Positions 1 to 64,000 of a stretch of DNA of 64,000 nt are shown here, piece after piece (the stretch's first letter is position 1; each line of letters starts with the position of its first letter). The stretch is from a virus. The notes beneath the pieces are model-generated. The model was not told the origin of the DNA and did no database searches. It was given only the letters and a program-made list of their open reading frames with translations. The stretch covers positions 62,001 to 126,000 of the IMG/VR virus record IMGVR_UViG_3300005965_000002; one strand, written 5' to 3'. A program made the translations under genes and the position numbers.

Positions 1-2987
1 GGTATCCTTCGACCGATACCGAAAGCTTTTTCGTGTATCTTTAAGGTTATAGGTGCCTGATTTCTTTTAAATTCGTTTCTTCTAACCATACGACCAATCT
101 GGTGGTAGTCGCTTGCACTCATTTGATTTTGTACCCGCAGTATCTCTGCCCAGTCTTCCCTATATGCTTCTCTTCCTTCAATAAATACCTTTAGTCTCGC
201 ATCTAGAAGAGGATAAGGGGGCAAATTATCAGTATCCTCCTGTCCGGGAGCTAGCTCAGCGGAAGGAGCCTTATTAATGATAGACTCCGGTATTAATTCT
301 TTATTATGAAATTCATTATAGTACCTGGCAAGCTCATAGACTTCCATCTTATAAAGATCACTTAAAGGGGCCAGGCCCCCATTCATGTCCCCGTATATTG
401 TGCAATTATGCGTTTTTACGCCATTTACTGTGTATTCATGGTCTTTTTCTACTGTGAAATCGAACATTTCAACTTCTGTTTCCACAGTTTCTAATTTTTT
501 AATAGCGGCGTAGTATGTCTTACTCTTAATTCTATCTTCCAAAGCAACCGTGATATCACTTTTATTTTTAATTGTATCAAGAAATTTTTTAAGAATACTT
601 CTTCCAATCCACTTACTATTTTTATTTAAGTGCCTTCGAATAGTCCCATTTACCTTCCAATGTGTGTTGTCCTTGATGTGTGATAATTCACAGTGTGTTA
701 TAGGAACAACATCATAGCTGGTTTTTATTTTTTTTGTGTTTTTTGTGTTATTATATAGTCTATTAGCTATACTTTTCTTCAGGATTTTAAAATTTAACAA
801 TTTTTCTGATTCTATTGCCGGTATATACACTTCGTGTAAGTTTTTCCTGGACCTAATATAGGAAACTACCCCCAAATTCAACAAAATTAGATGTAACTTT
901 TCTACTAATTTATAGCTAACACTATGGTATAGGATTTCTGACGTATTTTTGTTACCGTTGCTAGTACTATCTAAAAAAACACCTTCAATGAAAGGTTTTA
1001 CAAGATTTAGCGGGGCTCTCATAATGCACGCCGGTACATCTTTATTATGGGAACCATGTTCAATTCCTAAATGTCTTAAAAAACTGTTAAACTGAACACT
1101 ACATATTTCTATAAAAAAGCAACCTCTTTGGTCTTTTTTTGTAACTTTATACGAGCTTTCTTTTAGCCTTATGCTCTTAAAAAACATTACACAGAAATCA
1201 GAAACATACTTTTTAGAAGTACGTATTCTATAGATACTATCATTTATCCCGGAATAAGAGCCGTCAGCAACACAGATACCTATAAATTTAGATAGATTTT
1301 CATTCAAGTGAGATGGAAAATTAATATCTTGGGATATATAGTCAAATTCTTTTTTTTTGTAAGAAAACGTTATGTCGGTACTTCTGCCCCATATGTTTTC
1401 ACCAAAACTTACTATAGACATGTCTCCTACTTTTAGATTTTTAGCCTCTATAAATTCTTCTTTTCCATTTTTGTGTATCTTTATTTTGTGGTCTTCCGAT
1501 ATCTTTATTATATCCCCAAGTATGTTAGTAATTTTGATAAATCTATTTTTAACATTCCTAAATGAGTGCGTAACAGGCATGTCCTTGATAGAATAGGAAT
1601 TTTTTTCGTCAAAAACGCTACGAGCGCTAATTATGCCATTATCCGTAAATATGTAACTATCTCCATGGACACAATAACCCACGGACATCTCACTTTTGTT
1701 TCCTGTGGAAACTAGTAGATACCCAAATTGGTTAGAAAAAGCCATCAAAAGGAGCCCTCTTATACGGGCTTGCATGTTTTGCCTAGTCAAATCTGCGTCT
1801 GGAAGGTCGCCGACAGCGAAAAGAAAATCAGTGAAAACTTTTTCAAATATCCCTTTGATAGGTAGATTCTTTAGCTCTACTCCCAAGTTACTGCATAGCT
1901 TCTCAGAGTCCGTCACACTTCCTATACTAGAATACTCTGATGGCATTGTTACCGCAAAAACTTTGTCCGGACCAATAGCATCAGCGGCCATAGCTATTGC
2001 AACAGCGCTATCTATTCCTCCTGAGGATCCTATTACGATCCCTTTAAAGCACCCAAGTTTAGAAAAATAGTCATGGATACCATTTTTTATCTGTTCGTAA
2101 AAGAATTTTCCAGGGTTATCTTTGTTAATGGGACGCCTGTCATCCTTAGAAAGAAAATCATCTTGTACGGGGATCCCACCGACAAAAACAGATTCTACAC
2201 ATTGTTCGGAATAACTACCTGCGCGTAAGCAGATGTTTCCATTCTGATCTGTTACAAAGCTGTTGCCGTCGAACACTATGGAATCGTTAGCACCTACTTG
2301 GTTAACGTAAACTATGGGAATACCGTACTTCTTGGCGTTATCAGAAACTATTCTTTCTCTGACCCTACGCTTGTTGATCACTGAAGGAGAGGCGTTAATG
2401 CTGATAATAAGGTCGGCGTTTGCTTTGAAGAGATCTTCTACAGGTTTTTTTGAATAAGATTTATTCTCGAACCAAATATCTTCACAGATCAGTAACCCTA
2501 TACGATTACCATTAAAATTAAAGATTCCGGTTTCATTACCCGGTTCAAAATAGCGTGCCTCGTCAAACACATCATACGTAGGAAGCAGTTGCTTGCGATA
2601 TCTGTAAACAATCTTTCCACTTTCTATAACAAGCGCGGTATTAAAAAGGTTTTTGCCTTTACCTTTATTCTCCTCTATAGCTCCTATTATAATTATACCA
2701 GGAAATGTTTTTACCTCTGATAGTACTCTACTTAGTTCGATTTCATGGTCATGAAAAAAAGAAAAGAAGTCCAGAAGATCAAGGGGAGGATATCCTGCAA
2801 GAGCAAGTTCTGAAAAAACTATACAGTGGCTTTGATCGAAACTTTTATATTTGTGTATGTACTCTTCTATTTTTTGGACATAGCTAATGATCTTGTCCGC
2901 ATTACCTTTTAAATCTCCAACTATAAAATTGAGTTGGGCCATGTGGACGCTTAGCGACTTTTGACTACGATTAGTTGAGATATTCAT
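1..2987 (-). CDS. nadE: Glutamine-dependent NAD+ synthase with in-frame intein (C-terminal end outside window)
   Basis: Amidates nicotinate adenine dinucleotide to NAD+ using ammonia from glutamine. The N-terminal nitrilase-like glutaminase domain shows its triad in context: E in FSELALAGYP, K in YRKQLLPTYDVF, C in LLICEDIW. The synthetase domain has the ATP loop SSGGIDSAVAIA and then GNKSEMSVGY, where a 423-residue intein interrupts before CTIYGDMNGG. The chosen ATG overlaps the end of the upstream PncB gene by 17 bp, suggesting translational coupling. A later ATG at 2942 would cut into the first beta strand (SVHMAQLNF). The reading frame is still open at base 1, at a family-typical C-terminal motif (KAFGIGRRIP), so only a short tail is missing. 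Identity is very secure; the exact start is less so. Confidence 0.93.
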   Translation of the reverse strand, partial: MNISTNRSQKSLSVHMAQLNFIVGDLKGNADKIISYVQKIEEYIHKYKSFDQSHCIVFSELALAGYPPLDLLDFFSFFHDHEIELSRVLSEVKTFPGIIIIGAIEENKGKGKNLFNTALVIESGKIVYRYRKQLLPTYDVFDEARYFEPGNETGIFNFNGNRIGLLICEDIWFENKSYSKKPVEDLFKANADLIISINASPSVINKRRVRERIVSDNAKKYGIPIVYVNQVGANDSIVFDGNSFVTDQNGNICLRAGSYSEQCVESVFVGGIPVQDDFLSKDDRRPINKDNPGKFFYEQIKNGIHDYFSKLGCFKGIVIGSSGGIDSAVAIAMAADAIGPDKVFAVTMPSEYSSIGSVTDSEKLCSNLGVELKNLPIKGIFEKVFTDFLFAVGDLPDADLTRQNMQARIRGLLLMAFSNQFGYLLVSTGNKSEMSVGYCVHGDSYIFTDNGIISARSVFDEKNSYSIKDMPVTHSFRNVKNRFIKITNILGDIIKISEDHKIKIHKNGKEEFIEAKNLKVGDMSIVSFGENIWGRSTDITFSYKKKEFDYISQDINFPSHLNENLSKFIGICVADGSYSGINDSIYRIRTSKKYVSDFCVMFFKSIRLKESSYKVTKKDQRGCFFIEICSVQFNSFLRHLGIEHGSHNKDVPACIMRAPLNLVKPFIEGVFLDSTSNGNKNTSEILYHSVSYKLVEKLHLILLNLGVVSYIRSRKNLHEVYIPAIESEKLLNFKILKKSIANRLYNNTKNTKKIKTSYDVVPITHCELSHIKDNTHWKVNGTIRRHLNKNSKWIGRSILKKFLDTIKNKSDITVALEDRIKSKTYYAAIKKLETVETEVEMFDFTVEKDHEYTVNGVKTHNCTIYGDMNGGLAPLSDLYKMEVYELARYYNEFHNKELIPESIINKAPSAELAPGQEDTDNLPPYPLLDARLKVFIEGREAYREDWAEILRVQNQMSASDYHQIGRMVRRNEFKRNQAPITLKIHEKAFGIGRRI
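405..1673 (-). mobile_element. LAGLIDADG intein in NAD+ synthase (423 aa)
   Basis: The intein begins with Cys (CVHGDSYIFTDNG, block A) and ends NGVKTHN, followed by Cys as the first residue of the C-extein. Removing it restores the NadE motif SVGY-CTIYGDMNGG. Two LAGLIDADG-type helices are visible, FIGICVADGSYSG and FIEGVFLDSTSNG, so it carries a homing endonuclease domain. The second motif ends LDSTSNG rather than the usual DSDG, so nuclease activity may be reduced. The insertion lies in the NAD-synthetase active-site region, a typical conserved intein site. The boundaries are exact from the reading frame (1269 nt). Confidence 0.92.
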
Positions 2988-4587
2988 TTTTACCAACGCA
3001 GTGAATGTTCAAGATATGATTAGGATTCTTTCTTTTTCTTTTTATATCTCTGGTAATTACTGTCATCAGATTTTGCTCATACTGAGTATCTTCACACATG
3101 CTTTTTGCCGGGTTATTAGATATCTTGGCGACTGGCTGCAGTTCCTCATAATTTCTGCCACACTCTACCATTTTAATTACAAGCTGTAAGGCTTTTGGTC
3201 CGATGTCGTTTGTAAGGTTAGTCCCAACACCGAAAGCTACGCGAATGCGCCCGCTGAAGTACTTAGCTAGACGAATAACGGTGGGTATATCTAACCCATC
3301 ACTGAAAACTAAGGTTTTCGTCCGGGGATCTATACCAAGATGCTTATAGTGGTCAATTAGCCTGTCTCCCCAAAGAAATGGATTCCCACTATCATGTCGA
3401 GCACCATCAAAAAGTTTGGCAAAATATCTGTCAAAATCAGCGAGGAATTTTTCATCTCCGTAAGTATCAGAAAGAACTATCCCGAGGTCCCCTCGGTACT
3501 CTTTAGCCCAGCTATCCATAACAAACTGCTGCGCGTCAGAAAGCCGGGGACCCAAAGCTTGACCTGCCTGGAAGAGCTCATGAGCCATTGTCCCGATGGG
3601 CTTAAGGTCGTAAAACATAGAAAGCATGACGTTACTGGTACCAGACAATACACCAGCTTCTGCCATTGTACTAACTACTTCTTCATGCCACTCACCACTA
3701 AAGCATCTTCGGGTGCCGAAATCTGATATGATTAATTTCTGTCCTGTTTCGGACTCATATTTTTTAACCATCTGTATCTTAGCTTGGAGTCGTTCCCGGC
3801 CTTCATCTAAGTCGGTATTTTTGTGCAGTGCCCGTGTGTAGCATTCATGTACGATTTTAAGTATTTTTACTTCAAAAGGTATCGTATGAAGCCAGGGCCC
3901 CCGAATGACAATATCGAGTTTTCCGTTTTTCTCTTTTACAGTCACGTACTTTCTGCGTAGATAAAACATACGCAAGAAATCTACGTAATCAGGGGAAAGA
4001 AATTTACATTTCTGTTCAATAAAATTAAGTTCTTCTTCTGTATAAGACAAGTTACATATATGGTCAATCTGCTTTTCTATTTCTTTTTTAAAAGGAAGTA
4101 GATCTACTCCATCGGTACGGCATTTAAAACGCGCCTTCATAACTGCTCTCGAACAGTTATGAAGTATATATTGTTGCATGGAGAGCTTATAGAGATCGTC
4201 ATCTGTCATATATTGGATTACATAGGGATCCCCGTTTTCATCCTTCTTGGCAGAATCATTATATATCTTAGACATAAAAGTGCCTTGGCTGTCACTTTCC
4301 GAGACACAAGTCATGGAAATAAATTCAGCCTCAGGATTGGCTTTTTTGATTTCAGGCATGATTTCAGTTTCCGGATCGGAAACTGGATTTTCGGTTTTAA
4401 CAACGAATGTGTCGATTACCATGCCTTCATGCTTATCAAGTACTTCTTGTATGTGCTCGCTTACGTTTTCAATATCTTCAGACACATTATCTCTAAGCAA
4501 GCTTTTCAGCGAATTGACCAATATATTATGGTCTCTCGTTGCAAAGCCCGAACGGGGCCTGATCCAACAGTCTACTAAGTACCTCAC
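2971..4587 (-). CDS. pncB: Nicotinate phosphoribosyltransferase with N-terminal extension
   Basis: Converts nicotinate and PRPP to nicotinate mononucleotide, the entry step of the salvage path that ends at the neighbouring NAD+ synthase. From about residue 122 the protein follows bacterial PncB: MTDDDLYKLSMQQ, SDFGTRR (289-294), GTMAHELFQ with the likely phosphorylated His336, RHDSG (397-401) and FGVGTNLTND (452-461). Residues 1-120 are an extra N-terminal region without recognised motif; at 538 aa the protein is longer than the usual roughly 400. The start is GTG, six bases after a GGAGG ribosome site. It runs into nadE with a 17-bp overlap. A promoter-like sequence lies at 4630-4660. Confidence 0.92.
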   Translation of the reverse strand: MRYLVDCWIRPRSGFATRDHNILVNSLKSLLRDNVSEDIENVSEHIQEVLDKHEGMVIDTFVVKTENPVSDPETEIMPEIKKANPEAEFISMTCVSESDSQGTFMSKIYNDSAKKDENGDPYVIQYMTDDDLYKLSMQQYILHNCSRAVMKARFKCRTDGVDLLPFKKEIEKQIDHICNLSYTEEELNFIEQKCKFLSPDYVDFLRMFYLRRKYVTVKEKNGKLDIVIRGPWLHTIPFEVKILKIVHECYTRALHKNTDLDEGRERLQAKIQMVKKYESETGQKLIISDFGTRRCFSGEWHEEVVSTMAEAGVLSGTSNVMLSMFYDLKPIGTMAHELFQAGQALGPRLSDAQQFVMDSWAKEYRGDLGIVLSDTYGDEKFLADFDRYFAKLFDGARHDSGNPFLWGDRLIDHYKHLGIDPRTKTLVFSDGLDIPTVIRLAKYFSGRIRVAFGVGTNLTNDIGPKALQLVIKMVECGRNYEELQPVAKISNNPAKSMCEDTQYEQNLMTVITRDIKRKRKNPNHILNIHCVGKNEYLN

Positions 4588-4629
4588 ATTAAGCCTCCAA
4601 AAATAAGTAAAGTTTCGAGCGCAAGAGAT

Positions 4630-4660
4630 AATATACTTTTTTAAAATGCCCGGTTTAAAG
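4630..4660 (-). promoter_or_regulatory. Putative early promoter for pncB-nadE
   Basis: On the minus strand CTTTAA (4660-4655) and TATATT (4635-4630) are 19 bases apart, about 43 bases before the GTG of pncB. It differs by one base of spacing from the N18 form found repeatedly elsewhere. The A-rich run before GTATATT is shared with other members. Confidence 0.5.
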
Positions 4661-4662
4661 CA

Positions 4663-5760
4663 TTAACTAAAAAAATTATCTACCGTGTTTACGCACAGAG
4701 TATCGATATCGTTGATATTAGGTGACTTAGGTAGAGTAGATTTCTTATACAATTCTGTGAGTTTTTGGTCACAATCATGGGCATACTGCTCTATTTTGTC
4801 ATATGACCAAGCTCCGTTTCTGATAGCCCGTAGCTCATCAGCATCAATATCCGTACGGTCTACGTTTACCTTTTCGGTTTCTAAGATCTCAAGACCCATC
4901 CTCAAGAGTCGGACCAAGTGTGCGGCGTTTTTAGCGTCAAATCCGTATTTTTCTTCAAGCTCAGCACGAGCCTTATTTCTGGATTTTTTCCATTCATAGT
5001 ATCTATCCCAGTCTCTTTTAGCTTCATAATAGGCAACCTCTTTTTTGGCTTCCTGTACGTATTCCTCTTTGAGGTAATTATCCCCGAGAGATATAAACGT
5101 ATTAGCCTGGGCTTTAATGCCACACTGCAGCCATTCCAGAGCAGTTTTTCTTTGCTCCGGGATCAAAAACTGGGTATACAGAGGAATTACATAATCCCCG
5201 TAAAGCCTGTCTAACTCATCCAAAAAATTCTGTTTCTCTTCTTCTATAATAAATTCCAGAGCGGCACTTACTACTGCTTTAAGCTGAGAAGTCGGAAATA
5301 TTGAGGGATTTCTTAGGCCAAACTCTTCTCTTTCGGGTGATTTTTTAGGAGGATCTAAAAGAAATTTTCTATGGGTTTTTATGCGGTTAAGTTGTGCAAT
5401 TGCATACCCGGAAAAAGTATACCTGCATCTCTTAGTCACGAAGATATCTCTGTTTTCAATAAAAGTATCCCAGTAAGGGCTTCGGGTAATAACACATCTG
5501 TCCGGCATCCATAAAAGATCCATCATATTAGGATTGTTATCGGAAATCAACCTTAGAGCTTTACGGATATCATAGCAAACGCGATCTTTTTCTTCGAACC
5601 CACGAAACTGTTCAAACTTTTGAAATCCGAAAAAATATTCTTTACCTGGAATCATGACGCCTGCTTTATCATAATCTGATTCGGCATGGTGTATACCGTA
5701 AGCTCTGCTGCCTACTACAGTCTCAAATATGATTCTGGGTAATACATAAGAAATTTCCAC
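4663..5760 (-). CDS. Pol-beta superfamily nucleotidyltransferase (RNA-repair-associated type)
   Basis: Residues 14-33 hold the family signature: a GSRAYG loop followed by ESDYD, giving metal-binding aspartates at 29 and 31, as in the nucleotidyltransferases often annotated as RNA repair pathway DNA polymerase beta family. The rest (YDIRKALRLI, NPNMMDLLW, LNRIKTHRKFLL) also fits that family. The start is GTG, preceded by AAGGAG. It is transcribed with the NAD genes, with its own promoter-like sequence at 5787-5816. Substrate is unknown. RNA end-repair is the family expectation; a role in the NAD module is only suggested by position. Confidence 0.75.
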   Translation of the reverse strand: MEISYVLPRIIFETVVGSRAYGIHHAESDYDKAGVMIPGKEYFFGFQKFEQFRGFEEKDRVCYDIRKALRLISDNNPNMMDLLWMPDRCVITRSPYWDTFIENRDIFVTKRCRYTFSGYAIAQLNRIKTHRKFLLDPPKKSPEREEFGLRNPSIFPTSQLKAVVSAALEFIIEEEKQNFLDELDRLYGDYVIPLYTQFLIPEQRKTALEWLQCGIKAQANTFISLGDNYLKEEYVQEAKKEVAYYEAKRDWDRYYEWKKSRNKARAELEEKYGFDAKNAAHLVRLLRMGLEILETEKVNVDRTDIDADELRAIRNGAWSYDKIEQYAHDCDQKLTELYKKSTLPKSPNINDIDTLCVNTVDNFFS

Positions 5761-5786
5761 TTTATCTTCTCCTTATTTTTGTTATC

Positions 5787-5816
5787 AATATACTTATCAA
5801 AGCGCTTTAATTAAAG
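5787..5816 (-). promoter_or_regulatory. Putative early promoter for the nucleotidyltransferase gene
   Basis: On the minus strand CTTTAA (5816-5811), 18 bases, then TATATT (5792-5787). The downstream half, TTTGATAAGTATATTG, is identical to the plus-strand element at 32757. The CTTTAA box is half of a 12-bp palindrome, CTTTAATTAAAG (5805-5816). Confidence 0.6.
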
Positions 5817-5858
5817 AAAAAGAAAATTTTTATTATAGGATAAAAGTGCTCAATTCTA

Positions 5859-5888
5859 CTTTAATTCTCCAAAAACCTCTGTTATATT
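5859..5888 (+). promoter_or_regulatory. Putative early promoter for ribonucleotide reductase operon
   Basis: CTTTAA at 5859-5864, exactly 18 bases, then TATATT at 5883-5888, about 100 bases before the reductase ATG. It matches the divergent element at 5787-5816 in both boxes and spacing. Confidence 0.6.
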
Positions 5889-5985
5889 AATATGATTTCC
5901 CTACCTTTTTAGGTCTAATAATTCTTTAATACGCCCTCTTGAGTTAAAATAGAGACGGTATAAAATGAAAGGATGTGTTTGAAAA

Positions 5986-8900
5986 ATGTTTAAGACTGCA
6001 CTAGCCTATGAGAATTGGAAAACCAAATATCGGTACGAGAACGAGACCCCCGAAGAAACTTTCCTCAGAGTCGCAAAGGCTCTAGCTTCAGTAGAAAAAG
6101 ACCCTGAATATTGGACTGATAAATTTTATAGAACTCTTGTTAAGCTTAACTCAGAAGGTGAAGCCATAGGCTTAAAATGCACTCCCGGGGGGCGTATTAC
6201 AGCTAATGCGGGAACGGATTTCAAGCATGCAACTCTCCTCAACTGCTACATTTCGGGGGCTGTTTCTAATGCTGAAATAAAATATCCTAGAAAGACCTTT
6301 GATAATAAGCTTGCTCACGATATCGTCTATAAGTCCGATAAAAATCCTGATGATCTTATTAATATATTTTTAACTATTCTGGAGCAAGCTAAAACCCTTG
6401 CTTCTGAAGGAGGGTATGGGATAAATTTTGATTTTATCCGCCCTAGAGGATCCTTAATTAAGGGTACCGGAATAAAGCACCCAGGCGTAGTTAGCTATAT
6501 GAAAATATGGGATTCCGTTTCGGAATGTATAGTAAAAGGTACAAATGATGGGTATATAGATAAACTAAAAAATTACTTAAATAAAGAAGATTTTAATGAT
6601 ACTAAGGAAATAGTAAAATCCATGACCCGTAAGGGAGCTATGATGGGTGTTCTTAGTTGTGTTTCTGGAGACACCTTAATTTCTACCATAGACGGTTTGA
6701 TTCCTATTAAACAATTAGTAGGAAAAAATCCTCTTTTATACTGTACAGGTAAGGATAGAAACATATACGTCAGAAGAGCTAATAAAGTATGGAAGACAGG
6801 AAAAAGAAAAACGCTAAAGATATTATTAGACAATGATACTCATTTGATATGCACTCCTGACCATAGAATTATGCTACATGATGGGTCTTATAAGGAGGCT
6901 AAAGACTTGGTATTAGGAGACTCATTGTCAGCATTCTATAAAAGTATTTATTGTAGAAAAGGTATTTACAAAACAAGTGCTTATAAACAAATAGGTATTA
7001 CTGGTCAAAAGAAAACCATACCTGAGCACAAAGCCGTGTGTGAATTTAAATACGGTATGTACCCCGAGATAGTTGTCGAAGAGGATGGAGTTTCCTATTC
7101 GGATAATAGCCAAGTCATACACCATATAGACGGGAATTCATTAAACAACTCCCCTGACAATATAGAACTTATATCTTTTTCAGAACACGCTGATCGCCAT
7201 AAAGAAGAAACAATAAGAATATTCGATAAAAATAGAAAAAGAATAGCAAAAGAAAGAAAAGGAAAAACTTGGGAAGAGTATTACGGACCAGAAAAAGCTG
7301 CTATTTTAAAGAAGAGAGCCAGTGAAAGAATTAAATTAAAAAGAAAAGGTAGCTGGAATAAAGGTTTAAATGGTGCTAAGTATAAGGAACATTATCAGAA
7401 CGGATTTAAAAATCAGTTTGAAGAGGCCAACACTTGGGAAGAAGCGTATGGTTTAGAGAAAGCTTTATCGGCAAAGAATAAAAAGAAAGAAACTCTTGCT
7501 AAAAATACCCTTAGTAACCATAAAGTAATAAGTGTCTCAGATTATGAAGAAATTGATGTTTTTGATATATCTGTGCCCGATTTTCATAATTTTGTGGCTA
7601 ATGGTATCTTTGTTCATAATTGTAGTCATCCTGATATTGAAGAGTTTATCAGAGCAAAACAATCCTCCGGAGTTTTAACCAAGTTTAACATATCAGTACT
7701 TATAGACGACAAATTCATGGAAGCCGTAAAAAAAGATAAACTCTATGATTTGAGCTTTAATGGCAAAATATACAAAAGGGTAAAAGCTAAAGACTTGTAT
7801 AATATTATCATGGAATCAACATATAATAGAGCGGAGCCTGGAGTTCTTTTTGTTGATAACATGCATCGAAATAATCCGCTATCCTATTTAGGTAAAGCTA
7901 CATGCTGCAATCCCTGTGGAGAGGTGCCGGGTTTGGGCTCTTTAACAACAACATGTTTATTGGGGTCTCTTAATCTTACTCAATATGTATTAGCTTACGA
8001 TAAAGAAACAGGTGCTAAATTAAAGAAACCTATTTTTGATTGGGAACAATACGAAGATGATATAAAAGTATTTACTCGAATGCTTGATAATGTAAATGAT
8101 ATTACTTATAACTCTCTTCCCTCTTATGATTGGGTTACTAAAAACATACGTCAGTTTGGTATGGGGATAAATGGTTTAGGATCTGCTTTATCAATGTTAA
8201 GAATTCCATATAACTCCAATAAATCCCACCAATTTGTTAAAAAAGCTGTATCCATTAAAGAGAATATAACCTGGCAAACTTCAGCTTTGTTAGCAAAAGA
8301 AAAAGGTACATTTCCAGCATATGATAAAGAACAATTTGAATCTACTGAATATTTTAACTCAGATCGCATAATAGACGAAACCCGTGAAATGCTCCGTAAA
8401 TACGGAGCCCGTAATGGAAAGACGACGACAAACCCGCCTCTTGGTAATACCTCAGTAATCTGCGACAATGTATCTAATGGCATAGAGCCTGTCTTCATGC
8501 TTGAGTATGAGCGTAAGGCTATCTGTAAAGATTGGCCTGAGGGTGTAAATGGGGAAAATATTAAAAAGCTCCTCAAGAAATATGATGAGAATGACTATAC
8601 ATATTGGCGGGGTGACATAAACGGAAAGACTTATTATTATGAGCCTCATAATAGAGGATTGTGTGGGGTAACAACAGTCCGCGACTATGGTTATCAATGG
8701 TTACTTGATAATTATCCCGAAGAAGATCATAGCGAGTACCTCGTAACCACAGATAAGCTCACTGTGGATGATCACGTAAACTTGCAGAGTATTGTTCAGT
8801 ACTACTGCAACCAGTCTGTTTCTAAAACTTCAAACCTTCCTTTTGGATATCCTTTTGATGAGTTTAAAGACCTTTATATGAAGGCTTGGAAGAAGGGTTT

Positions 8901-9519
8901 GAATGGTTTCACTACTTATCGTAGCGGATCTATGGAATCTGTTATTTCAGAAATAAGCAAAGCAGAAGAGAGCAAAGAGATTATAGCCCGGGACATAAAG
9001 CTTCCTACTGAATTCGTTAATGGCCCTACTCGGGTAATCAAAAGAGAGCAAATGAAGTTTTACATTCATTTCTCTTATTTACCTGAAGACTCCGAGATGG
9101 TATTCCCGGTTGCTATGTGGATATATACTAATGATAGAAACAAAGATAACTCTCGTATATGTAACAAAGCTTCACGCAATTTGGCTAAGCTGGCGCTAGA
9201 TTGCGGTGTTGATAGGGAAATTGTAGAGAAAGCCCTTGATAAAGCTAAAAAAGATTATCCACATAATAGACTTGGTAGGATGATCTCGCTATGTATGAGG
9301 CATAACGTTAGCCGAGATGATATACTGGTGTCTTTAATGGGTATTGATGGTGATCATATTTCTACACTATTAACTGCCGTACGAAAGTTTATAGGAGAGA
9401 CCATTAAGGATGGTACTAAACTAAAAGGTTACAGATGTGAAGAGTGCAATGGAGATAATGTAATCTTAGAAGGTGGTTGTAAAAAATGTCAGGACTGTGG
9501 CTTTAGTGGTTGTGGTTGA
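5986..9519 (+). CDS. nrdJ: Adenosylcobalamin-dependent (class II) ribonucleotide reductase with HNH intein
   Basis: Reduces ribonucleotides to deoxyribonucleotides for phage DNA synthesis. Recognisable parts are TPGGRITANAGTD, the catalytic-barrel segment NPCGEVPGLG, TTNPPLGNTSVICDNVSNG, CNQSVSKTSNLPFGYP, and a C-terminal cysteine-rich tail (CEECN...CKKCQDCGFSGCG) typical of vitamin-B12-dependent NrdJ. There is no class I small-subunit gene or class III activase nearby. An intein of 321 aa splits it between GVLS and CSHPDIEEF; the spliced protein would be about 856 aa. The start ATG follows AAAGGATG. It is first in a plus-strand run with dUTPase, an obvious nucleotide-supply pair. Confidence 0.93.
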   Translation: MFKTALAYENWKTKYRYENETPEETFLRVAKALASVEKDPEYWTDKFYRTLVKLNSEGEAIGLKCTPGGRITANAGTDFKHATLLNCYISGAVSNAEIKYPRKTFDNKLAHDIVYKSDKNPDDLINIFLTILEQAKTLASEGGYGINFDFIRPRGSLIKGTGIKHPGVVSYMKIWDSVSECIVKGTNDGYIDKLKNYLNKEDFNDTKEIVKSMTRKGAMMGVLSCVSGDTLISTIDGLIPIKQLVGKNPLLYCTGKDRNIYVRRANKVWKTGKRKTLKILLDNDTHLICTPDHRIMLHDGSYKEAKDLVLGDSLSAFYKSIYCRKGIYKTSAYKQIGITGQKKTIPEHKAVCEFKYGMYPEIVVEEDGVSYSDNSQVIHHIDGNSLNNSPDNIELISFSEHADRHKEETIRIFDKNRKRIAKERKGKTWEEYYGPEKAAILKKRASERIKLKRKGSWNKGLNGAKYKEHYQNGFKNQFEEANTWEEAYGLEKALSAKNKKKETLAKNTLSNHKVISVSDYEEIDVFDISVPDFHNFVANGIFVHNCSHPDIEEFIRAKQSSGVLTKFNISVLIDDKFMEAVKKDKLYDLSFNGKIYKRVKAKDLYNIIMESTYNRAEPGVLFVDNMHRNNPLSYLGKATCCNPCGEVPGLGSLTTTCLLGSLNLTQYVLAYDKETGAKLKKPIFDWEQYEDDIKVFTRMLDNVNDITYNSLPSYDWVTKNIRQFGMGINGLGSALSMLRIPYNSNKSHQFVKKAVSIKENITWQTSALLAKEKGTFPAYDKEQFESTEYFNSDRIIDETREMLRKYGARNGKTTTNPPLGNTSVICDNVSNGIEPVFMLEYERKAICKDWPEGVNGENIKKLLKKYDENDYTYWRGDINGKTYYYEPHNRGLCGVTTVRDYGYQWLLDNYPEEDHSEYLVTTDKLTVDDHVNLQSIVQYYCNQSVSKTSNLPFGYPFDEFKDLYMKAWKKGLNGFTTYRSGSMESVISEISKAEESKEIIARDIKLPTEFVNGPTRVIKREQMKFYIHFSYLPEDSEMVFPVAMWIYTNDRNKDNSRICNKASRNLAKLALDCGVDREIVEKALDKAKKDYPHNRLGRMISLCMRHNVSRDDILVSLMGIDGDHISTLLTAVRKFIGETIKDGTKLKGYRCEECNGDNVILEGGCKKCQDCGFSGCG
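6658..7620 (+). mobile_element. HNH-endonuclease intein in ribonucleotide reductase (321 aa)
   Basis: Starts CVSGDTLISTIDG (block A), has LICTPDHRIMLHDG (block B, TxxH) and ends DFHNFVANGIFVHN, followed by Cys+1. The middle carries an HNH motif, VIHHIDGNSLNNSPDNIELI, and lysine-rich repeats similar to HNH/NUMOD proteins, not LAGLIDADG. Excision restores GVLSCSHPDIEEF. It sits upstream of the catalytic-barrel segment of the reductase. Confidence 0.92.
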
Positions 9520-9555
9520 TAAATAACATATTCATATAATATCTAAGGAGTTTGT

Positions 9556-10185
9556 ATGTCCATGGAACACGTAAAATCATTTCTAAACGGCTTTGAAAAT
9601 GCAGAAAAAGCCAAGCTACTTGAAGAGTTAACTACTGCTCTCTCAGACCAGGGACAAGTCTTGTGTGTTACACCGGAAAAAGTTATTCCACCATTGCGTG
9701 TAAAGAAACTTTTTGACGATGCTATCATTCCTACAAAGAGCCATGAAACTGATAGCGGGTTTGATCTTTATGCTTATAAGGTAGAAAAACTATACGAAAA
9801 TAATGAGGCGGTGAGTTTGGAAAGCTATGCTTCTCCAAGCATTTCAAAAGAAATTTACTTACTTCCGGGTCAGAGGTGCCTTATTAATACTGGCATCTCT
9901 GCAACCGTAGGGCCTGGTTTTGAAATTCAGATACGTCCTAGGAGTGGTAACGCCTTAAAGAAGGGTATTACTGTTCTGAACACCCCCGGTACTATCGATG
10001 AGGGTTACAGAGGTATGATTGGTGTCATCCTACAAAATGCCTCGGATTCTCAGGTTACTATTAATATGGGTGACAGAATAGCTCAAATGGTAGTTTGCCC
10101 CGTGGTTTTATCTAAAATTCAAGTCGTTGAGGATTTAGACGTGACAGAAAGAAATGATGGTGGCTTTGGTCATACAGGTAATTAA
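9556..10185 (+). CDS. dut: dUTP diphosphatase with N-terminal extension
   Basis: Hydrolyses dUTP to dUMP, limiting uracil in DNA and supplying a dTMP precursor. All five trimeric dUTPase motifs are in order: ETDSGFDLYAY, RPRSGNALKKG, GTIDEGYRGMIGV, GDRIAQMVVCPV and the C-terminal RNDGGFGHTG. The first 45 or so residues are an extra helical segment not seen in minimal dUTPases (209 aa instead of about 150). AAGGAG precedes the ATG. It lies 36 bases behind the reductase, almost certainly in the same operon. Confidence 0.95.
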   Translation: MSMEHVKSFLNGFENAEKAKLLEELTTALSDQGQVLCVTPEKVIPPLRVKKLFDDAIIPTKSHETDSGFDLYAYKVEKLYENNEAVSLESYASPSISKEIYLLPGQRCLINTGISATVGPGFEIQIRPRSGNALKKGITVLNTPGTIDEGYRGMIGVILQNASDSQVTINMGDRIAQMVVCPVVLSKIQVVEDLDVTERNDGGFGHTGN

Positions 10186-10211
10186 TAACCTTTTTTACAG
10201 GAGCATATTTT

Positions 10212-10406
10212 ATGCCATCCGCTTTTATTAAAAGAACTTGCTTAAACCCAAACTGTAACAAAAATTATGATCTGACAAAAATAGAAGCGAAATCAGACGA
10301 TGGGTACTGCTGCTTTGAATGCTGGGAAGAAATGAATTGTGAAGCTCCTCAGGAAGAAGTAGATATCTTTGAAACTAACGAAGTACTTGATTTAAAATTT
10401 GATTAA
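10212..10406 (+). CDS. Small zinc-binding protein
   Basis: A 64-residue protein with a treble-clef or zinc-ribbon-like cysteine pattern: C10 and C15 (TCLNPNC), then C33, C34 and C37 (YCCFEC). The C-terminus is acidic. It sits between dUTPase and the amidase with short gaps and AGGAG upstream. Function not recognised. Confidence 0.7.
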   Translation: MPSAFIKRTCLNPNCNKNYDLTKIEAKSDDGYCCFECWEEMNCEAPQEEVDIFETNEVLDLKFD

Positions 10407-10418
10407 TACGGAGTATTT

Positions 10419-11147
10419 ATGCCTTTGAAAAGATTGTGGAAACCTAGCCCCTTCTTCTCAAAAAGGGGCGATTATCCTTTAGATATGATTGTAATCCATC
10501 ATGTGGGCAGTAAAAACGGTAAACTTTACAGCCCTGGAGGAACTATAAGGTGGTTTACGGATCTAGAAGTACATAGAAATAAAGAAACCGGTAAAATAGA
10601 GAATAAGGTTTCTGCCCACTATCTAATTACCAGGCAACCATACCAACACCATGATGTGGTTTCCTTTGTACACGACTGGGATGTAGCTTATCACGCAGGC
10701 CGTTCAGAATGGGAAGTAGATGGTACTAAGAGGAGAGGCATAAACAAATACTCTATAGGTATAGAATTAGAAGGCGACGGTAACTTTGTTGAGTATACTG
10801 ATTTTCAATATGACACCTTAATACAACTTATCAAGGAAATCAGAGAAAAATATGATATCCCTGATAAATTAATCGTAGGCCATGAAGAGGTATCCCCGGG
10901 AAGGAAAGTAGATCCTGGGAAATACTTTGACTGGGCTATATTAATGAAGGGTATAAGCCCGGAACCTGAACCTATAGTTATGCCTCCTATTGAGATTACC
11001 TCGGGAGAACAACAGGAAGACTCTACTACGAAAACTGAGGGTAGCGTGGTAGTAGATGACTTCTATATGGAGGATGGTAAAAAAGAGAACGGATCTTTTA
11101 TACAAGCCATTTTTGCTTTCCTGCAGAACCTGCTTTCTCGTAGCTAA
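10419..11147 (+). CDS. N-acetylmuramoyl-L-alanine amidase (endolysin)
   Basis: Amidase_2/PGRP-type peptidoglycan hydrolase. Zinc ligands are expected at His27 or His28 (VIHHVG) and in GHEEVSPGRKVDPG (His155 and Asp165, the AmpD spacing). SIGIELEG and YHAGRSEW also fit the family. After about residue 178 a Pro/Glu-rich linker leads to a hydrophobic C-terminal helix (FIQAIFAFLQNLL) that may anchor to membrane or cell wall. No signal peptide is evident, so a holin would be expected elsewhere. It is last in the plus-strand run and is followed at once by a hairpin terminator. Confidence 0.88.
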   Translation: MPLKRLWKPSPFFSKRGDYPLDMIVIHHVGSKNGKLYSPGGTIRWFTDLEVHRNKETGKIENKVSAHYLITRQPYQHHDVVSFVHDWDVAYHAGRSEWEVDGTKRRGINKYSIGIELEGDGNFVEYTDFQYDTLIQLIKEIREKYDIPDKLIVGHEEVSPGRKVDPGKYFDWAILMKGISPEPEPIVMPPIEITSGEQQEDSTTKTEGSVVVDDFYMEDGKKENGSFIQAIFAFLQNLLSRS

Positions 11148-11153
11148 AAAACG

Positions 11154-11185
11154 AACCCCTCATCTATTATAGTAGGTGAGGGGTT
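11154..11185. terminator. Bidirectional terminator between amidase and DnaJ-like genes
   Basis: A 13-bp stem (AACCCCTCATCTA with TAGGTGAGGGGTT, one G-T pair) around a six-base loop, flanked by A-run and TTTT. It lies between convergent genes and can stop transcription both ways. Confidence 0.88.
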
Positions 11186-11212
11186 TTCTATAAATATCTT
11201 ACTTTATCTTCG

Positions 11213-12115
11213 TTAGTCCTTCTCTATACTGATGATTTTTTTATACAGTACAATTGTTTCTTCAGAAGGGGTTATATCTTTTTCTACAAAAATTATTCTT
11301 ATTCTTCTAGGGTAAGGAAGCTCAGGACGTTTATCTATAATTTCTGGATCAGAGTTATCAGGGGCGAACTTAACTCTAAATTTTTTATCGTATATAGTAA
11401 CTACTATTGGTTCTCTTATAATTTTTCTTAAGGGGTGTATTGATATATACTTTTTAAATCCCCACCCATCGAGGAGTATCCTGCTTTTTTCTTCTAAATT
11501 TATTTTAATGTGAACATCCCCAAAATTGCCATTAAGATCTTGGTTTCCTTTACCTCTCACTATAGCAGTTTTTTCATTACATTCTTTAAGATCTACTCTG
11601 AACTCTATAGGAATTACTTGAAAGGTAAACTTGGTACCGGAGCACTTCGGGCAAGCAGAGTCTTTCTTATAACCTATACCCTCGCAAGACGGGCAAGTAG
11701 GATCGTTATTTAATAGCGACATTACTTTGTTTTTTATCTTACCTTTGCCGGAGCAAATGTCGCAGATACCATCTTTTTTAAGATAGCTTCCTGTGCCTTC
11801 ACAATCGGCGCACAGCACCCGTCTGTTGATATGTATATACTTGGGCCTGCCAAAGTATATATCATCGATAGAGACGGTTACAGACGTGTATATGAAGCCT
11901 TTGGTGTGGGTAGGTTTGCTTGTTTGGATCTGATCTAAAATAGAAGGGTCTTCTCTAATGCTTTTTATCGCCCTAACTATTTCAGAAAATTTTTTAGCAG
12001 TCTGAGGATCTTTGGTTTTATCGGGGTGGTATAGTATAGCTAAACGTTTGAAGCTTTTTTCTGCTTCTTTGTAAGTACATCCGAGGGGTAATTCTAAAAC
12101 ATCTAATGGATTCAT
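11213..12115 (-). CDS. dnaJ: DnaJ-like co-chaperone
   Basis: The N-terminal J-domain has the HPD tripeptide at residues 30-32 (LAILYHPDKT). Four zinc-binding repeats follow (CADCEGTG, CDICSGKG, CPSCEGIG, CPKCSGTK), then a DnaJ C-terminal substrate-binding region. There is no long Gly/Phe linker, and the protein is about 300 aa against about 375 for cellular DnaJ. It would stimulate host DnaK during virion assembly or replication. It lies downstream of virion-type genes on the same strand; a hairpin separates it from them. Confidence 0.9.
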   Translation of the reverse strand: MNPLDVLELPLGCTYKEAEKSFKRLAILYHPDKTKDPQTAKKFSEIVRAIKSIREDPSILDQIQTSKPTHTKGFIYTSVTVSIDDIYFGRPKYIHINRRVLCADCEGTGSYLKKDGICDICSGKGKIKNKVMSLLNNDPTCPSCEGIGYKKDSACPKCSGTKFTFQVIPIEFRVDLKECNEKTAIVRGKGNQDLNGNFGDVHIKINLEEKSRILLDGWGFKKYISIHPLRKIIREPIVVTIYDKKFRVKFAPDNSDPEIIDKRPELPYPRRIRIIFVEKDITPSEETIVLYKKIISIEKD

Positions 12116-12130
12116 ATATTATATAAAAAG

Positions 12131-12157
12131 AAAAGGAGGGATAAATTCCCTCCTTTT
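12131..12157 (-). terminator. Hairpin terminator behind the virion-type gene run
   Basis: An 11-bp perfect stem (AAAAGGAGGGA with TCCCTCCTTTT) with five-base loop TAAAT, followed on the minus strand by CTTTTT. It lies between the stop of the 12173 gene and the start of dnaJ. The stem also ends in T-run on the plus strand. Confidence 0.85.
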
Positions 12158-12172
12158 TTATTAACTGCTTAC

Positions 12173-12670
12173 TTAACGAGTATTTGCTCTGGGAGCCTGG
12201 TTCATCAATCGATAACCAGGAATTCCTTTGTAAGAAGATGGGAAAGTCGATTCATCTTCTTCAGATTCGTTAGTAACGGTCCTTAAGAAGATCACAGACT
12301 TAGTAGCAGCAGTAGTGCTTAAACCGCCCTGGCTAGCTATTAATCTAACCATAATAGACGTGTTATAGATACTGCCTCCTAAATCAGAGCGAGCTTCCCA
12401 TTCAAAGTTTAAAGAGGTTCCCTCTGAGCTAAAAGTAAGATCGTTAATGTCGGTATCCGATGACTCTGTCATTTCATCCCAAGTACTACCGCCATCTATT
12501 GAATACTCGAATGAGCTCAAAGAGACTCCCGAACGCTCCGGATCAGCAGTACCGGTGTACGGGATGTTGATACTCTGAAAATCGCTACTCAAAGTGGGAG
12601 TGCCGATTTTAACTTTAAATTGTACTACCGATAACTCCGTATCTAAATTTTTCACTTCTATAGTACTCAT
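12173..12670 (-). CDS. Beta-rich protein, probable virion component
   Basis: 165 aa, predicted mostly beta strand. SSFEYSIDGGSTWDEM resembles the repeats of fibronectin-III or BNR-like modules in phage surface proteins. There are no membrane segments or enzyme motifs. It is last in a four-gene minus-strand run of small proteins. Function not recognised; virion surface role inferred from composition and neighbours. Confidence 0.6.
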   Translation of the reverse strand: MSTIEVKNLDTELSVVQFKVKIGTPTLSSDFQSINIPYTGTADPERSGVSLSSFEYSIDGGSTWDEMTESSDTDINDLTFSSEGTSLNFEWEARSDLGGSIYNTSIMVRLIASQGGLSTTAATKSVIFLRTVTNESEEDESTFPSSYKGIPGYRLMNQAPRANTR

Positions 12671-12683
12671 TTTATTCTCCTAG

Positions 12684-13061
12684 TTAAACTTCTATGTTAA
12701 GGCCTGTTTTTGCTAATTGCTTTTTCAACGTTTTTTCCAATTCTTTCAACGTCTTCTTGTTTGAAAGATCGTTATAGATATCTCCGTGTAGTATCTCAGC
12801 AGCATCTTCGCTGTTAGGGTTGTCAGAAGGTCCTACAGCTAAATTTTGTCTTTTATAGACTACAAAAGCTAATAGTTTTCGCTTATCTTCTTCTACTAGC
12901 CCCTCAAAAGGCTTCTTATTACTTTCAACGTTCTCTCTTACCTTTTGATATATCTTGGGAGCATCATGATTAAGCGTACGCATATCCAGATCATCTAGTC
13001 CTATAGACTTTTCGATGATATCAGCGTATCTTCTGATCTTTTTCCCTATTGATTCAAACAT
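12684..13061 (-). CDS. Hypothetical helical protein
   Basis: 125 aa, mixed-charge and mainly helical (NKKTLKELEKTLKKQLAKTG near the end). Its ATG overlaps the stop of the upstream gene in a TAATG arrangement, so the two are likely translationally coupled. No family recognised; probably a virion or assembly protein by context. Confidence 0.6.
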   Translation of the reverse strand: MFESIGKKIRRYADIIEKSIGLDDLDMRTLNHDAPKIYQKVRENVESNKKPFEGLVEEDKRKLLAFVVYKRQNLAVGPSDNPNSEDAAEILHGDIYNDLSNKKTLKELEKTLKKQLAKTGLNIEV

Positions 13062-13510
13062 TAGTCATTGTACTCAAAGACGAATCTATAGTTAACGTTT
13101 TCAGAAGCGGGGTCTTGCGTTCCTAATGAATTTCCTCCAGCCTGGACATCTAACCAAACGTAGTTCCAGTTACCAGCGGATCCACCAATGTCTAACCCAT
13201 CGCTAACGAGAGTAAAATCACTCACATCAGGTCTTACAGTAAAGTTATCTGATAGCCTGGTATCTCCAGCAGGTACTCCAGGAATCTGGGTAGCGCTTTG
13301 AAATTTACCAAATGCACAGTGAACAAAAGATCCGCGATCTTCCAAGAATAAAGCAATTCTTGAGGGAGTTATACCATCACCATAGGGCTGTAATACAATA
13401 GGAGATGCATTATGACTACCCTGGACTACAGTACCAAATGATAAACCTGTAGCATCATTAGTTATTTCCTCAAAGTCTGAAGGATTATAGGTTCTAACTT
13501 TTAAGCTCAT
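13061..13510 (-). CDS. Small beta-rich protein, paralogue of the next gene
   Basis: 149 aa. It shares with the 13527 product an opening VRTYNPSD(F), GLSFG, a SDNFTV segment and the ending WLDVQAG...VNYRFVFEYN. The two are tandem duplicates that have diverged strongly. The fold is probably beta-sandwich. Likely a virion decoration or fibre-associated subunit; this is inferred. Confidence 0.65.
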   Translation of the reverse strand: MSLKVRTYNPSDFEEITNDATGLSFGTVVQGSHNASPIVLQPYGDGITPSRIALFLEDRGSFVHCAFGKFQSATQIPGVPAGDTRLSDNFTVRPDVSDFTLVSDGLDIGGSAGNWNYVWLDVQAGGNSLGTQDPASENVNYRFVFEYND

Positions 13511-13526
13511 TTTATCCTACCTTTTC

Positions 13527-13970
13527 TTAAGAATACTCGAAGACAAATCTATAATTAACGTTAGTAGTGCTCCCTGTTTCGAGGGCACCTACCTGCACGT
13601 CCAGCCAGATATAATCTCCATTTCCTTGTGTATCTAAGTTTATGTTAACACTTCCTGCCCCTGTAGCCTGGGTATTTACGGTAAAATGGTCTGATATGTA
13701 AGGGCCTGGGAGTGACGTGTCAGAGGTCCAAGACCTAACGTCAGCAGCGAATTCATCGCTTACGAGATATCCGAATTGAGACTGATTATAGCCTCCGTTA
13801 TTCTGTAGATAAAGCTTTAAATCAGTAAAACTATCTTCAGATGTTTTGAGCGGCCTAACAAGAACAGGCAGCGCACCGTGTTGACCCGCTCTAATATTTC
13901 CAAAATTTAGACCGGTTACATCGCTGGCTAATAAATTACCCGTCCTGGGGCTATATGCTCTAACCTTCAT
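13527..13970 (-). CDS. Small beta-rich protein, tandem paralogue
   Basis: 147 aa, opening MKVRAYSP, with GLNFGNIRAGQHG, SDHFTV and the shared end WLDVQVG...VNYRFVFEYS. First gene of a four-gene unit with a late-type promoter motif 48 bases upstream. Function not recognised; virion role inferred. Confidence 0.65.
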   Translation of the reverse strand: MKVRAYSPRTGNLLASDVTGLNFGNIRAGQHGALPVLVRPLKTSEDSFTDLKLYLQNNGGYNQSQFGYLVSDEFAADVRSWTSDTSLPGPYISDHFTVNTQATGAGSVNINLDTQGNGDYIWLDVQVGALETGSTTNVNYRFVFEYS

Positions 13971-14017
13971 ATACTTAATTCCGATAGCTAAGAATACTCT
14001 ATTCCTTAACTTAAGTA

Positions 14018-14032
14018 TATTAAGAGATAATT
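14018..14032 (-). promoter_or_regulatory. Putative late promoter motif
   Basis: Minus-strand AATTATCTCTTAATA, one base different from the elements at 42103 and 60272. It lies 48 bases before the ATG at 13970. Confidence 0.5.
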
Positions 14033-14036
14033 ATCC

Positions 14037-15083
14037 TTAATAAGCCTTTAGGACATTTAATATGTGTTGGAGTCTGTGGGTGTAGGTATGGTTTAATGCT
14101 ACTTTTTTATAAGCATTAAAGGCCATTGAATCTCGAAGTTTGTCATCTTTGATATACTTTTCTGCTTGGTAGGATAGTTCTTCAGGAGAGGAAAAAAACC
14201 CTACTTCATCTTCGGTGAATATCTCCCTTGCTTCTTCTCTTGTATCTTCCATAAGCATAAAGGACTGGCAAAGGGGAGCCTCATATGCGCGGGGATTTAA
14301 GCTTAGAGCTGGATAGCGGCTTTTGTTATTTGGATTACTTCCGGATTTAGTGCGGGGATTCCATTTAATATCTCTAAAAAAATTAAGTACAATTTTTGCC
14401 CCATTGTAGTATTTGACTGTGTCCTCATGGTTCACAGTGCCATTCACATCTACATAATCCCAAAGGGGCGTCTTTTTTGACATATAGTTCACATGACCGG
14501 AGATATTAAACTTTAGATTGTGCTTTTGCACAACGGGAATGAGGCCTTCCATCATTTTTTGCCTGTTTGGATAGACAGCTCCTATAAAAAGGATATCGGA
14601 ATGGTATCTCGAATTTATCCTCTCTCTGGGTATTTTACCACATTCTTCCTCGGAAGCCGCTGTGGGGCAATAGTATACATTTTTATACTTTTTACTAGTT
14701 CCTATAGATTTTTCATTTGAGAAGTAGTAATCTATCTTATCAAGCTTATATTTCATAGGATCGAAGCTATGAGGATCCTCAGTACCTACCACAACAGTTT
14801 TTACGTGATAATAGCTCTCCAGCATATAATCCGGGATGTTCAACCCACCAATAAAGAAAATGTGGGTGAATTCTTTTTCTTTAATTAAGGCCAGAGAGTG
14901 TGCTACATGGTAACAAATTTTAGGAGAGACTATCTCAACAAAATTATGGAATGGGAGGGTTTCAAATTGTACACCTAGCTTTTTAAGGGCGTACATGTAA
15001 CCGTGATAAACATCGGTGAGAGCAAAATTGGTAAAATCAGAAACTAAAAGAACTTTTATCTTATTTTTTAGCTTTAGCATCAC
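14037..15083 (-). CDS. CgeB-like glycosyltransferase
   Basis: 348 aa, with a GT-B layout. The C-terminal half carries the donor-binding pattern of CgeB/GT1-type enzymes: LSLNPRAYEAPLCQSFML, then EVGFFSSPEEL and DKLRDSMAFNAYKK. The N-terminal half has VLLVSDFTNF and a Rossmann-like series of strands. Likely glycosylates DNA, a virion protein or a host surface component; the acceptor cannot be read from sequence. It overlaps the upstream gene end by 23 bp. Confidence 0.8.
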   Translation of the reverse strand: MMLKLKNKIKVLLVSDFTNFALTDVYHGYMYALKKLGVQFETLPFHNFVEIVSPKICYHVAHSLALIKEKEFTHIFFIGGLNIPDYMLESYYHVKTVVVGTEDPHSFDPMKYKLDKIDYYFSNEKSIGTSKKYKNVYYCPTAASEEECGKIPRERINSRYHSDILFIGAVYPNRQKMMEGLIPVVQKHNLKFNISGHVNYMSKKTPLWDYVDVNGTVNHEDTVKYYNGAKIVLNFFRDIKWNPRTKSGSNPNNKSRYPALSLNPRAYEAPLCQSFMLMEDTREEAREIFTEDEVGFFSSPEELSYQAEKYIKDDKLRDSMAFNAYKKVALNHTYTHRLQHILNVLKAY

Positions 15084-15459
15084 GGGTTGATATCCTTAGA
15101 TTGCCGTTATCTTCGTCTACGGTAAAAATTTGTAAGATACCATCTTTTACGTATCCTATATTCCTTGCAATGACCTTTATTTCCCTATTACTCATATCTT
15201 GGTATCCTAGCTGACTAAAAAACCAATCATCAGCCTTTATAAACGGATACTCATCTTTTGCTATGGATATTTTAGATTCACCACGCCATAATAATTCAAG
15301 CGCCACTAACTTGTCCTTTTTTATCTCGAACCAGTTAGTGGCGTGATTTTTTCCGTTGCTATCAGTATAGTTTTCTTTTTCTCTTAATTTACGGCCATCA
15401 TCATAATAGGCGATAAACCCGGTGAAACTCTTTCTGCTATTTCCTTCTCTTGGGGACAT
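15061..15459 (-). CDS. Hypothetical protein
   Basis: 132 aa, soluble, beta-rich with a central WFFSQLGYQDM segment. It overlaps both neighbours, so it is embedded in the same transcript as the basic protein and the glycosyltransferase. The middle (GKNHATNWFEIKKDKLVALELLW) hints at a small binding module. No family recognised. Confidence 0.6.
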   Translation of the reverse strand: MSPREGNSRKSFTGFIAYYDDGRKLREKENYTDSNGKNHATNWFEIKKDKLVALELLWRGESKISIAKDEYPFIKADDWFFSQLGYQDMSNREIKVIARNIGYVKDGILQIFTVDEDNGNLRISTRDAKAKK

Positions 15460-15778
15460 GGAATTTTGGCCTTTTGGGTCTTGATGGTTTAATTGCTTTA
15501 GGCTTTTTTGGTTTGTGAATTTTTGGCTTTTTCGGCTTTGGTGGCTTATGTTTTTTGTGCGTCATCCAATTAGGAGTGGTACGCTTGAATAGTTTTTTCG
15601 TTTTACCGAAAAGCTTTGTTCTCTTTAAATAACGCCTTCTTTGAAGCCTAATCTTTGCTTTATGCTTTCTGTAATAGAGCTTAGCCTTTAATCTTTGGGC
15701 TGGTGTTCGCCTTTTGAGCTTTTTCACCAGCCTTCTTTTGTATGCTCCAAGTATTACTCTTCTTACTGACACCGGCAT
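15437..15778 (-). CDS. Extremely basic Lys/Arg/Pro-rich protein
   Basis: 113 aa with almost no acidic residues. The first half is Arg/Lys-rich helix (KRRLVKKLKRR, IRLQRRRYLKR). The second half is a run of Pro-Lys repeats (HKPPKPKKPKIHKPKKPK), resembling histone H1 tails or virus core proteins. A nucleic-acid-condensing or internal virion role is the simplest reading. A late-type promoter motif lies about 40 bases upstream. No family match could be made by eye. Confidence 0.65.
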   Translation of the reverse strand: MPVSVRRVILGAYKRRLVKKLKRRTPAQRLKAKLYYRKHKAKIRLQRRRYLKRTKLFGKTKKLFKRTTPNWMTHKKHKPPKPKKPKIHKPKKPKAIKPSRPKRPKFHVPKRRK

Positions 15779-15815
15779 CTTACATTCCTTTTTAAGAGAT
15801 TTGTTAAGGTGCCAG

Positions 15816-15830
15816 TATAAAAAGATTATT
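15816..15830 (-). promoter_or_regulatory. Putative late promoter motif, weaker
   Basis: Minus-strand AATAATCTTTTTATA, 38 bases before the ATG of the basic protein. It departs from the best motif (AATTATCTATTAATA) at three positions. Confidence 0.35.
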
Positions 15831-16380
15831 ACTTAATAAGTCCGTGCTCTTTTTGGAATTTATATAGATTATACGCGGGGGAGTTTGATAACTCTCGTTC
15901 TATCCTCTTATATTCGTCTAAAAGAGGAGCCGCTCTCTCAGGGGTCATACCCTTTCTAAGGAGCTTCTTACGTATCTTATGCAATTCTTTAAGTGGTTTA
16001 ATAACCTCTTTATACCTTCTCGATGTCCCAGCCAAAGATGAGGAGTTCTTTAGACCGTGGCAGACTTTACAGAGATAAAGCTGCTCTTTTTTTGGGAATT
16101 TTGAAGGTAGATAGAGTTTTAAACAATGCCTGCCACATTTAGGGCACAGAATATACCAGCGAGCACCACCTAAATGGTTAGACTTATGGTGGTATGTGAA
16201 AGTCTGATTATTAATCGTGAAGTTTTTCAGACTAGCATACATTCGCCTGAAAAATTCCTCTTCGGTATCGTCTGGGTATTTCTTTTTGATTTCTTTTTTT
16301 ACTTTTTGAGCGATTACGGCAAAATCTAATCTGTCCGTGGACTCAATAGGTAGGTATTTGGATTTTTGCATGTCAGTCAC
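15829..16380 (-). CDS. Zinc-finger protein
   Basis: 183 aa. A central zinc module runs from C79 and C82 (LCPKCGRHC) to C104 and C107 (LCKVCHGL), a pattern seen in small phage and proteobacterial proteins of unknown role. The flanks are basic and helical, which fits nucleic-acid binding. The ATG lies 45 bases behind a late-type motif. Confidence 0.65.
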   Translation of the reverse strand: MTDMQKSKYLPIESTDRLDFAVIAQKVKKEIKKKYPDDTEEEFFRRMYASLKNFTINNQTFTYHHKSNHLGGARWYILCPKCGRHCLKLYLPSKFPKKEQLYLCKVCHGLKNSSSLAGTSRRYKEVIKPLKELHKIRKKLLRKGMTPERAAPLLDEYKRIERELSNSPAYNLYKFQKEHGLIK

Positions 16381-16424
16381 CTTTGAATAAGCGACAATCT
16401 ATTCTTATCTATGGATAAACAAAT

Positions 16425-16439
16425 TATTAAAAGATAATT
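16425..16439 (-). promoter_or_regulatory. Putative late promoter motif
   Basis: Minus-strand AATTATCTTTTAATA, one base different from the best copies, 45 bases before the ATG at 16380. Confidence 0.5.
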
Positions 16440-16440
16440 A

Positions 16441-16947
16441 TTAACTGCCGCTTTCCATCAATTTAGTTTTACTTCCAGAAACAAATTCAAGAAGTTTTTC
16501 CAGTAGTTTTATAGTAAAAACAATAAAACTACCCAAAATACCAGGCTCTTTCTTAGCTTCTGTCAGAGACTTATCAAGCACCCATTCATACGCGGAGAGC
16601 TCAGGGTACTTTTCGTATTTTACTTCTGGATCCTTTAACTCTTGCTCTAGCTGTTTTTCAGCATCTTCTCTCGAAAGTTTGTAAGCAAACGCATTACATT
16701 CTTTCGGATTGGTACAGTGGTCAAGTAGGTCTAAATTAAGTCTGGCTTTTTTTGCATCGCTAAAGTCTAAACAATTGTATGCACATAGCTTAATCTGATA
16801 TGGTTCACCAGCGTTATTATTTATAGTTATTGTTTTGCCATATGCACAATTATCATGTACTTTCTTTCTATCTTCCTTTATCTTTTCGTATAAAGCTTTT
16901 CTATAAAGCTTTCTATACTGCCTGTATATTACCCCTGGACTTTTCAT
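16441..16947 (-). CDS. Cysteine-containing hypothetical protein
   Basis: 168 aa. Five cysteines (C34, C55, C59, C78, C84) in the first half form a possible metal site (CAYNC, CTNPKEC). The C-terminal half has an amphipathic or hydrophobic stretch (ILGSFIVFTIKLLEKLLEF) that could touch a membrane. Function not recognised. Confidence 0.6.
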   Translation of the reverse strand: MKSPGVIYRQYRKLYRKALYEKIKEDRKKVHDNCAYGKTITINNNAGEPYQIKLCAYNCLDFSDAKKARLNLDLLDHCTNPKECNAFAYKLSREDAEKQLEQELKDPEVKYEKYPELSAYEWVLDKSLTEAKKEPGILGSFIVFTIKLLEKLLEFVSGSKTKLMESGS

Positions 16948-16994
16948 TTAGCTATTTCTCCATTTAGTTACTGGCCGGGGAATGACGGATACAT

Positions 16995-17519
16995 TCATTT
17001 TGAGCTATGATCGTTACTATGGTCATAAAAAAAGTCGTCGTTCAAGAAATGTATAGTATCCACGTAGTTGCAAAACCTCTTATTAAAGCTAGAACCCTTC
17101 ACGGACCACACATCTACAGTTTTTCCATGATCCTTTAAGTATTTACAGAGGTCGATAAAATCTCCATCCCCGGACATTAAAACCCATTTATCGAATTTAT
17201 TTATCATCCTCATACAATCAATACAGATTGCCATATCCTGGTCGGTGCCTGTATAGGTGACCCCACCTCCACCCTTATTATAGTAATCTACATGTTTATA
17301 TGCTTTTTTGATAATGAGCTTGTACTTTAGATTCTTTAAAAATTGTTCAAACTTATCACTTTGAGCGTCTGGGGTCCTGATTATATAGGCGTACATCCCT
17401 ATAATATCATCACCACTTTTGTCAAAGTATTCCTTAATTTTTAAGAAGTCGATCCTTTTTTGCTTATCCTTTGCGGAAAAAAACAGATTTTGTACATCCA
17501 GTTGTACGAAGGTTCTCAT
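16995..17519 (-). CDS. NYN-domain (LabA/DUF88-like) nuclease
   Basis: 174 aa, the size of a single NYN domain of the PIN-like nuclease fold. Acidic positions expected for metal binding are visible in VQLDVQN at the N-terminus, TGTDQDMAICID in the middle and MSGDGDFIDL near residue 120. Members of this group cut RNA. The start overlaps the stop of the split-Rad50 C-half gene (ATGA), so it is co-translated with the recombination block. Target unknown. Confidence 0.82.
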   Translation of the reverse strand: MRTFVQLDVQNLFFSAKDKQKRIDFLKIKEYFDKSGDDIIGMYAYIIRTPDAQSDKFEQFLKNLKYKLIIKKAYKHVDYYNKGGGGVTYTGTDQDMAICIDCMRMINKFDKWVLMSGDGDFIDLCKYLKDHGKTVDVWSVKGSSFNKRFCNYVDTIHFLNDDFFYDHSNDHSSK

Positions 17520-18130
17520 ATTTTTTTCTCTACCTTTATATTGCTATCTACCAATTTTACTTCATACTCGTTTTTCGCGTGCTCTGCTAAGTTAGGATTG
17601 TGGGTTATTATCAAGATGTCCATTCCTAATTTAGTAGAGAGCTCAGATATTAACTTGCTAACATTTTCTATATAAAGACTGTCGACGGCTCCGAAGCTTT
17701 CATCTAGCATCATAAATCTTTGCTTCTTCAGTTTTATGATACTTAGGATTCTTAGTATCGTGCTCTCGACTACTTGCACGCTGCTTTTGGAGCTAGGGTT
17801 AACTAATTTACCATTATAATAAGTTTGTAAGTCAATAAATAGCTTTTTCCTTTTTTCCTGTACTTCAGATTGGAACTTCATATCCCGGTCAGTAAAAACT
17901 GTGTTGAGTCCGTACGTAACAAGCTTATCCATTTTGGATAAATCATTTTGTATAAGCTTATCTATAAGGTACTTTAGTACTTTCTCTGTTTGAGTAAGTT
18001 CTTCATCTTCCTTAGTAAGACTGCTTACTTCTTTTTCAATTTTTTCGAGCTGATCCTTTTTGGCTTTATAGATACCTTCGAGGTATCGCACTCGATCTAA
18101 AAAATCGTCTAGTTTTTCTGTATCTATCAT
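17516..18130 (-). CDS. Rad50/SbcC-like ATPase, C-terminal half encoded separately
   Basis: 204 aa carrying only the C-lobe of an SMC/Rad50-type ATPase: coiled coil (about 5-70), a signature-like segment SSKSSVQVVEST (113-124, not canonical LSGG), Walker B FMMLDES (139-145), D-loop GAVD and an H-loop ITHNP (His177). There is no Walker A. The missing N-lobe with Walker A is encoded four genes upstream at 21423-22574. The two presumably assemble into one ATPase head. The start overlaps the clamp gene by four bases. Confidence 0.8.
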   Translation of the reverse strand: MIDTEKLDDFLDRVRYLEGIYKAKKDQLEKIEKEVSSLTKEDEELTQTEKVLKYLIDKLIQNDLSKMDKLVTYGLNTVFTDRDMKFQSEVQEKRKKLFIDLQTYYNGKLVNPSSKSSVQVVESTILRILSIIKLKKQRFMMLDESFGAVDSLYIENVSKLISELSTKLGMDILIITHNPNLAEHAKNEYEVKLVDSNIKVEKKI

Positions 18131-19290
18131 GCTTTAATAACTCTTGAGTAGCTACCGATACCAACACTGATATACTTGTTATCATTGTCAGCACCAGTCT
18201 TATATAATTTGAAAAATGGCTTATCATTGTCCATATATAACTCTAGCAGCCCGTCCGAGCCAAAAGACGACAGAACTGTTTTAAATAGCTTGTAGGATAC
18301 CGTCCTCGTAACTTCATCGTTGTCATCATCAATTCTTACGCAACTGACTGTCTCAGTACATTCCAGGTTACCTATCATGGACATAGTTAGCTTAGCATCA
18401 GATCCAGTGCCTGAGAGATTTAGCTCTATCCCTGTTGCAGCTAAATCCTTAGAAGTTATTACAAGCCTGTCGAGGCACTTAATCAAAGTATTCTTATCCA
18501 CCTCTATATGGGGCCCCTCAGATTTGATCATGTCTTTCTTTATCTTAGGGGTCTCGATTGCTGACTTTAGAAATGAAAAATATAGGTTCCCTGCTAAATC
18601 GGTTACACCTATCTCTTTGTCGTTTTCGAATACTTTAACAATCTCCTCTCCGCTAGTGCTGAGAGTCCCTGAAAAAGAAGGGATAGCAGTCTTACGAATC
18701 TTGGTATTATCAAAAGGCTTAAAGGTTTTGCTTAGAAAAAATCCTATTTTATTGCTCCCGTTTGCACTGTAAGCTATGCTGTCATGAAGTATCAGAAAAT
18801 CATATTTTCTGACTTCATCCTTTAAGGGGGTCATATAATTTAGCGACCATTTTAGGATATTTGACAAGGTTTCAGAAGATATCTCACATATTACGTCGTC
18901 CTCATCTACCGTACCGCTGAATGTAAGCATTTTATCGGGAGGAAAAGACTGAAATGACGTAAAAGATTTACCGGCTTGAGTAGTATATATTTTTACTACT
19001 AAATCTTCGGGGTTGATCTCTATTCTAACTTGCTCTGTATCTATCTTGGAAATGAGCTTATCAATGATCTTAGGGTCAATTGTAAAAGACATCTCACTTT
19101 TATCTTGATCGATTACATCGATAGACACGCGGCACTTAAGATCATTATTGGTACCAACAATAGATAGCTTACTGTCTTTTACAGAACAAAGTAAATGCGC
19201 ACGTTCTTCTTGCAGAACTACTTTAGATAGTGAAAGCTTTGCCGTATCTACAGCTTTTTTAAATTCTGCTTTATCCACTATGATTAGCAT
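18127..19290 (-). CDS. dnaN: DNA polymerase sliding clamp (beta)
   Basis: 387 aa, the length of bacterial beta clamps, with three repeated clamp-fold domains opening MLIIVDKAEFKKAVDTAKLS. Typical interior features include TLSNILKWSLNYM and the end YISVGIGSYSRVI. It rings DNA and tethers the polymerase. Matching clamp-loader subunits are encoded at 33.5-39.7 kb. It sits inside the recombination operon between the two halves of the Rad50-like ATPase. Confidence 0.85.
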   Translation of the reverse strand: MLIIVDKAEFKKAVDTAKLSLSKVVLQEERAHLLCSVKDSKLSIVGTNNDLKCRVSIDVIDQDKSEMSFTIDPKIIDKLISKIDTEQVRIEINPEDLVVKIYTTQAGKSFTSFQSFPPDKMLTFSGTVDEDDVICEISSETLSNILKWSLNYMTPLKDEVRKYDFLILHDSIAYSANGSNKIGFFLSKTFKPFDNTKIRKTAIPSFSGTLSTSGEEIVKVFENDKEIGVTDLAGNLYFSFLKSAIETPKIKKDMIKSEGPHIEVDKNTLIKCLDRLVITSKDLAATGIELNLSGTGSDAKLTMSMIGNLECTETVSCVRIDDDNDEVTRTVSYKLFKTVLSSFGSDGLLELYMDNDKPFFKLYKTGADNDNKYISVGIGSYSRVIKA

Positions 19291-19291
19291 A

Positions 19292-19552
19292 TTATCCCTC
19301 GATCTCTTCTAATTTCTTTGCAGCTGCATCTAAATTACTTTCAAGATCAGATACTAATTTAGAAAACTCGGATTCTTTTTCTTTTATTACATTTTTGAGT
19401 TCACTAGGTTTGTACCCGGCATCTGTGATTTCTTTGACGACTTCAGAAAGAGCCTTTTTCTTGGCTTTATATTGTTCTTCGAGCCTGATTTTTTGAGTTT
19501 CTAGCTCTTTAGCCTTCTGCTTTAATTCCTGAAATTTCTCTAAATCAGACAT
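19292..19552 (-). CDS. Small coiled-coil protein
   Basis: 86 aa, almost entirely charged heptad repeats (KAKELETQKIRLEEQYKAKK). It ends one base before the clamp start. It could be a structural partner of the nearby Mre11/Rad50-like proteins or the clamp. No family recognised. A promoter-like element lies at 19575-19604. Confidence 0.6.
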   Translation of the reverse strand: MSDLEKFQELKQKAKELETQKIRLEEQYKAKKKALSEVVKEITDAGYKPSELKNVIKEKESEFSKLVSDLESNLDAAAKKLEEIEG

Positions 19553-19574
19553 GAATATACCTTTCTTCTATCAT

Positions 19575-19604
19575 AATATAGTAGGCGGTCAATAAAAATT
19601 AAAC
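19575..19604 (-). promoter_or_regulatory. Putative early promoter for clamp operon
   Basis: Minus-strand GTTTAA (19604-19599), 18 bases, TATATT (19580-19575), 23 bases before the start at 19552. It differs by one base from the CTTTAA box used elsewhere. Confidence 0.45.
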
Positions 19605-20434
19605 TAAAACCCAATATCTATAACTTCCCCGTTGCTATCTTCCTTTATTGAGCTTCTTTTTCTTCTATTTGCTTGTTTCTTTTGATTAAACTCATCACAC
19701 ATTGTTTGCCAGGCGCACCACTTACAGTGCTTTGAGAGCTTAACGTTGGGTTTGAATTCTTTGTCCTCTTTGATAGTCTTTTTTACGAGCGCCAGCTTGT
19801 TCTTAAATTTGATTATGTCATCCATCGTAAAATCTATGTAGTCTATTAATCTTAACTTGAAGTATAAGAATCCTATTTTATCCGGGAGTTTTCTGTGATG
19901 TAAAAGATATGCTAAAGCATAAAAGTATAACTGCTCCACATCGACGTTTTTTCCGACTTTATCAGTACCTTTACCGTCTAAAATTTCTATAGTACCGTCC
20001 GGGCAATGATGTATAAAATCTATCTTAGCTACTAATTCATCACCGCTTTTTTTCAAATTAATGACATACTTCTTCTCAGAAATGCAATTTGACCAAAAGT
20101 CGAACTTTTTAAGTACCTCCAAGGCATCTTGATAAACTAATTCAAATATGTCTACAGATGAATATTTTACCCAAGGATCGTCCCACACAACGTGGTTTCT
20201 ATCGAGCACTTTTTTCCACAAACGCCGGAGTAACCCTTTAATGACTTCAGGAGTAAAATCCGGTACCTCTCTTATGTAGTATTTTACATAGTATTCGAAA
20301 AACATCTGTATTAAAATACCATACAGAGCAAAATACTTACTAGGTGGGTATGGTGGCGGTACCCTGTTTATTTGGTAATAGAATTGCCTCGGGCAATCTT
20401 TATAGGTTTTATAATTTGAATATGACAGCCTCAT
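19604..20434 (-). CDS. Cas4/RecB-like PD-(D/E)XK nuclease with probable Fe-S cluster
   Basis: 276 aa. The N-terminus SYSNYKTYKDCPRQFYYQ and the C-terminal HCKWCAWQTMC supply four cysteines in the AddB/Cas4 iron-sulfur arrangement. The nuclease core is visible as VAKIDFIHHCPDGTIEILDGKG with a following QLYFYALAYLL helix. The likely role is resection or processing of DNA ends together with the Mre11-like nuclease, whose stop it overlaps (ATGA). Confidence 0.85.
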   Translation of the reverse strand: MRLSYSNYKTYKDCPRQFYYQINRVPPPYPPSKYFALYGILIQMFFEYYVKYYIREVPDFTPEVIKGLLRRLWKKVLDRNHVVWDDPWVKYSSVDIFELVYQDALEVLKKFDFWSNCISEKKYVINLKKSGDELVAKIDFIHHCPDGTIEILDGKGTDKVGKNVDVEQLYFYALAYLLHHRKLPDKIGFLYFKLRLIDYIDFTMDDIIKFKNKLALVKKTIKEDKEFKPNVKLSKHCKWCAWQTMCDEFNQKKQANRRKRSSIKEDSNGEVIDIGF

Positions 20435-21426
20435 TTATTCACACCTTTCAGAATAAGGTCCGCTTCGTCCATATAATGCTTAACCCTATCTATTATATTT
20501 TGACCTATATTTATATCTTTAATCTGATCATCTATTTTATCTATATCTGTTTCTTTTTCTTCTAACTCTGTTTTTAACTTTTCAACGAACTCAACAGCCT
20601 TCTCAATTTTTTCCTTTTGCTTCTTTTTACGCTCTATGTAGAAAGCTTCTTCTGCTGGACGGACTTTTAGCTTTACTATTTGTATTTTCGGTTTTTTATT
20701 TTCATCTATAGTAACTAATGATATCTTAGGGATTCTTTTAATACTATCCTCAGATAATGAGCCTCTACTAATAGCTCCAACATTTATAAAATGTTGCTCT
20801 TTTGAGGATCGCCTGATTACCTCTACCCCCTGGTCGATATGGTAATGGCCCAGGACAAAAATATCATCACTTAGCTCTGCTATTTCATCATACGAAAACA
20901 ACTTTTTTCCATATAGGTCACCACCTTTTTTTGTACTATAAAGATGGAGGACGCAAACAGAAAATTCATCATTTTTACTCTTGGGTATATCTTCAAAATT
21001 TGGCTCTTCAACAAAGGGAAAACTTCTTAGATTAATGCTGAATTTATTTTCCCTATCCCAGACTTCTTCATTTCTTAGCTGGGTAAGAGCCCCGCTTTTA
21101 TACAGAACATTCAAAGGCTGCTTATCGAATTGTTCATAGCTGTCATTTCTTAAGTCATGGTTGCCCTCGGTCATGTATATAGGAGCCGGGAAGGACTTAA
21201 AAAGTTCTATAAGCAATGAAGTAAGCTCGTGAGAATTTCTCATCGGAGCCTTTAAATTAAACAGATCACCGGCACAGATAAAGAAATCCACATTGAGTTT
21301 CTTACCCACAGCTTTAATCTGCTTAAGCTTGTGGAGAATATCATCACGATAAGACCCTTTTCTATTCTCAGGGTTTATATCGCTGATATGGACATCGGTA
21401 AACGTTATGAATTTAATGTCACTCAT
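20431..21426 (-). CDS. sbcD: Mre11/SbcD-like DNA repair nuclease
   Basis: 331 aa calcineurin-fold phosphoesterase with motifs in order: FTDVHIS, CAGDLFN, TEGNHDLR, CVLHLYS and LGHYHID. The C-terminus carries a coiled coil (KEKIEKAVEFVEKLKTELEE). A longer start at 21453 is possible, but the ATG at 21426 overlaps the Rad50-like N-half stop as ATGA and has GGAG upstream, so it is chosen. It would form the nuclease part of an Mre11-Rad50-type complex at DNA ends. Confidence 0.88.
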   Translation of the reverse strand: MSDIKFITFTDVHISDINPENRKGSYRDDILHKLKQIKAVGKKLNVDFFICAGDLFNLKAPMRNSHELTSLLIELFKSFPAPIYMTEGNHDLRNDSYEQFDKQPLNVLYKSGALTQLRNEEVWDRENKFSINLRSFPFVEEPNFEDIPKSKNDEFSVCVLHLYSTKKGGDLYGKKLFSYDEIAELSDDIFVLGHYHIDQGVEVIRRSSKEQHFINVGAISRGSLSEDSIKRIPKISLVTIDENKKPKIQIVKLKVRPAEEAFYIERKKKQKEKIEKAVEFVEKLKTELEEKETDIDKIDDQIKDINIGQNIIDRVKHYMDEADLILKGVNK

Positions 21427-22574
21427 TTTATATCTGCTCCACAAGCAGGGCACTTATCAAAGGCGCTTAGCTGATCTGTAATACCATTAATTTGTTTTTT
21501 AACTTCAGATAATTCTATTTCTATCTCTTTAGTCTCTCTCGCAGATTTAATCAGTTTTTCTTGTAAGCTTTTTAGATTTGTGATTTCATTTCCGAATTTA
21601 ATAGTAGGTATTTTTACTTTGCCAGATTTAGAGAGATTTTGTTCTTCAGTATAGAGCTTCTCATATCGTATCTGTAATGCCTTTAACTTTTCTATTTCCC
21701 TTTGCTCTATTTCGAGTTTTTCCCTATCAATTATACTAACTGACGAGATGCTTTCTAGTCTTTTAATCTCTTTAGCCAAACCCGTTAATTTAAGGTTAAG
21801 CTCTTTGAGGTTATTTATAGACTCCTGAAAATCGGTGATAGGGCTATAGTCATGAACCTCTACAGACTCAACTGCCTTTAATTTTTTGTATTCTTGGGCT
21901 AACTTTGAGTAAGAATCACGCAAGTCCTTAAATTTGATTATCTCGGACTCTGCTTGTTTGACCTGGTTCCTGAATCCTACTATCTGAGCTTTAGCTTTCA
22001 GGACCTCTTCAAATCCTTCAAACCTCGCAATTTCTCTTTGAGCGGATTCTAGGTCGGCTTGACGAGTTTTTAGGAGGGACCGGTTCTTTCTTATATCTTT
22101 GGCACACAGATCAGAAGATTTATATAATCTGTCTAACCCGTAGATAGATATAAGAAGATCGGCTGTTTTGGAGTCGCGCTTATCGACTAGAAACAACGGA
22201 AAGAACTGCTCGGAGTAATGAAGGTTTATTTTATCATTACCCGCAGCAATCAAACCAAGACCCGCTTCAGTAATAGCTGACGGAGGGGGCTCGTTGCCTA
22301 CTTTTTCTAGCCTTTTACCATTTACAACATAAAAATTGTTTCCATCTTCTTTATGCCAGGTAAGGTCTAGATTGTTAGCCCTAATTCTTACTTCAGCGTA
22401 CTTAGCTTCCCAATTAATGAAGCTAGTACCTTGCTCATTAGTAAGTGCAGCATTGATTGCCCTCAACACTGCACTTTTTCCCAGGTGGTTCCTACCTGTT
22501 ATTACCGTAAATCCATCAACTTTTATATGAGCGTGTTTAATTGATTCATAGTTCGTAATCTCTATCTCAATCAT
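21423..22574 (-). CDS. Rad50/SbcC-like ATPase, N-terminal half ending at a zinc-hook CxxC
   Basis: 383 aa. The Walker A is GRNHLGKSA (27-35) after the strand MIEIEITNYESIKHAHIKVDG typical of SMC/Rad50 N-lobes. Long coiled coil follows (about 160-365). The protein stops five residues after CPAC (C375, C378), the motif at the apex of the Rad50 zinc hook. No Walker B or H-loop is present; these are in the separate 17516-18130 gene. It overlaps the RecA gene by 8 bp and sbcD by 4 bp. Confidence 0.85.
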   Translation of the reverse strand: MIEIEITNYESIKHAHIKVDGFTVITGRNHLGKSAVLRAINAALTNEQGTSFINWEAKYAEVRIRANNLDLTWHKEDGNNFYVVNGKRLEKVGNEPPPSAITEAGLGLIAAGNDKINLHYSEQFFPLFLVDKRDSKTADLLISIYGLDRLYKSSDLCAKDIRKNRSLLKTRQADLESAQREIARFEGFEEVLKAKAQIVGFRNQVKQAESEIIKFKDLRDSYSKLAQEYKKLKAVESVEVHDYSPITDFQESINNLKELNLKLTGLAKEIKRLESISSVSIIDREKLEIEQREIEKLKALQIRYEKLYTEEQNLSKSGKVKIPTIKFGNEITNLKSLQEKLIKSARETKEIEIELSEVKKQINGITDQLSAFDKCPACGADIK

Positions 22575-23853
22575 TTTTCTCGCCCATAAGACTTTCTAAC
22601 TCATCCAAATCTGCTTTCGCGTCTGGATCTATGTCTGAACCTTCGTTTAAGATATCATCAGAGAGCCCCAGGTTACTTCGGAGATCCTTCATAATATCTC
22701 TCTCATCATCGGTAAGGTTCTCAATGCCCTTTTCAAGAAGCTCATCATGCATAGTTTTCATTTCATCTATATTCTGAGTAGGCTTCAAGTAGGTCTGCAG
22801 AGCTTTGAGGATTTCAGGGTTATTTTCCAAATGTTCAAGTAGAGCTTCCTTACCCTGACAGTTAAAGCTGTACTCGCCGTTGGGATCTTCCCACGAAAAC
22901 CAAGCGCCTTTGAGTTTAATAACCTTTTTGTTTTTGCCGAGTTCAACAAGGGATAGGATATTGTTTATACCCTTTCCGAAGGTTATGTAGATAGGTCCGG
23001 TCTTAAAAGGAAGATCAAGTTTATTTTTAACAACAGTAGCCTTAACTACCTGGTTGACTATCTTCTCTTCCTTTGCCCCTGTAATGTTACTCGTTACAAG
23101 AGCTTTTTCTTTCTGCTTAGGCCTGAGCTCTATACGTACGTTCGAGAAGAATCGTACAGCGTTTCCACCAGAGGTAGTTTCATCCGGTCCTGAATCATAT
23201 TTACTCTTCTTGATCACCTTACGCTTCTGGTTAAGAAGCATCAAACAAGTATTAGAGTTTTCTAATCTTTTTGTGATCCAGTTAAGAAAATGACTCATCA
23301 ACCGGGCTTGTTTACCAATTGCTGATACTTCGTCGGCATCTCCCTCAGCACTGTCTCTAGGTATCATTGCTGTTACTGAGTCAATGATAATAAGCCAGGG
23401 TTTGATTTCCATGAGTGATTGACCAATCAACTTAGCACCTTGTTCAAATGACATCGGAGTCATATGAATAAAGGTTTCTTGGTCAATATTAATGCCGAGG
23501 TTTTCTATATACTTCTTTTGTGTACGTAGGGAGTGCTCAAAGTCGGCGAATAAAACAGTACCGCCAGCTTTTTGTACTTCTTTAGCTGCATGCAAGGCTA
23601 TAGTTGTTTTACCGCAAGCCTCATCACCAAAAATCTCAACAGTATACCCACGAGGAAATCCACCGGGTTGGTCTTGGAGAGTACCGTCTCCTATGAGACG
23701 GTTTAAAACCCATGAACCAGATGGGATAATATCGATAGCCTTATGTATATCACCTTCAATTTGTTCTTTTTTTAATCTTTCAAGAAAAGACTGAGCAGCG
23801 CTTTTTGTAGGCTTACTCGTTGTTTTTTTCGTGCTCTTTTTTGCCGGAGGCAT
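22567..23853 (-). CDS. recA: RecA/UvsX-like recombinase
   Basis: 428 aa. A Lys/Ala-rich N-terminal tail is followed by the RecA core: Walker A FGDEACGKTT (75-84), the catalytic Glu106 in FADFEHS, Walker B WLIIIDSV with Asp158, LLNQKRKV and TTSGGNAVRFF (L2 region). It drives strand exchange in recombination and recombination-dependent replication. The C-terminus is acidic. Its 5' end overlaps the RuvC-like gene by 41 bp. Confidence 0.93.
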   Translation of the reverse strand: MPPAKKSTKKTTSKPTKSAAQSFLERLKKEQIEGDIHKAIDIIPSGSWVLNRLIGDGTLQDQPGGFPRGYTVEIFGDEACGKTTIALHAAKEVQKAGGTVLFADFEHSLRTQKKYIENLGINIDQETFIHMTPMSFEQGAKLIGQSLMEIKPWLIIIDSVTAMIPRDSAEGDADEVSAIGKQARLMSHFLNWITKRLENSNTCLMLLNQKRKVIKKSKYDSGPDETTSGGNAVRFFSNVRIELRPKQKEKALVTSNITGAKEEKIVNQVVKATVVKNKLDLPFKTGPIYITFGKGINNILSLVELGKNKKVIKLKGAWFSWEDPNGEYSFNCQGKEALLEHLENNPEILKALQTYLKPTQNIDEMKTMHDELLEKGIENLTDDERDIMKDLRSNLGLSDDILNEGSDIDPDAKADLDELESLMGEKND

Positions 23854-24550
23854 TTTCGGAACTCCTTTTTATTTTATCAAAATCGTAAAACGAATCGTTT
23901 TGACGATATATGATGCCGTGGTAATCTACCGTACCTTTTTTCTTCCCTCTGGTGAATGTGTGCTTACCGGCAAAAGTGTGTAATTCGTACTCGTTTAAAT
24001 CTTTATCAGTTATTGTTTTTCTAAAATACCAGTCATAGAATTTTCTGGCAAAAACACCTGCCCAATAAGCATCACATGTATCTTCGGGAAGCCTTCTACC
24101 GACCATACCCAACGCCTCTTTAGCGGATTGGATCATGTGCGATTTGAAAACTTTCCTGGCGCTCATATCCGGGAATACAAGTTTCTTTAGCGTAGAAGGA
24201 GGGAAATAGACAACAAAGACACCTAGGTCAAGGTACTCACGGTGCAGGAATTGATTCAAAGCATACAGCATTTCTGTGTTAAACCCCTCAAAGTAAGGAG
24301 CTTCAGAGCCTATATACTTGATATCATACTCAAGAATTTTATCTCGTACCTGGTTAGCCTGTTTTATTAACCTCTGAACGAAGATTCCATCAGATGGGTC
24401 AGTTTTTAATCTGCCCTTATCTACAACTTCATTCGTAGGCTTATCTAGATCCATGACCACATAGCCCGTTTTTTTAACGGACGGGTCTAATCCTAACATA
24501 TACGCCATAGACTTGTATTGGGCTGAGGAAGAAGGGTCTTCCTCAGCCAT
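23813..24550 (-). CDS. RuvC-like Holliday-junction resolvase
   Basis: 245 aa, RNase H fold. The acidic active site is readable: LGLDPSVKKTGY, YIGSEAPYFEG and EDTCDAYWAGVFA. It would cut branched recombination or replication intermediates before packaging. It carries about 70 extra C-terminal residues rich in Lys and Asn. It lies between the ssDNA-binding protein gene and recA, overlapping the latter. Confidence 0.82.
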   Translation of the reverse strand: MAEEDPSSSAQYKSMAYMLGLDPSVKKTGYVVMDLDKPTNEVVDKGRLKTDPSDGIFVQRLIKQANQVRDKILEYDIKYIGSEAPYFEGFNTEMLYALNQFLHREYLDLGVFVVYFPPSTLKKLVFPDMSARKVFKSHMIQSAKEALGMVGRRLPEDTCDAYWAGVFARKFYDWYFRKTITDKDLNEYELHTFAGKHTFTRGKKKGTVDYHGIIYRQNDSFYDFDKIKRSSENASGKKEHEKNNE

Positions 24551-24558
24551 TCCTTTCT

Positions 24559-25197
24559 TTAGACATCCAGGACGTCGTCAAGCTGTACGTCGGTAGCAGC
24601 ATCATCGGAACCTGCGGTATCGATACCCAGGAGTTCACGGATTTCTTCAAGGGAAAGATCAGAGGCAAGGTTGCTTCCGATTTTCTCAAAGAGAGGATCT
24701 GCTTCCTTCAGAATCTTTTCTTCAAGTTCTGGCTTTGAGCGCCAGAAGCAAGAATTACAGCTCTGGATGATGATATTCTGGAATTCCTCGTTATCACAGG
24801 TGACCAGAATATCGTGGCTCTTAAGGGGGAATTCCTTATTGGCTTCGTTCAGGCGCTGGTACTTTTTATCATTGAAGATCCAAGGAACCAACTCGTAACC
24901 GGTCAGCTTGTCCTTACCATCGACCTTTTTGATATCGTAAACTACCAACACGGCACCCAAACGCCAGCGGGGGTCATTACCTTTGTAAGCGTGAGTGCAG
25001 CAAATCGCTGGATTCTCTTTTGTGCTCTTACAAACGTAATAGCGCTGGTTGAAGTGAACTTTCGTGGCCTTAAAAGGTTTTCTTTCATCACGAAAAACCA
25101 CACCACAGCGAACAGTCTTCCCTGCCTTGAATTTATGACTCTTGAAAAACTGAGGCTTTACATCTTCTCTATCGAAACCAATTTCCATCGCAGACAT
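24559..25197 (-). CDS. Probable single-stranded DNA-binding protein (gp32-like)
   Basis: 212 aa. An OB-fold-like N-terminal half carries Cys/His residues (YYVCKST, CCTHAYKG) that could bind zinc as in T4 gp32. The C-terminus is a short acidic tail (DDAATDVQLDDVLDV), the hallmark by which SSBs recruit partners. Placement between the resolvase/RecA genes and a HU-like gene supports this. Third codon positions are richer in G/C than in neighbours, as expected for an abundant protein. Inferred from features, not a clear sequence match. Confidence 0.6.
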   Translation of the reverse strand: MSAMEIGFDREDVKPQFFKSHKFKAGKTVRCGVVFRDERKPFKATKVHFNQRYYVCKSTKENPAICCTHAYKGNDPRWRLGAVLVVYDIKKVDGKDKLTGYELVPWIFNDKKYQRLNEANKEFPLKSHDILVTCDNEEFQNIIIQSCNSCFWRSKPELEEKILKEADPLFEKIGSNLASDLSLEEIRELLGIDTAGSDDAATDVQLDDVLDV

Positions 25198-25246
25198 AGT
25201 TATCTCCTTAATGTGAATAATCTCATCGAAGCTCGTAGGACGAGGG

Positions 25247-25558
25247 TCAAAGAAATTCTTTAATTAATTCGCCAGCTTGGTAAACTATCTTCTTACCACT
25301 AATGTTCTTATCTACCATTTTTCCGGTAGTTCTATCAAATACTTTTTTAGTTTTGGTGCCCTTATCTTTTAAAACGACGGTACCAAAGCCAGCATCTAAA
25401 GTTAATTTTCCGTTTTTTAGTAATTCGTAGAACATGTCTTGAGTGAGACGCTTCTTAAGCTTTTTTCTAATTGCCTTTGTGTCGGCTTGCCTCAGTATTT
25501 CGGGGTCTATTTTTTCTGATAATACGGAAAAAATTGCCTCAAGGATTGTGTCTTCCAC
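25247..25558 (-). CDS. HU/IHF-like DNA-bending protein (probable)
   Basis: 103 aa. After an N-terminal helical part, the sequence follows the HU body: LLKNGKLTLDAGFGTVVLKD corresponds to the KGGEKV-L-GFGTF strands. RTTGKMVDKNISGKKIVYQ corresponds to the arm and NPRTGE region, and AGELIKEFL to the last helix. It would bend or package phage DNA. The match is structural-pattern level only. Confidence 0.5.
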   Translation of the reverse strand: MEDTILEAIFSVLSEKIDPEILRQADTKAIRKKLKKRLTQDMFYELLKNGKLTLDAGFGTVVLKDKGTKTKKVFDRTTGKMVDKNISGKKIVYQAGELIKEFL

Positions 25559-25579
25559 ATGCTTACTCTCTCATAAATA

Positions 25580-26752
25580 TTATAAGGAGTCTAACAGATC
25601 ATCGACATCAATCCCTTCGGTTGACACCGAAGCCTCATCCTCATTAACAGGTTCTTGGGCTTTCTCACTACTTGAGGGATCATCGTTACCCTCTTCCGCC
25701 GAGTTATCGAGATCGGACTCGTCCAAATCGATATCCAACATATCTTCTGAATCGGATTCGCTATCATTGGACATCCTGACTCGTTGCTGAGCCTCGTCCC
25801 TGTCCTGGCTTTCCCCTTCAGAATTACTATCAGTATCTTCATCGGAACCGAATTCATCAAGAATGTCATCCACTGAATCTTCTTCCACTTCATCCATTCC
25901 GTCTACTTGCTCCCCGTTTTGATCCGACGAGCTTTCATCTCCGGACGAACTATCCGAATCATCAATAGATAGATCCACATCAAGGTCCGCCTCGATTGAA
26001 TCCTCTTCGGTAGCGTTTCCTACTGAGCCATCTGGTTTGTTAGTCCCAGCTTTCTGTTCAGGCGCACTATCCGATAATAGATCATCCCCGATTTCGGCAT
26101 CTTCTGTGTCGATATTATCTATATCTATATCTAAATCTTCATCTTCAGTCTTATCTATTTCTTCTGCAGAGGACTCGACGGTTTCATCAAAATCCTCTAC
26201 ATCAATTTCATCAGTCACCTCTTTTATATCAGCGAGATCGTTTGCAAAATCTTTTATGTCAGCATGGTCTATGGGTAGATTATTGAGCTTTGTTATATTC
26301 AGCTCTGTCATCCGGGCCATAGTTTTTAGATCGGAATTTTTTGAGCGCAATAGCTGGATTTGGGCTCTAAGAGCAGAGAGTAGATTTTGATAATCATTAA
26401 TTTTTTCTTCTGCTTCCGCTATCGCTCGGTGCTTATCCTCATATAAATCATCTACAGCGGCTTCCCTCTCCTTAATTGAAGGAAGCTTTTTTATTTTTTC
26501 GCTACTTGTCAGAGCCTTCCTTTTTAGAATCTCAAGCTCTGACTTATCGATATTGAGGTTACGTCGAATTACAGTATAGCTACGATTAGACTTTATGAAA
26601 ATCTTTTGGACCTGTCCTAACTTTTGTCCGCACTCAGCAATTTTTCTGTTAATATATGAGGGAGGAGCAACATCATGTCCATCAATATGTACATCGAGAG
26701 TCAGTAAACGGTCGTACGTTGCAGAGAAATAATCTTTTTGTTCGGTGCTCAT
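25580..26752 (-). CDS. Large acidic protein with helical N-terminus
   Basis: 390 aa. Residues 1-170 are helical with a coiled-coil segment (AEAEEKINDYQNLLSALRAQ). From about 180 to the end the chain is dominated by Asp, Glu and Ser (DEDLDIDIDNIDTED and similar), probably disordered. Such tails mimic DNA or recruit basic partners; which applies here is unknown. It opens the recombination operon, with an early promoter-like element 31 bases upstream. Confidence 0.65.
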   Translation of the reverse strand: MSTEQKDYFSATYDRLLTLDVHIDGHDVAPPSYINRKIAECGQKLGQVQKIFIKSNRSYTVIRRNLNIDKSELEILKRKALTSSEKIKKLPSIKEREAAVDDLYEDKHRAIAEAEEKINDYQNLLSALRAQIQLLRSKNSDLKTMARMTELNITKLNNLPIDHADIKDFANDLADIKEVTDEIDVEDFDETVESSAEEIDKTEDEDLDIDIDNIDTEDAEIGDDLLSDSAPEQKAGTNKPDGSVGNATEEDSIEADLDVDLSIDDSDSSSGDESSSDQNGEQVDGMDEVEEDSVDDILDEFGSDEDTDSNSEGESQDRDEAQQRVRMSNDSESDSEDMLDIDLDESDLDNSAEEGNDDPSSSEKAQEPVNEDEASVSTEGIDVDDLLDSL

Positions 26753-26782
26753 GTTCTATCTCCGTAAAAGGTCTGTTGAGTT

Positions 26783-26812
26783 AATATATCTGTTTTAAAA
26801 TATTTTTTAAAG
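26783..26812 (-). promoter_or_regulatory. Putative early promoter for recombination operon
   Basis: Minus-strand CTTTAA (26812-26807), 18 bases, TATATT (26788-26783), 31 bases before the ATG at 26752. Exact match to both boxes and spacing. Confidence 0.6.
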
Positions 26813-26820
26813 TAGTTTCG

Positions 26821-27219
26821 TTATTTTTTTAGATTGGTAATGTTCAGCCCGCTACCGCTGTATATTTTTGAGTGGTTATTTATGAAATCTACAGTTTCAG
26901 GGTCATCTAGATCTCCCCAGAAGCATAGATTGCGTAAAGGGCTCTGCACAATCATTTTTACCTCATCCATGTGGGGGAAATATGAGGAAAAGATAGTTAT
27001 TCCCCCCGGATCACCAAAAGTATACTCGGATCGGAAATACTCCTGTAGAGCTTCAAACATCGGAGACTCATCGTAACCGTGTATAATTTCATTACTTACG
27101 GTTAGGATGACGTGAGGCCGGTCTCCAGCGATAATAACTGCTTTAGATTCTCCTGATTCGCGTATTCTTCCGGATTCGTATACAAGTCTTGCAAAGTAAT
27201 TCCATCTCCGTTCATCCAT
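26821..27219 (-). CDS. Hypothetical protein overlapping the RecD helicase gene
   Basis: 132 aa, soluble, with a beta-rich middle (GGITIFSSYFPHMDEVKMIV). The first 118 bp overlap the end of the helicase gene in another frame. The start is supported by AAAGGA eight bases before ATGGATGAACGG. A shorter product from Met54 is possible but has no better ribosome site. Function not recognised. Confidence 0.55.
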   Translation of the reverse strand: MDERRWNYFARLVYESGRIRESGESKAVIIAGDRPHVILTVSNEIIHGYDESPMFEALQEYFRSEYTFGDPGGITIFSSYFPHMDEVKMIVQSPLRNLCFWGDLDDPETVDFINNHSKIYSGSGLNITNLKK

Positions 27220-30200
27220 CCTCTGATCCTTTCGTCGAACAGAGTGTTTCTTCTCTGTATCCGATCATTATTAATCGCTTGCTCTATAGCTGATCCTTGC
27301 CCTAAGACCACAACTTTTTTCTTGGCCCTTGTAATGGCGGTATACAAAAGATTTCTCTGAAGAATTCTCTGACCATGGGCGCGTACAATAGGCAGGATAA
27401 TCAAGGGATATTCTAAGCCCTGACTATTATGGGTTACATACCCATTCATCACATATGTATTATCGTGTTCTACCTCAATATCATACATATCTACTTCAGG
27501 TAATTTTTCTACTGATATTACTTTATCATAATTATAATCACTATTGTAATATGTGTTTTCAAACTTATAAAATAAGGAATTACCCTCATTGTGTCCTATT
27601 TGAGGATTTCTCAAAGCGCACAGGTAGTCGCCGTTTTTTATATTTCCCGCTTCTTTAAAGTAGATTCCAGAGGTATTGGCTACAAGGTGCCTATGCTCAA
27701 AACTAGAATCTACAAATGCTCCTGATTTAGTAGTAATTCTATAAACTTCCTTTTTCCCCACATGTACCTTGGATATTACCCTTTTTTTATTATTTTTACC
27801 TGTTAGCACTATATCACCTTTTTTTATGTCAGATAAAGGTATTATCCCTCGTTCAGTAAAGATTTTATTGTATCCAGGAGCGCATTTGTGTACACTTATT
27901 GCATAAGCTAATTTAAGCATATCATCCGCAAGCTTCATGGGGATTTCTACTCGTTTTGTTTTCCCATCAAACTCATCAATATCAATAACAATATTTCCTT
28001 CTACTATTAAAACGACCTTACCAATATCTCCATTAAATACATCTAGGTAGTAGTTGTTCTTTTTGATTAGTACCCGGTCGCCTTTTCGAATTATCATCCG
28101 GTTTAAAGAAACCTCTTTTTTGTTATCTGCTGGAGGGTTTAGCACACTCTGAAGCGCTACGTTAAGCGTTTCTACACTCAGAGGGCCATTATTCCTCGGG
28201 GTGATAATCTGGAAAAGCGTGGGTTCCTTTTTCTTTTTGTTTCCGTCCTTTATATGCTGAGCAAACCGTATGATTGTTTCTTCGATTGTTCCCATATTCT
28301 TTTCACGAAGGAACCATATATCAGCATGCTTATCTCTTTTAAATAGGGAAAGATCCGTATTGCCGTCTCTTATCCTTTTAGCGGCTTTGATGATGTCAGA
28401 CTGCTCTTCCTGCCGGAATATGGTTCTAAGCTGAATGACTTTAAAGCATGCGCAGCTAATTAAGTGCTTAAGTACGGTACCTGGGCCTACAGAAGGTAGC
28501 TGGTCATTATCCCCGACGAACACAATCTTTGTGTGGGAGAATAAGGCAGAAACCAGCCTGAAGAACACCTCCATATCAACCATGGAAGTCTCATCTACAA
28601 TGACTACCTTTGTATTGTACTTATTCAGAGCATGGTAGTCCCATTTATCTCCTTTATACCCTAGCTGTCTGTGTATCGTGCGTGCATCATAATTAGCCGT
28701 TTTAGCCAGCTTTTTAGCAGATATGCCGGTAGGTGTCAGTAGGTCAAAGCTTATATTCTTTCTCACCATGAGTTCTACAAGAGCTTTAACAATTGTTGTA
28801 TTGTGAGTTACTGTGAAATCTCCTAAAACAAATCGACCGTTTCCTGATATTTGAAACCCATAATATTTACCCTTTCCTATGCTTTTAATTTGTATCCCAG
28901 TAACTAGATTATCTTTAATTTGTTTTCTTTCCTCGGCTGTTTTTTTCTTAACCTTCGTTGGTATCTTACATAGACCATTACCAGAAATAGTAGCACGGTA
29001 ATAAGTGCCCTCTCCTGAATAGTATTTCCCTTTACTAAAGCATGAAAAGGATTTTTTGCATGGTTTAGGGTAAGCGCTGAATCCTAATGATCTAGCGATG
29101 AAAACTACATCGTTTAAAAGCTTTTCACTCTTAAATATTATGTCATAGCAGTTTCCTCTTTTATCATAAGATCCATCAGAATCGATTATACCAGCTAAAA
29201 GATTGAGTCTTATTTCTTCGCTGTTGGCCTTATATAAGTGGGGGACAGTTTTTGCTATTGTCAGCCCAGATTCTTGTAGATAATTCCAAAAAAAATTGGG
29301 CTTTCTTTTTCCCTTTAATTCTCCGTATGCTTTTGAATCCATATCACGGGATATGTGGTATTCAATATTATCTCCACTAACTTTTTTTATTGAAATTTCT
29401 GTCCCTCTTAGTATGGTATCGATAGCCTCAACTACTTCGGTAAACGGAGTACTTATTCTTGAGGCGTCTATAGCGCCGTTTCCTAACCACATACCGAGTA
29501 GGTATGGATGTATAGGTATATCTTTTGTTGGAAATTTAACAGGCACTCTGTACCCTTTTAGCCTTTCACGAAAGCTCTTGGCTAAAGAAAAATAAGTGTC
29601 TATGGATATATCGTGTATTTTTCCTTTACCTGACCCAGCATAGGTTGATTGCTTTAGAGAGAGAATATGAGACCTATTTACGACGTACTTATCTCCCTTT
29701 TTAGGAATAACTTCAAAAAGTTCTTCTTCCCCAGTCGCCGTGGAAAGAACTACCCTGGGGGTAGAGTCATCCCCCATCAGAACATCGTTTGTCTTTATAT
29801 CTTGAACTTCTTTAATTGTACCATCATACATTAGAACGGGTGTCCCGTAGCCTAAGCATTTACCTGTACCCGGGGAGCCTGTAATCACCATTACTTTTTC
29901 TTTTGTGAAAGATCTAATAGATTCTTTTTGATCCTCACTAAGATCCATGTGGTGGGCTTTTTCGTACTCGGATATAAATTCTTCTACGTTGAAATCCCCA
30001 AAATCGCACTCATCGTGCTTATCATAGATTTTCTTAAGTAGCCTGGCACTTTCATTTTCATAGAAAAACATGTTTATGTCGTAGTACCGGTTTTCGTCCT
30101 GGTAAATAAAGCCATCCTTTACCAGTCCTTCTATATGAGGCTCTATCTCAGAAAAAAGAACAACACCATTTTTGAATGGGTACTCAGAACTTTTATTGTA

Positions 30201-30920
30201 ATCATTGAATAGCTTGCTGATTTCAGCAGGCTGCAGGAACAGGTGTCCGGACTGCATACAGCTACGAAGCATAAAAAGGATAAAGTATCGGTATCTTAGC
30301 GGGTCCTGCGGAGATTTGCCTAGTTTGTGCGCCAGGTAATCGCAAGTGGTGAATCCGAATCCTTCAAAGCTTAAAAGATAGGGATTCTGCTTGATGACTA
30401 ATTCGGCATTGTAGCTATATTTCGATATGATTTTTTCTATTTTGAACTTAGAAAGCCCGAGGCTATGGAGGAATACTTTTACGGATTTTAACTCTTTATT
30501 TTCCTTCCACGCCTCAACAATATTTTCTACTATTTTTTCGCCTATACCCTCGATCTCAGTTAATCTTTCCGGGGTATTTTCAATGATATCTTCTATATCT
30601 TCTTTCTTAAAGTGCTCCGCTATGTCTCGGGCTCTTTCGGGTCCAATCCATTTTGCGATGGACTGTAAGTAGAGATAAATTCCCTGTAGTGAGTTATCGT
30701 GTGCGAAGGTATGGCTGAGAGCTTTGAATGTCATCCCGTATTTAGGGTGATTGAAGAAATCACCATGCACATCTACCATAGCGTTAGGTAGAAGATTTGG
30801 GAAAGAACCGGAAACCGAAATCCTAGCTCCGTCTTTCTGCGCAAGTATAAAAATTTTGAAGTCACCGTCTTGCGATTCAAATTTTATTTTGTTTACTTTT
30901 CCGGTGATAGTTTCCATCAT
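27102..30920 (-). CDS. recD: RecD2-like DNA helicase with two inteins
   Basis: Superfamily 1 5'-3' helicase. The N-terminal region has an OB-like strand set and helix-hairpin-helix repeats (LTEIEGIGEKIVENI), as in RecD2. The ATPase core shows MVITGSPGTGK-TTIVKALVEL (motif I, split by intein 1), VVIVDETSMVDMEVF (motif II), VFVGDNDQLPSVGPG (motif III), LRTIFRQEE (IV) and AISVHK-SQGLEYPLIIL (V/VI, split by intein 2). The precursor is 1272 aa and the spliced enzyme about 766 aa. It would act in recombination or replication fork processing. Confidence 0.92.
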   Translation of the reverse strand: MMETITGKVNKIKFESQDGDFKIFILAQKDGARISVSGSFPNLLPNAMVDVHGDFFNHPKYGMTFKALSHTFAHDNSLQGIYLYLQSIAKWIGPERARDIAEHFKKEDIEDIIENTPERLTEIEGIGEKIVENIVEAWKENKELKSVKVFLHSLGLSKFKIEKIISKYSYNAELVIKQNPYLLSFEGFGFTTCDYLAHKLGKSPQDPLRYRYFILFMLRSCMQSGHLFLQPAEISKLFNDYNKSSEYPFKNGVVLFSEIEPHIEGLVKDGFIYQDENRYYDINMFFYENESARLLKKIYDKHDECDFGDFNVEEFISEYEKAHHMDLSEDQKESIRSFTKEKVMVITGSPGTGKCLGYGTPVLMYDGTIKEVQDIKTNDVLMGDDSTPRVVLSTATGEEELFEVIPKKGDKYVVNRSHILSLKQSTYAGSGKGKIHDISIDTYFSLAKSFRERLKGYRVPVKFPTKDIPIHPYLLGMWLGNGAIDASRISTPFTEVVEAIDTILRGTEISIKKVSGDNIEYHISRDMDSKAYGELKGKRKPNFFWNYLQESGLTIAKTVPHLYKANSEEIRLNLLAGIIDSDGSYDKRGNCYDIIFKSEKLLNDVVFIARSLGFSAYPKPCKKSFSCFSKGKYYSGEGTYYRATISGNGLCKIPTKVKKKTAEERKQIKDNLVTGIQIKSIGKGKYYGFQISGNGRFVLGDFTVTHNTTIVKALVELMVRKNISFDLLTPTGISAKKLAKTANYDARTIHRQLGYKGDKWDYHALNKYNTKVVIVDETSMVDMEVFFRLVSALFSHTKIVFVGDNDQLPSVGPGTVLKHLISCACFKVIQLRTIFRQEEQSDIIKAAKRIRDGNTDLSLFKRDKHADIWFLREKNMGTIEETIIRFAQHIKDGNKKKKEPTLFQIITPRNNGPLSVETLNVALQSVLNPPADNKKEVSLNRMIIRKGDRVLIKKNNYYLDVFNGDIGKVVLIVEGNIVIDIDEFDGKTKRVEIPMKLADDMLKLAYAISVHKCAPGYNKIFTERGIIPLSDIKKGDIVLTGKNNKKRVISKVHVGKKEVYRITTKSGAFVDSSFEHRHLVANTSGIYFKEAGNIKNGDYLCALRNPQIGHNEGNSLFYKFENTYYNSDYNYDKVISVEKLPEVDMYDIEVEHDNTYVMNGYVTHNSQGLEYPLIILPIVRAHGQRILQRNLLYTAITRAKKKVVVLGQGSAIEQAINNDRIQRRNTLFDERIRGWMNGDGITLQDLYTNPEEYANQENLKQLLSLETGLTSS
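27426..27884 (-). other. Mini-intein in RecD helicase motif VI region (153 aa)
   Basis: Begins CAPGYNKIFTERGIIPL and ends VMNGYVTHN, followed by Ser+1, between SVHK and SQGLEYP. Blocks A, B (DSSFEHRHLV), F (DMYDIEVEHDNTYV) and G are present. At 153 residues there is no room for an endonuclease domain and no LAGLIDADG or HNH motif. It is therefore a minimal self-splicing element that can no longer home on its own. Confidence 0.9.
28800..29858 (-). mobile_element. LAGLIDADG intein in RecD helicase Walker A (353 aa)
   Basis: Begins CLGYGTPVLMYDG straight after GSPGTGK and ends GDFTVTHN, followed by Thr+1. Excision restores the P-loop GSPGTGKTT. The two LAGLIDADG helices are LLGMWLGNGAIDAS and LLAGIIDSDGSYDK. 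Placement inside the nucleotide-binding loop is a classic intein site, since imprecise loss kills the enzyme. Confidence 0.93.
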
Positions 30921-30935
30921 CGCCCTTAATAAGTA

Positions 30936-31199
30936 CTAGTTCAGAGAATCGTTATCTATCCTGGATTTTGGTATCTTTATCTTAATCCCTAAGATCAGCT
31001 TAAAACCCGCTAACGTTATAGATACAAGTGTCAGAAGAGCTGATAAGCAAGCTATAGCAACTACTAAAATAGCAGCTGTATCAGCTACAATCCAAGAAAT
31101 ATCTCTTATTCGTGATCCTTCAGATAGCCCAAAAAGGAAAAATGCTGAAAGGGCTATAGCTGGGATTACTAATAGAAGACCTTTGAAGAAAGAATTCAT
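30936..31199 (-). CDS. Small membrane protein
   Basis: 87 aa from the chosen ATG. Two strongly hydrophobic segments are evident (GLLLVIPAIALSAFFLFG and AAILVVAIACLSALLTLV), perhaps a third (ITLAGFKLILGI). The C-terminus is charged. The ATG lies just behind a terminator hairpin. An upstream start at 31244 (GTG) would place codons inside that hairpin and is less likely. It could be a holin-like or superinfection-exclusion protein; nothing in the sequence decides. Confidence 0.55.
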   Translation of the reverse strand: MNSFFKGLLLVIPAIALSAFFLFGLSEGSRIRDISWIVADTAAILVVAIACLSALLTLVSITLAGFKLILGIKIKIPKSRIDNDSLN

Positions 31200-31213
31200 A
31201 AAAATACCTAAAA

Positions 31214-31249
31214 GGGGAGTGCTAACCCTCATGGTATGTAGCACTCCCC
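31214..31249 (-). terminator. Hairpin terminator downstream of KptA-like gene
   Basis: An 11-bp perfect stem (GGGGAGTGCTA with TAGCACTCCCC) and 14-base loop, followed on the minus strand by TTTTAGGTATTTTT. It lies directly behind the stop at 31266. Confidence 0.82.
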
Positions 31250-31265
31250 GCCTCAGTTAGTGGTT

Positions 31266-31916
31266 TTAGTTCTGAATGTATTTACGATCAACGCGCACGA
31301 TGATATATTCACCAGGCTTGTACGTGGAGAATTTCATACCCTCACTGAATGCTTTTGCTGCATTAATTTCGAGGATTTCTACCCTGTCGCCCTCCCGTGT
31401 GGCAAACTTCGACGCAAAGTCGTTAGCCATCTCTGGAGTGTCATACAATTTGATGTACTTTTTTGTATGACTGCGTAGGCCTGTCTCCCGCATCCGACCT
31501 GCCAGGTTTTCCAGAGTACCAAAGTAAAGTGTATCAGGGGGTTGGACATACCGAACGATTTTGTACTTGATCTGGTTCTCCCCGTTGATGAGGATCTTCT
31601 GGTCTCTATCCTTGAAAAAGAACTCCACTACATGATTGTCATTGATGTAGTCAAGGTAAGGATGGAGGAAGACAACCACTTCTCTCATAGCCGGGATTGG
31701 TACGAATGCTTCTTGGTTATAAGGAAGCGAGTAGGATCTTCCTTCATTATCAAAAATCTCCAAGGAACCCGCGCAATTTTCACCATCACATTTGTCAGCT
31801 ACGCTCTTCAAAATATCAATAGAGCATAAAAGAGCTGTTTTGAGATCAGCGCTGCTTTTGAAAAGAGTTGGGGGTGACTTCTTAAACGGCGGTTTTTTGT
31901 TGTGATGCGGTATCAT
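31266..31916 (-). CDS. KptA/Tpt1-like ADP-ribosyltransferase-fold protein
   Basis: 216 aa. The last 90 residues resemble the C-lobe of RNA 2'-phosphotransferase, which uses NAD+ to remove the 2'-phosphate left by RNA ligation: PDTLYFGTLENL (family LYHGT), LRSHTKKYIKLYDTPEMA (family VHLS), VEILEINAAKAFSEGMKF and GEYIIVRVDRKYI. The usual His of LYHGT is Phe here, and the N-lobe with its R-H-R residues is not recognisable, so activity is uncertain. Residues 1-125 are unrelated to KptA. The ATG at 31916 is chosen for its AGGAGG site. Co-transcribed with the 31942 gene. Confidence 0.55.
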   Translation of the reverse strand: MIPHHNKKPPFKKSPPTLFKSSADLKTALLCSIDILKSVADKCDGENCAGSLEIFDNEGRSYSLPYNQEAFVPIPAMREVVVFLHPYLDYINDNHVVEFFFKDRDQKILINGENQIKYKIVRYVQPPDTLYFGTLENLAGRMRETGLRSHTKKYIKLYDTPEMANDFASKFATREGDRVEILEINAAKAFSEGMKFSTYKPGEYIIVRVDRKYIQN

Positions 31917-31941
31917 TAACTTATCCTCCTGTGGTAGTTTA

Positions 31942-32373
31942 TTAGGATTCCGCTTTATTATTAGTATCACTACTAATGTTGGTTTCTTCTTCTTCTATTT
32001 CTTCTTCTTTTAGGGCTTCAGAGATATCAGATTCGGATAAAAGGACTTCTCTTTTAAGCAAACCAAATATCGTGGTATTTAGAAAACTGTTAACTACTCG
32101 GGTCTCTGTAAGAAGGTGCTGAATCATCTGGTTGATAGGAGATTCCTGATCCTTTAAAATATTCCTTACATTAGCCTTATCCCCATTAGCTAAACCAGAT
32201 AAAACTGTAGAGATATGCTCCATTGCTCGTACATTGAAGGAAATTTTCTTCTGAATAAAACCTTTCAGGTCTCGATTAATACCTTCCATGGAAAATGTAT
32301 AAGCTACTTCTTCTAACCGGCTATTATTCATTTCTTGATACTCTTGGAATTTCTTTTTGAGATCATCATTCAT
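31942..32373 (-). CDS. Hypothetical helical protein with acidic tail
   Basis: 143 aa, mainly helical, ending in a Glu-rich segment (EEEIEEEETNISS). First gene of a two-gene minus-strand unit with the KptA-like protein, 25 bases apart. A promoter-like element lies at 32409-32438. No family recognised. Confidence 0.6.
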   Translation of the reverse strand: MNDDLKKKFQEYQEMNNSRLEEVAYTFSMEGINRDLKGFIQKKISFNVRAMEHISTVLSGLANGDKANVRNILKDQESPINQMIQHLLTETRVVNSFLNTTIFGLLKREVLLSESDISEALKEEEIEEEETNISSDTNNKAES

Positions 32374-32408
32374 ATTTTTAATCCTTAGGTGCAGTGATCA
32401 ACACTATG

Positions 32409-32438
32409 AATATACTGGTTTGCTCATTCTTTTTAAAG
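32409..32438 (-). promoter_or_regulatory. Putative early promoter for KptA-like operon
   Basis: Minus-strand CTTTAA (32438-32433), 18 bases, TATATT (32414-32409), 36 bases before the ATG at 32373. Two more GTATAT boxes on the same strand (32545-32550 and 32572-32577) lack a good CTTTAA partner. The whole 32374-32803 interval has no gene and is very AT-rich. Confidence 0.6.
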
Positions 32439-32612
32439 CGAATAAATGACATTTTTTGAGAAAATAAGAATATTTACTATTTTATAAACTGTATACTCGT
32501 TATTAATTATGACTTTTACCTTACCTAATAATTTACCAGAACCCAATATACTTTTTTAAATCATTACCTTACATATACTTTTTTAAAATTCAAAAAATAA
32601 AACCTATATATT

Positions 32613-32634
32613 AGTAATTATATTAATAATTACT
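32613..32634. repeat. Perfect AT-rich inverted repeat, candidate operator
   Basis: AGTAATTAT and ATAATTACT (9 bp each) around ATTA, in the intergenic region between divergent promoters at 32409-32438 and 32743-32772. Dyad symmetry fits a repressor site, though AT-rich DNA yields such repeats by chance. Confidence 0.4.
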
Positions 32635-32663
32635 CTTCTATTGTGTTTCCTCGAAGAGGAAAT

Positions 32664-32698
32664 ACAGTAGTAGCTATAAGAAATAAAGCTTAAACAGA
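32664..32698 (+). repeat. 35-bp repeat, copy 1, preceded by a 10-bp hairpin
   Basis: Matches 33449-33483 at 32 of 35 positions; it opens ACAGTAGTAGC and closes AAAGCTTAAACAGA. Just before it is a hairpin (stem GTGTTTCCTC with GAGGAAATAC, loop GAA, 32643-32665; one G-T pair). Shortly after it is CGACAAAAAATTAG, echoed after copy 2. Non-coding. Confidence 0.8.
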
Positions 32699-32742
32699 TG
32701 GCGACAAAAAATTAGAAAAAAGTTAGTAATGAGTAGATCTTA

Positions 32743-32772
32743 CTTTAATTATGAAAATTTGATAAGTATATT
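32743..32772 (+). promoter_or_regulatory. Putative early promoter, plus strand
   Basis: CTTTAA at 32743, 18 bases, TATATT at 32767, 32 bases before the ATG at 32804. It shares CTTTAATTA and TTTGATAAGTATATTG at identical spacing with the minus-strand element at 5787-5816. Confidence 0.65.
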
Positions 32773-32803
32773 GGAATAGATGTAAAGAAATCCAGGAGTG
32801 AAT

Positions 32804-33178
32804 ATGGGTCCTATTATAGTTATATCTGCTGATAAACTATCTCAATCAATGTTTTGTTCTTATTTATCCCAGATTTCCCTTATAGGGAAGGAAGTGGTAG
32901 TTAGAGATATAAATCTACTCTACTCCCCTGATGTTCAAGAGCAGATGATTGATGAATTTCTTACTCAGTTAGATAAAAGCCAACTATTGGTTGTTAAGTA
33001 TAAGATCAAAATAAATACTGATATGGATAAATTTAAGCTGCCGCCTAAAATACAGGATGCAGCATCTTATATTGTATTATTCGACATGTACTCCACCCAC
33101 CCTGAAGTATTAAAGGATACTCAGCAGTTTCCTAAGATACTTGATCGCTGGGAGGATTATATAAAAGGGCTCTCTTAG
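32804..33178 (+). CDS. Hypothetical protein opening the plus-strand replication block
   Basis: 124 aa, alternating strands and helices (IIVISADKLSQSMF, VLFDMYSTHPEVL). The ATG lies seven bases after AGGAG; a GTG six bases earlier falls on the ribosome site itself. It is directly behind an early-type promoter. No family recognised. Confidence 0.6.
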   Translation: MGPIIVISADKLSQSMFCSYLSQISLIGKEVVVRDINLLYSPDVQEQMIDEFLTQLDKSQLLVVKYKIKINTDMDKFKLPPKIQDAASYIVLFDMYSTHPEVLKDTQQFPKILDRWEDYIKGLS

Positions 33179-33179
33179 A

Positions 33180-33533
33180 GAGCTAACCCTCGTTTGAGAG
33201 AAGGTGAGCAAGGAGATAAGCAGCGGGATCGAGGCAGATTGACCGTGGTGGCTCCTGAAAATGCAAACCGGGCGGCTTATGAGGATTTTTAAAGGTCTTT
33301 TTAGGAAAAGGCCCCCTGCCGAAAGGCTGAGGAATTCTGCCAATAACTTACAGCCCGTAAATGCACGCGAAGCTGAGTGAGGCCCTGCCAGAAAGAAGCT
33401 TATAAATATCAAGCACTTAGGCAGGAAATAATACCAACTAAAGCCAAAACAGTAGTAGCCATCAGAAACAAAGCTTAAACAGAAGAAACTCTGTTTCGGC
33501 GGGGTGCGTTAATCCCCTCGACAAAAATTTTAG
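33180..33533 (+). ncRNA. Candidate structured non-coding RNA or long leader, ends approximate
   Basis: No convincing gene lies between 33179 and 33549, yet the stretch is much richer in G and C than its surroundings. Possible stems: GGTCTTTT with AAAAGGCC around a four-base loop (33294-33313, one G-T pair). ATAAGC with GCTTAT (33216/33275). CTTACAGC with GCTG-AG-TGAG. CCTGCC with GGCAGG (33384/33420), enclosing GCTT with AAGC. AAACAG with CTGTTT, and GGGG with CCCC, near the 3' end. No match to tmRNA, RNase P or tRNA signatures was seen. It could be a free RNA or the leader of the delta' gene. Strand assumed from flanking genes. Confidence 0.5.
33449..33483 (+). repeat. 35-bp repeat, copy 2
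   Basis: Second copy of the 32664-32698 repeat (three mismatches). It lies 66 bases before the delta' start and inside the 3' part of the candidate RNA. Relative to copy 1, an extra hairpin-containing segment (about 33484-33518) precedes the shared CGACAAAAA-TTAG tail. Confidence 0.8.
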
Positions 33534-33549
33534 GTGAGGAATGTAACTC

Positions 33550-34563
33550 ATGTATTTCAAAGCCATTAAAGGCCATGGGGAAAATATTGCCCTGTTTAAA
33601 AAATGGGTGGTAGAAAACTCATTTGAAGGTGTTTATCTTTTTACAGGACCTAAAGGGGTAGGGAAATTTACAACGGCTCGCCAGCTCTGTAAATACATCC
33701 TGTGTACCGGAGTAAAAGATGATACCTGTCGCTGTGGAAGCTGTAAAATTTTTCCAGGCACCCCTGATTATCTGGAGATTAGTAAGGGTGGAGGAGAAAC
33801 TATTAAAGTTGCTGACGCAGAAAGCATAGACAATTTTACTAGTCTTCTTCCTTATAAAAGTAGAAAAAGGGTTGTGTTGATTGATGATGCAGAGAATCTA
33901 AACGTAAAAGCGGCTAATCGTCTACTAAAGGTGTTAGAAGATATAAAGAGCCATATGATTGTCATTTTGGTTTCTAGTAACCCGCATCTAATTCTCCCAA
34001 CTATTAAATCACGCACAACAGAAATTCCTTTCAGTCGCTTATCTGTGGAGGAATCTTTAGAGGTATTGAAGGATAGGGGCATGTCCGTTGGAAAAATTAA
34101 AGATATGTCCAAGGCTATACCATATTTGAGGGAAAGCATGCCTCGGGCAGGTCTTAAGTACTATGAGTATTATAAGTATGTACCCTCCTTCCTGGAGCTA
34201 ATGGTTTCTTCCAGTGAAGACGAAGTCTTGAGTGCTATTAAGAGTATAGAAGAAAATGAAAACATTTCTTATTTTGCCGAAATGTTAGTTGAGTACCTAT
34301 CTGACATGCTAAGGATAATGTACGATGCCGAGAACAACATACATTTTGATGCAAAGTTTAAGGAAATAGAGAAATTGACATTTTCTTGGAACGACGATCT
34401 ATGTATAGCATTTGCTAACCGCCTGCGAAACGCAATATCTGATTATGATCGAGGAATAAATTTGAAGTTGTATAATAGAGTACGCACAGCAGTATCCTGG
34501 GTTTACATTCTTCTCCAGAATCATTTGGGTAGGAAACAAAGTAAAGCCAAGGTTGCTCCATAG
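33550..34563 (+). CDS. holB: Clamp-loader delta' subunit (HolB-like)
   Basis: 337 aa AAA+ protein. The N-terminal ATPase domain has a P-loop GPKGVGKFTTA (33-43), a zinc module C52...C60-x-C62-xx-C65 as in DnaX/HolB, VVLIDDAENL (Walker B region) and NRLLKVLED with IKSRT (sensor region). The C-terminal third is helical. It belongs to the complex that opens the sliding clamp, with delta next door and tau/gamma at 38.3 kb. Confidence 0.85.
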   Translation: MYFKAIKGHGENIALFKKWVVENSFEGVYLFTGPKGVGKFTTARQLCKYILCTGVKDDTCRCGSCKIFPGTPDYLEISKGGGETIKVADAESIDNFTSLLPYKSRKRVVLIDDAENLNVKAANRLLKVLEDIKSHMIVILVSSNPHLILPTIKSRTTEIPFSRLSVEESLEVLKDRGMSVGKIKDMSKAIPYLRESMPRAGLKYYEYYKYVPSFLELMVSSSEDEVLSAIKSIEENENISYFAEMLVEYLSDMLRIMYDAENNIHFDAKFKEIEKLTFSWNDDLCIAFANRLRNAISDYDRGINLKLYNRVRTAVSWVYILLQNHLGRKQSKAKVAP

Positions 34564-34571
34564 AGGAAATA

Positions 34572-35480
34572 ATGCCTAATAAGTATTTGATTACTGCTAA
34601 AGATTCATATTTTGCTCGTGAAAAAATTTTTCAGATAGCTGAAAAACACGATATACCGGATCCAAAAATTTTTGTAGAGCACAAGGACTTCATAGAGGAA
34701 GCCTACCAGGGTGACCTTTTTAATGATAGTCAAAAAGCCCTGGCTTTAATACCTCTTACAACAGAATCCCTGCCCCACATACTTAGTCTTTGTAACCAGA
34801 CTACTTCTGATGTTCTAATTCTAGTAGATTACGGTGGTCTATCCAAGAATCGAAACTACACAAAGATCAAAGCTCTTTGTGAGATTGTCCCGGTTAAAAA
34901 GTTTAGTGATAAAGAATCGGTTTCCTGGACAGCGGCTACCCTTAAAAACCACGCCTTTTCTTATGAGCCGGGCGTACCCGAGTTAGTAGCTGCTTATAAA
35001 GGACCTGATGCTCAAGGTATAATGAATGAGATAAAAAAGTTGGATTTGTATTTAGACGATAAAAAAGTTACAAAAAAAGTTTGTAAAACAATCATTTCCC
35101 GTGTAGGAGAGGGTAAAATGTTTGATTTTACAGAGCACTTCTTTAGAAAGCACAAAAAGGAAGTTATTGAGGAGTTTAATTCATTTTCAGAATCTTCATA
35201 TATAGGTTTGGTGCATCTACTGATTTCTCAGTGTGACCGGATATATAAGGTAGCTGTTTATAGAGAGCAAAAGATGTCAGCGGAAGAAATAGCAGAACTG
35301 ATAGGTATACCCCCTTTTATCATAAAGACTAAGATTTTTACAGCGCTGAATGTTTTTAATAAGGTAAAATTATTAAAGTTAATGGATATGTTTAATGAGC
35401 TAGATAAGCTCTTAAGATCATCTCCATATAATAAGAGATTGATGTTCGAGTCCTTTTTGCTGAAATCCTTTAACTTGTAA
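34572..35480 (+). CDS. holA: Clamp-loader delta subunit (HolA-like)
   Basis: 302 aa in the pattern of HolA: N-terminal AAA-like region without P-loop, ending around VSWTAATLKNHAFSYEPG, then a helical middle and C-terminal collar (VHLLISQCDRIYKVAVY, EEIAELIGIPPFIIK). In delta proteins the motif before the collar picks small-residue helices with a conserved Gly-x-x-Pro-x, seen here as IGIPPF. It begins nine bases after delta'. Confidence 0.7.
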   Translation: MPNKYLITAKDSYFAREKIFQIAEKHDIPDPKIFVEHKDFIEEAYQGDLFNDSQKALALIPLTTESLPHILSLCNQTTSDVLILVDYGGLSKNRNYTKIKALCEIVPVKKFSDKESVSWTAATLKNHAFSYEPGVPELVAAYKGPDAQGIMNEIKKLDLYLDDKKVTKKVCKTIISRVGEGKMFDFTEHFFRKHKKEVIEEFNSFSESSYIGLVHLLISQCDRIYKVAVYREQKMSAEEIAELIGIPPFIIKTKIFTALNVFNKVKLLKLMDMFNELDKLLRSSPYNKRLMFESFLLKSFNL

Positions 35481-35551
35481 TAATCTTTTTATTATTAAGG
35501 TAAAGCGGAGACTACAGTGACTGTAAGAAGCATAAAAAAAGGGTATGCCGG

Positions 35552-35872
35552 ATGAAAACGGGTGATCGTGGGGTTATAATAGAGATGGATCTGGACCAAC
35601 AAAGGTTAAAAGAATTGGTTAGTGAAGCTCTTAGGATAATTTACGAATTTATAGAAGGTGAGTATGTATACACAAAAGAAGATATAATGGGACAACTTGA
35701 AAGAATTTTGTCCACGAACCGTGTATCAGTTCCTTTTGTTTTAAATATAGGAAGTAAAAAAATTCCTGACTTGGAGCTTAAAGTAGAGCCTAGGCGAAAA
35801 AGATTGCTCTGCCACACTAAGTTTAGAAAAAAGATAGCTGTAGTTAATCAGATTTTAAGGACAATGAAATGA
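35552..35872 (+). CDS. Hypothetical protein
   Basis: 106 aa, with a long N-terminal helix (LDQQRLKELVSEALRIIYEF) and a basic end (EPRRKRLLCHTKFRKK). Its stop overlaps the next start as ATGA, so the two are coupled. No clear ribosome site marks the first ATG; Met12 is an alternative. No family recognised. Confidence 0.55.
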   Translation: MKTGDRGVIIEMDLDQQRLKELVSEALRIIYEFIEGEYVYTKEDIMGQLERILSTNRVSVPFVLNIGSKKIPDLELKVEPRRKRLLCHTKFRKKIAVVNQILRTMK

Positions 35873-36351
35873 TAGCCGAACCTTTATTTATTAGGTTTGT
35901 GAATGGTAAGATATCATCTCCAGGTATTATCGAATCCTTTAGGAATAATGCTGTAAATGATAAGACAAGAGATATAATAGAAGCAGCTACTGCTTCCCCT
36001 CCTAATTTAAGCGTTTTTAGAAAAGATTTTAGGAATTTATTAACAGATGTTATTGATAAAGGTATTACCCAGGATTTCATTAACTACGTAAATAGCTATA
36101 TGAAGCCCTCCATTGAGGAATATGTGCAGGGTTCGAGTGGTGGAAGGGCTGGTGAAAATAGGACGATAGGCATAAAGGATGAGGACACACCTTGGGTAGA
36201 GGCGGTAGTCTGTTATAATTTGTGCCTCTACATAAAAGTTGAGGGGATTGAGAAGATTAAACAGTGTGCTGTATGTAAAAAATTTTTCTGCCATAAAACT
36301 AAGTATGCCAAGTATTGTAATGATTCATGTAAGAGTAGAGGTAGAGAATGA
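35869..36351 (+). CDS. Zinc-finger protein with CGNR-like C-terminus
   Basis: 160 aa. The C-terminal 32 residues contain QCAVCKKFFCHK and KYCNDSCKSRGRE, close to the four-cysteine module of CGNR-type transcription factors, which sits in the same place in those proteins. The N-terminal 120 residues are helical. A DNA- or RNA-binding role is likely. It overlaps both neighbours by four bases. Confidence 0.65.
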   Translation: MIAEPLFIRFVNGKISSPGIIESFRNNAVNDKTRDIIEAATASPPNLSVFRKDFRNLLTDVIDKGITQDFINYVNSYMKPSIEEYVQGSSGGRAGENRTIGIKDEDTPWVEAVVCYNLCLYIKVEGIEKIKQCAVCKKFFCHKTKYAKYCNDSCKSRGRE

Positions 36352-36872
36352 GGAAGAACCTCGTATTAGCTTTTGGCTTGCAGAATACTTACATGCATCA
36401 GGATGGCGCTATATCTTTAGGAGATAAAGCAGAAGTTTATAGATTCAGGATTAAAGATTATATACAGTCTTTAAATCAGGAAGTGAATAAGTTATACTTA
36501 TTAAGAGAAGTACACGCTCCTAATGATACTTTTTTCTGCCGCGACCGTACTCATTCTTTAGTCGGGAGTAAAGATGTAGAGGTCCCTGAAGTATTTAAAT
36601 CATATTTTAAATTTATCATCAATACGACACGATATAACGCTTTATATAAGACACCATTAGAATCAGAGATATTTAAAATTGACCCGGAAAAAATAGTATT
36701 GATAGGATTTGAAACCCATACTAATATCCTTTTTACTGCTGAGGAGTTAAGAAATAGAGGATATAATGTAACGGTAATTGAGCCTCTAGCAGCATCCAGA
36801 GATTTGACCTTGCATGCCTCAGCGATATCTCTATTAAGTGACACACTGTCTGTTTCTATTAGTCAGGAGTAA
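36348..36872 (+). CDS. Isochorismatase/nicotinamidase-fold protein lacking catalytic residues
   Basis: 174 aa in the isochorismatase pattern: an opening strand LVLAFGLQNTYM (family DxQxxF), REVHAPNDTFF, HSLVGSKDVEVPEVF and VLIGFETHTNILFTAEELRNRGYNVTVIEP. At each of the three catalytic places the residue differs: Asp to Gly10, Lys to Thr in NTTRYNAL (93-100), and Cys to Asn126. Hydrolysis by the known mechanism is therefore not expected. It may bind a ligand, titrate a metabolite or be a structural partner. ATGA overlap with the zinc-finger gene. Confidence 0.7.
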   Translation: MRKNLVLAFGLQNTYMHQDGAISLGDKAEVYRFRIKDYIQSLNQEVNKLYLLREVHAPNDTFFCRDRTHSLVGSKDVEVPEVFKSYFKFIINTTRYNALYKTPLESEIFKIDPEKIVLIGFETHTNILFTAEELRNRGYNVTVIEPLAASRDLTLHASAISLLSDTLSVSISQE

Positions 36873-36875
36873 GTT

Positions 36876-37193
36876 ATGGTAGCAATATTTCAGTACAAAA
36901 TACAGTGTCCCTATTGCGATACAGAAATATCTTTAGTTGCGGAAGAATCGAATCCAATAATTTTTCCCTGCAAAGGATGTAGCAATCATATTGTAATAGA
37001 GGGTAATATCGTGTACAATGTTCCATCTAATGTAGCACAGAGAGTAATGAAAAGGGTTAAAGTCAAACAGTGTGGCCAGGTAGTGAAGTCAAAACTTAAC
37101 CCTAAACATGTCATAACTCAGAAAGAGATAGATGACTTGCACGAAATGCTTGAAAATAATAGTACTATAGAGGATTTTTTAAAACAACTTTAA
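36876..37193 (+). CDS. Zinc-ribbon protein
   Basis: 105 aa. Residues 10-36 form a zinc ribbon: CPYC and, 16 residues on, CKGC. A basic linker follows (RVMKRVKVKQ), then an acidic helical end. It sits three bases behind the isochorismatase-like gene and before the primase. It could be a detached zinc-binding module of the primase, but there is no CHC2-type pattern to prove this. Confidence 0.6.
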   Translation: MVAIFQYKIQCPYCDTEISLVAEESNPIIFPCKGCSNHIVIEGNIVYNVPSNVAQRVMKRVKVKQCGQVVKSKLNPKHVITQKEIDDLHEMLENNSTIEDFLKQL

Positions 37194-37206
37194 AAAATAG
37201 TACATA

Positions 37207-37659
37207 ATGTATATATTAAGGTATATGGAAGATAAAGAACTTGACGGAAAACTGGTATACCTTACAATCCATTTTGAAAATTGGTTAAAACAGGTAAATC
37301 CTGCATTTAACGTCCCTATGGCTAATAGGTTAGCTAAGGTGATTAAAGTCTTCGATTGGGATACAGAAGAGGGTCAGATACTGCTAGCCGAGAGGGAAAA
37401 GACTGGTAAGTGGAAAAATCTAGATCCCAAAGACTTTAAATTTGTCCTTAAGGTATACTACCCCGAATTAGTCTTAAAAGGCAAAGTCAGAGGCTTCTCC
37501 GCCCAGGAGCTTGCTTGTAGGTATTACCCGGGCAAGGATATAACTATGTTTGAGCCGCTGCCAGATTCCCTAGTAAAAGAATTAGTGCGACAAGAAAAAA
37601 ACATACTGAAGGTAGAAAAAAGAAATGTATCTGGATCCGTTCGTAAGAAGAGCAAATGA
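37207..37659 (+). CDS. Hypothetical protein upstream of primase
   Basis: 150 aa, Lys/Glu-rich, mainly helical. Met7 at 37225 is an alternative start; neither has a good ribosome site. Its last 35 bases overlap the primase gene, implying coupled translation. It may be a primase partner. No family recognised. Confidence 0.55.
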   Translation: MYILRYMEDKELDGKLVYLTIHFENWLKQVNPAFNVPMANRLAKVIKVFDWDTEEGQILLAEREKTGKWKNLDPKDFKFVLKVYYPELVLKGKVRGFSAQELACRYYPGKDITMFEPLPDSLVKELVRQEKNILKVEKRNVSGSVRKKSK

Positions 37660-38317
37660 AGCTATTTTTCGATACGAGGAACCTTTAGAATATCTAAACG
37701 ACAGAGGAATAACAAAAGACGAAATAAGAAAATATTCTTTAGGTTACTTGAATATTGCCAATATAAAAGATGATGAAACCGAAGAATACAAAAGATTTAA
37801 AGAACAGACCTACAATTTTAGGGCCCTCGAAAAAAAGTTACTGATTCCCTTAAAAAATATTCTCGGTAAAGTGAATGGTGTCATTACCAGGGACTTGAAA
37901 GAAAAACGATACAAACAGTTTTTCTTGAAAGAAGCAAAGGATATAGGCACCTTTTTTGGATTGTATGAGGCTCTGCCGGAAATATGTAAGCAGAGGAAAG
38001 TCTTCGTTCACGAGGGAGCGATAGACGCGATTTCTTTTGCGAAAGTTTTTCCAAATAGTATTTCTGTACTAACTTCTCGAATTAACGAATGCCAATACGA
38101 GACATTGCGTTTTTTCGCTGATACGATTATCTTAGTTTTCGATGAGGATAGCCCGGGTAAGCACGGCGTAGATACAATGTATAAACTGTTTGGTAAGAAA
38201 CATCTTTATACAGTTTCGATTGGGTTTAACGATTCAAATGCATGCTTACAAAGAATGGGGCTCGAATCTTTTAAAAGATATATGAGGAACAAAGTCCCTC
38301 TTTTATTAAGAAATTAA
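37625..38317 (+). CDS. DnaG-type primase core (TOPRIM), without zinc domain
   Basis: 230 aa. YLNDRGITKDEIRKYSLGYLN and LLIPLKNILGKVNGVITRDL match the start of the bacterial primase polymerase domain. The TOPRIM motifs are VHEGAIDAIS (Glu130) and LVFDEDSPGK (Asp173, Asp175). Neither the N-terminal zinc domain nor a helicase-binding C-terminal domain is present, so zinc binding must come from another protein or be dispensed with. It makes RNA primers for lagging-strand synthesis. Confidence 0.82.
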   Translation: MYLDPFVRRANEAIFRYEEPLEYLNDRGITKDEIRKYSLGYLNIANIKDDETEEYKRFKEQTYNFRALEKKLLIPLKNILGKVNGVITRDLKEKRYKQFFLKEAKDIGTFFGLYEALPEICKQRKVFVHEGAIDAISFAKVFPNSISVLTSRINECQYETLRFFADTIILVFDEDSPGKHGVDTMYKLFGKKHLYTVSIGFNDSNACLQRMGLESFKRYMRNKVPLLLRN

Positions 38318-38343
38318 TATTAATAGATAATAAGGAAACTTAC

Positions 38344-39699
38344 ATGTCGGGTACAAAGTATCGTCCATTAGATTTTAATAGCGTATTGGGATTGGATTCT
38401 ATCAAGCTTATTCTCCAAAGAATAATTGATAGAAAGGAATTCGATCCCGCTTACTTATTCAGCGGTGACTTTTCTACTGGAAAAACTACCCTGGGAAGAA
38501 TATTCGTTCGGAGTGTCTTCTGCACCAACCGTAAAAAGGATATGTCCCCATGTAATGAGTGCTCGTCTTGTAAAGACTTTTTATCAGAGCGCCACCCCGG
38601 TTATATTGAGATTGATGCAGCTAATAATGGATCAAAGGAAAAAATAAAAGAGATCAGAGAAAAGCTTTCGTACGAGTCTGTAACAAGCAGGATATTTATT
38701 TTATTTGATGAATGTCATAATATTAGTAAAGAAGGAAACGACGCATTACTTAAGGAGTTAGAGAAAGACAGGGATAACGTACATTTTATTTTTTGCACCA
38801 CAGAATTAGATAAGATGCCCCCGCCTTTAAGATCGAGATGCATACAATTTGAAATACACCAGCCTACTGAAGAAAATATACGTAAAAAGTTAGAGTTTAT
38901 TTGTAAGAAGGAAAATATTAATTATGAGCTTGAGGCTTTAAGATTAATAGTTCAGTCCACCGGCAGGCATTACCGTGACTCTGAGAATAAGCTTAGACAA
39001 GTATCTTTCTTAGGGGATATATCTCTTGAGAATACTAAAAAAGTAACGTGTGTGTACGAAGAAGAAATAGCAAGGATGTTAATTTATCTTTCAGATGATG
39101 TAAACATTGCTATGGAAATTTGTGATTACTTAGTAGAAAGAATGAATGTAAAAAATATCTATCAGACAATACTTAGACTCATAGTAGATGGTATTAAGCT
39201 GCTGCAGGGTGACATGGAAGTTGATAACTCAGCTATGTCGTATATGAATGATTTAGTACGGCAATACGGAGATTCGTTATATGAAATGCTAGATTTCATA
39301 TTATCAAAAGGAAGATTTACAGATTTAACATTTCTCCAATCCGACCTCTTATTAATGCACTATAAATTCCTCAGATGTCAATTCGATTCAAAGGCACTCG
39401 CGCCACAAGCCGCATCAGTATCAGCACCAAATAAAGATCAAGATCAAAAAATAGTATCAAGAAATAAGATGGAAAAATTAAAACAAGCAGGATCCTCTTG
39501 GGAACGTGCTGAGATGATGCGGAAATTACGTAATGAAAAAAATAAGACAAAGAAAGATGATAGAGTAGAAGAAGCCGTATCAAAGGCATGGGGTCCTGAA
39601 GTGGATTCTTTTGGGACAGAGTCGGTGTTTAAAAGGGAGATATCTCCTACTGACTTTATGAAAAAAATTGGAGGAGCTCTGGATGATAACAAGATCTAG
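38344..39699 (+). CDS. dnaX: Clamp-loader tau/gamma subunit (DnaX-like)
   Basis: 451 aa. The opening KYRPLDFNSVLG is characteristic of DnaX. P-loop GDFSTGKTT (41-49), zinc cysteines C60, C70, C73, C76, Walker B FILFDECHNIS and sensor PPLRSRCIQF follow. The last 90 residues are charged and probably mobile. Motor subunit of the clamp loader, with delta' and delta upstream. No frameshift product analogous to gamma can be inferred. Confidence 0.9.
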   Translation: MSGTKYRPLDFNSVLGLDSIKLILQRIIDRKEFDPAYLFSGDFSTGKTTLGRIFVRSVFCTNRKKDMSPCNECSSCKDFLSERHPGYIEIDAANNGSKEKIKEIREKLSYESVTSRIFILFDECHNISKEGNDALLKELEKDRDNVHFIFCTTELDKMPPPLRSRCIQFEIHQPTEENIRKKLEFICKKENINYELEALRLIVQSTGRHYRDSENKLRQVSFLGDISLENTKKVTCVYEEEIARMLIYLSDDVNIAMEICDYLVERMNVKNIYQTILRLIVDGIKLLQGDMEVDNSAMSYMNDLVRQYGDSLYEMLDFILSKGRFTDLTFLQSDLLLMHYKFLRCQFDSKALAPQAASVSAPNKDQDQKIVSRNKMEKLKQAGSSWERAEMMRKLRNEKNKTKKDDRVEEAVSKAWGPEVDSFGTESVFKREISPTDFMKKIGGALDDNKI

Positions 39700-40243
39700 T
39701 AGAGCCCCTAAGAATAAGGGTATGGATCTTTCACATAAGTACAAAGGACCCGGAAATTGGTTAATAATACGAATTAAAGAAGGTTGTGAATTATCTGAGA
39801 ATTTTGATTTAATAGAGAGAGAATTAAATCTAATCTTAGAAAGCGATACTGAATATTTTATCCCAGCGTATGTGGAAAAGGTTGAAGATCAGTATATACC
39901 TATAGTTCTTTTCGAGGGGTATGTTTTTGTGAGGTGTGCTCATTGCTCATGTGATTCATCAAGTATATCATGCCTCGATGGGCCATTAGTAGTTAATAAG
40001 AGTATACAGTACGCTAGAAATAGGGACATTAATAATTTTAAGGACAAGCTTAATAAGCAGATACAGGATATGATCCCTAAGAAAGGGCAACTAATAGTTC
40101 CTAAAGTCGGTACCTTTAAAAACTTGGAGGGTACCGTAATTTCTGTGAATCGTAAAAAAAGAACCGCTAAGGCGATATTTAAGCAGGCATCAAGAGTCGT
40201 ATCAGCCTATATAAACGTAATAAATCTTGAAATTATAGATTAG
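39683..40243 (+). CDS. NusG-like transcription factor
   Basis: 186 aa. The N-terminal half has an NGN-like beginning (NWLIIRIKEGCEL) and FEGYVFVRC, the YLFV-type strand of NusG. The C-terminal 50 residues form a KOW module: VGTFKNLEGTVISVNRKKR, then AYINVINLEII. A central insert carries several cysteines (CAHCSCDSSSISC). The ATG has GGAGG eight bases upstream and overlaps dnaX by 17 bp. It may modify RNA polymerase processivity, perhaps for late genes. The NGN part is divergent. Confidence 0.65.
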   Translation: MITRSSRAPKNKGMDLSHKYKGPGNWLIIRIKEGCELSENFDLIERELNLILESDTEYFIPAYVEKVEDQYIPIVLFEGYVFVRCAHCSCDSSSISCLDGPLVVNKSIQYARNRDINNFKDKLNKQIQDMIPKKGQLIVPKVGTFKNLEGTVISVNRKKRTAKAIFKQASRVVSAYINVINLEIID

Positions 40244-40250
40244 GAAAGAC

Positions 40251-41198
40251 ATGAAAGCTTACTTTATTATTGATGGAAATAACTTGGCTCACCGGGCACA
40301 CAACAGCCATTTTGACTTGAAGAAGGCAAATGGGGATCCTTCCGGTATGGTTTACGGATTTATGAGAATATTGATCTCTTTAAAAAAGAAGTACAGAGCT
40401 TTCAAATTTATTGTTGTGTGGGATAATAGGCCGGATAAAAAGTATGAGCTAAAACCCGATTATAAAGCTGGTAGATCTAGACTACCCACAAAGGTATTTG
40501 ACCAAGTAGGTGAAATAAAGTTGATATTAAGTAGGTGCGGGGTGGATCAGTACGAAAAGAGAGGGGAAGAGGCAGATGATGTAATAGCAACTTTGGTGCG
40601 CAGGTTTAAAGACGAAGGTTCTAAGGTATACGTATATAGTAACGATAAGGATCTCCTACAGCTAGTTGAGGATGGAAAAGTTACAGTATACAGGCCTAAG
40701 GTAGGAAATACCCCGGAAAAGTTTTTTGATGAAGAAGCTGTGAAGGAGAAATTTAACGTATCTCCAAAAAAATTAGCTCTATATCGTAGCTTCGACGGGG
40801 ATTCAAGTGATAATATATCAGGAGTTCCAAGGGTACGTAGGAAACTAATAGCAAGTATTGTGTCTAAGCAATCATCTCTCGCGGATATATTTAATAGTAT
40901 TCACGATGATGCGGACATAAAGAAAATGTTAAGCGAAAAAGAATACGAAGCTATAAATAAGCATCTGGAAACCGCTGCAATAAATCTTAAGATAATTGAG
41001 CTGAATCAGTTTTTAGAAGATATAGATAAGACAGAGGCTCAGTATTCGGTGGAAGAGGTATCAAAGATACTTAGTGACTACGAAATTAAATCTATAGACG
41101 CAGAAAATGTCATAGATTTATTTAAGACATCTGTGAATATTAAATTCACTGAGCCTAAGCAAGCTATCAAGCTTGAAACCTATTCCCTCTTTGATTAA
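40251..41198 (+). CDS. 5'-3' exonuclease / flap endonuclease
   Basis: 315 aa, the 5' nuclease fold of T5 exonuclease and the Pol I N-terminus. Motifs: FIIDGNNLAHRAH, VVWDNRPDKKYELKPDYKAGR, EEADDVIATLV, VYSNDKDLLQLV and SFDGDSSDNISGVPRVRRK (helix-hairpin-helix with metal-binding Asp). It removes RNA primers and 5' flaps. No polymerase domain is attached. Confidence 0.92.
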   Translation: MKAYFIIDGNNLAHRAHNSHFDLKKANGDPSGMVYGFMRILISLKKKYRAFKFIVVWDNRPDKKYELKPDYKAGRSRLPTKVFDQVGEIKLILSRCGVDQYEKRGEEADDVIATLVRRFKDEGSKVYVYSNDKDLLQLVEDGKVTVYRPKVGNTPEKFFDEEAVKEKFNVSPKKLALYRSFDGDSSDNISGVPRVRRKLIASIVSKQSSLADIFNSIHDDADIKKMLSEKEYEAINKHLETAAINLKIIELNQFLEDIDKTEAQYSVEEVSKILSDYEIKSIDAENVIDLFKTSVNIKFTEPKQAIKLETYSLFD

Positions 41199-41211
41199 CA
41201 GGGGAGGACAT

Positions 41212-41838
41212 ATGAAGCATAGCGTATGTCGTAGTATGGATCCTTTTGAGATACAGAGCAGATATTCATCTGAAGATTATTCTTTCTTTAGCTTTAAAGA
41301 AAGCTCATTTTGTTTAGATGATTTTGAACCGTTTATTGATAAGCTGCCTCGTAGAGAAAAAGATCTAATTGAAATGTACTACAAAAGGCAAAAAAAGCAG
41401 AAAGAAATAGCGGAGTTTTTTAATGTGACCCAGGGCGCTGTTTCTCATAGGCTCTCTAGAGCAAGAAAAAGATTAAAATTTTTGAGGGATATGCCCAAAG
41501 CTACAGGTAATCTCGAAGAAGATTTATCCACACATTTTACTGATTTTGAGATTGATATCATAAAATATATGATAGAGACTACGTGTCAGTCTAAAACTGC
41601 TGATATACTCAACAAGAAGCACGGGCTAAAAGGTAAAGAGAAGATGACGCAAGTTAAAGTAAGACACAAGTTTGATAGAGCAATATCAAAGATAAATAAC
41701 CTTAAGAAGAAAAACCCGGAACTCAATGTATACTTTGAACTTACGAAGTATGTACAGAAAAATCCGTATATGCTGCACGAGGTAATTTTGCCGCATTTCG
41801 ATAGAGGCTATAAGGTAAACTATAAAGGTGTTTTCTAA
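41212..41838 (+). CDS. Sigma-factor-like protein with region-4-type helix-turn-helix
   Basis: 208 aa. Residues 47-95 read as sigma region 4: DKLPRREKDLIEMYY, QKEIAEFFNVTQGAVSHRLSRAR. A second, weaker helix-turn-helix-like stretch follows (FTDFEIDIIKYMIE...). No region 2 is obvious, as in T4 gp55-like or split sigma factors. GGGGAGG precedes the ATG. It lies immediately before the virion block, whose genes carry the AATTATCTATTAATA motif, so it is a candidate late sigma. Confidence 0.65.
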   Translation: MKHSVCRSMDPFEIQSRYSSEDYSFFSFKESSFCLDDFEPFIDKLPRREKDLIEMYYKRQKKQKEIAEFFNVTQGAVSHRLSRARKRLKFLRDMPKATGNLEEDLSTHFTDFEIDIIKYMIETTCQSKTADILNKKHGLKGKEKMTQVKVRHKFDRAISKINNLKKKNPELNVYFELTKYVQKNPYMLHEVILPHFDRGYKVNYKGVF

Positions 41839-42091
41839 TGAGTAGGGAAAGTGGGGGCGGTTCTTCAGTCACAGAGGTAACTGGTACGGCCCAGAGGACT
41901 CCTATGAAGAAGTTGTTAATAAATTTTATTCAAAAAACCATAGGCTACCAGACAGTGTTACCTATCCCGTTTACGCAAAAGTTAGAGTGAGTGATGATAA
42001 GAAGTTACTGAGTTGTGAGAGGAATTTTAAGATAGAAAATCAGATGAAAAAAACTCTACCTTTAGTGGTACAAAAGATCAGAAATAAATAA
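41838..42091 (+). pseudogene. Small gene broken or joined by a -1 frameshift
   Basis: The ATG at 41838 (TAATG overlap, AAAGGTG upstream) opens a 50-codon frame. A second frame, -1 relative to it, is open from about 41846 to TAA at 42089 and has coding-like composition (NWYGPEDSYEEVVNKFYS...). That frame has no start codon of its own. The G-run GTGGGGGCGG (41851-41860) is where the frames could be joined to give about 84 aa. Programmed slippage, a sequencing error or a real mutation are all possible. Product unrecognised. Confidence 0.45.
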
Positions 42092-42102
42092 AGTTTAGAT
42101 AT

Positions 42103-42117
42103 AATTATCTATTAATA
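42103..42117 (+). promoter_or_regulatory. Putative late promoter at the head of the virion block
   Basis: AATTATCTATTAATA, the same 15 bases as at 60272-60286 and close to minus-strand copies at 14018 and 16425. It lies between the sigma-like gene region and the first virion-type gene. Confidence 0.6.
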
Positions 42118-42122
42118 CATAT

Positions 42123-42182
42123 CCTCCATTAGAATTTGGGAGCTTTGCAGTAAAATTCTGAAAAAGCTAGTTCTAATGGAGG
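42123..42182 (+). promoter_or_regulatory. Long hairpin carrying the ribosome site of the first virion gene
   Basis: A 12-bp outer stem (CCTCCATTAGAA with TTCTAATGGAGG), inner stem AGCTTT with AAAGCT, and CAG with CTG. The 3' arm ends in GGAGG, the ribosome site seven bases before the TTG start at 42190. A T-rich run follows (TTTTCTTTT). It could mask translation initiation, terminate transcription, or both. Confidence 0.7.
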
Positions 42183-42189
42183 TTTTCTT

Positions 42190-42594
42190 TTGTATAAGAG
42201 TTTAGCTAGTGTAATTAGAAGAATCGCAGCTACTATCGATAACCCCGATTCTGCCTACCAAAACATACCCTACTACCAACCGAGTACAGATATATCTGAT
42301 ATAGGGACTAAAGAGGAGATACAGGACGGACCTCCTTCTCTTTATACAAAACACTTTGATAAGAAAAAGTTTTTGGATACAGTTTACCAGGGACCTAACC
42401 CCCCGGTAACTGATGTTCTTATAAAGGATAGAGAAAGGGCTAACATTAACCCTGGTGATCCTATACAGAATTTGAATGGAGACCCTACTAGGAATCCTAA
42501 TCAAAGTCCTAATGAGAAGTATTTTGAAGACGACTTTGATAGAGATACTATCGGTTTTAATCCGGGAGAAAAAAAAGACTATTATATACCTTAA
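42190..42594 (+). CDS. Hypothetical protein, first of the virion block
   Basis: 134 aa starting at TTG with an ideal GGAGG-7 arrangement; no in-frame ATG exists near. The N-terminus (SLASVIRRIAATID) is helical, the remainder Pro/Asn/Asp-rich and probably extended. Possibly a small internal or head-associated protein. No family recognised. Confidence 0.6.
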   Translation: MYKSLASVIRRIAATIDNPDSAYQNIPYYQPSTDISDIGTKEEIQDGPPSLYTKHFDKKKFLDTVYQGPNPPVTDVLIKDRERANINPGDPIQNLNGDPTRNPNQSPNEKYFEDDFDRDTIGFNPGEKKDYYIP

Positions 42595-42604
42595 GGTGGC
42601 GAAT

Positions 42605-42946
42605 ATGGAAAGCAAATTTGAAGAAGCTGTAAAAAGAATGAACAGTAAACTCGCTGGTGAGGAAGACTACAATAAGTCTGTAGTTAATAACCTATATCAG
42701 TGCCTGAGTGAAGGGTTGTCTCCAAAGAAGATGGCTTCGAAGGTAGCTGGTAAGGGAGCTATTAATAACAAAAGCGCTTCCATAAAAATTTCCAGTTTAG
42801 CGGATATGTATAACTTCGATAGGGTCGCTAATGACGTTCTGGTTCATAAGTCTAATAAAGATTTATGGGCTATTGAAGCCGATGATCAAGGTGAGGTGCG
42901 TATAACAAGACTTTTTGATAACAATGGAGAACCCCTTAGGGTTTAA
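42605..42946 (+). CDS. Hypothetical protein
   Basis: 113 aa from the ATG that follows AAGGTGG; the frame is open further upstream but that part overlaps the previous gene. Helical first half (EEAVKRMNSKLAGEEDY), strand-rich end (DLWAIEADDQGEVRITRLF). A virion or assembly role is inferred from its place. No family recognised. Confidence 0.6.
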   Translation: MESKFEEAVKRMNSKLAGEEDYNKSVVNNLYQCLSEGLSPKKMASKVAGKGAINNKSASIKISSLADMYNFDRVANDVLVHKSNKDLWAIEADDQGEVRITRLFDNNGEPLRV

Positions 42947-42961
42947 GCAGTGGAGGACTAA

Positions 42962-43603
42962 ATGTCTAAAAGAATTAGAATGACTGAGAAAGTAGCTGCT
43001 GGACCTAAGGCTAAGAAAGATATACAGGATAATGGTAGGCAGACTGATGGTTTTAGTTATGATAAGTCACATGCTAAAACTTTACAGAAAGTCCTCCATA
43101 ATTTAAATGTAGCCTTAGGTACTCAGATAGCAGCTATGAAGGATTTGGCTATGCTCAGGGGTTCTGATGTTACTCCTGATGGCAAACTGGGGGGACGTGG
43201 GTTTGTTATGGAGTTTAGAGAAATGAAGTCTCTTATTAACGAATCCATTAATAATCTTTCTGATATTACTGACTCAATAGGTGACGAGCTAACAAACCCT
43301 AAATGGGGGTTGAGTAAAAATCAGGTAAATAAGATAGAAAAAGAGAAAGATAAGGTCCAGGATGAGGTTGAGGAAGTACAGGAAGAGATTAAAGAAAAAT
43401 CAGAAGACGATGAGGATTTAAGCCTCGATGATCTTAGAACTAACCAACCTAAAGAATCTGAAGAAATAAGCCCAAAGGACGTGAAAGATTCTAGTTATGT
43501 AGAGTCCGTGAGAAAATATAAAGAGATGTTAGAAGATCCAAATAAGAAAGATAAAGTGGCTGCAGCATTAAGAAGATCAATCCAGGCAAACCTTCTACGA
43601 TAG
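42962..43603 (+). CDS. Hypothetical helical protein
   Basis: 213 aa. The central part is a strongly charged coiled coil (EKEKDKVQDEVEEVQEEIKE). The end ALRRSIQANLLR is basic. Such proteins near terminase and portal genes are often internal head or scaffold-like components; this is inference. Twelve-base gap to the next gene, AGGAG present there. Confidence 0.6.
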   Translation: MSKRIRMTEKVAAGPKAKKDIQDNGRQTDGFSYDKSHAKTLQKVLHNLNVALGTQIAAMKDLAMLRGSDVTPDGKLGGRGFVMEFREMKSLINESINNLSDITDSIGDELTNPKWGLSKNQVNKIEKEKDKVQDEVEEVQEEIKEKSEDDEDLSLDDLRTNQPKESEEISPKDVKDSSYVESVRKYKEMLEDPNKKDKVAAALRRSIQANLLR

Positions 43604-43614
43604 GAGAATATAAA

Positions 43615-45537
43615 ATGTCTTCACTTGGCGATATTTCCGGTTTCATGAAAGACTCCGGGGCCAAAGTCCCTGATTTGGACTGGCTCCAATTAGATGTTAA
43701 TAATAAGGACAATATTCCTGTCCCTATGAATGTTGAAATTGTTCCTCAGCTTGAAGAAGCGTGGGGACACGATAAAGTTGCTGGTACTACTCATCTGATA
43801 GAAAATCAGTCAGCTACCTACAACCCTTCTTTAGAGAAGAAGGCATCCGATGAAGATGTTAAAAAGGTAGTTGATGCAGCTAAGATAGAAATCATGAGGG
43901 GATCACTTGGTAAGGAACTAACCGAGAAACTAGGTAGCCAGTTCCCTCAAGAAGTAATAGTAGCTGCTAAGGATGAGCTGAAAAAGGTAGCTTCAGAGCA
44001 GGGACTTTTAGGAAGTGTCTACATAGACATCAGTCCTTTTAATTCATGTGCTGAGGCATCTAGAGTTTTGGGTCATAATAAGATTCGAATGGCTAGATAT
44101 GTTGTGGGAGAGCCCAAGAGGCATGTTTGCTCTTCTCATGCTACCGGAGTCTGTAAGGAACTCAAGAAAAAAGTTATTAGCAGCATGGAATATGATGAGG
44201 CTGTTTTAAATGAGTATACTACTCATTTAAAAATAGCGGGACTATTGAGCGCCGATGAAAAAGTTGTTAGTAGGGAAGGCCTGCGTAACGCTATCATAGC
44301 GTCAAAAATGCCTGCTAATAAAAAACAGGAACCTCAGAAAAAACAAGATAGTTCTGAGACTCAAATTGATGCTAGCAAACTTGATGAAAGTTTTGCCAAG
44401 CATCTTGAAAAAGAAGCAGCTGATATCCGTAAGTCTTATGAGTCAGATCGTTTTGAAGAAGCAAGACCTATAGTCGCTTTTATACAGAATGAAATGCTTA
44501 AGGGTAAGATCGGGAATTCTTTAAAAGAGTCAATTCAGAAGAATTTCCCACCGGATACCATTGAGAAGTTTTCTGCTGAGATTAAAAAGATCGCGTCCTT
44601 GCAGGGATTGATGGGTAATGTTTACGTGGATCTTGCTTATTATCCAAATGCTGAAGAAGCCGTAAAGTGTATTAAAACAGCGTCTACTAACCCAGCTTAT
44701 CTGATTAACACCAGACCTACTAATGAATTCGATAATAAGCTGGAAGTAGTAGCTAAGGCTACAGGGTGTCAGATTCTACCTAGAAATGGTGGTATAGATA
44801 AGAAGGTAGCTCATAGCTATATTGATGATCTTGCCTTTTCTGATAAGATTTCATTTGAGCTTTCAAAGGATCTTAAAAATAAGGTTGAGGCCGGAGAAAA
44901 TGTGTTGGCTATAATTAGAAATGCTTTTTTGGCCACACAGCAGCACACCAAGGCTGTTAAGGAAGGTGGAGTGCAAGGGTACTTTGCCTCAATGAATACA
45001 AGTAAATATAAGGATACAGAAAAAATTAAGACAGCCGCATATAAATCTATGGAAGCCGGTATTGAGTATGATAAGGTTTCTGCAAAGATGGCTGAGCTTA
45101 TGCCTACTACAGAAGCACTAAGTGCTGCTCGTACAGTTCTCGGTAGCATGAAAGAGGTTAAAGCTGATATCCTTAATAAGTGCAGCACTGATAAGTACCC
45201 CCTGGCTAAAGATGCTTCCATAGTGCAGGGTAGTAAATGTGCAAGTTGCATCCTCTCTACTGGTAATTCTTGCCTAAAACAGGAAAGAAAATTTGCCGGT
45301 AAAGAGAACATGGATAAACCCGTTGTGAACATCGACCCAAAAACATCGAAAGTCATTTACGATGAAAACCCTGACGTAAAAAGGGCGGACATAAATTCTG
45401 AATTTGAGATGTACGGAGATTTCGGTTCCGGAATGAATATCACCCTGAATGAAATGCGTGATCAGAAAAAAGAAGCAGGACTTGATATTGAAAACGGGTA
45501 CAACATGAATGGCCTGGATGCTGCCTTGTCCGACTAA
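43615..45537 (+). CDS. Virion-block protein with an internal duplication
   Basis: 640 aa. Residues 81-152 and 281-353 are repeats of one another (MRGSLGKELTEKLGSQFP against LKGKIGNSLKESIQKNFP; SEQGLLGSVYIDIS against SLQGLMGNVYVDLA). Clustered cysteines occur near 560-580 (CASCILSTGNSC). It is rich in Ala, Lys and Glu. A structural or injected protein is plausible from context; no family recognised. Confidence 0.65.
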   Translation: MSSLGDISGFMKDSGAKVPDLDWLQLDVNNKDNIPVPMNVEIVPQLEEAWGHDKVAGTTHLIENQSATYNPSLEKKASDEDVKKVVDAAKIEIMRGSLGKELTEKLGSQFPQEVIVAAKDELKKVASEQGLLGSVYIDISPFNSCAEASRVLGHNKIRMARYVVGEPKRHVCSSHATGVCKELKKKVISSMEYDEAVLNEYTTHLKIAGLLSADEKVVSREGLRNAIIASKMPANKKQEPQKKQDSSETQIDASKLDESFAKHLEKEAADIRKSYESDRFEEARPIVAFIQNEMLKGKIGNSLKESIQKNFPPDTIEKFSAEIKKIASLQGLMGNVYVDLAYYPNAEEAVKCIKTASTNPAYLINTRPTNEFDNKLEVVAKATGCQILPRNGGIDKKVAHSYIDDLAFSDKISFELSKDLKNKVEAGENVLAIIRNAFLATQQHTKAVKEGGVQGYFASMNTSKYKDTEKIKTAAYKSMEAGIEYDKVSAKMAELMPTTEALSAARTVLGSMKEVKADILNKCSTDKYPLAKDASIVQGSKCASCILSTGNSCLKQERKFAGKENMDKPVVNIDPKTSKVIYDENPDVKRADINSEFEMYGDFGSGMNITLNEMRDQKKEAGLDIENGYNMNGLDAALSD

Positions 45538-45573
45538 GCAGCATTCAGCGTTTATATAACATAGGAGACATAT

Positions 45574-46260
45574 ATGCCAGATGATTCAATGGATCTCAAC
45601 TTAGACGAGATTCTTGAAACTGCTGAATTTGAGGATGAAAAAAATCCTATTGATATAGTAGAGAGAGAAAAGGGCGAAACAGAAGATATTAAGGATCTTG
45701 AATCCGAGATAGGTAAGGTACAAGAAAGCCATGATAAGGGTGAAGAGAGAGAATTAATAAACGAGCCCCAGGATCTTTTAGCTATTAATGTAAAAGGGCA
45801 CAGCCAGCTACAGCAGCTTATAGAAGACCCTTTAGAGAATGATGATCTATATCAGGCAATAGATAATGACGACCCCGCTCCGGCATTACTAAGGAGCGCC
45901 ATGAAGGAGTATGCAGAAGAGATAGCATACTTAAAGGCATGGAGGAAACATAATTATAAGTTAGACGCCGATATGACATCCGAGATATCTGATAAAAGGA
46001 TGAAAGCATTATTTAATCTTGTAAAGGCCGTACTTGAAAGAGAAAAGATAGCCAGTAAGCAAAGTAAAGGTAAGATAGATTTTCACGGAGAAAATTTTGC
46101 AAAGGTTTTTCAGTTTTTTCTCCAAGAGGTTCAGGAGACTTTTAAGACTGTAAATATACCAGAGCAGTATCAAAAGATCTTCTTTCCGCAGTTAGCAAAA
46201 CGACTGGACGGTTTTGAGAAAAAGGCGGAGAGGATATACTACGGGAAATCTCCTAGATGA
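45574..46260 (+). CDS. Protein coupled to large terminase (possible small terminase)
   Basis: 228 aa. The first 80 residues are acidic, the rest helical. The stop overlaps the large terminase ATG (ATGA), so the two are made together. Position suggests a terminase small subunit or packaging helper, but no DNA-binding motif is evident. Confidence 0.55.
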   Translation: MPDDSMDLNLDEILETAEFEDEKNPIDIVEREKGETEDIKDLESEIGKVQESHDKGEERELINEPQDLLAINVKGHSQLQQLIEDPLENDDLYQAIDNDDPAPALLRSAMKEYAEEIAYLKAWRKHNYKLDADMTSEISDKRMKALFNLVKAVLEREKIASKQSKGKIDFHGENFAKVFQFFLQEVQETFKTVNIPEQYQKIFFPQLAKRLDGFEKKAERIYYGKSPR

Positions 46261-48134
46261 GCATAGCTGAAATATGCGCTAACATGTCATCCGAAGAGGG
46301 TGTCGATACCAGTAAAATTCTGCATAAAGATGCTATGGAGTTTATTACTGCTCCGTGGGGTCTTGGGATGGGAACTGTACCAGGTGTTCCTTCGTTATAT
46401 CCCGCACAGAGATTTATCATTAAAATGTACTACGGGTTGGAATTAGATAATGGTTCTAATCGTGATATTATAATAAAAGATCAGTTCAACGAAGAAGAAA
46501 TTTACAGATTTAATGAGAAAGAGTATCAGGATTATCTTTTCTCCGAAGGTCGTATAAATAAGGATACTGAAAATAACTGGTTTACTGATCTTACCTTGGT
46601 TATGGGCAGGAGGGCCGGAAAAACTATGCTCACTTCTTGTATAATTTCTTATGAATTATACAAGCTTCTTTCGTATTATTGCCCTCAGGAATTTTACGGT
46701 ATAGTTCCTGAGTCTGAGATACGAGTGACGTGTGTAGCTACAAGCAAAGAAACAGCGGGTGAGCTCTTTAATGCGATTACTGGAAATATTGAGAGATCAG
46801 AGTTTTTTAGAAAGTTTAGAGGAAAACCTACTAAGCAGAGCATGTCTCTAAGAACACAGAGAGACTTGGATAAATATGGTGAGACCGGTAGAGCTACTCT
46901 TTCTATTCATGTGGCTCCATGCAGCGCTAAGGGTCTTCGCGGACATAATAACATTATTGTGGCTCTCGACGAGGTCGCATTCTTTTTTGAGGATGAGAAA
47001 AAAGAAGGAAAAAATTCAGCAAGCGACAGAAACGACCGAGCTATTTATAAAGCTGTTACCCCTTCTGTAGCTAAGTTCCAGGGAAAAGACGGTAAGCCCC
47101 ATGGTAAAATTATTTGTATATCGTCTCCTAATACAAAATCCGGTAAGTTCTTTGAATTGTATGAAAACTCATTTGGTGAGAATACAAAAAATCAGCTTAT
47201 GATACAAGCCCCTACGTGGGAGCTTGATAGTAACTTATCCTCAGAGTTTTTACATAATGAGTATAACTCAAATAGATCTAATTTTTATGTTGAGTACGGA
47301 GCACAGTTTAGTGATAGAGTAAAGGCATGGATAGAAGATCCAATAATAGTACGCCAAAATATAGTACCGGGTCTTATATACATAAAAAGAAGTAGTAACA
47401 GAATACCTCATTTTATGGGAATAGATATAGGACTAAAAGAGGACGGAACCGCTATTTGTATATGCCATCATGAAGAAGAGCTGGTAAACGGGGTACGTGA
47501 GAATTTAATCCAAGTAGACGACTGCCAGGTAAGGTTCGCACATGATGAGGGTAAAAAACATTTCACCCCGCAGGAGTTAGCTGACTGGCTCCATAGTTTT
47601 ACTAATAATTTCTTCATAGTCAAAGCTTTAATGGACCAATATTATGGGATGGGGATTATACCTCTTTTAGAAGATAAAGGCTTAAGACAGTTTGAGTATA
47701 GAATTTTTACTGAGACGCTGAATTCTCAGATTTATCAAAACCTACTCACTCAAATGATATCTTCAAATCTTAGGATTCCTGAAGAAGAAAGAGTGGTTGA
47801 CGGTAAAATTGAAAAAGATTCAGCTCTTGTGCAGGAGCTTCTTTCATTACAAGCTTATCAGAAGAGCAAGTATATAGTAAAGGTAGAAGCCCCGGATAGA
47901 AAAAACGCACACGATGACCGTTCAGATGCTTTCGCTCGTGCGGTCCTTCTAGCAACTGAATACAAAATTAGAGGTAAGGGAGGAAAGGTGGCTGCAGCTA
48001 GCTCAGGAAGAGCTCACAGCCATACTTTACTAAGATCGCTGGAAAGACGAAAAATTGATCTAAACAGACCCACAAGAGGTAGAATGCCATCCAGGACGGG
48101 AATGGGAGCAGGCTCTTTGGGGTTAAGACGATAG
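46257..48134 (+). CDS. Terminase large subunit
   Basis: 625 aa. ATPase domain: Walker A MGRRAGKT (116-123), Walker B NNIIVALDE (231-239), coupling motif ISSPNTKSG. RNase H-like nuclease domain: HFMGIDIGLKEDGTA (Asp390) and the terminal HDDRSDAFARAV. It cuts concatemeric DNA and pumps it through the portal encoded downstream. No intein is present here, unlike in several phage terminases. Confidence 0.93.
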   Translation: MSIAEICANMSSEEGVDTSKILHKDAMEFITAPWGLGMGTVPGVPSLYPAQRFIIKMYYGLELDNGSNRDIIIKDQFNEEEIYRFNEKEYQDYLFSEGRINKDTENNWFTDLTLVMGRRAGKTMLTSCIISYELYKLLSYYCPQEFYGIVPESEIRVTCVATSKETAGELFNAITGNIERSEFFRKFRGKPTKQSMSLRTQRDLDKYGETGRATLSIHVAPCSAKGLRGHNNIIVALDEVAFFFEDEKKEGKNSASDRNDRAIYKAVTPSVAKFQGKDGKPHGKIICISSPNTKSGKFFELYENSFGENTKNQLMIQAPTWELDSNLSSEFLHNEYNSNRSNFYVEYGAQFSDRVKAWIEDPIIVRQNIVPGLIYIKRSSNRIPHFMGIDIGLKEDGTAICICHHEEELVNGVRENLIQVDDCQVRFAHDEGKKHFTPQELADWLHSFTNNFFIVKALMDQYYGMGIIPLLEDKGLRQFEYRIFTETLNSQIYQNLLTQMISSNLRIPEEERVVDGKIEKDSALVQELLSLQAYQKSKYIVKVEAPDRKNAHDDRSDAFARAVLLATEYKIRGKGGKVAAASSGRAHSHTLLRSLERRKIDLNRPTRGRMPSRTGMGAGSLGLRR

Positions 48135-48144
48135 GATAGAAAAA

Positions 48145-51100
48145 ATGTCACAAAAATTTCAGGATCAGTTTTATTCTAACATAATAGTATACGATGAAAG
48201 AAAAAGGTACTATTACTTGTGGGCTCGTAAGAATAAGCCTTTGTTAGATGATGAGATTAGAAATTCTCAGTTAGCTATAGTAGATCAGGTTCGTCGCTCT
48301 ATCCAAAATGTGAGCGGTGATGTTTGCGTCCCTATCTCTCCGTATTCAACTAATAATCAGACAAACCCTTTTTCTATTACAGTTCCCGATGTGTATTCAG
48401 ACAATTTTATAGTAAAGGGAGGAAATGGGTTAGAGGCTCCCGCTGTAATGTTTGTAAAAGGATTTTACGTATTCTTGCCTGGAGATATTACATATAGAAA
48501 TCAGAATGATGCTGGTGGTAAATCAATAACGGATGAAGAGTACACAAAGACACCAATACCTGATATTTCAGAACCAAATGAGGATCGTATTGATATTATT
48601 TATGTCGATCTTCATTTTGGAGAGGTGTCTGCTACAGACTTAACTGAATATAAAGATACTAATTTAAGAAATCCTATAGTTGGAACGGAAACAGCAAATA
48701 GGCTAAGAGCTGTTTTTGATATTAGAATTTTAGAGGGGTTTACGTCATCTATAGATGAGAATATATTTAATAGACCCGAATTTTTAGGATCTATATCAAG
48801 TGATGACCCGGAAGCTAATCCTATATATAAAGAGCATTTTAAGGTTCCTATAGCAGTAGTATACAGGGAAGCCAACAAACCGTTAGATTCAAGTACTAAG
48901 ATAGTAGATCTACTTTCACTATATAACAAAAGAATACTTTCTTTAAATGAGATTACTTACAGAACCCTGCACGGAGGTTATGGAGAGACCGCTGTATATG
49001 AGCTAGGGATAAACCAGAACAATCCTAGATTCCCTCACGCTAAGTTAGATGAGGGGGCTTATGCTACAGGACTCAATCAGGGATTCGATACACAGGCATT
49101 TAATACTGATTCCGTAACTCCTCGCGTCCTCGATTCCGATGGTAAATTTGCTGTGGGAGGCCTCCTCGTCGGAAGAGAAGACTCTGAAAAAACGTATCCC
49201 ATTACCTCTGAGACTGGCCCGGTAGGATTATCTGATGGCGAAGCAATGGCGAATCAGATATCTTCAAAATCCGTATATATAGGATATGATAGAGGAGTCA
49301 CAGGATTAAGAGAATACCATGATCGTCTTAATATCCATATGCAAGGCATTACTGGGTTTGCTGGTCTAAGGATTATAAACGAAACCGGGGAAACAGGATC
49401 CATATCTGCCCATATAAAAGGAAAATCCGGTTCAGACGAAAATAATGTGTTTATCGATTATTTGGGTAGGTTAGGGATAAACACTCAGTATCCAGGGTGG
49501 ACCGCTGTAAATACTTTATGGAACACATCAGATGATAATATCGTTTTAGATGTTAATGATTCTGTAAGAATATGGCGGAACCAGTTTATTAAAGGTGACC
49601 AGTATATAGAAGGTAGTGCCTTTGGACAGGGGTGGCAAATACCGCAAAACCCTGAGGCACGTACCCCGGCTGCGTTTGGGTTTACCGGTATCACAAATCA
49701 GACAAGTGGAGTGATTCCAACAGATGATCTAGGTATTACGGGCAGAGCCGCTGTATACTTCAAACCGGGTGTGGCTGTTGTAGGTCACAAGGATGTTCCT
49801 GGGTATACAGGAAATTTTGGTTTTTATGAGGCTTTTGATTCTGATGGCGGCAGAGTTTTCACTATCGGTAGTTTAGGTGAAGATTTTGATAGGACTGTAA
49901 GAACTCTCTTTGGAGTAGGTTTTAGAACTCTATTTTTGACAGATTACAGTTTGTTATACCTACCACAGGGATATGGTCAAATCACGGGAGCAGATTCTCC
50001 ATGGGATCCTGATAAATTAGAAGTTACAGGTTTTGATTATAACGGTAATTTGGTCAATTTTACATATGAGATGCAGTCAACTGTAGGGTTAACCGGTATT
50101 TTTGAATTTGGGCAAGCGCTTGAAAACAATTTCCCCCAAACTAAAGCCCAGATAATACTGGACCCATTTGATGAATCTAGGGATCCGGGCGATAGAGCCG
50201 AGACACACGGGCAGTTAATTATAAAGGATTTGCAGGATAGGTCCTCTTTTAACATAAAATCAGTAAAACTTTATAGGGATAATTGGTTCACACCCCCCGG
50301 AGGCGGTGACTACTTAGAAATCCCTATGGTTGAGTCAAAATTTTTTGGATCCGGTAACCTAGGCGGTAATGTACTTGATCTTAAGTTCGCCAAACTTGAT
50401 CTTGGTGAAGCTGCTAACGCTTGGTTATTTAACGGAGACGTTTTCTTTAATGGTATCGGTGAACTCAATAGAGTCACATTTAGCCCCAACGTTCTTTTCC
50501 GGAACGATGTCTTCGTATATGGAAACTTTGTAGCAGATAGCTTGCTTTTTAATTACGCTAAAGTTAATAGTATGCAAGTTAATAATCAGCTAAAAGTAGA
50601 TGATGATCTAGCTGTTGGAGAGCATGCTGTTTTTGGTTATGATCTGGATGTGGCTTTTTCAAGGCTGAATTTGCAAATAAATATTAACGAAAATCTTACT
50701 TTACTAAATAACGGAGATATGCTGTCTGCTAAATACATAGCTCAGACGACAGGAGACTATGATGATGTTGACATAGATGTCTACGGAAGTTTTATAACAC
50801 AAACTAGAAGATATGGTTATGATCTCAGTCTGAAAATAGGTGGAAAATTCGGGAGTGATACAGACCCCTTAGGAATACATCTGATAGATAATAGATCAGG
50901 CATAACTTTAAATTCCGGGGATAGTCCTGATACTATAGTGTTTGACTACGGAAACGGTAGGGGTGATTACGGGACTCTTAATATAAATGTGAGGGGTAAT
51001 CTAACAGCTTCACAAGGAGTTTTGGCTGCAAACGTATCAGCGGGATCCGATCTCACGGAAGCTAACACTGATTATGCCCTCTATGTAAGCGGTGACAGCC

Positions 51101-52173
51101 GCATAGTAGGAACATTAACTGTTAACCAAATTAAGTACACAGGGAGTGAGGCTTCTGAAGACGGAGACCAAATAACTACTCCTCCTAATGTCAATGTTAT
51201 TGAAAGAAGTCAAGAATTTGTCATTGAGCCTCAAGGTGATATCTTAAGAACCAAAAAGTTTTCTTTATCCACAAAGGTTCTTCTTAACAATTCCGGTGGG
51301 TTGGGCGGTTCCCTGTACGAGTCATATGAATCGAATCCACCAACAGTCACCGAAGCGGATGTTTCTAGTACTACAGCTCTATTCGCGCATGATAACTTAA
51401 CGTATACGCAAGATGCTTTTAATGGAGATTATAGTCAAGATGAAGCTACTATCGAGCTTCGAGCAAGCGACTTTACTGACTCCTCTGTGCCAGAAGTGTT
51501 CCGGAGAAATTTCGACAGAATAACTATAGTTACATTAGGCACTCTTAGATCTACATTTGTCGGGTATGTGAGGGGTACGGATTACGGTATATCTAATGCC
51601 GATAAAGATAGCAGGGATCCAGCAAAAATAGTGCAGTCCTATGAATTTGAAAGCAGGTATTTTAGGAATAAGAACGGTGGTAGCATCATTAATTGGTTGC
51701 CTTCCTCATCAGGATCTAGCTCCAGATTTGGAGACGAGAACCTCATAGCTAAAGTAGAAGCCGATCTTATAGGTACTCATCCAAATAGACCAGAGATATA
51801 CCATATAGACAAACCCATAGCGGTTTTTCTACCACTCGATGTGTGGGAAAGGTATTGTATTAGATATCCGGATGCTTCAGATGCTTACACATACTCACTT
51901 TATTACCCTAAAGAAAATTTGATAGATAATTTAAACAGGGCAAAGTTTGAACAGTTAACAAGCTTCTCTAACACTGACGGCACTCCCGAAGATGAGTGGT
52001 TTTTAACTTTATACCCACAGCTTAACAATGTCACATCTGTAGCCTTTGCAGGTAGTAACAGTGATAGGTTGTATCGGGCAGAGTGGGATTTAAACATTAT
52101 AGTATACTCCAAAATATACGGTAAATGCTCTAATTTGATAGGTAATATAAACGTTTCTTATATGCAGGGATAA
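48145..52173 (+). CDS. Large beta-rich virion protein, fibre- or neck-type
   Basis: 1342 aa with no enzyme motif. The N-terminus (YYYLWARKNKPLLDDEI) is mixed. From about 280 it is Gly/Asn/Asp-rich with short repeated strands (FRNDVFVYGNFVADSLLF, LKVDDDLAVGEHAVFG; later YALYVSGDSRIVGTLTV) typical of trimeric phage fibres or beta-helices. It lies between terminase and portal genes, which would also fit a head fibre or whisker. Confidence 0.65.
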   Translation: MSQKFQDQFYSNIIVYDERKRYYYLWARKNKPLLDDEIRNSQLAIVDQVRRSIQNVSGDVCVPISPYSTNNQTNPFSITVPDVYSDNFIVKGGNGLEAPAVMFVKGFYVFLPGDITYRNQNDAGGKSITDEEYTKTPIPDISEPNEDRIDIIYVDLHFGEVSATDLTEYKDTNLRNPIVGTETANRLRAVFDIRILEGFTSSIDENIFNRPEFLGSISSDDPEANPIYKEHFKVPIAVVYREANKPLDSSTKIVDLLSLYNKRILSLNEITYRTLHGGYGETAVYELGINQNNPRFPHAKLDEGAYATGLNQGFDTQAFNTDSVTPRVLDSDGKFAVGGLLVGREDSEKTYPITSETGPVGLSDGEAMANQISSKSVYIGYDRGVTGLREYHDRLNIHMQGITGFAGLRIINETGETGSISAHIKGKSGSDENNVFIDYLGRLGINTQYPGWTAVNTLWNTSDDNIVLDVNDSVRIWRNQFIKGDQYIEGSAFGQGWQIPQNPEARTPAAFGFTGITNQTSGVIPTDDLGITGRAAVYFKPGVAVVGHKDVPGYTGNFGFYEAFDSDGGRVFTIGSLGEDFDRTVRTLFGVGFRTLFLTDYSLLYLPQGYGQITGADSPWDPDKLEVTGFDYNGNLVNFTYEMQSTVGLTGIFEFGQALENNFPQTKAQIILDPFDESRDPGDRAETHGQLIIKDLQDRSSFNIKSVKLYRDNWFTPPGGGDYLEIPMVESKFFGSGNLGGNVLDLKFAKLDLGEAANAWLFNGDVFFNGIGELNRVTFSPNVLFRNDVFVYGNFVADSLLFNYAKVNSMQVNNQLKVDDDLAVGEHAVFGYDLDVAFSRLNLQININENLTLLNNGDMLSAKYIAQTTGDYDDVDIDVYGSFITQTRRYGYDLSLKIGGKFGSDTDPLGIHLIDNRSGITLNSGDSPDTIVFDYGNGRGDYGTLNINVRGNLTASQGVLAANVSAGSDLTEANTDYALYVSGDSRIVGTLTVNQIKYTGSEASEDGDQITTPPNVNVIERSQEFVIEPQGDILRTKKFSLSTKVLLNNSGGLGGSLYESYESNPPTVTEADVSSTTALFAHDNLTYTQDAFNGDYSQDEATIELRASDFTDSSVPEVFRRNFDRITIVTLGTLRSTFVGYVRGTDYGISNADKDSRDPAKIVQSYEFESRYFRNKNGGSIINWLPSSSGSSSRFGDENLIAKVEADLIGTHPNRPEIYHIDKPIAVFLPLDVWERYCIRYPDASDAYTYSLYYPKENLIDNLNRAKFEQLTSFSNTDGTPEDEWFLTLYPQLNNVTSVAFAGSNSDRLYRAEWDLNIIVYSKIYGKCSNLIGNINVSYMQG

Positions 52174-52175
52174 AT

Positions 52176-52364
52176 ATGCCTGGAGATTTAAAAGATCAAG
52201 AATGGTCAGCCTGGCCTGGATATTATGATCAAAGGTACCAGGATAATCCCGGATTTACTTACATGCCGGAGCCTAAAAGTGAGCAGGTACAGGTAAAAAG
52301 AATAATGAAAAGAATTCGAAAAAAATTCTTAAATGGGGAAGATCCAGATGGCAAATCCAAATAA
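52176..52364 (+). CDS. Small hypothetical protein
   Basis: 62 aa, Trp/Tyr/Pro-rich first half (WSAWPGYYDQRYQ) and basic second half (VKRIMKRIRKKFL). It starts two bases behind the fibre-like gene and overlaps the next by 17 bp. No family recognised. Confidence 0.6.
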   Translation: MPGDLKDQEWSAWPGYYDQRYQDNPGFTYMPEPKSEQVQVKRIMKRIRKKFLNGEDPDGKSK

Positions 52365-52686
52365 AATGATATCTGATTCAACACGCATGTCAAAGAAGCT
52401 TAAGGGAGAGATTGGTAAGTTAATGGCCCTATATGATGAGCTCTTTAAAGACATTGACCGAAAGTTCAGGACAGAGTATGTGAACCAAAATGGATCCATT
52501 GACGGGTTAGAAGATTTTTACACATTACTTATGGATTTGAAAATTAATAAATCTAAACTTAAGAATATTTTTTCTTTAATGTCTAGAATGAAGGATTTAA
52601 CTAAATACGATATTAATGAGGCTGAGAAGAAGATAGAAGACGAAAAAGAAAAAATAGAAGAAATAATAGATGGATCATTTAGATAG
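52348..52686 (+). CDS. Helical coiled-coil protein before portal
   Basis: 112 aa from ATG at 52348, with GGGGAAG upstream. Almost all helix, ending in a charged coiled coil (INEAEKKIEDEKEKIEEI). Nine bases before the portal gene. A portal or scaffold helper is possible. No family recognised. Confidence 0.6.
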   Translation: MANPNKMISDSTRMSKKLKGEIGKLMALYDELFKDIDRKFRTEYVNQNGSIDGLEDFYTLLMDLKINKSKLKNIFSLMSRMKDLTKYDINEAEKKIEDEKEKIEEIIDGSFR

Positions 52687-52695
52687 GAGATATAA

Positions 52696-55600
52696 ATGGC
52701 TGGGAGAAAAACAGGGAACAAAGGAACAACACCAAAGACTACGGTCACTAAGACTGCCTCTGAGGATTTAACTGTCCAGGAAGTACGTGGGGTAAAACCT
52801 ACTATGAAATTAACTGATAAAGAAAAACAAGTACGTGCGTTGAAGAAGTATGCTACTACCTCCTTTGGTTTTGGTAGTAGGGTAAGTTCAATGTACGGAA
52901 ATACGATGTTAAGTAATGAGGGTAATTTTTATTCTCCCCAGCTAAGTACAGACTTTCTTGAAAAACCACAAAATTTAAGAGAGAGACGGGCTTGGTATAG
53001 GCACTTCTATAATAGTAATGAGTTTGTAGGATCAGCAATAGACTTGCATTCCACCCTGCCTTTATCCAAAGTAAAACTGGAAAAGCCTAAGTGTAAAAAC
53101 CCAAAAATGGCACAATATGTTTATACGTTTTTTGAGGACATGTGCCAAGATATGAGACTGTTCAAGGTTCTTACAGAAATAAGCCACGAGTACTGGCTGA
53201 TGGGAAATTGTCTGGGAAAGAACTCAAAGCTTAGGTGTGTGGACTCTTATAAGAAAGCTGTTGATGTATCAGTAGGGGATTATGTACTTACTCATGAGGG
53301 TAGATTTAGAAGAGTAAAGAATAAATTTTCTCGGTACTCAGAAAAAATAACAAATATAGAAATGTGGAAAACTTATAAGAAGTTGGATCTTACAGAAGAA
53401 CATCCGGTTGAAGTTTATAGAAATGGTAAATTTGAATTTATAGAAGTCAAAGATCTAACGGAAGATGATTACATACGTGTAACATGGGTAAAAGATATAG
53501 ATGATGTAAAAACCATAAATTACTTAGAGAGTTTTAAAAATTTGGATATTACAGAATCTGGATATACGAAAGAAACAAATATAAAGAGAAAAAGAGCTAA
53601 GAAATCTCATGAATGCAGATTAAAGATGCTATTTTGGTTATCCAATTTAACGGAGCCTGTGATCAAGTCTAGAGATGACATAGCCTTTGATTTGAATGTT
53701 GAAAGAAAGACACTAGATAATGTTTTAACACAGTTAAATAAAGAATTTGGTAAAAGCAGATATAGTAGAAGAATAGGAGCGTCCAACTATCAAAAAGGAT
53801 CAAGGGTAGAGTGGCTACCTTTTAAATATTCTGATGTTGATAGCTGTTATGAGATAAAAAGGATAGAAAATTTTACCACTCCCCACACGGTTGATATTGA
53901 TGAAGATTTCTGCTATTTACTCGGGTACTGGATTGGGGATGGAACAATTTCAAGAGATAATAGTAGAAAGAATATTTGGGGAAGAGCTATATGGAATATT
54001 GTTTTTGGTGATAGCTCTGATAAACAAAAAGAAAAAATATATAGAATATTGCAGGAAAAGATAGGTATACAATGTATTAAGGAATGGGATTCCTACAGAG
54101 ACTGTGGAGATGGTAAAGTTAGTAAGCTTAGTACTGTTAAGATTAAGAGTAATCCTGCGTTTGTAGAGTGGTGGGCTAATAATTTTGGAGAGACTACAAA
54201 AGGTGATAATAGGAAAAAGATACCTTTATGGGTTTCTAAATTGCCCTTAAATAAGCTATATGCTCTTATAGCTGGTTTAGTTGATTCTGACGGATGTATA
54301 TCAAATGGTGTTTGTGATATTAGTTTATCTTCAGAATCATTGATTAGTTCTATACAGGAAATTTTGCTGAAATGTAATATTGTGCCTAATATTAATAAAA
54401 AGGAAGGAACTAAAGGAACAGGTGTTTTAAACAATAATGGAAAAATCTATAGCGATGTATATAAAGTTGTATTTAAAGCTAGAGATTTTTCTTCTTTTGT
54501 AGGAAACTATTCTATAAAGGGCGCAAAGTATTCGGATATAAAGCAAGAAAAGCCATACCTAAGCAAATACATAATTACAGATAATGGTGATATAGCATTT
54601 AAAGTAAAAAAGATAACAGAATCTGAATATAATGATATGGTTTTTAACTTTGAAGTGGAAGAAGACCATACTTTTCAAGTAGAGGGTTTTTCCACACACA
54701 ACTGTTTTCCTTTTGCCGAAGACCACGATCCTTACGATGGTGATGAGCAGACTGTAGCCCATCTTAAAGAAGAGGGTAGACAGAGAGCTGAGTACCTGTG
54801 GGAAAATTTTAAAGTAAGAGACAAAGACCCTAATTACAAAGGTTGGAGAAAAATTATCATTTTACCCCCGGATCAGGTTCGGGTAAGAAATGTCCTGTTG
54901 TCCGACCAAGAATCAATTATAGAATTCATGCCTGACCCGGAGACAAAAAAGTTAATAATGGGAGAGGGGTTAGGTAGGGTGTATGGCTATAGTGAAAGTA
55001 TGCAAATAAGCGAGATGGAAAAGAACATAAGCGTACCTGAAAAAATGAGGGATCAGATTAGAGAGGGGGGATCCATACCTCTAGATACTGATCCATATAC
55101 AGGTTCTCACGTTTACCACTTAGCCAGGAAAAAGAGCCAGTATGAGACACTGGGTGTATCAATATTAGAGAGATGTATCAATACCCTCCTTTTTGCCGAT
55201 AAAATCCGTCAGGCTCAGACTTCTATAGCCTCTCGACATATGACCCCTATTAGAATTGTATGGGCAGAGGAGCTCAATGAGGCGGATGTTGAAGCTCTGA
55301 GAGAACAGGTAGACCTTGCTCTAGTGGATCCAGATTATTCCATTATAACCAATTACCAAGTAAATTGGGAAGAGATGGGAAGTAATGGAAGATTGTTGGA
55401 GTTATCTACAGAGTACGAGCATATAGAGAATTCTTTGTTTGCTGGTTTAAATGTCACTAGGGAAATTCTGACCGGTGAAGGTTCATACTCTGGTAGCCGA
55501 ATTACCCTGGAGGTAATGAATCGAATCTATCTGCTCTTCCGAGATAGCATCCAAGAGTACATAGAAAATTATCTCTTTAAGCCCGTGGCCCATAAAAAGG

Positions 55601-56139
55601 GATTTGTTGAGAAAGATGAGTTTGGAAGAGAGCGGTTGATTTATCCTAAGCTGTCCTTCACGAGACTCGCTATTAAGGATAATGATGTTTATTTTGACCA
55701 GGTAAATCAGCTATATCAGAAGGGTTCGGTATCAGTAGATGTTATCTTGGATATGCTTGGTATTGATCCTGACGCTACAAAAGAAAAAATTGAAGCGGAT
55801 CTATTCACTGTTAATGACGCCTCCTTTAACGCTTTTATGCAGTCCCTATACACCGCTGTCGGATCTGACTTCTTCCAAAAGTATGATGTTGAAGGGGCTC
55901 TGGCTAAGTATCTCAGGATACCGGAGCTTGTGCAGCCTGCCGGAGAAGAAGAAGGAGGTTTAGGCGGAGCAGGTCTGGGAGGCGGACTAGGCGGAGGAGA
56001 AGCTCGGTTTGCTTCAGAAGATACTTCTGATATGACAGAGAGAAGGAAGGCGGCATTGCAGAAATTGATGAAGATAGCTATCAAAAACCCAGATAAACTG
56101 GATAAGCTAGCTCAAATTTTCGACCGTAAGAGAATATAA
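52696..56139 (+). CDS. Portal protein with intein
   Basis: The precursor is 1147 aa; the spliced product is about 649 aa. The extein has portal-type stretches: RAWYRHFYNSNEFVGSAIDL, SHEYWLMGN-CFPFAEDHD, WRKIIILPPDQVRV, TRKILTGEG-like TREILTGEGSYSGSR, and a C-terminal Gly-rich loop then helix. The dodecameric portal is the DNA gate of the capsid and seeds head assembly. Its place before a protease-scaffold-capsid run supports the call. Confidence 0.85.
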   Translation: MAGRKTGNKGTTPKTTVTKTASEDLTVQEVRGVKPTMKLTDKEKQVRALKKYATTSFGFGSRVSSMYGNTMLSNEGNFYSPQLSTDFLEKPQNLRERRAWYRHFYNSNEFVGSAIDLHSTLPLSKVKLEKPKCKNPKMAQYVYTFFEDMCQDMRLFKVLTEISHEYWLMGNCLGKNSKLRCVDSYKKAVDVSVGDYVLTHEGRFRRVKNKFSRYSEKITNIEMWKTYKKLDLTEEHPVEVYRNGKFEFIEVKDLTEDDYIRVTWVKDIDDVKTINYLESFKNLDITESGYTKETNIKRKRAKKSHECRLKMLFWLSNLTEPVIKSRDDIAFDLNVERKTLDNVLTQLNKEFGKSRYSRRIGASNYQKGSRVEWLPFKYSDVDSCYEIKRIENFTTPHTVDIDEDFCYLLGYWIGDGTISRDNSRKNIWGRAIWNIVFGDSSDKQKEKIYRILQEKIGIQCIKEWDSYRDCGDGKVSKLSTVKIKSNPAFVEWWANNFGETTKGDNRKKIPLWVSKLPLNKLYALIAGLVDSDGCISNGVCDISLSSESLISSIQEILLKCNIVPNINKKEGTKGTGVLNNNGKIYSDVYKVVFKARDFSSFVGNYSIKGAKYSDIKQEKPYLSKYIITDNGDIAFKVKKITESEYNDMVFNFEVEEDHTFQVEGFSTHNCFPFAEDHDPYDGDEQTVAHLKEEGRQRAEYLWENFKVRDKDPNYKGWRKIIILPPDQVRVRNVLLSDQESIIEFMPDPETKKLIMGEGLGRVYGYSESMQISEMEKNISVPEKMRDQIREGGSIPLDTDPYTGSHVYHLARKKSQYETLGVSILERCINTLLFADKIRQAQTSIASRHMTPIRIVWAEELNEADVEALREQVDLALVDPDYSIITNYQVNWEEMGSNGRLLELSTEYEHIENSLFAGLNVTREILTGEGSYSGSRITLEVMNRIYLLFRDSIQEYIENYLFKPVAHKKGFVEKDEFGRERLIYPKLSFTRLAIKDNDVYFDQVNQLYQKGSVSVDVILDMLGIDPDATKEKIEADLFTVNDASFNAFMQSLYTAVGSDFFQKYDVEGALAKYLRIPELVQPAGEEEGGLGGAGLGGGLGGGEARFASEDTSDMTERRKAALQKLMKIAIKNPDKLDKLAQIFDRKRI
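53209..54702 (+). mobile_element. LAGLIDADG intein in portal protein (498 aa)
   Basis: Begins CLGKNSKLRCVDSYKK and ends FQVEGFSTHN, then Cys+1. It joins WLMGN to CFPFAED. LAGLIDADG helices: YLLGYWIGDGTIS and LIAGLVDSDGCIS. A region between block B and the endonuclease (about DLNVERKTLDNVLTQL) looks like an extra helix-turn-helix, as in some homing endonucleases. It is the longest intein in the window. Boundaries are exact from the frame. Confidence 0.92.
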
Positions 56140-56519
56140 TGAAGTATAAGTTAATCTCCGATTTTATAAAAAAGCTTTCTTATGAATTAGAAATCGACCC
56201 GCCAAAAAGGGAAGAAGGGGGCTCTGGGTTTATTAAAAATCCAGTAGTTAAGAATATTAAGCCTAGACCTGCAGAAGAAATCTACCAAGAAGATGTTGAA
56301 CAAGAAGAAACACAAAGTCCTCGTTCATTTAAAAGACCGTCAGATGAGTTAGTAGAGCATGAGTATGAAAAAACCGATAAGCCCCATGTTAAGCCTGAAA
56401 GAGGCAAGCCCGCTCCTCAGAAATGGGATTATAAAGATACTATGACAGATTATATGAGAGAATATAGGCGTCAAAATAAGGACTTAGATACAGGTAATAG
56501 ATATATAAAAAGGAAATAA
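56139..56519 (+). CDS. Hypothetical Pro/Glu-rich protein
   Basis: 126 aa, highly charged with many Pro residues (KNIKPRPAEEIYQEDVEQEE), likely unstructured. TAATG overlap with the portal gene implies coupling. Perhaps a portal-associated or internal head protein. No family recognised. Confidence 0.6.
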   Translation: MKYKLISDFIKKLSYELEIDPPKREEGGSGFIKNPVVKNIKPRPAEEIYQEDVEQEETQSPRSFKRPSDELVEHEYEKTDKPHVKPERGKPAPQKWDYKDTMTDYMREYRRQNKDLDTGNRYIKRK

Positions 56520-56549
56520 CCTCAGGATTTTTATATCAAGGAGTTTATG

Positions 56550-56843
56550 ATGGCGAAAGTTCCAAGACCCATGGTTAAACAGATTGAAAATATCGAAGAG
56601 ATTATTAAAAGTCTCTGCGATCTTGTGAACGATAGTAAAATAAAGCTTGAGTATTATGGCAAGGATTTTTTGGAAGAGTTGTCAGAAATCAGGCAGTCAG
56701 GTTTGGAGTTAAGAGATCGTTTGGAAATTTTTAAGAATAAGATGGAGTATGCTGCTAACGAGCAATTTAATAGCAGCAGCCGGTTCGCATCTACAGATTC
56801 CGTGAAAAGAGTGGTAGATGGATATTTATCTAGAAACTCCTAA
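56550..56843 (+). CDS. Hypothetical helical protein
   Basis: 97 aa, one long helix with heptads (LEYYGKDFLEELSEIRQSGLE). The second of two adjacent ATGs is chosen, being six bases from AGGAG. The C-terminal segment SSSRFASTDSVKRVVDGYL resembles tails of neighbouring head proteins (ASTD, ASED), perhaps protease-related. No family recognised. Confidence 0.6.
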   Translation: MAKVPRPMVKQIENIEEIIKSLCDLVNDSKIKLEYYGKDFLEELSEIRQSGLELRDRLEIFKNKMEYAANEQFNSSSRFASTDSVKRVVDGYLSRNS

Positions 56844-56858
56844 CATAATCTATTAATA
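56844..56858 (+). promoter_or_regulatory. Putative late promoter motif
   Basis: CATAATCTATTAATA, immediately behind the stop of the previous gene and 41 bases before the ATG at 56900. It matches the 42103 motif in its last ten bases. Confidence 0.45.
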
Positions 56859-56899
56859 TCACTCAATAAGTGACTGTAGTGTATCAGAAAGGATCTGTA

Positions 56900-58087
56900 A
56901 TGGCCAAAAATATATATAGTGAAAGTCAGGCAAGTCAGAACGATTTACGCTATTTACTAGGTCCCTGTGAAAATAAGGGTATAAAGATAGATCTTTCTGA
57001 TGCCAAAGCTAAAGCAAAAAATCTTTTGCTGAAGCATCCAGAGATTCTTCATGATGGTAGACATCTTTTTCGAAATGAAAATGGCACTACTATTGTACAG
57101 GAAATAGTACCCCGAGGAGACCAAGGCCTGCCCCGTGTTTTAAATCAAGGTGACTTAAATGATATGGATCTTAAAGGTTTGGCTGATTATGCAGCTAAAT
57201 TAGTTGATCCCTGTCTTCTCCGGTACGACAGGAGAGTTGCCCTGGAAGATGCTTTAAAGAAGGCAATTTGGGAAAAAGATTCTGGAATGTATCAAGGTAA
57301 AGTAAATACCAATACATTTTGTTTACTCATAGATTTAATGGGTAATAACACAAAGAATGCTAGCGGTGATACTGAAGAGGGTAATAAAGAGAAACCGGAT
57401 AAAGAACCTGAGGAAAAGAAGGTAGTACAGGTAACTGAGGTCACAAGGAAAATAATGACACCTGAGCAAGAAGCTGAGTTAAAGGGTGAAGGTACTGGTG
57501 ATACTAAAGGTGTACCAGAAAGTGACAAGATAAAGCATCGTAAGTTCCTGGAGAGAAAGGAAGAGGAAAAGAGTCAAGAAGAATCTGATAAACCTCGTCG
57601 TAAAAAAGATAAAACCAATCCTGAAAAGGAGAATAAGAAGATGGATAAAGCAGCAGCCTTAAAAAAGATCGAAGCCATGCAAAAAGCAATCGAGGAGATG
57701 AGGGGTGTACTTGCTTCTGATGATACAGAAGAAAGAACAGCATCCGAAGAAGTGAATGGTGTAGCTCCTATCATAGACTCTCTTGATAAGATCGCTGGTG
57801 AATTAGAAGAAACCGGTGACATTGAGCTCATGAAGGTAGCTTACGGTATTGACGTCGTTTCTGATGTCCTGGAAGGTAAGAAAGAAGCCAAAGTGCTTGA
57901 GCATGATCTTGATGAAAAGTTCATGAGAGAGTATTTCAAGGGTGGTGTGCGCGAAGGTGAAGCTGATGAAAAGAAATATATGAAGCAGTTTGATAATGAC
58001 GATTCCGCTGCTGTAGAAAACGTCAAAGATAAGAAGAGTAGAACTGCTTCCGAGAAGACTAAAAGACCGTACACCAGAATCGACTAA
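56900..58087 (+). CDS. Charged virion-block protein
   Basis: 395 aa. N-terminal 150 residues look folded (YDRRVALEDALKKAIWEKDS); the remainder is Lys/Glu-rich with a coiled coil (ALKKIEAMQKAIEEMRGVL). It repeats ASDDTEERTAS-like acidic patches. ATG follows AAAGGA. Possibly a scaffold or internal head protein trimmed by the phage protease; inferred. Confidence 0.6.
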   Translation: MAKNIYSESQASQNDLRYLLGPCENKGIKIDLSDAKAKAKNLLLKHPEILHDGRHLFRNENGTTIVQEIVPRGDQGLPRVLNQGDLNDMDLKGLADYAAKLVDPCLLRYDRRVALEDALKKAIWEKDSGMYQGKVNTNTFCLLIDLMGNNTKNASGDTEEGNKEKPDKEPEEKKVVQVTEVTRKIMTPEQEAELKGEGTGDTKGVPESDKIKHRKFLERKEEEKSQEESDKPRRKKDKTNPEKENKKMDKAAALKKIEAMQKAIEEMRGVLASDDTEERTASEEVNGVAPIIDSLDKIAGELEETGDIELMKVAYGIDVVSDVLEGKKEAKVLEHDLDEKFMREYFKGGVREGEADEKKYMKQFDNDDSAAVENVKDKKSRTASEKTKRPYTRID

Positions 58088-58108
58088 GATTTAAGAAGGG
58101 AAGGTACC

Positions 58109-58681
58109 ATGCCTGGATTATTTCCAAATCCTTCCGCTGCTCCGGAGGTTTTTAACATCGGCGATCCTGTACGCTGGTACATAGATGAGAAGTCTGTATC
58201 ACCGTACGTAGGTAGAGTAGTCGCTGTTGAACCTGCTATCTATAAAGTTTGGGTAGAATGGCCCGTCGGTGGAAAAAGACAACATTCACCGGAAGAGCTT
58301 ATTTTGGTCCCTCCTCAGGACGGAAGACCTACGGTTGAAGGGGAATCAGGATACACAAACTATGGTATCCAGGAATCTTACGAAGATTTTGGTAAGCTGG
58401 AGAGTGAGAAGGCTAAGAAGTTAGCTAAGGATATCGTGTCTAAGGTGAAGAAGGATACGAACAAGAATACTAAGATACAGAAGATGGCTTCTAAAATAGC
58501 TGGTAAGTTTGCCTCCGATGTCGTAGATAAGATTTCTACTGATATCGTAGAGTGCAAAGATAAGGGTTTTAATGAAGTCTATACCTATCAGAATATATAC
58601 AAAAAATACTCCAATACTTGTTCTGATCATTTCATTAGGTACGCTATCGAGAAGATTTATAATGAATTAAATCAGGAGTAA
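58109..58681 (+). CDS. Hypothetical protein with SH3-like N-terminus
   Basis: 190 aa. The first 65 residues (GDPVRWYIDEKSVSPYVGRV and VYKVWVEWPVGG-like YKVWVEWPVGG) form small strands like an SH3-type barrel. The second half is helical and Lys-rich. Starts behind AAGGGAAGG. Virion role inferred from context. Confidence 0.6.
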   Translation: MPGLFPNPSAAPEVFNIGDPVRWYIDEKSVSPYVGRVVAVEPAIYKVWVEWPVGGKRQHSPEELILVPPQDGRPTVEGESGYTNYGIQESYEDFGKLESEKAKKLAKDIVSKVKKDTNKNTKIQKMASKIAGKFASDVVDKISTDIVECKDKGFNEVYTYQNIYKKYSNTCSDHFIRYAIEKIYNELNQE

Positions 58682-58684
58682 CCT

Positions 58685-60253
58685 ATGGCAATGCCTAAGT
58701 ATGGACACGCTGTTGTCGTAGGACACAGTATTGATCCTGGAAGATGGATAGATAAGAAGGTTGCTCCCGGAAGGGTAAAAGTAGCAAAAAGAGTCATAGC
58801 TGATTATGACCCGTCTAGGTGGTTGCTTAGCCATGCTACTATTATTGCGTCTGTTGACGTTGATCAGAAGGATCCAAGTGATCCGAAAAGTAATTATCTG
58901 ATTAAGCCCGAATACTCCGTATTTGTTAATAATAACGGAGACTCCTGGGAAAGAGGCCTTCTTAAAAATTGTTACCACACCTTTATAGGTGCCGATAACT
59001 ACGTCGAGCACGTTCAGATTCCCGAGCTCTCTAAGGGAAAAATTATCGATGCCGCTATACGTGAGGTGCCTTTCGCTAAAGATTCCGAGGGTAATGATTT
59101 AACAACTCTCTACGTTGATATTCTTGTAGCTACCAGTTTAAAGCATAAAGACCTTGTGCAGAAGATTAAGACTGGGGACTATAATGCAATGTCAATGGGC
59201 TGCCTTATAGAATATTCTCAGTGTAGTAAGTGTGGTAATATAGCCAAGGATGAGACACAAGCATGTAAGCATATCCTCTATTTTAAGAAAAATTTCTTCT
59301 ACGATGAGGGAGGAAATAAGAGGATCATAGCTGAGCTTTGTGGTAGATCTGAAGATCCTGATAGTTGTAAGTTCATAGAAGGTAGCTGGGTTAAGAAACC
59401 CGCCTTCGAAGGAGCTCTTCTTAGGAATATTGTTAATCCTTCAGAAGGTATGGGTGAAAAGTTACAAAATGCTATAGCGGTCCCTTCTGCCGTTCCCACT
59501 ATGACTGACTTTTCAAAAGCCGCATCGTTAACTGCTGGTAATTTAGTACGCCAGATACAGGCCCAGGAAGAGGGTGAAGCACCTGCAGAAGCGCCAAAGG
59601 ATGATGCTGGTTTTCCTGAAGCTCCCGAAGGAGAGGGTGCTCCGTTAGAGCTGGATAAGCCCGGAGAAGAAGCCACCCCGGATGCGGGAGGAGCTGGAGG
59701 TGGTTTAGGTGGTGTACCTGCAGAAGGTCCCGGTGCTGAGCCTGTCGCTCCAGTCCCTGAAGGAGATGCTACTGTTAAGGAAGTTAAGGATCTCCTAAAG
59801 AAACATGTTTTACAAGAAATACGTGATGAATTAATACAGAAGAACTATAATGTAGAACCAAGAAATTTAGATGTTAATCCGGGCCTGGAAAATGATATGA
59901 ATGAGTCTCTAGTTAAAGAGGCAACATTCAAGAGGGTAATGGCTTCTGCAAAGAAATTAGGTAATGATAGATTAACAAACGGATTATTTATACTTACAAA
60001 TTTGAGGGATTGGAAAAGCCTAAAAAGATATGGTTATAGTCGAGAAGATGTAATAGGAATGATGCACTATATAGATAAAGTTGCTTCTAAAGAACCGCTT
60101 GATACTGATGTTGTAAAGGCTCTGGTTTCTATAAAGGAATCATCGGATTTAACAGATTTTTTTACTGAAATTATTGTAGAAACAGGTAAAGAATTAACCG
60201 CTAGCCAGGCAAAAAAGTTAGCTGGTTGGCGAAAAATATTGAAAAAAATATAA
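58685..60253 (+). CDS. Probable prohead core protein or maturation protease
   Basis: 522 aa. The N-terminal 260 residues follow a phage head-protein family with a middle cysteine module: MSMGCLIEYSQCSKCGNIA and ACKHILYFK, after the strand TLYVDILVATSLKHKDLVQ. Ser in MSMG and His in CKHI could belong to a protease active site. A Gly/Pro/Glu-rich linker (about 295-360) leads to a helical C-terminus. Location two genes before the scaffold-like and capsid genes fits. Confidence 0.5.
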   Translation: MAMPKYGHAVVVGHSIDPGRWIDKKVAPGRVKVAKRVIADYDPSRWLLSHATIIASVDVDQKDPSDPKSNYLIKPEYSVFVNNNGDSWERGLLKNCYHTFIGADNYVEHVQIPELSKGKIIDAAIREVPFAKDSEGNDLTTLYVDILVATSLKHKDLVQKIKTGDYNAMSMGCLIEYSQCSKCGNIAKDETQACKHILYFKKNFFYDEGGNKRIIAELCGRSEDPDSCKFIEGSWVKKPAFEGALLRNIVNPSEGMGEKLQNAIAVPSAVPTMTDFSKAASLTAGNLVRQIQAQEEGEAPAEAPKDDAGFPEAPEGEGAPLELDKPGEEATPDAGGAGGGLGGVPAEGPGAEPVAPVPEGDATVKEVKDLLKKHVLQEIRDELIQKNYNVEPRNLDVNPGLENDMNESLVKEATFKRVMASAKKLGNDRLTNGLFILTNLRDWKSLKRYGYSREDVIGMMHYIDKVASKEPLDTDVVKALVSIKESSDLTDFFTEIIVETGKELTASQAKKLAGWRKILKKI

Positions 60254-60271
60254 AAATATTTAGATAATCCT

Positions 60272-60286
60272 AATTATCTATTAATA
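60272..60286 (+). promoter_or_regulatory. Putative late promoter before scaffold and capsid genes
   Basis: AATTATCTATTAATA, identical to 42103-42117, about 72 bases before the ATG at 60358. The gap 60254-60357 holds no gene. Confidence 0.6.
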
Positions 60287-60357
60287 TTATCAAATTTAAC
60301 GAATTGGAATATACGAAATTTTTTCTGATTTCTCAGCAATAAGTCAGGAGGATATGA

Positions 60358-61431
60358 ATGACTAGGAAAAGATTGACAGACAAAACCGCCGAGTGGCTGC
60401 AGTCTAAGCCGGGCCAGGTGGTAGAGGGCAAGGGATCCGGAATCGATAACGATCCGTATAATATGAATGACACGGGTCATGAGAAGAACGATCCTAAGAT
60501 GGATCAGTATGCAAGTGGAGATCCTTCTGCTTGGGGTGAAGATGTAAACAAGGACAAATGGTGGGATGGTGAGGAGTCTCGTAATGAGATGAATGTTGCT
60601 GAGATGGGTAAAGGTACTCCTAAGAATGCTGCACAGGCTATTAAGGCTGCTCGTCAGATGGAAGAGCGTGCTTACAAGTGCATCGTTGCTTCGCAGCGTA
60701 TCCTTCCTGGTGCTCCTGATAATATTATTGAAGCCCAGGCTATGGAACTCCTTAATCTCCCTGTAGCTGCTATCGATAACATGCTTGGTCGCCAGGAAAA
60801 GCTTGCTAAGATGATCGCTGAAGCTGCTGAGAAAGCTGCTGAGGATAGCGAAGAAGAAGAAGAGACTGCGGATCCTGCTGAGGAAACTGCGGATCCTGCT
60901 GAGGAAGAAGAAAAAGATAAGAAGAAGGATAAGAAGGATAAGAAGGATAAGAAGGACTGGCTTTCTGCTAAAAAAGCTGCCATCGCAGAATTGAAAGCAA
61001 AGCTTGCTGAAGAAGAAGCAAAGATCGATGATGCTGAAGAAGAAGCAAAGATCGATGATGATGAAGGCGAAGGAAACAATAAAAAGAGAGCCAAGGATAC
61101 TGAGACAGAACCTGGCCGTCAGCCTCAGGAAGAGGGTGACATAGAAGAAAAGCATAGCGAAGGAAAGAAATCTAAAGAAGAAAAGAAGCCTGCTGAAGAC
61201 ATGGGAGAAGTAGAAGCTAAAGGTAAAAGCTGCAAGTCTGCTTCTGATGAAATTGAGCTGACTGCTTCTTCTGACAACCTTCTCGATGATATCTTCTCAA
61301 GCGTTACTGCTTCTGATGAGAAGAAGGGTGCAAAGACTCTTTCTGGTATCGTGAAGAAAGAAGCTTCTGAGGGTTCAGATAATTTGTCAAATCTTTGGCG
61401 TACAGATCCGGACGTAAGTTCGAATTTCTAA
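60358..61431 (+). CDS. Acidic, repeat-rich scaffold-like protein
   Basis: 357 aa, rich in Glu, Lys, Asp and Ala. Short tandem repeats occur: ADPAEET twice, KKDKKDKKDKKD, EEAKIDDAE twice. The N-terminal 150 residues are more regular (AAQAIKAARQMEERAYK). Low complexity, abundance of charge and location just before the capsid gene fit a scaffolding or internal core protein. AGGAGG upstream of ATG. No family recognised. Confidence 0.6.
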   Translation: MTRKRLTDKTAEWLQSKPGQVVEGKGSGIDNDPYNMNDTGHEKNDPKMDQYASGDPSAWGEDVNKDKWWDGEESRNEMNVAEMGKGTPKNAAQAIKAARQMEERAYKCIVASQRILPGAPDNIIEAQAMELLNLPVAAIDNMLGRQEKLAKMIAEAAEKAAEDSEEEEETADPAEETADPAEEEEKDKKKDKKDKKDKKDWLSAKKAAIAELKAKLAEEEAKIDDAEEEAKIDDDEGEGNNKKRAKDTETEPGRQPQEEGDIEEKHSEGKKSKEEKKPAEDMGEVEAKGKSCKSASDEIELTASSDNLLDDIFSSVTASDEKKGAKTLSGIVKKEASEGSDNLSNLWRTDPDVSSNF

Positions 61432-61436
61432 ATCCG

Positions 61437-61454
61437 CTTCCAAGAAGTTGGAAG
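61437..61454 (+). terminator. Small hairpin between scaffold-like and decoration genes
   Basis: 7-bp stem CTTCCAA with TTGGAAG around GAAG, followed 10 bases on by CCTTTT. It may be a weak terminator or an mRNA-end stabiliser that separates scaffold from capsid expression. Confidence 0.5.
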
Positions 61455-61491
61455 ATTGGGTCCTTTTAATAAACACTTATGGAGGTAAACT

Positions 61492-62043
61492 ATGGCTATT
61501 GGAGAAGCCAGCGCAATCGTCCCTGATAAGGGTGTGAACATTCTTTATAGAGTTGTTCTTAACACTCTTGGTAATCTGACTGCTACCGGCCTGACTCAGG
61601 ATAACACAACCGGTAACGATCAGAAGACAGAAAATTCTCGTCTTGGAACTGATACTCCTAAGGGTATTCTCGGTGGTTCAGTTGTAGCCGTTAGCAGCAC
61701 TGCTGGTAGCGGATACATTGTGGCTGCTGACGGAAGCACTAACACGCCCGTCGGTATTGCTGAGAACAACGCCGTTGGTTATCCTTATGAGTCTTCAAGT
61801 GGTGTCGCATCCGGTAAGCTTCCTTACCTGTGCGGATCTGGTTCAGTCTTTTCGACTGATATCTATGAAACTCGTAACGCAGCTGACAGCGCTGACCTTA
61901 CATATGAGGCCGGTGATGAGCTGTATCCGTCTCAGAACGGTCTTCTGACCAACGAAGATGCTGGTGGTGGCGTCGTTGTTGGTGTGGTTCTGACCGCTCC
62001 GAGCACAAGCGATCCTTTCATGGTTGTCCAGCTTCGTATCTGA
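61492..62043 (+). CDS. Probable capsid decoration protein
   Basis: 183 aa, Gly/Ser/Thr/Ala-rich beta protein with repeated turns (LGGSVVAVSSTAGSGYIVAA). It has the size, composition and place (directly before the major capsid gene) of head-stabilising proteins. Codons end in G or C more often than in most of the window, as for the capsid gene. GGAGG leads the ATG. Confidence 0.6.
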   Translation: MAIGEASAIVPDKGVNILYRVVLNTLGNLTATGLTQDNTTGNDQKTENSRLGTDTPKGILGGSVVAVSSTAGSGYIVAADGSTNTPVGIAENNAVGYPYESSSGVASGKLPYLCGSGSVFSTDIYETRNAADSADLTYEAGDELYPSQNGLLTNEDAGGGVVVGVVLTAPSTSDPFMVVQLRI

Positions 62044-62093
62044 TGAGGGCCATCGGAGTCGCGTTTTAACTAACACATAAATGGAGGTTTTTA

Positions 62094-62975
62094 ATGGAAC
62101 AACCTATTACCAATGAACTTAAACAAGAGATCATTGGGCAGTATCTGAAGACTGCTGCCGGTCGTCAGAAGCTGGCTGCCAGCATGATTCAGCCCCTGCG
62201 TCTGCGTCGTGACTACACCTCCGTGGCTCGTAAGGCCTTCTTGGTCGAACAGCTTCCGGATGGTGCTCTCCCGATCTATGACAAAGATCCCAATGTGACT
62301 GCTTTTGTGGTCGGAGAAGAAGGCGAGAACATTCTCGCTATTACACGTCCTCGCCGTGTAATTTTCCCTCTCTTCGAGATTGCATCTAACCCTGAGATCC
62401 CGTTGACACAGGTTAAAGAACGCCGTTTCGATCTTATCGAACGTAGCCAGGATCTTGCTAAAGCACAGATTCAGGCCGCTGAAGATGGTCGTGCATTTGA
62501 CGTTCTCGATGCCGTTGCTAGCAATGGTTTTGATAACCTCGGTAGCGCTTATACAAACGCTCCGGTCAACGCTACAGCTCCTCTGACACCTAGTGACATG
62601 ATTGATGCCTTCGCACGTATCGAAACTCATGACCTTCGTGTTGCTAGAGTTTTCTGTAACGCTCTGGACTTCGCTGACATCCGTAAGTGGGGTCGTGATG
62701 TTCTGGATATCGAAAGCCAGGCTACTCTTCTGCGTACCGGTCTGATGGCCTCTGTTTGGGGTGCTCAGATCATCGTTACCAGAAAGGTCGCCCCGGGTTA
62801 CATCTACGTTTGTGCAGAACCTGAGTTCCTAGGCCGTATACCGGTCAGAACAGAACTAACGGTTCTCTCAGCCGATGATCCGAAGGCTCGCCGTATAGGA
62901 TTCTCTGTCTTCGAGAACCTTGGGATAGGAGCACATAATCCGCTTGCAGTCACGCGGATTCGTATAGCTCGCTAA
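62094..62975 (+). CDS. Major capsid protein (HK97-like)
   Basis: 293 aa. MIQPLRLRRDYTSVARKAFLVEQLPDGALPIYDKD, PRRVIFPLFEIASNP and KVAPGYIYVCAEPEFLGRIPVR fit a known phage capsid family with HK97 fold. The short N-arm suggests little or no cleaved delta domain. Codons are notably G/C-ended, indicating high expression. Followed by a strong terminator, so it closes the head operon. Confidence 0.82.
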   Translation: MEQPITNELKQEIIGQYLKTAAGRQKLAASMIQPLRLRRDYTSVARKAFLVEQLPDGALPIYDKDPNVTAFVVGEEGENILAITRPRRVIFPLFEIASNPEIPLTQVKERRFDLIERSQDLAKAQIQAAEDGRAFDVLDAVASNGFDNLGSAYTNAPVNATAPLTPSDMIDAFARIETHDLRVARVFCNALDFADIRKWGRDVLDIESQATLLRTGLMASVWGAQIIVTRKVAPGYIYVCAEPEFLGRIPVRTELTVLSADDPKARRIGFSVFENLGIGAHNPLAVTRIRIAR

Positions 62976-62998
62976 GTAAATTCTTAGTAAAGTAAAAA

Positions 62999-63030
62999 AT
63001 CCCGGTATTTTTATATACCGGGATTTTTTT
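62999..63030 (+). terminator. Strong terminator behind major capsid gene
   Basis: 10-bp perfect stem ATCCCGGTAT with ATACCGGGAT, six-base loop, then TTTTTTT. Located 24 bases after the capsid stop. Confidence 0.92.
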
Positions 63031-63103
63031 ATGCCCACATACGACCCAAAAAAAGGTATTATTGGATATTGATAAATTTTTTGGCGATATATATATTGTT
63101 AAT

Positions 63104-64000
63104 ATGAATAAACTAGATGAAATCAGAGAGAAAATTAAGAATGGCTCTTCCTATGAGGAACTATCCAAGGAGTATCCTTTAACGATAAATGGATACAAGA
63201 AACTGGGAGGAGTAATAAAAAAGAAGAGAAAAGTAAATAGCCATTCGGTAGCTGCTGTATACGGGAAAAAGTTAAAGGACGGATTAAATACTATAGATAT
63301 AATAGTTCAAGATGAACAAAAAGGTAGAGAAAAGAAATTAAACAGATCTCATATTATAGGAACATTACTAGGAGACGCATCTATAATAGTCACCACAAAT
63401 AAATGCTACCGTAGAACTTTTTACTACACAGTGGCACATACATGGAGACAGATAGAATACACTAAACTTAACTATGAAAAATTAAAGCCATACGTATCCA
63501 GGGTTAATATATCGGAGCCTAGAGATTGTGACGGTTTTAAAGATCACTGTATTTATATAAATACGGAAAGTACATCTGATTTTTTAGAATATTACGATAT
63601 GTTTTATACCCATGGAAAAAGAGATTGTAATCCTAAGAAACATGTTTTTCGCAGCAATATAGCTACAGAAATAGATGTAGAAGTACTATCGTTTTGGTTA
63701 ATGGATGACGGTAATCAGAGGGGAAAAGCAAAAGGTGTATTTGAGTTGACCATAGGAATGCAGGATTTTTATACAGAGAGAGAAGTAAAATGCTTTGTTG
63801 ATATTCTAACAGATAAAATAGGTATACCTTTCTATTACAACTTTGGTTCTACTTCTATCGAGATATATAATAAAATAGAATCATCAGAAAAGGCTATTCA
63901 GTTATTATCTCCGTATATTATCCCTGACTTAAGTTACAAATTGGGTTTAGAACCTGACATGTGCGGTTCTGTTTATAGAGGTGAGATTTGGTATAAAAAC
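63104..64000 (+). CDS. Free-standing LAGLIDADG homing endonuclease (C-terminus outside window)
   Basis: 299 codons are visible, still open at the right edge. LAGLIDADG helices are HIIGTLLGDASIIV and VEVLSFWLMDDGNQRG. The N-terminal 85 residues are helical with a helix-turn-helix-like part (SYEELSKEYPLTINGYKKLGG). It is not inside a gene and no intein termini are present. No strong ribosome site precedes the ATG. It could be free-standing or the reading frame of a group I intron whose borders lie outside. Confidence 0.85.
   Translation, partial: MNKLDEIREKIKNGSSYEELSKEYPLTINGYKKLGGVIKKKRKVNSHSVAAVYGKKLKDGLNTIDIIVQDEQKGREKKLNRSHIIGTLLGDASIIVTTNKCYRRTFYYTVAHTWRQIEYTKLNYEKLKPYVSRVNISEPRDCDGFKDHCIYINTESTSDFLEYYDMFYTHGKRDCNPKKHVFRSNIATEIDVEVLSFWLMDDGNQRGKAKGVFELTIGMQDFYTEREVKCFVDILTDKIGIPFYYNFGSTSIEIYNKIESSEKAIQLLSPYIIPDLSYKLGLEPDMCGSVYRGEIWYKN

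Follow-up and report, generated by a model that had tools for sequence, protein, structure and literature searches.

The DNA analyzed here contains a probable new non-coding RNA gene, which follows a small protein-coding gene and carries a matched copy of a short sequence located upstream of that gene. The analyzed stretch (64,000 nucleotides, hereafter the window) corresponds to G000:C1:62001-126000 of a 258,580-bp virus record. The window and six other phage loci have a common layout, consisting of a hairpin, the upstream repeat copy c1, the small gene, the non-coding RNA (ncRNA) and the second repeat copy c2. Comparison of these loci at the sequence level establishes the layout, the matching of the copies, the non-coding RNA region and the position of c1. 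Conservation centers on the matched repeat pair c1/c2, with the small gene as the constant partner of the RNA. Judging from the sequences, c2 may act by pairing at c1, a reading that we hold tentatively, as quite possible rather than probable. A phage RNA-guided origin, which the small protein and the trans-acting structured RNA would recognize, open or prime, is conceivable and in our estimate somewhat unlikely.

Within the window, genes for the clamp-loader subunits delta′ and delta and for a DnaG-like primase were recognized by family match, and genes for the major capsid protein and terminase are read from relatives and sequence. An earlier note on this DNA had placed the RNA between a small gene and the delta′ gene (33550..34563, + strand; PF13177, 2.4e-34). 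These coordinates are right in the window, but delta′ is a downstream neighbor outside the unit and no fixed partner, as other genes separate it from c2 in two relatives (G005 and G015). The earlier note had missed that the small gene is flanked by the repeat, and that this layout is what the relatives keep.

An MCP search of IMG/VR yielded 499 relatives, of which 80 were kept. Orthologues of delta′ with 48% (G001), 43% (G005), 39% (G046), 37% (G009), and 36% (G015) identity were found, and upstream of delta′ in all five records lies the small gene followed by a non-coding stretch, the two together flanked by a direct repeat pair. A seventh locus with the same gene order and layout, L219, was obtained from a scan of genome contigs from 84,980 prokaryote species. 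Its contig (WJJK01000172.1) is assigned to a Candidatus Altiarchaeales MAG and has the look of a phage contig that was misbinned; the gene order is KptA-like gene, divergent gene, small gene, delta′, delta. Among 46 records searched, the small-gene profile picked out exactly the window record and these five, and with L219 added the layout is present wherever the small gene was found, in seven loci. The seven loci that make up the sample are all metagenomic and some are fragments, and several of the statistics below were framed post hoc. No match was obtained when the DNA of the locus was searched in phages, when delta′ was used as a single-protein query in IMG/VR, or by tblastn of the small gene in the phage collection, and profile scans with delta′ and the KptA-like protein gave no additional loci. 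A motif-pattern search of IMG/VR returned the G005 contig again and nothing else, a VVAIRNKA-like coding-sequence pattern gave 11 matches in IMG/VR, and a DNA search with the ncRNA in the 46 related records produced short and weak matches only.

The repeat shared with another site, reported in the earlier note, is a 38-nt direct repeat with copies 785 nt apart, c1 (32661..32698, + strand) and c2 inside the RNA gene (33446..33483, + strand), which are identical at 34 of 38 positions. Exactly two copies are present in the 258,580-bp genome. The other phages show 49/53 (G001), 62/63 (G005), 41/41 (G046), 33/33 (G009), 64/64 (G015), and 31/32 (L219) identical positions, so that c1 and c2 match at 89–100% over 32–64 nt in each phage, with a spacing of 785–1,101 nt. 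When c2 was compared between phages without gaps, the best identity fell inside the shuffled range in 19 of the 21 pairs; G009/L219 was clearly above it (0.74) and G046/L219 marginally (0.66, with a shuffled maximum of 0.64). As the copies match within phages and are not alike between phages, the constraint is on the match and not on the sequence. Such a pattern points to pairing or templating, and it is easier to reconcile with pairing than with a protein site of fixed sequence. No other copy of comparable length, sense or antisense, was present in the genomes searched, and the simplest pairing partner for c2 is the complementary strand at c1. In all seven phages c2 has the sequence and the sense of c1, which is the sense of a primer and would enable it to pair with the c1 site. 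The c1/c2 pair is the sole direct repeat of its kind (300–2,500 bp apart) on its contig in G001, G005, and G046. Other, often stronger, direct repeat pairs exist in G000, G009, and G015, those in G000 and G015 looking like collagen-like repeat genes; long genes of this type are located at approximately 147–150 kb of G000:C1, outside the window, and similar ones occur in G015 and G007.

The region between the small gene and delta′ had been described as free of credible genes and rich in G and C, and both observations hold: the 126-aa open reading frame ends at 33178 and delta′ starts at 33550, and the GC content is 0.44–0.51 over 33175–33474 against approximately 0.39 genome-wide. The G+C-rich 5′ domain of the ncRNA (33179..33445, + strand) is non-coding in the relatives, and the stretch from the small gene to c2 has stops in all three frames in six of the seven phages; the GC-rich G009 has open frames in the ncRNA region, by composition. 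As stated earlier, tRNA and tmRNA hallmarks are absent from the window stretch, and a check against Rfam, including GOLLD, ROOL, RNase P, and introns, left this stretch unmatched at the gathering score. At permissive thresholds, nothing credible was found for the window and four relatives. Its recurrence directly behind the small gene in all seven phages, interrupted by stops in six of them and unmatched in Rfam in the five that were searched, supports the assignment of a new non-coding RNA gene from sequence, which was the central proposal of the earlier note; the structured character that the note also proposed is weak when the window copy is taken alone.

Folding of the window copy gave z-scores of −1.5 (391 nt) and −0.7 (267-nt 5′ domain). 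Values for the relatives were −5.8 (G001), −2.5 (L219), −2.1 (G005), and −1.9 (G046), with the window, G009, and G015 at −0.6 to −0.7. All complementary arms listed previously are present (the hairpin at 33294–33313, CUGCC at 33384 with GGCAG at 33420, and AUAAGC at approximately 33215 with GCUUAU at approximately 33275), but the AUAAGC/GCUUAU pairing is missing from the predicted minimum-energy fold. AUAAGC belongs to a conserved element, GATAAGC ... GTGGTGGC (33214..33255, + strand), and a similar AUAAGC ... GUG element appears in four independent folds (window, G005, L219, and G046). In these individual folds a short helix encloses AUAAGC opposite GUGG or GAGUG, and the bases of this helix change and mostly still pair (GGAG/CUCC, GGG/CCU, AAGGAU/AUCCUU, GGGGAU/AUCCCC). 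Alignment of all seven ncRNAs over their whole length with MAFFT and RNAalifold gave no usable result, because the sequences are too diverged. The predicted unpaired fraction is higher in c2 than in the 5′ domain in every phage (0.43–0.74 versus 0.36–0.43), with a small margin in the window copy. Two short hairpins 3′ of c2 (33477–33496 and 33501–33517, + strand) are a candidate 3′ end of the RNA, and in several relatives c2 is likewise followed by hairpins. A further palindromic hairpin, GCTCTCTTAGAGAGC, spans the stop codon of the small gene (33169–33183), and by eye similar hairpins mark where the small gene ends in G001 and L219.

The c1 copy abuts a perfect hairpin, TTTCCTC-GAA-GAGGAAA (32646..32662, + strand), with a 7-bp stem, a 3-nt loop and a background probability of 0.0084. 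A perfect hairpin abuts c1 in all seven phages, with stems of 5–8 bp and loops of 3–5 nt; the background probabilities per genome are 0.002–0.08 and their product is ~4e-14, calculated with criteria set after the pattern had been seen. An equivalent hairpin is found at c2 in one phage of seven, and it is absent at the window c2. Next to the hairpin lies an AT-rich divergent intergenic region (32430..32645), with 82% AT over 200 bp, which contains the second most AT-rich 200-bp window of the 258-kb genome. With at least one of the two window sizes used, the c1 region takes first or second rank for AT-richness in five of six genomes, the exception being the GC-rich G009, where it is not unusually AT-rich. 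Gene orientation switches in the divergent intergenic region that holds c1, with genes to the left mostly on the − strand and genes to the right on the + strand; the switch is less clear in G009, in which ORF calling is unreliable.

The global GC-skew minimum lies near c1 in G000 (94652, with c1 starting at 94661), G009 (131801, c1 at 131757–131794), G001 (15526 versus 15715), and G005 (37677 versus 38927). Only a local minimum is found near c1 in G015, and two further related contigs (G007 and G016) have no internal skew minimum, which made them unsuitable as controls. In the best-sampled genome the skew at third codon positions (GC3 skew) does not flip at c1, which indicates that gene orientation explains most of the GC skew; in the two genomes tested the sign flips at c1 only in the small non-coding fraction. 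As the GC3 skew shows no replication signal, GC skew is not independent evidence for an origin.

The small gene (32798..33178, + strand; 126 aa, or 124 aa from the ATG at 32804) is conserved in all seven loci, and the proteins of the six other loci are 28–42% identical to that of the window. No significant relative was found among Pfam, PHROG, NCBIfam, or PDB sequences. Structure prediction gives an alpha/beta fold with good confidence (best model pLDDT 85.8). Foldseek searches with this model returned weak matches, none with E < 0.001, many of them to P-loop/RecA/AAA-type folds that include Elongator, ORC, and clamp-loader subunits; a Walker A motif was not seen in the aligned sequences. The best conventional rival to pairing assigns both repeat copies to this protein: in RNA mimicry with autoregulation, it would bind the ncRNA at c2 and, within the leader, its own mRNA at c1, and either the free protein would repress its own synthesis or the ncRNA would titrate it. 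Such a circuit agrees with the position of c1 upstream of the small gene and of c2 in the RNA just downstream in all seven loci, and with the confinement of the small gene to records that have the layout. We nevertheless consider it unlikely, since near-identity over 32–64 nt is unnecessary for a protein site, since a site bound by related proteins should stay recognizable between phages and c does not, and since the hairpin occurs at c1 in all seven phages and at c2 in one.

Our preferred explanation is that the unit of hairpin, c1, small gene, ncRNA, and c2 encodes a small protein and a structured RNA, and that this RNA, probably bound by the small protein, would act in trans. The c2 segment would pair with the complementary strand of c1 beside the hairpin and form an R-loop; the RNA has a suitable sense for this, and the AT-rich, hairpin-flanked setting of c1 is consistent with it as well. 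The most likely purpose would be to open, mark or prime a phage replication origin. The origin and priming step, taken by itself, we regard as doubtful, and it is similarly questionable whether, as the RNA-guided reading would have it, the RNA segment co-evolves with a hairpin-flanked origin site. No DnaA was found in the records, which leaves room for another initiator and no more. Counted against pairing are the negative search for a phage RNase H in six records and a codon-like pattern in c (see below), which pairing alone does not predict. In addition, transcription from a promoter upstream of c1 could yield a nascent RNA that forms an R-loop by itself, which would leave the need for a second copy unexplained.

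Several known systems share parts of this scheme. The ColE1 RNA II is a structured RNA with a hybridizing segment that primes replication, and its transcription runs in cis across its own origin; in the present phages, by contrast, the hybridizing segment is duplicated and the target is upstream of the RNA gene. The sense of the present RNA would suit priming of rightward leading-strand synthesis, like the origin transcripts of phage T4. At the T4 R-loop origins (oriF and oriG), which have an AT-rich unwinding element, RNA paired to one strand can prime the leading strand (PMC3016281). That RNA is the transcript of the origin itself, and the R-loop forms independently of any specific sequence. 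The candidate RNA here differs in being a separate structured gene that carries a matched copy. In Tetrahymena, the 26T RNA directs ORC to the rDNA origin through base pairing (PMC4287346). What we propose is alike in that a base-pairing RNA directs a protein complex to an origin, whereas the 26T system is eukaryotic and involves an rRNA fragment and an unrelated protein.

The codon-like pattern in c raises the possibility that c is translated, as a start-less short frame in both places, comparable to a tmRNA tag or to leader peptides. Every phage has one or more frames that stay open across most or all of the repeat, and in four phages there is a single such frame. Of the ten internal c1/c2 mismatches, nine affect a third codon position of the open frame (binomial p ~4e-4), and purines are enriched at its first position, with an excess reached by 19 of 3000 shuffles. 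The pattern is unexplained and supports translation, and with tmRNA the RNA shares a structured body with a start-less, A-rich, codon-like segment. Here, however, no tRNA-like domain was detected (ARAGORN), no tmRNA was found with Rfam in the window and four relatives, no phage SmpB was found, and the second copy of the segment lies outside the RNA. There is no common AUG or other start codon in c, and the encoded peptides are not conserved, except between G009 and L219, which leaves no conserved tag. Finally, synonymous positions, too, are nearly identical between c1 and c2, so matching at the nucleotide level is the stronger constraint. Taken together, translation of c appears decidedly unlikely.

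A structured RNA right after the small gene, followed by a start-less open frame that is duplicated upstream, would also fit a self-splicing or circularly permuted intron, with c1 and c2 as alternative 3′ exons, and by eye a short GACUAAA string precedes c2 in some phages. We judge an intron highly improbable, as permissive Rfam searches of the window and four relatives gave no intron match, no core was recognized, and c1 is preceded by nothing but the small perfect hairpin.

Direct repeats that flank a small cassette could likewise be the ends of a mobile element (att sites or a target duplication) or a template/variable-repeat pair, or they could be copies homogenized by gene conversion without function, as phage recombination could achieve. 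This group of explanations seems very unlikely to us. The position is constant although the neighboring delta′ is just 36–48% identical, no recombinase was recognized between the repeats, and the hairpin, present at c1 in every phage, is found at c2 in one. No reverse transcriptase (PF00078) was found in the six records, which argues against retroelement templating, and the c1/c2 mismatches have no adenine specificity; a diversity-generating retroelement or retron was rejected on these grounds.

Should the ncRNA locate c1 by pairing, an RNA would set origin identity in a prokaryotic system, and this RNA could be redirected by altering two short sequences in concert. With an RNA target instead, the locus would still hold an RNA-protein pair whose target is conserved solely as a match and may have any sequence. 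Conservation of the match only is a recognizable signature, one that could guide searches of other genomes. Like GOLLD, ROOL, and other large phage-borne RNAs, the ncRNA-c1/c2 system involves a structured RNA gene found in phages, but the RNA is smaller, unmatched in Rfam in the window and four relatives, and coupled to a matched repeat pair and a gene for a small protein.

Some neighboring features were observed in addition. An RNA 2′-phosphotransferase (KptA/Tpt1)-like gene is located near c1 (31266–31970, − strand) and is 54% identical to its L219 counterpart at the same place; its proximity to an RNA locus whose ends are duplicated may be either fortuitous or meaningful. Next to c1 is a divergent 143-aa gene (31942–32373, − strand) without a family match; translations compared by eye suggest that G001 and L219 each have a counterpart of it in the same position. 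Apparent in-frame inteins were noticed by eye in a RecD-like helicase gene (27102–30920, − strand), a ribonucleotide-reductase-like gene (5986–9519, + strand), and a large gene (52696–56139, + strand) that lies upstream of the capsid genes. Upstream of c1 in G046, near the contig end, a hairpin-rich segment (L119 3500–3640, − strand) ends in GTAGTTCAC, and presumably this resembles the right end of IS605-type TnpB elements.
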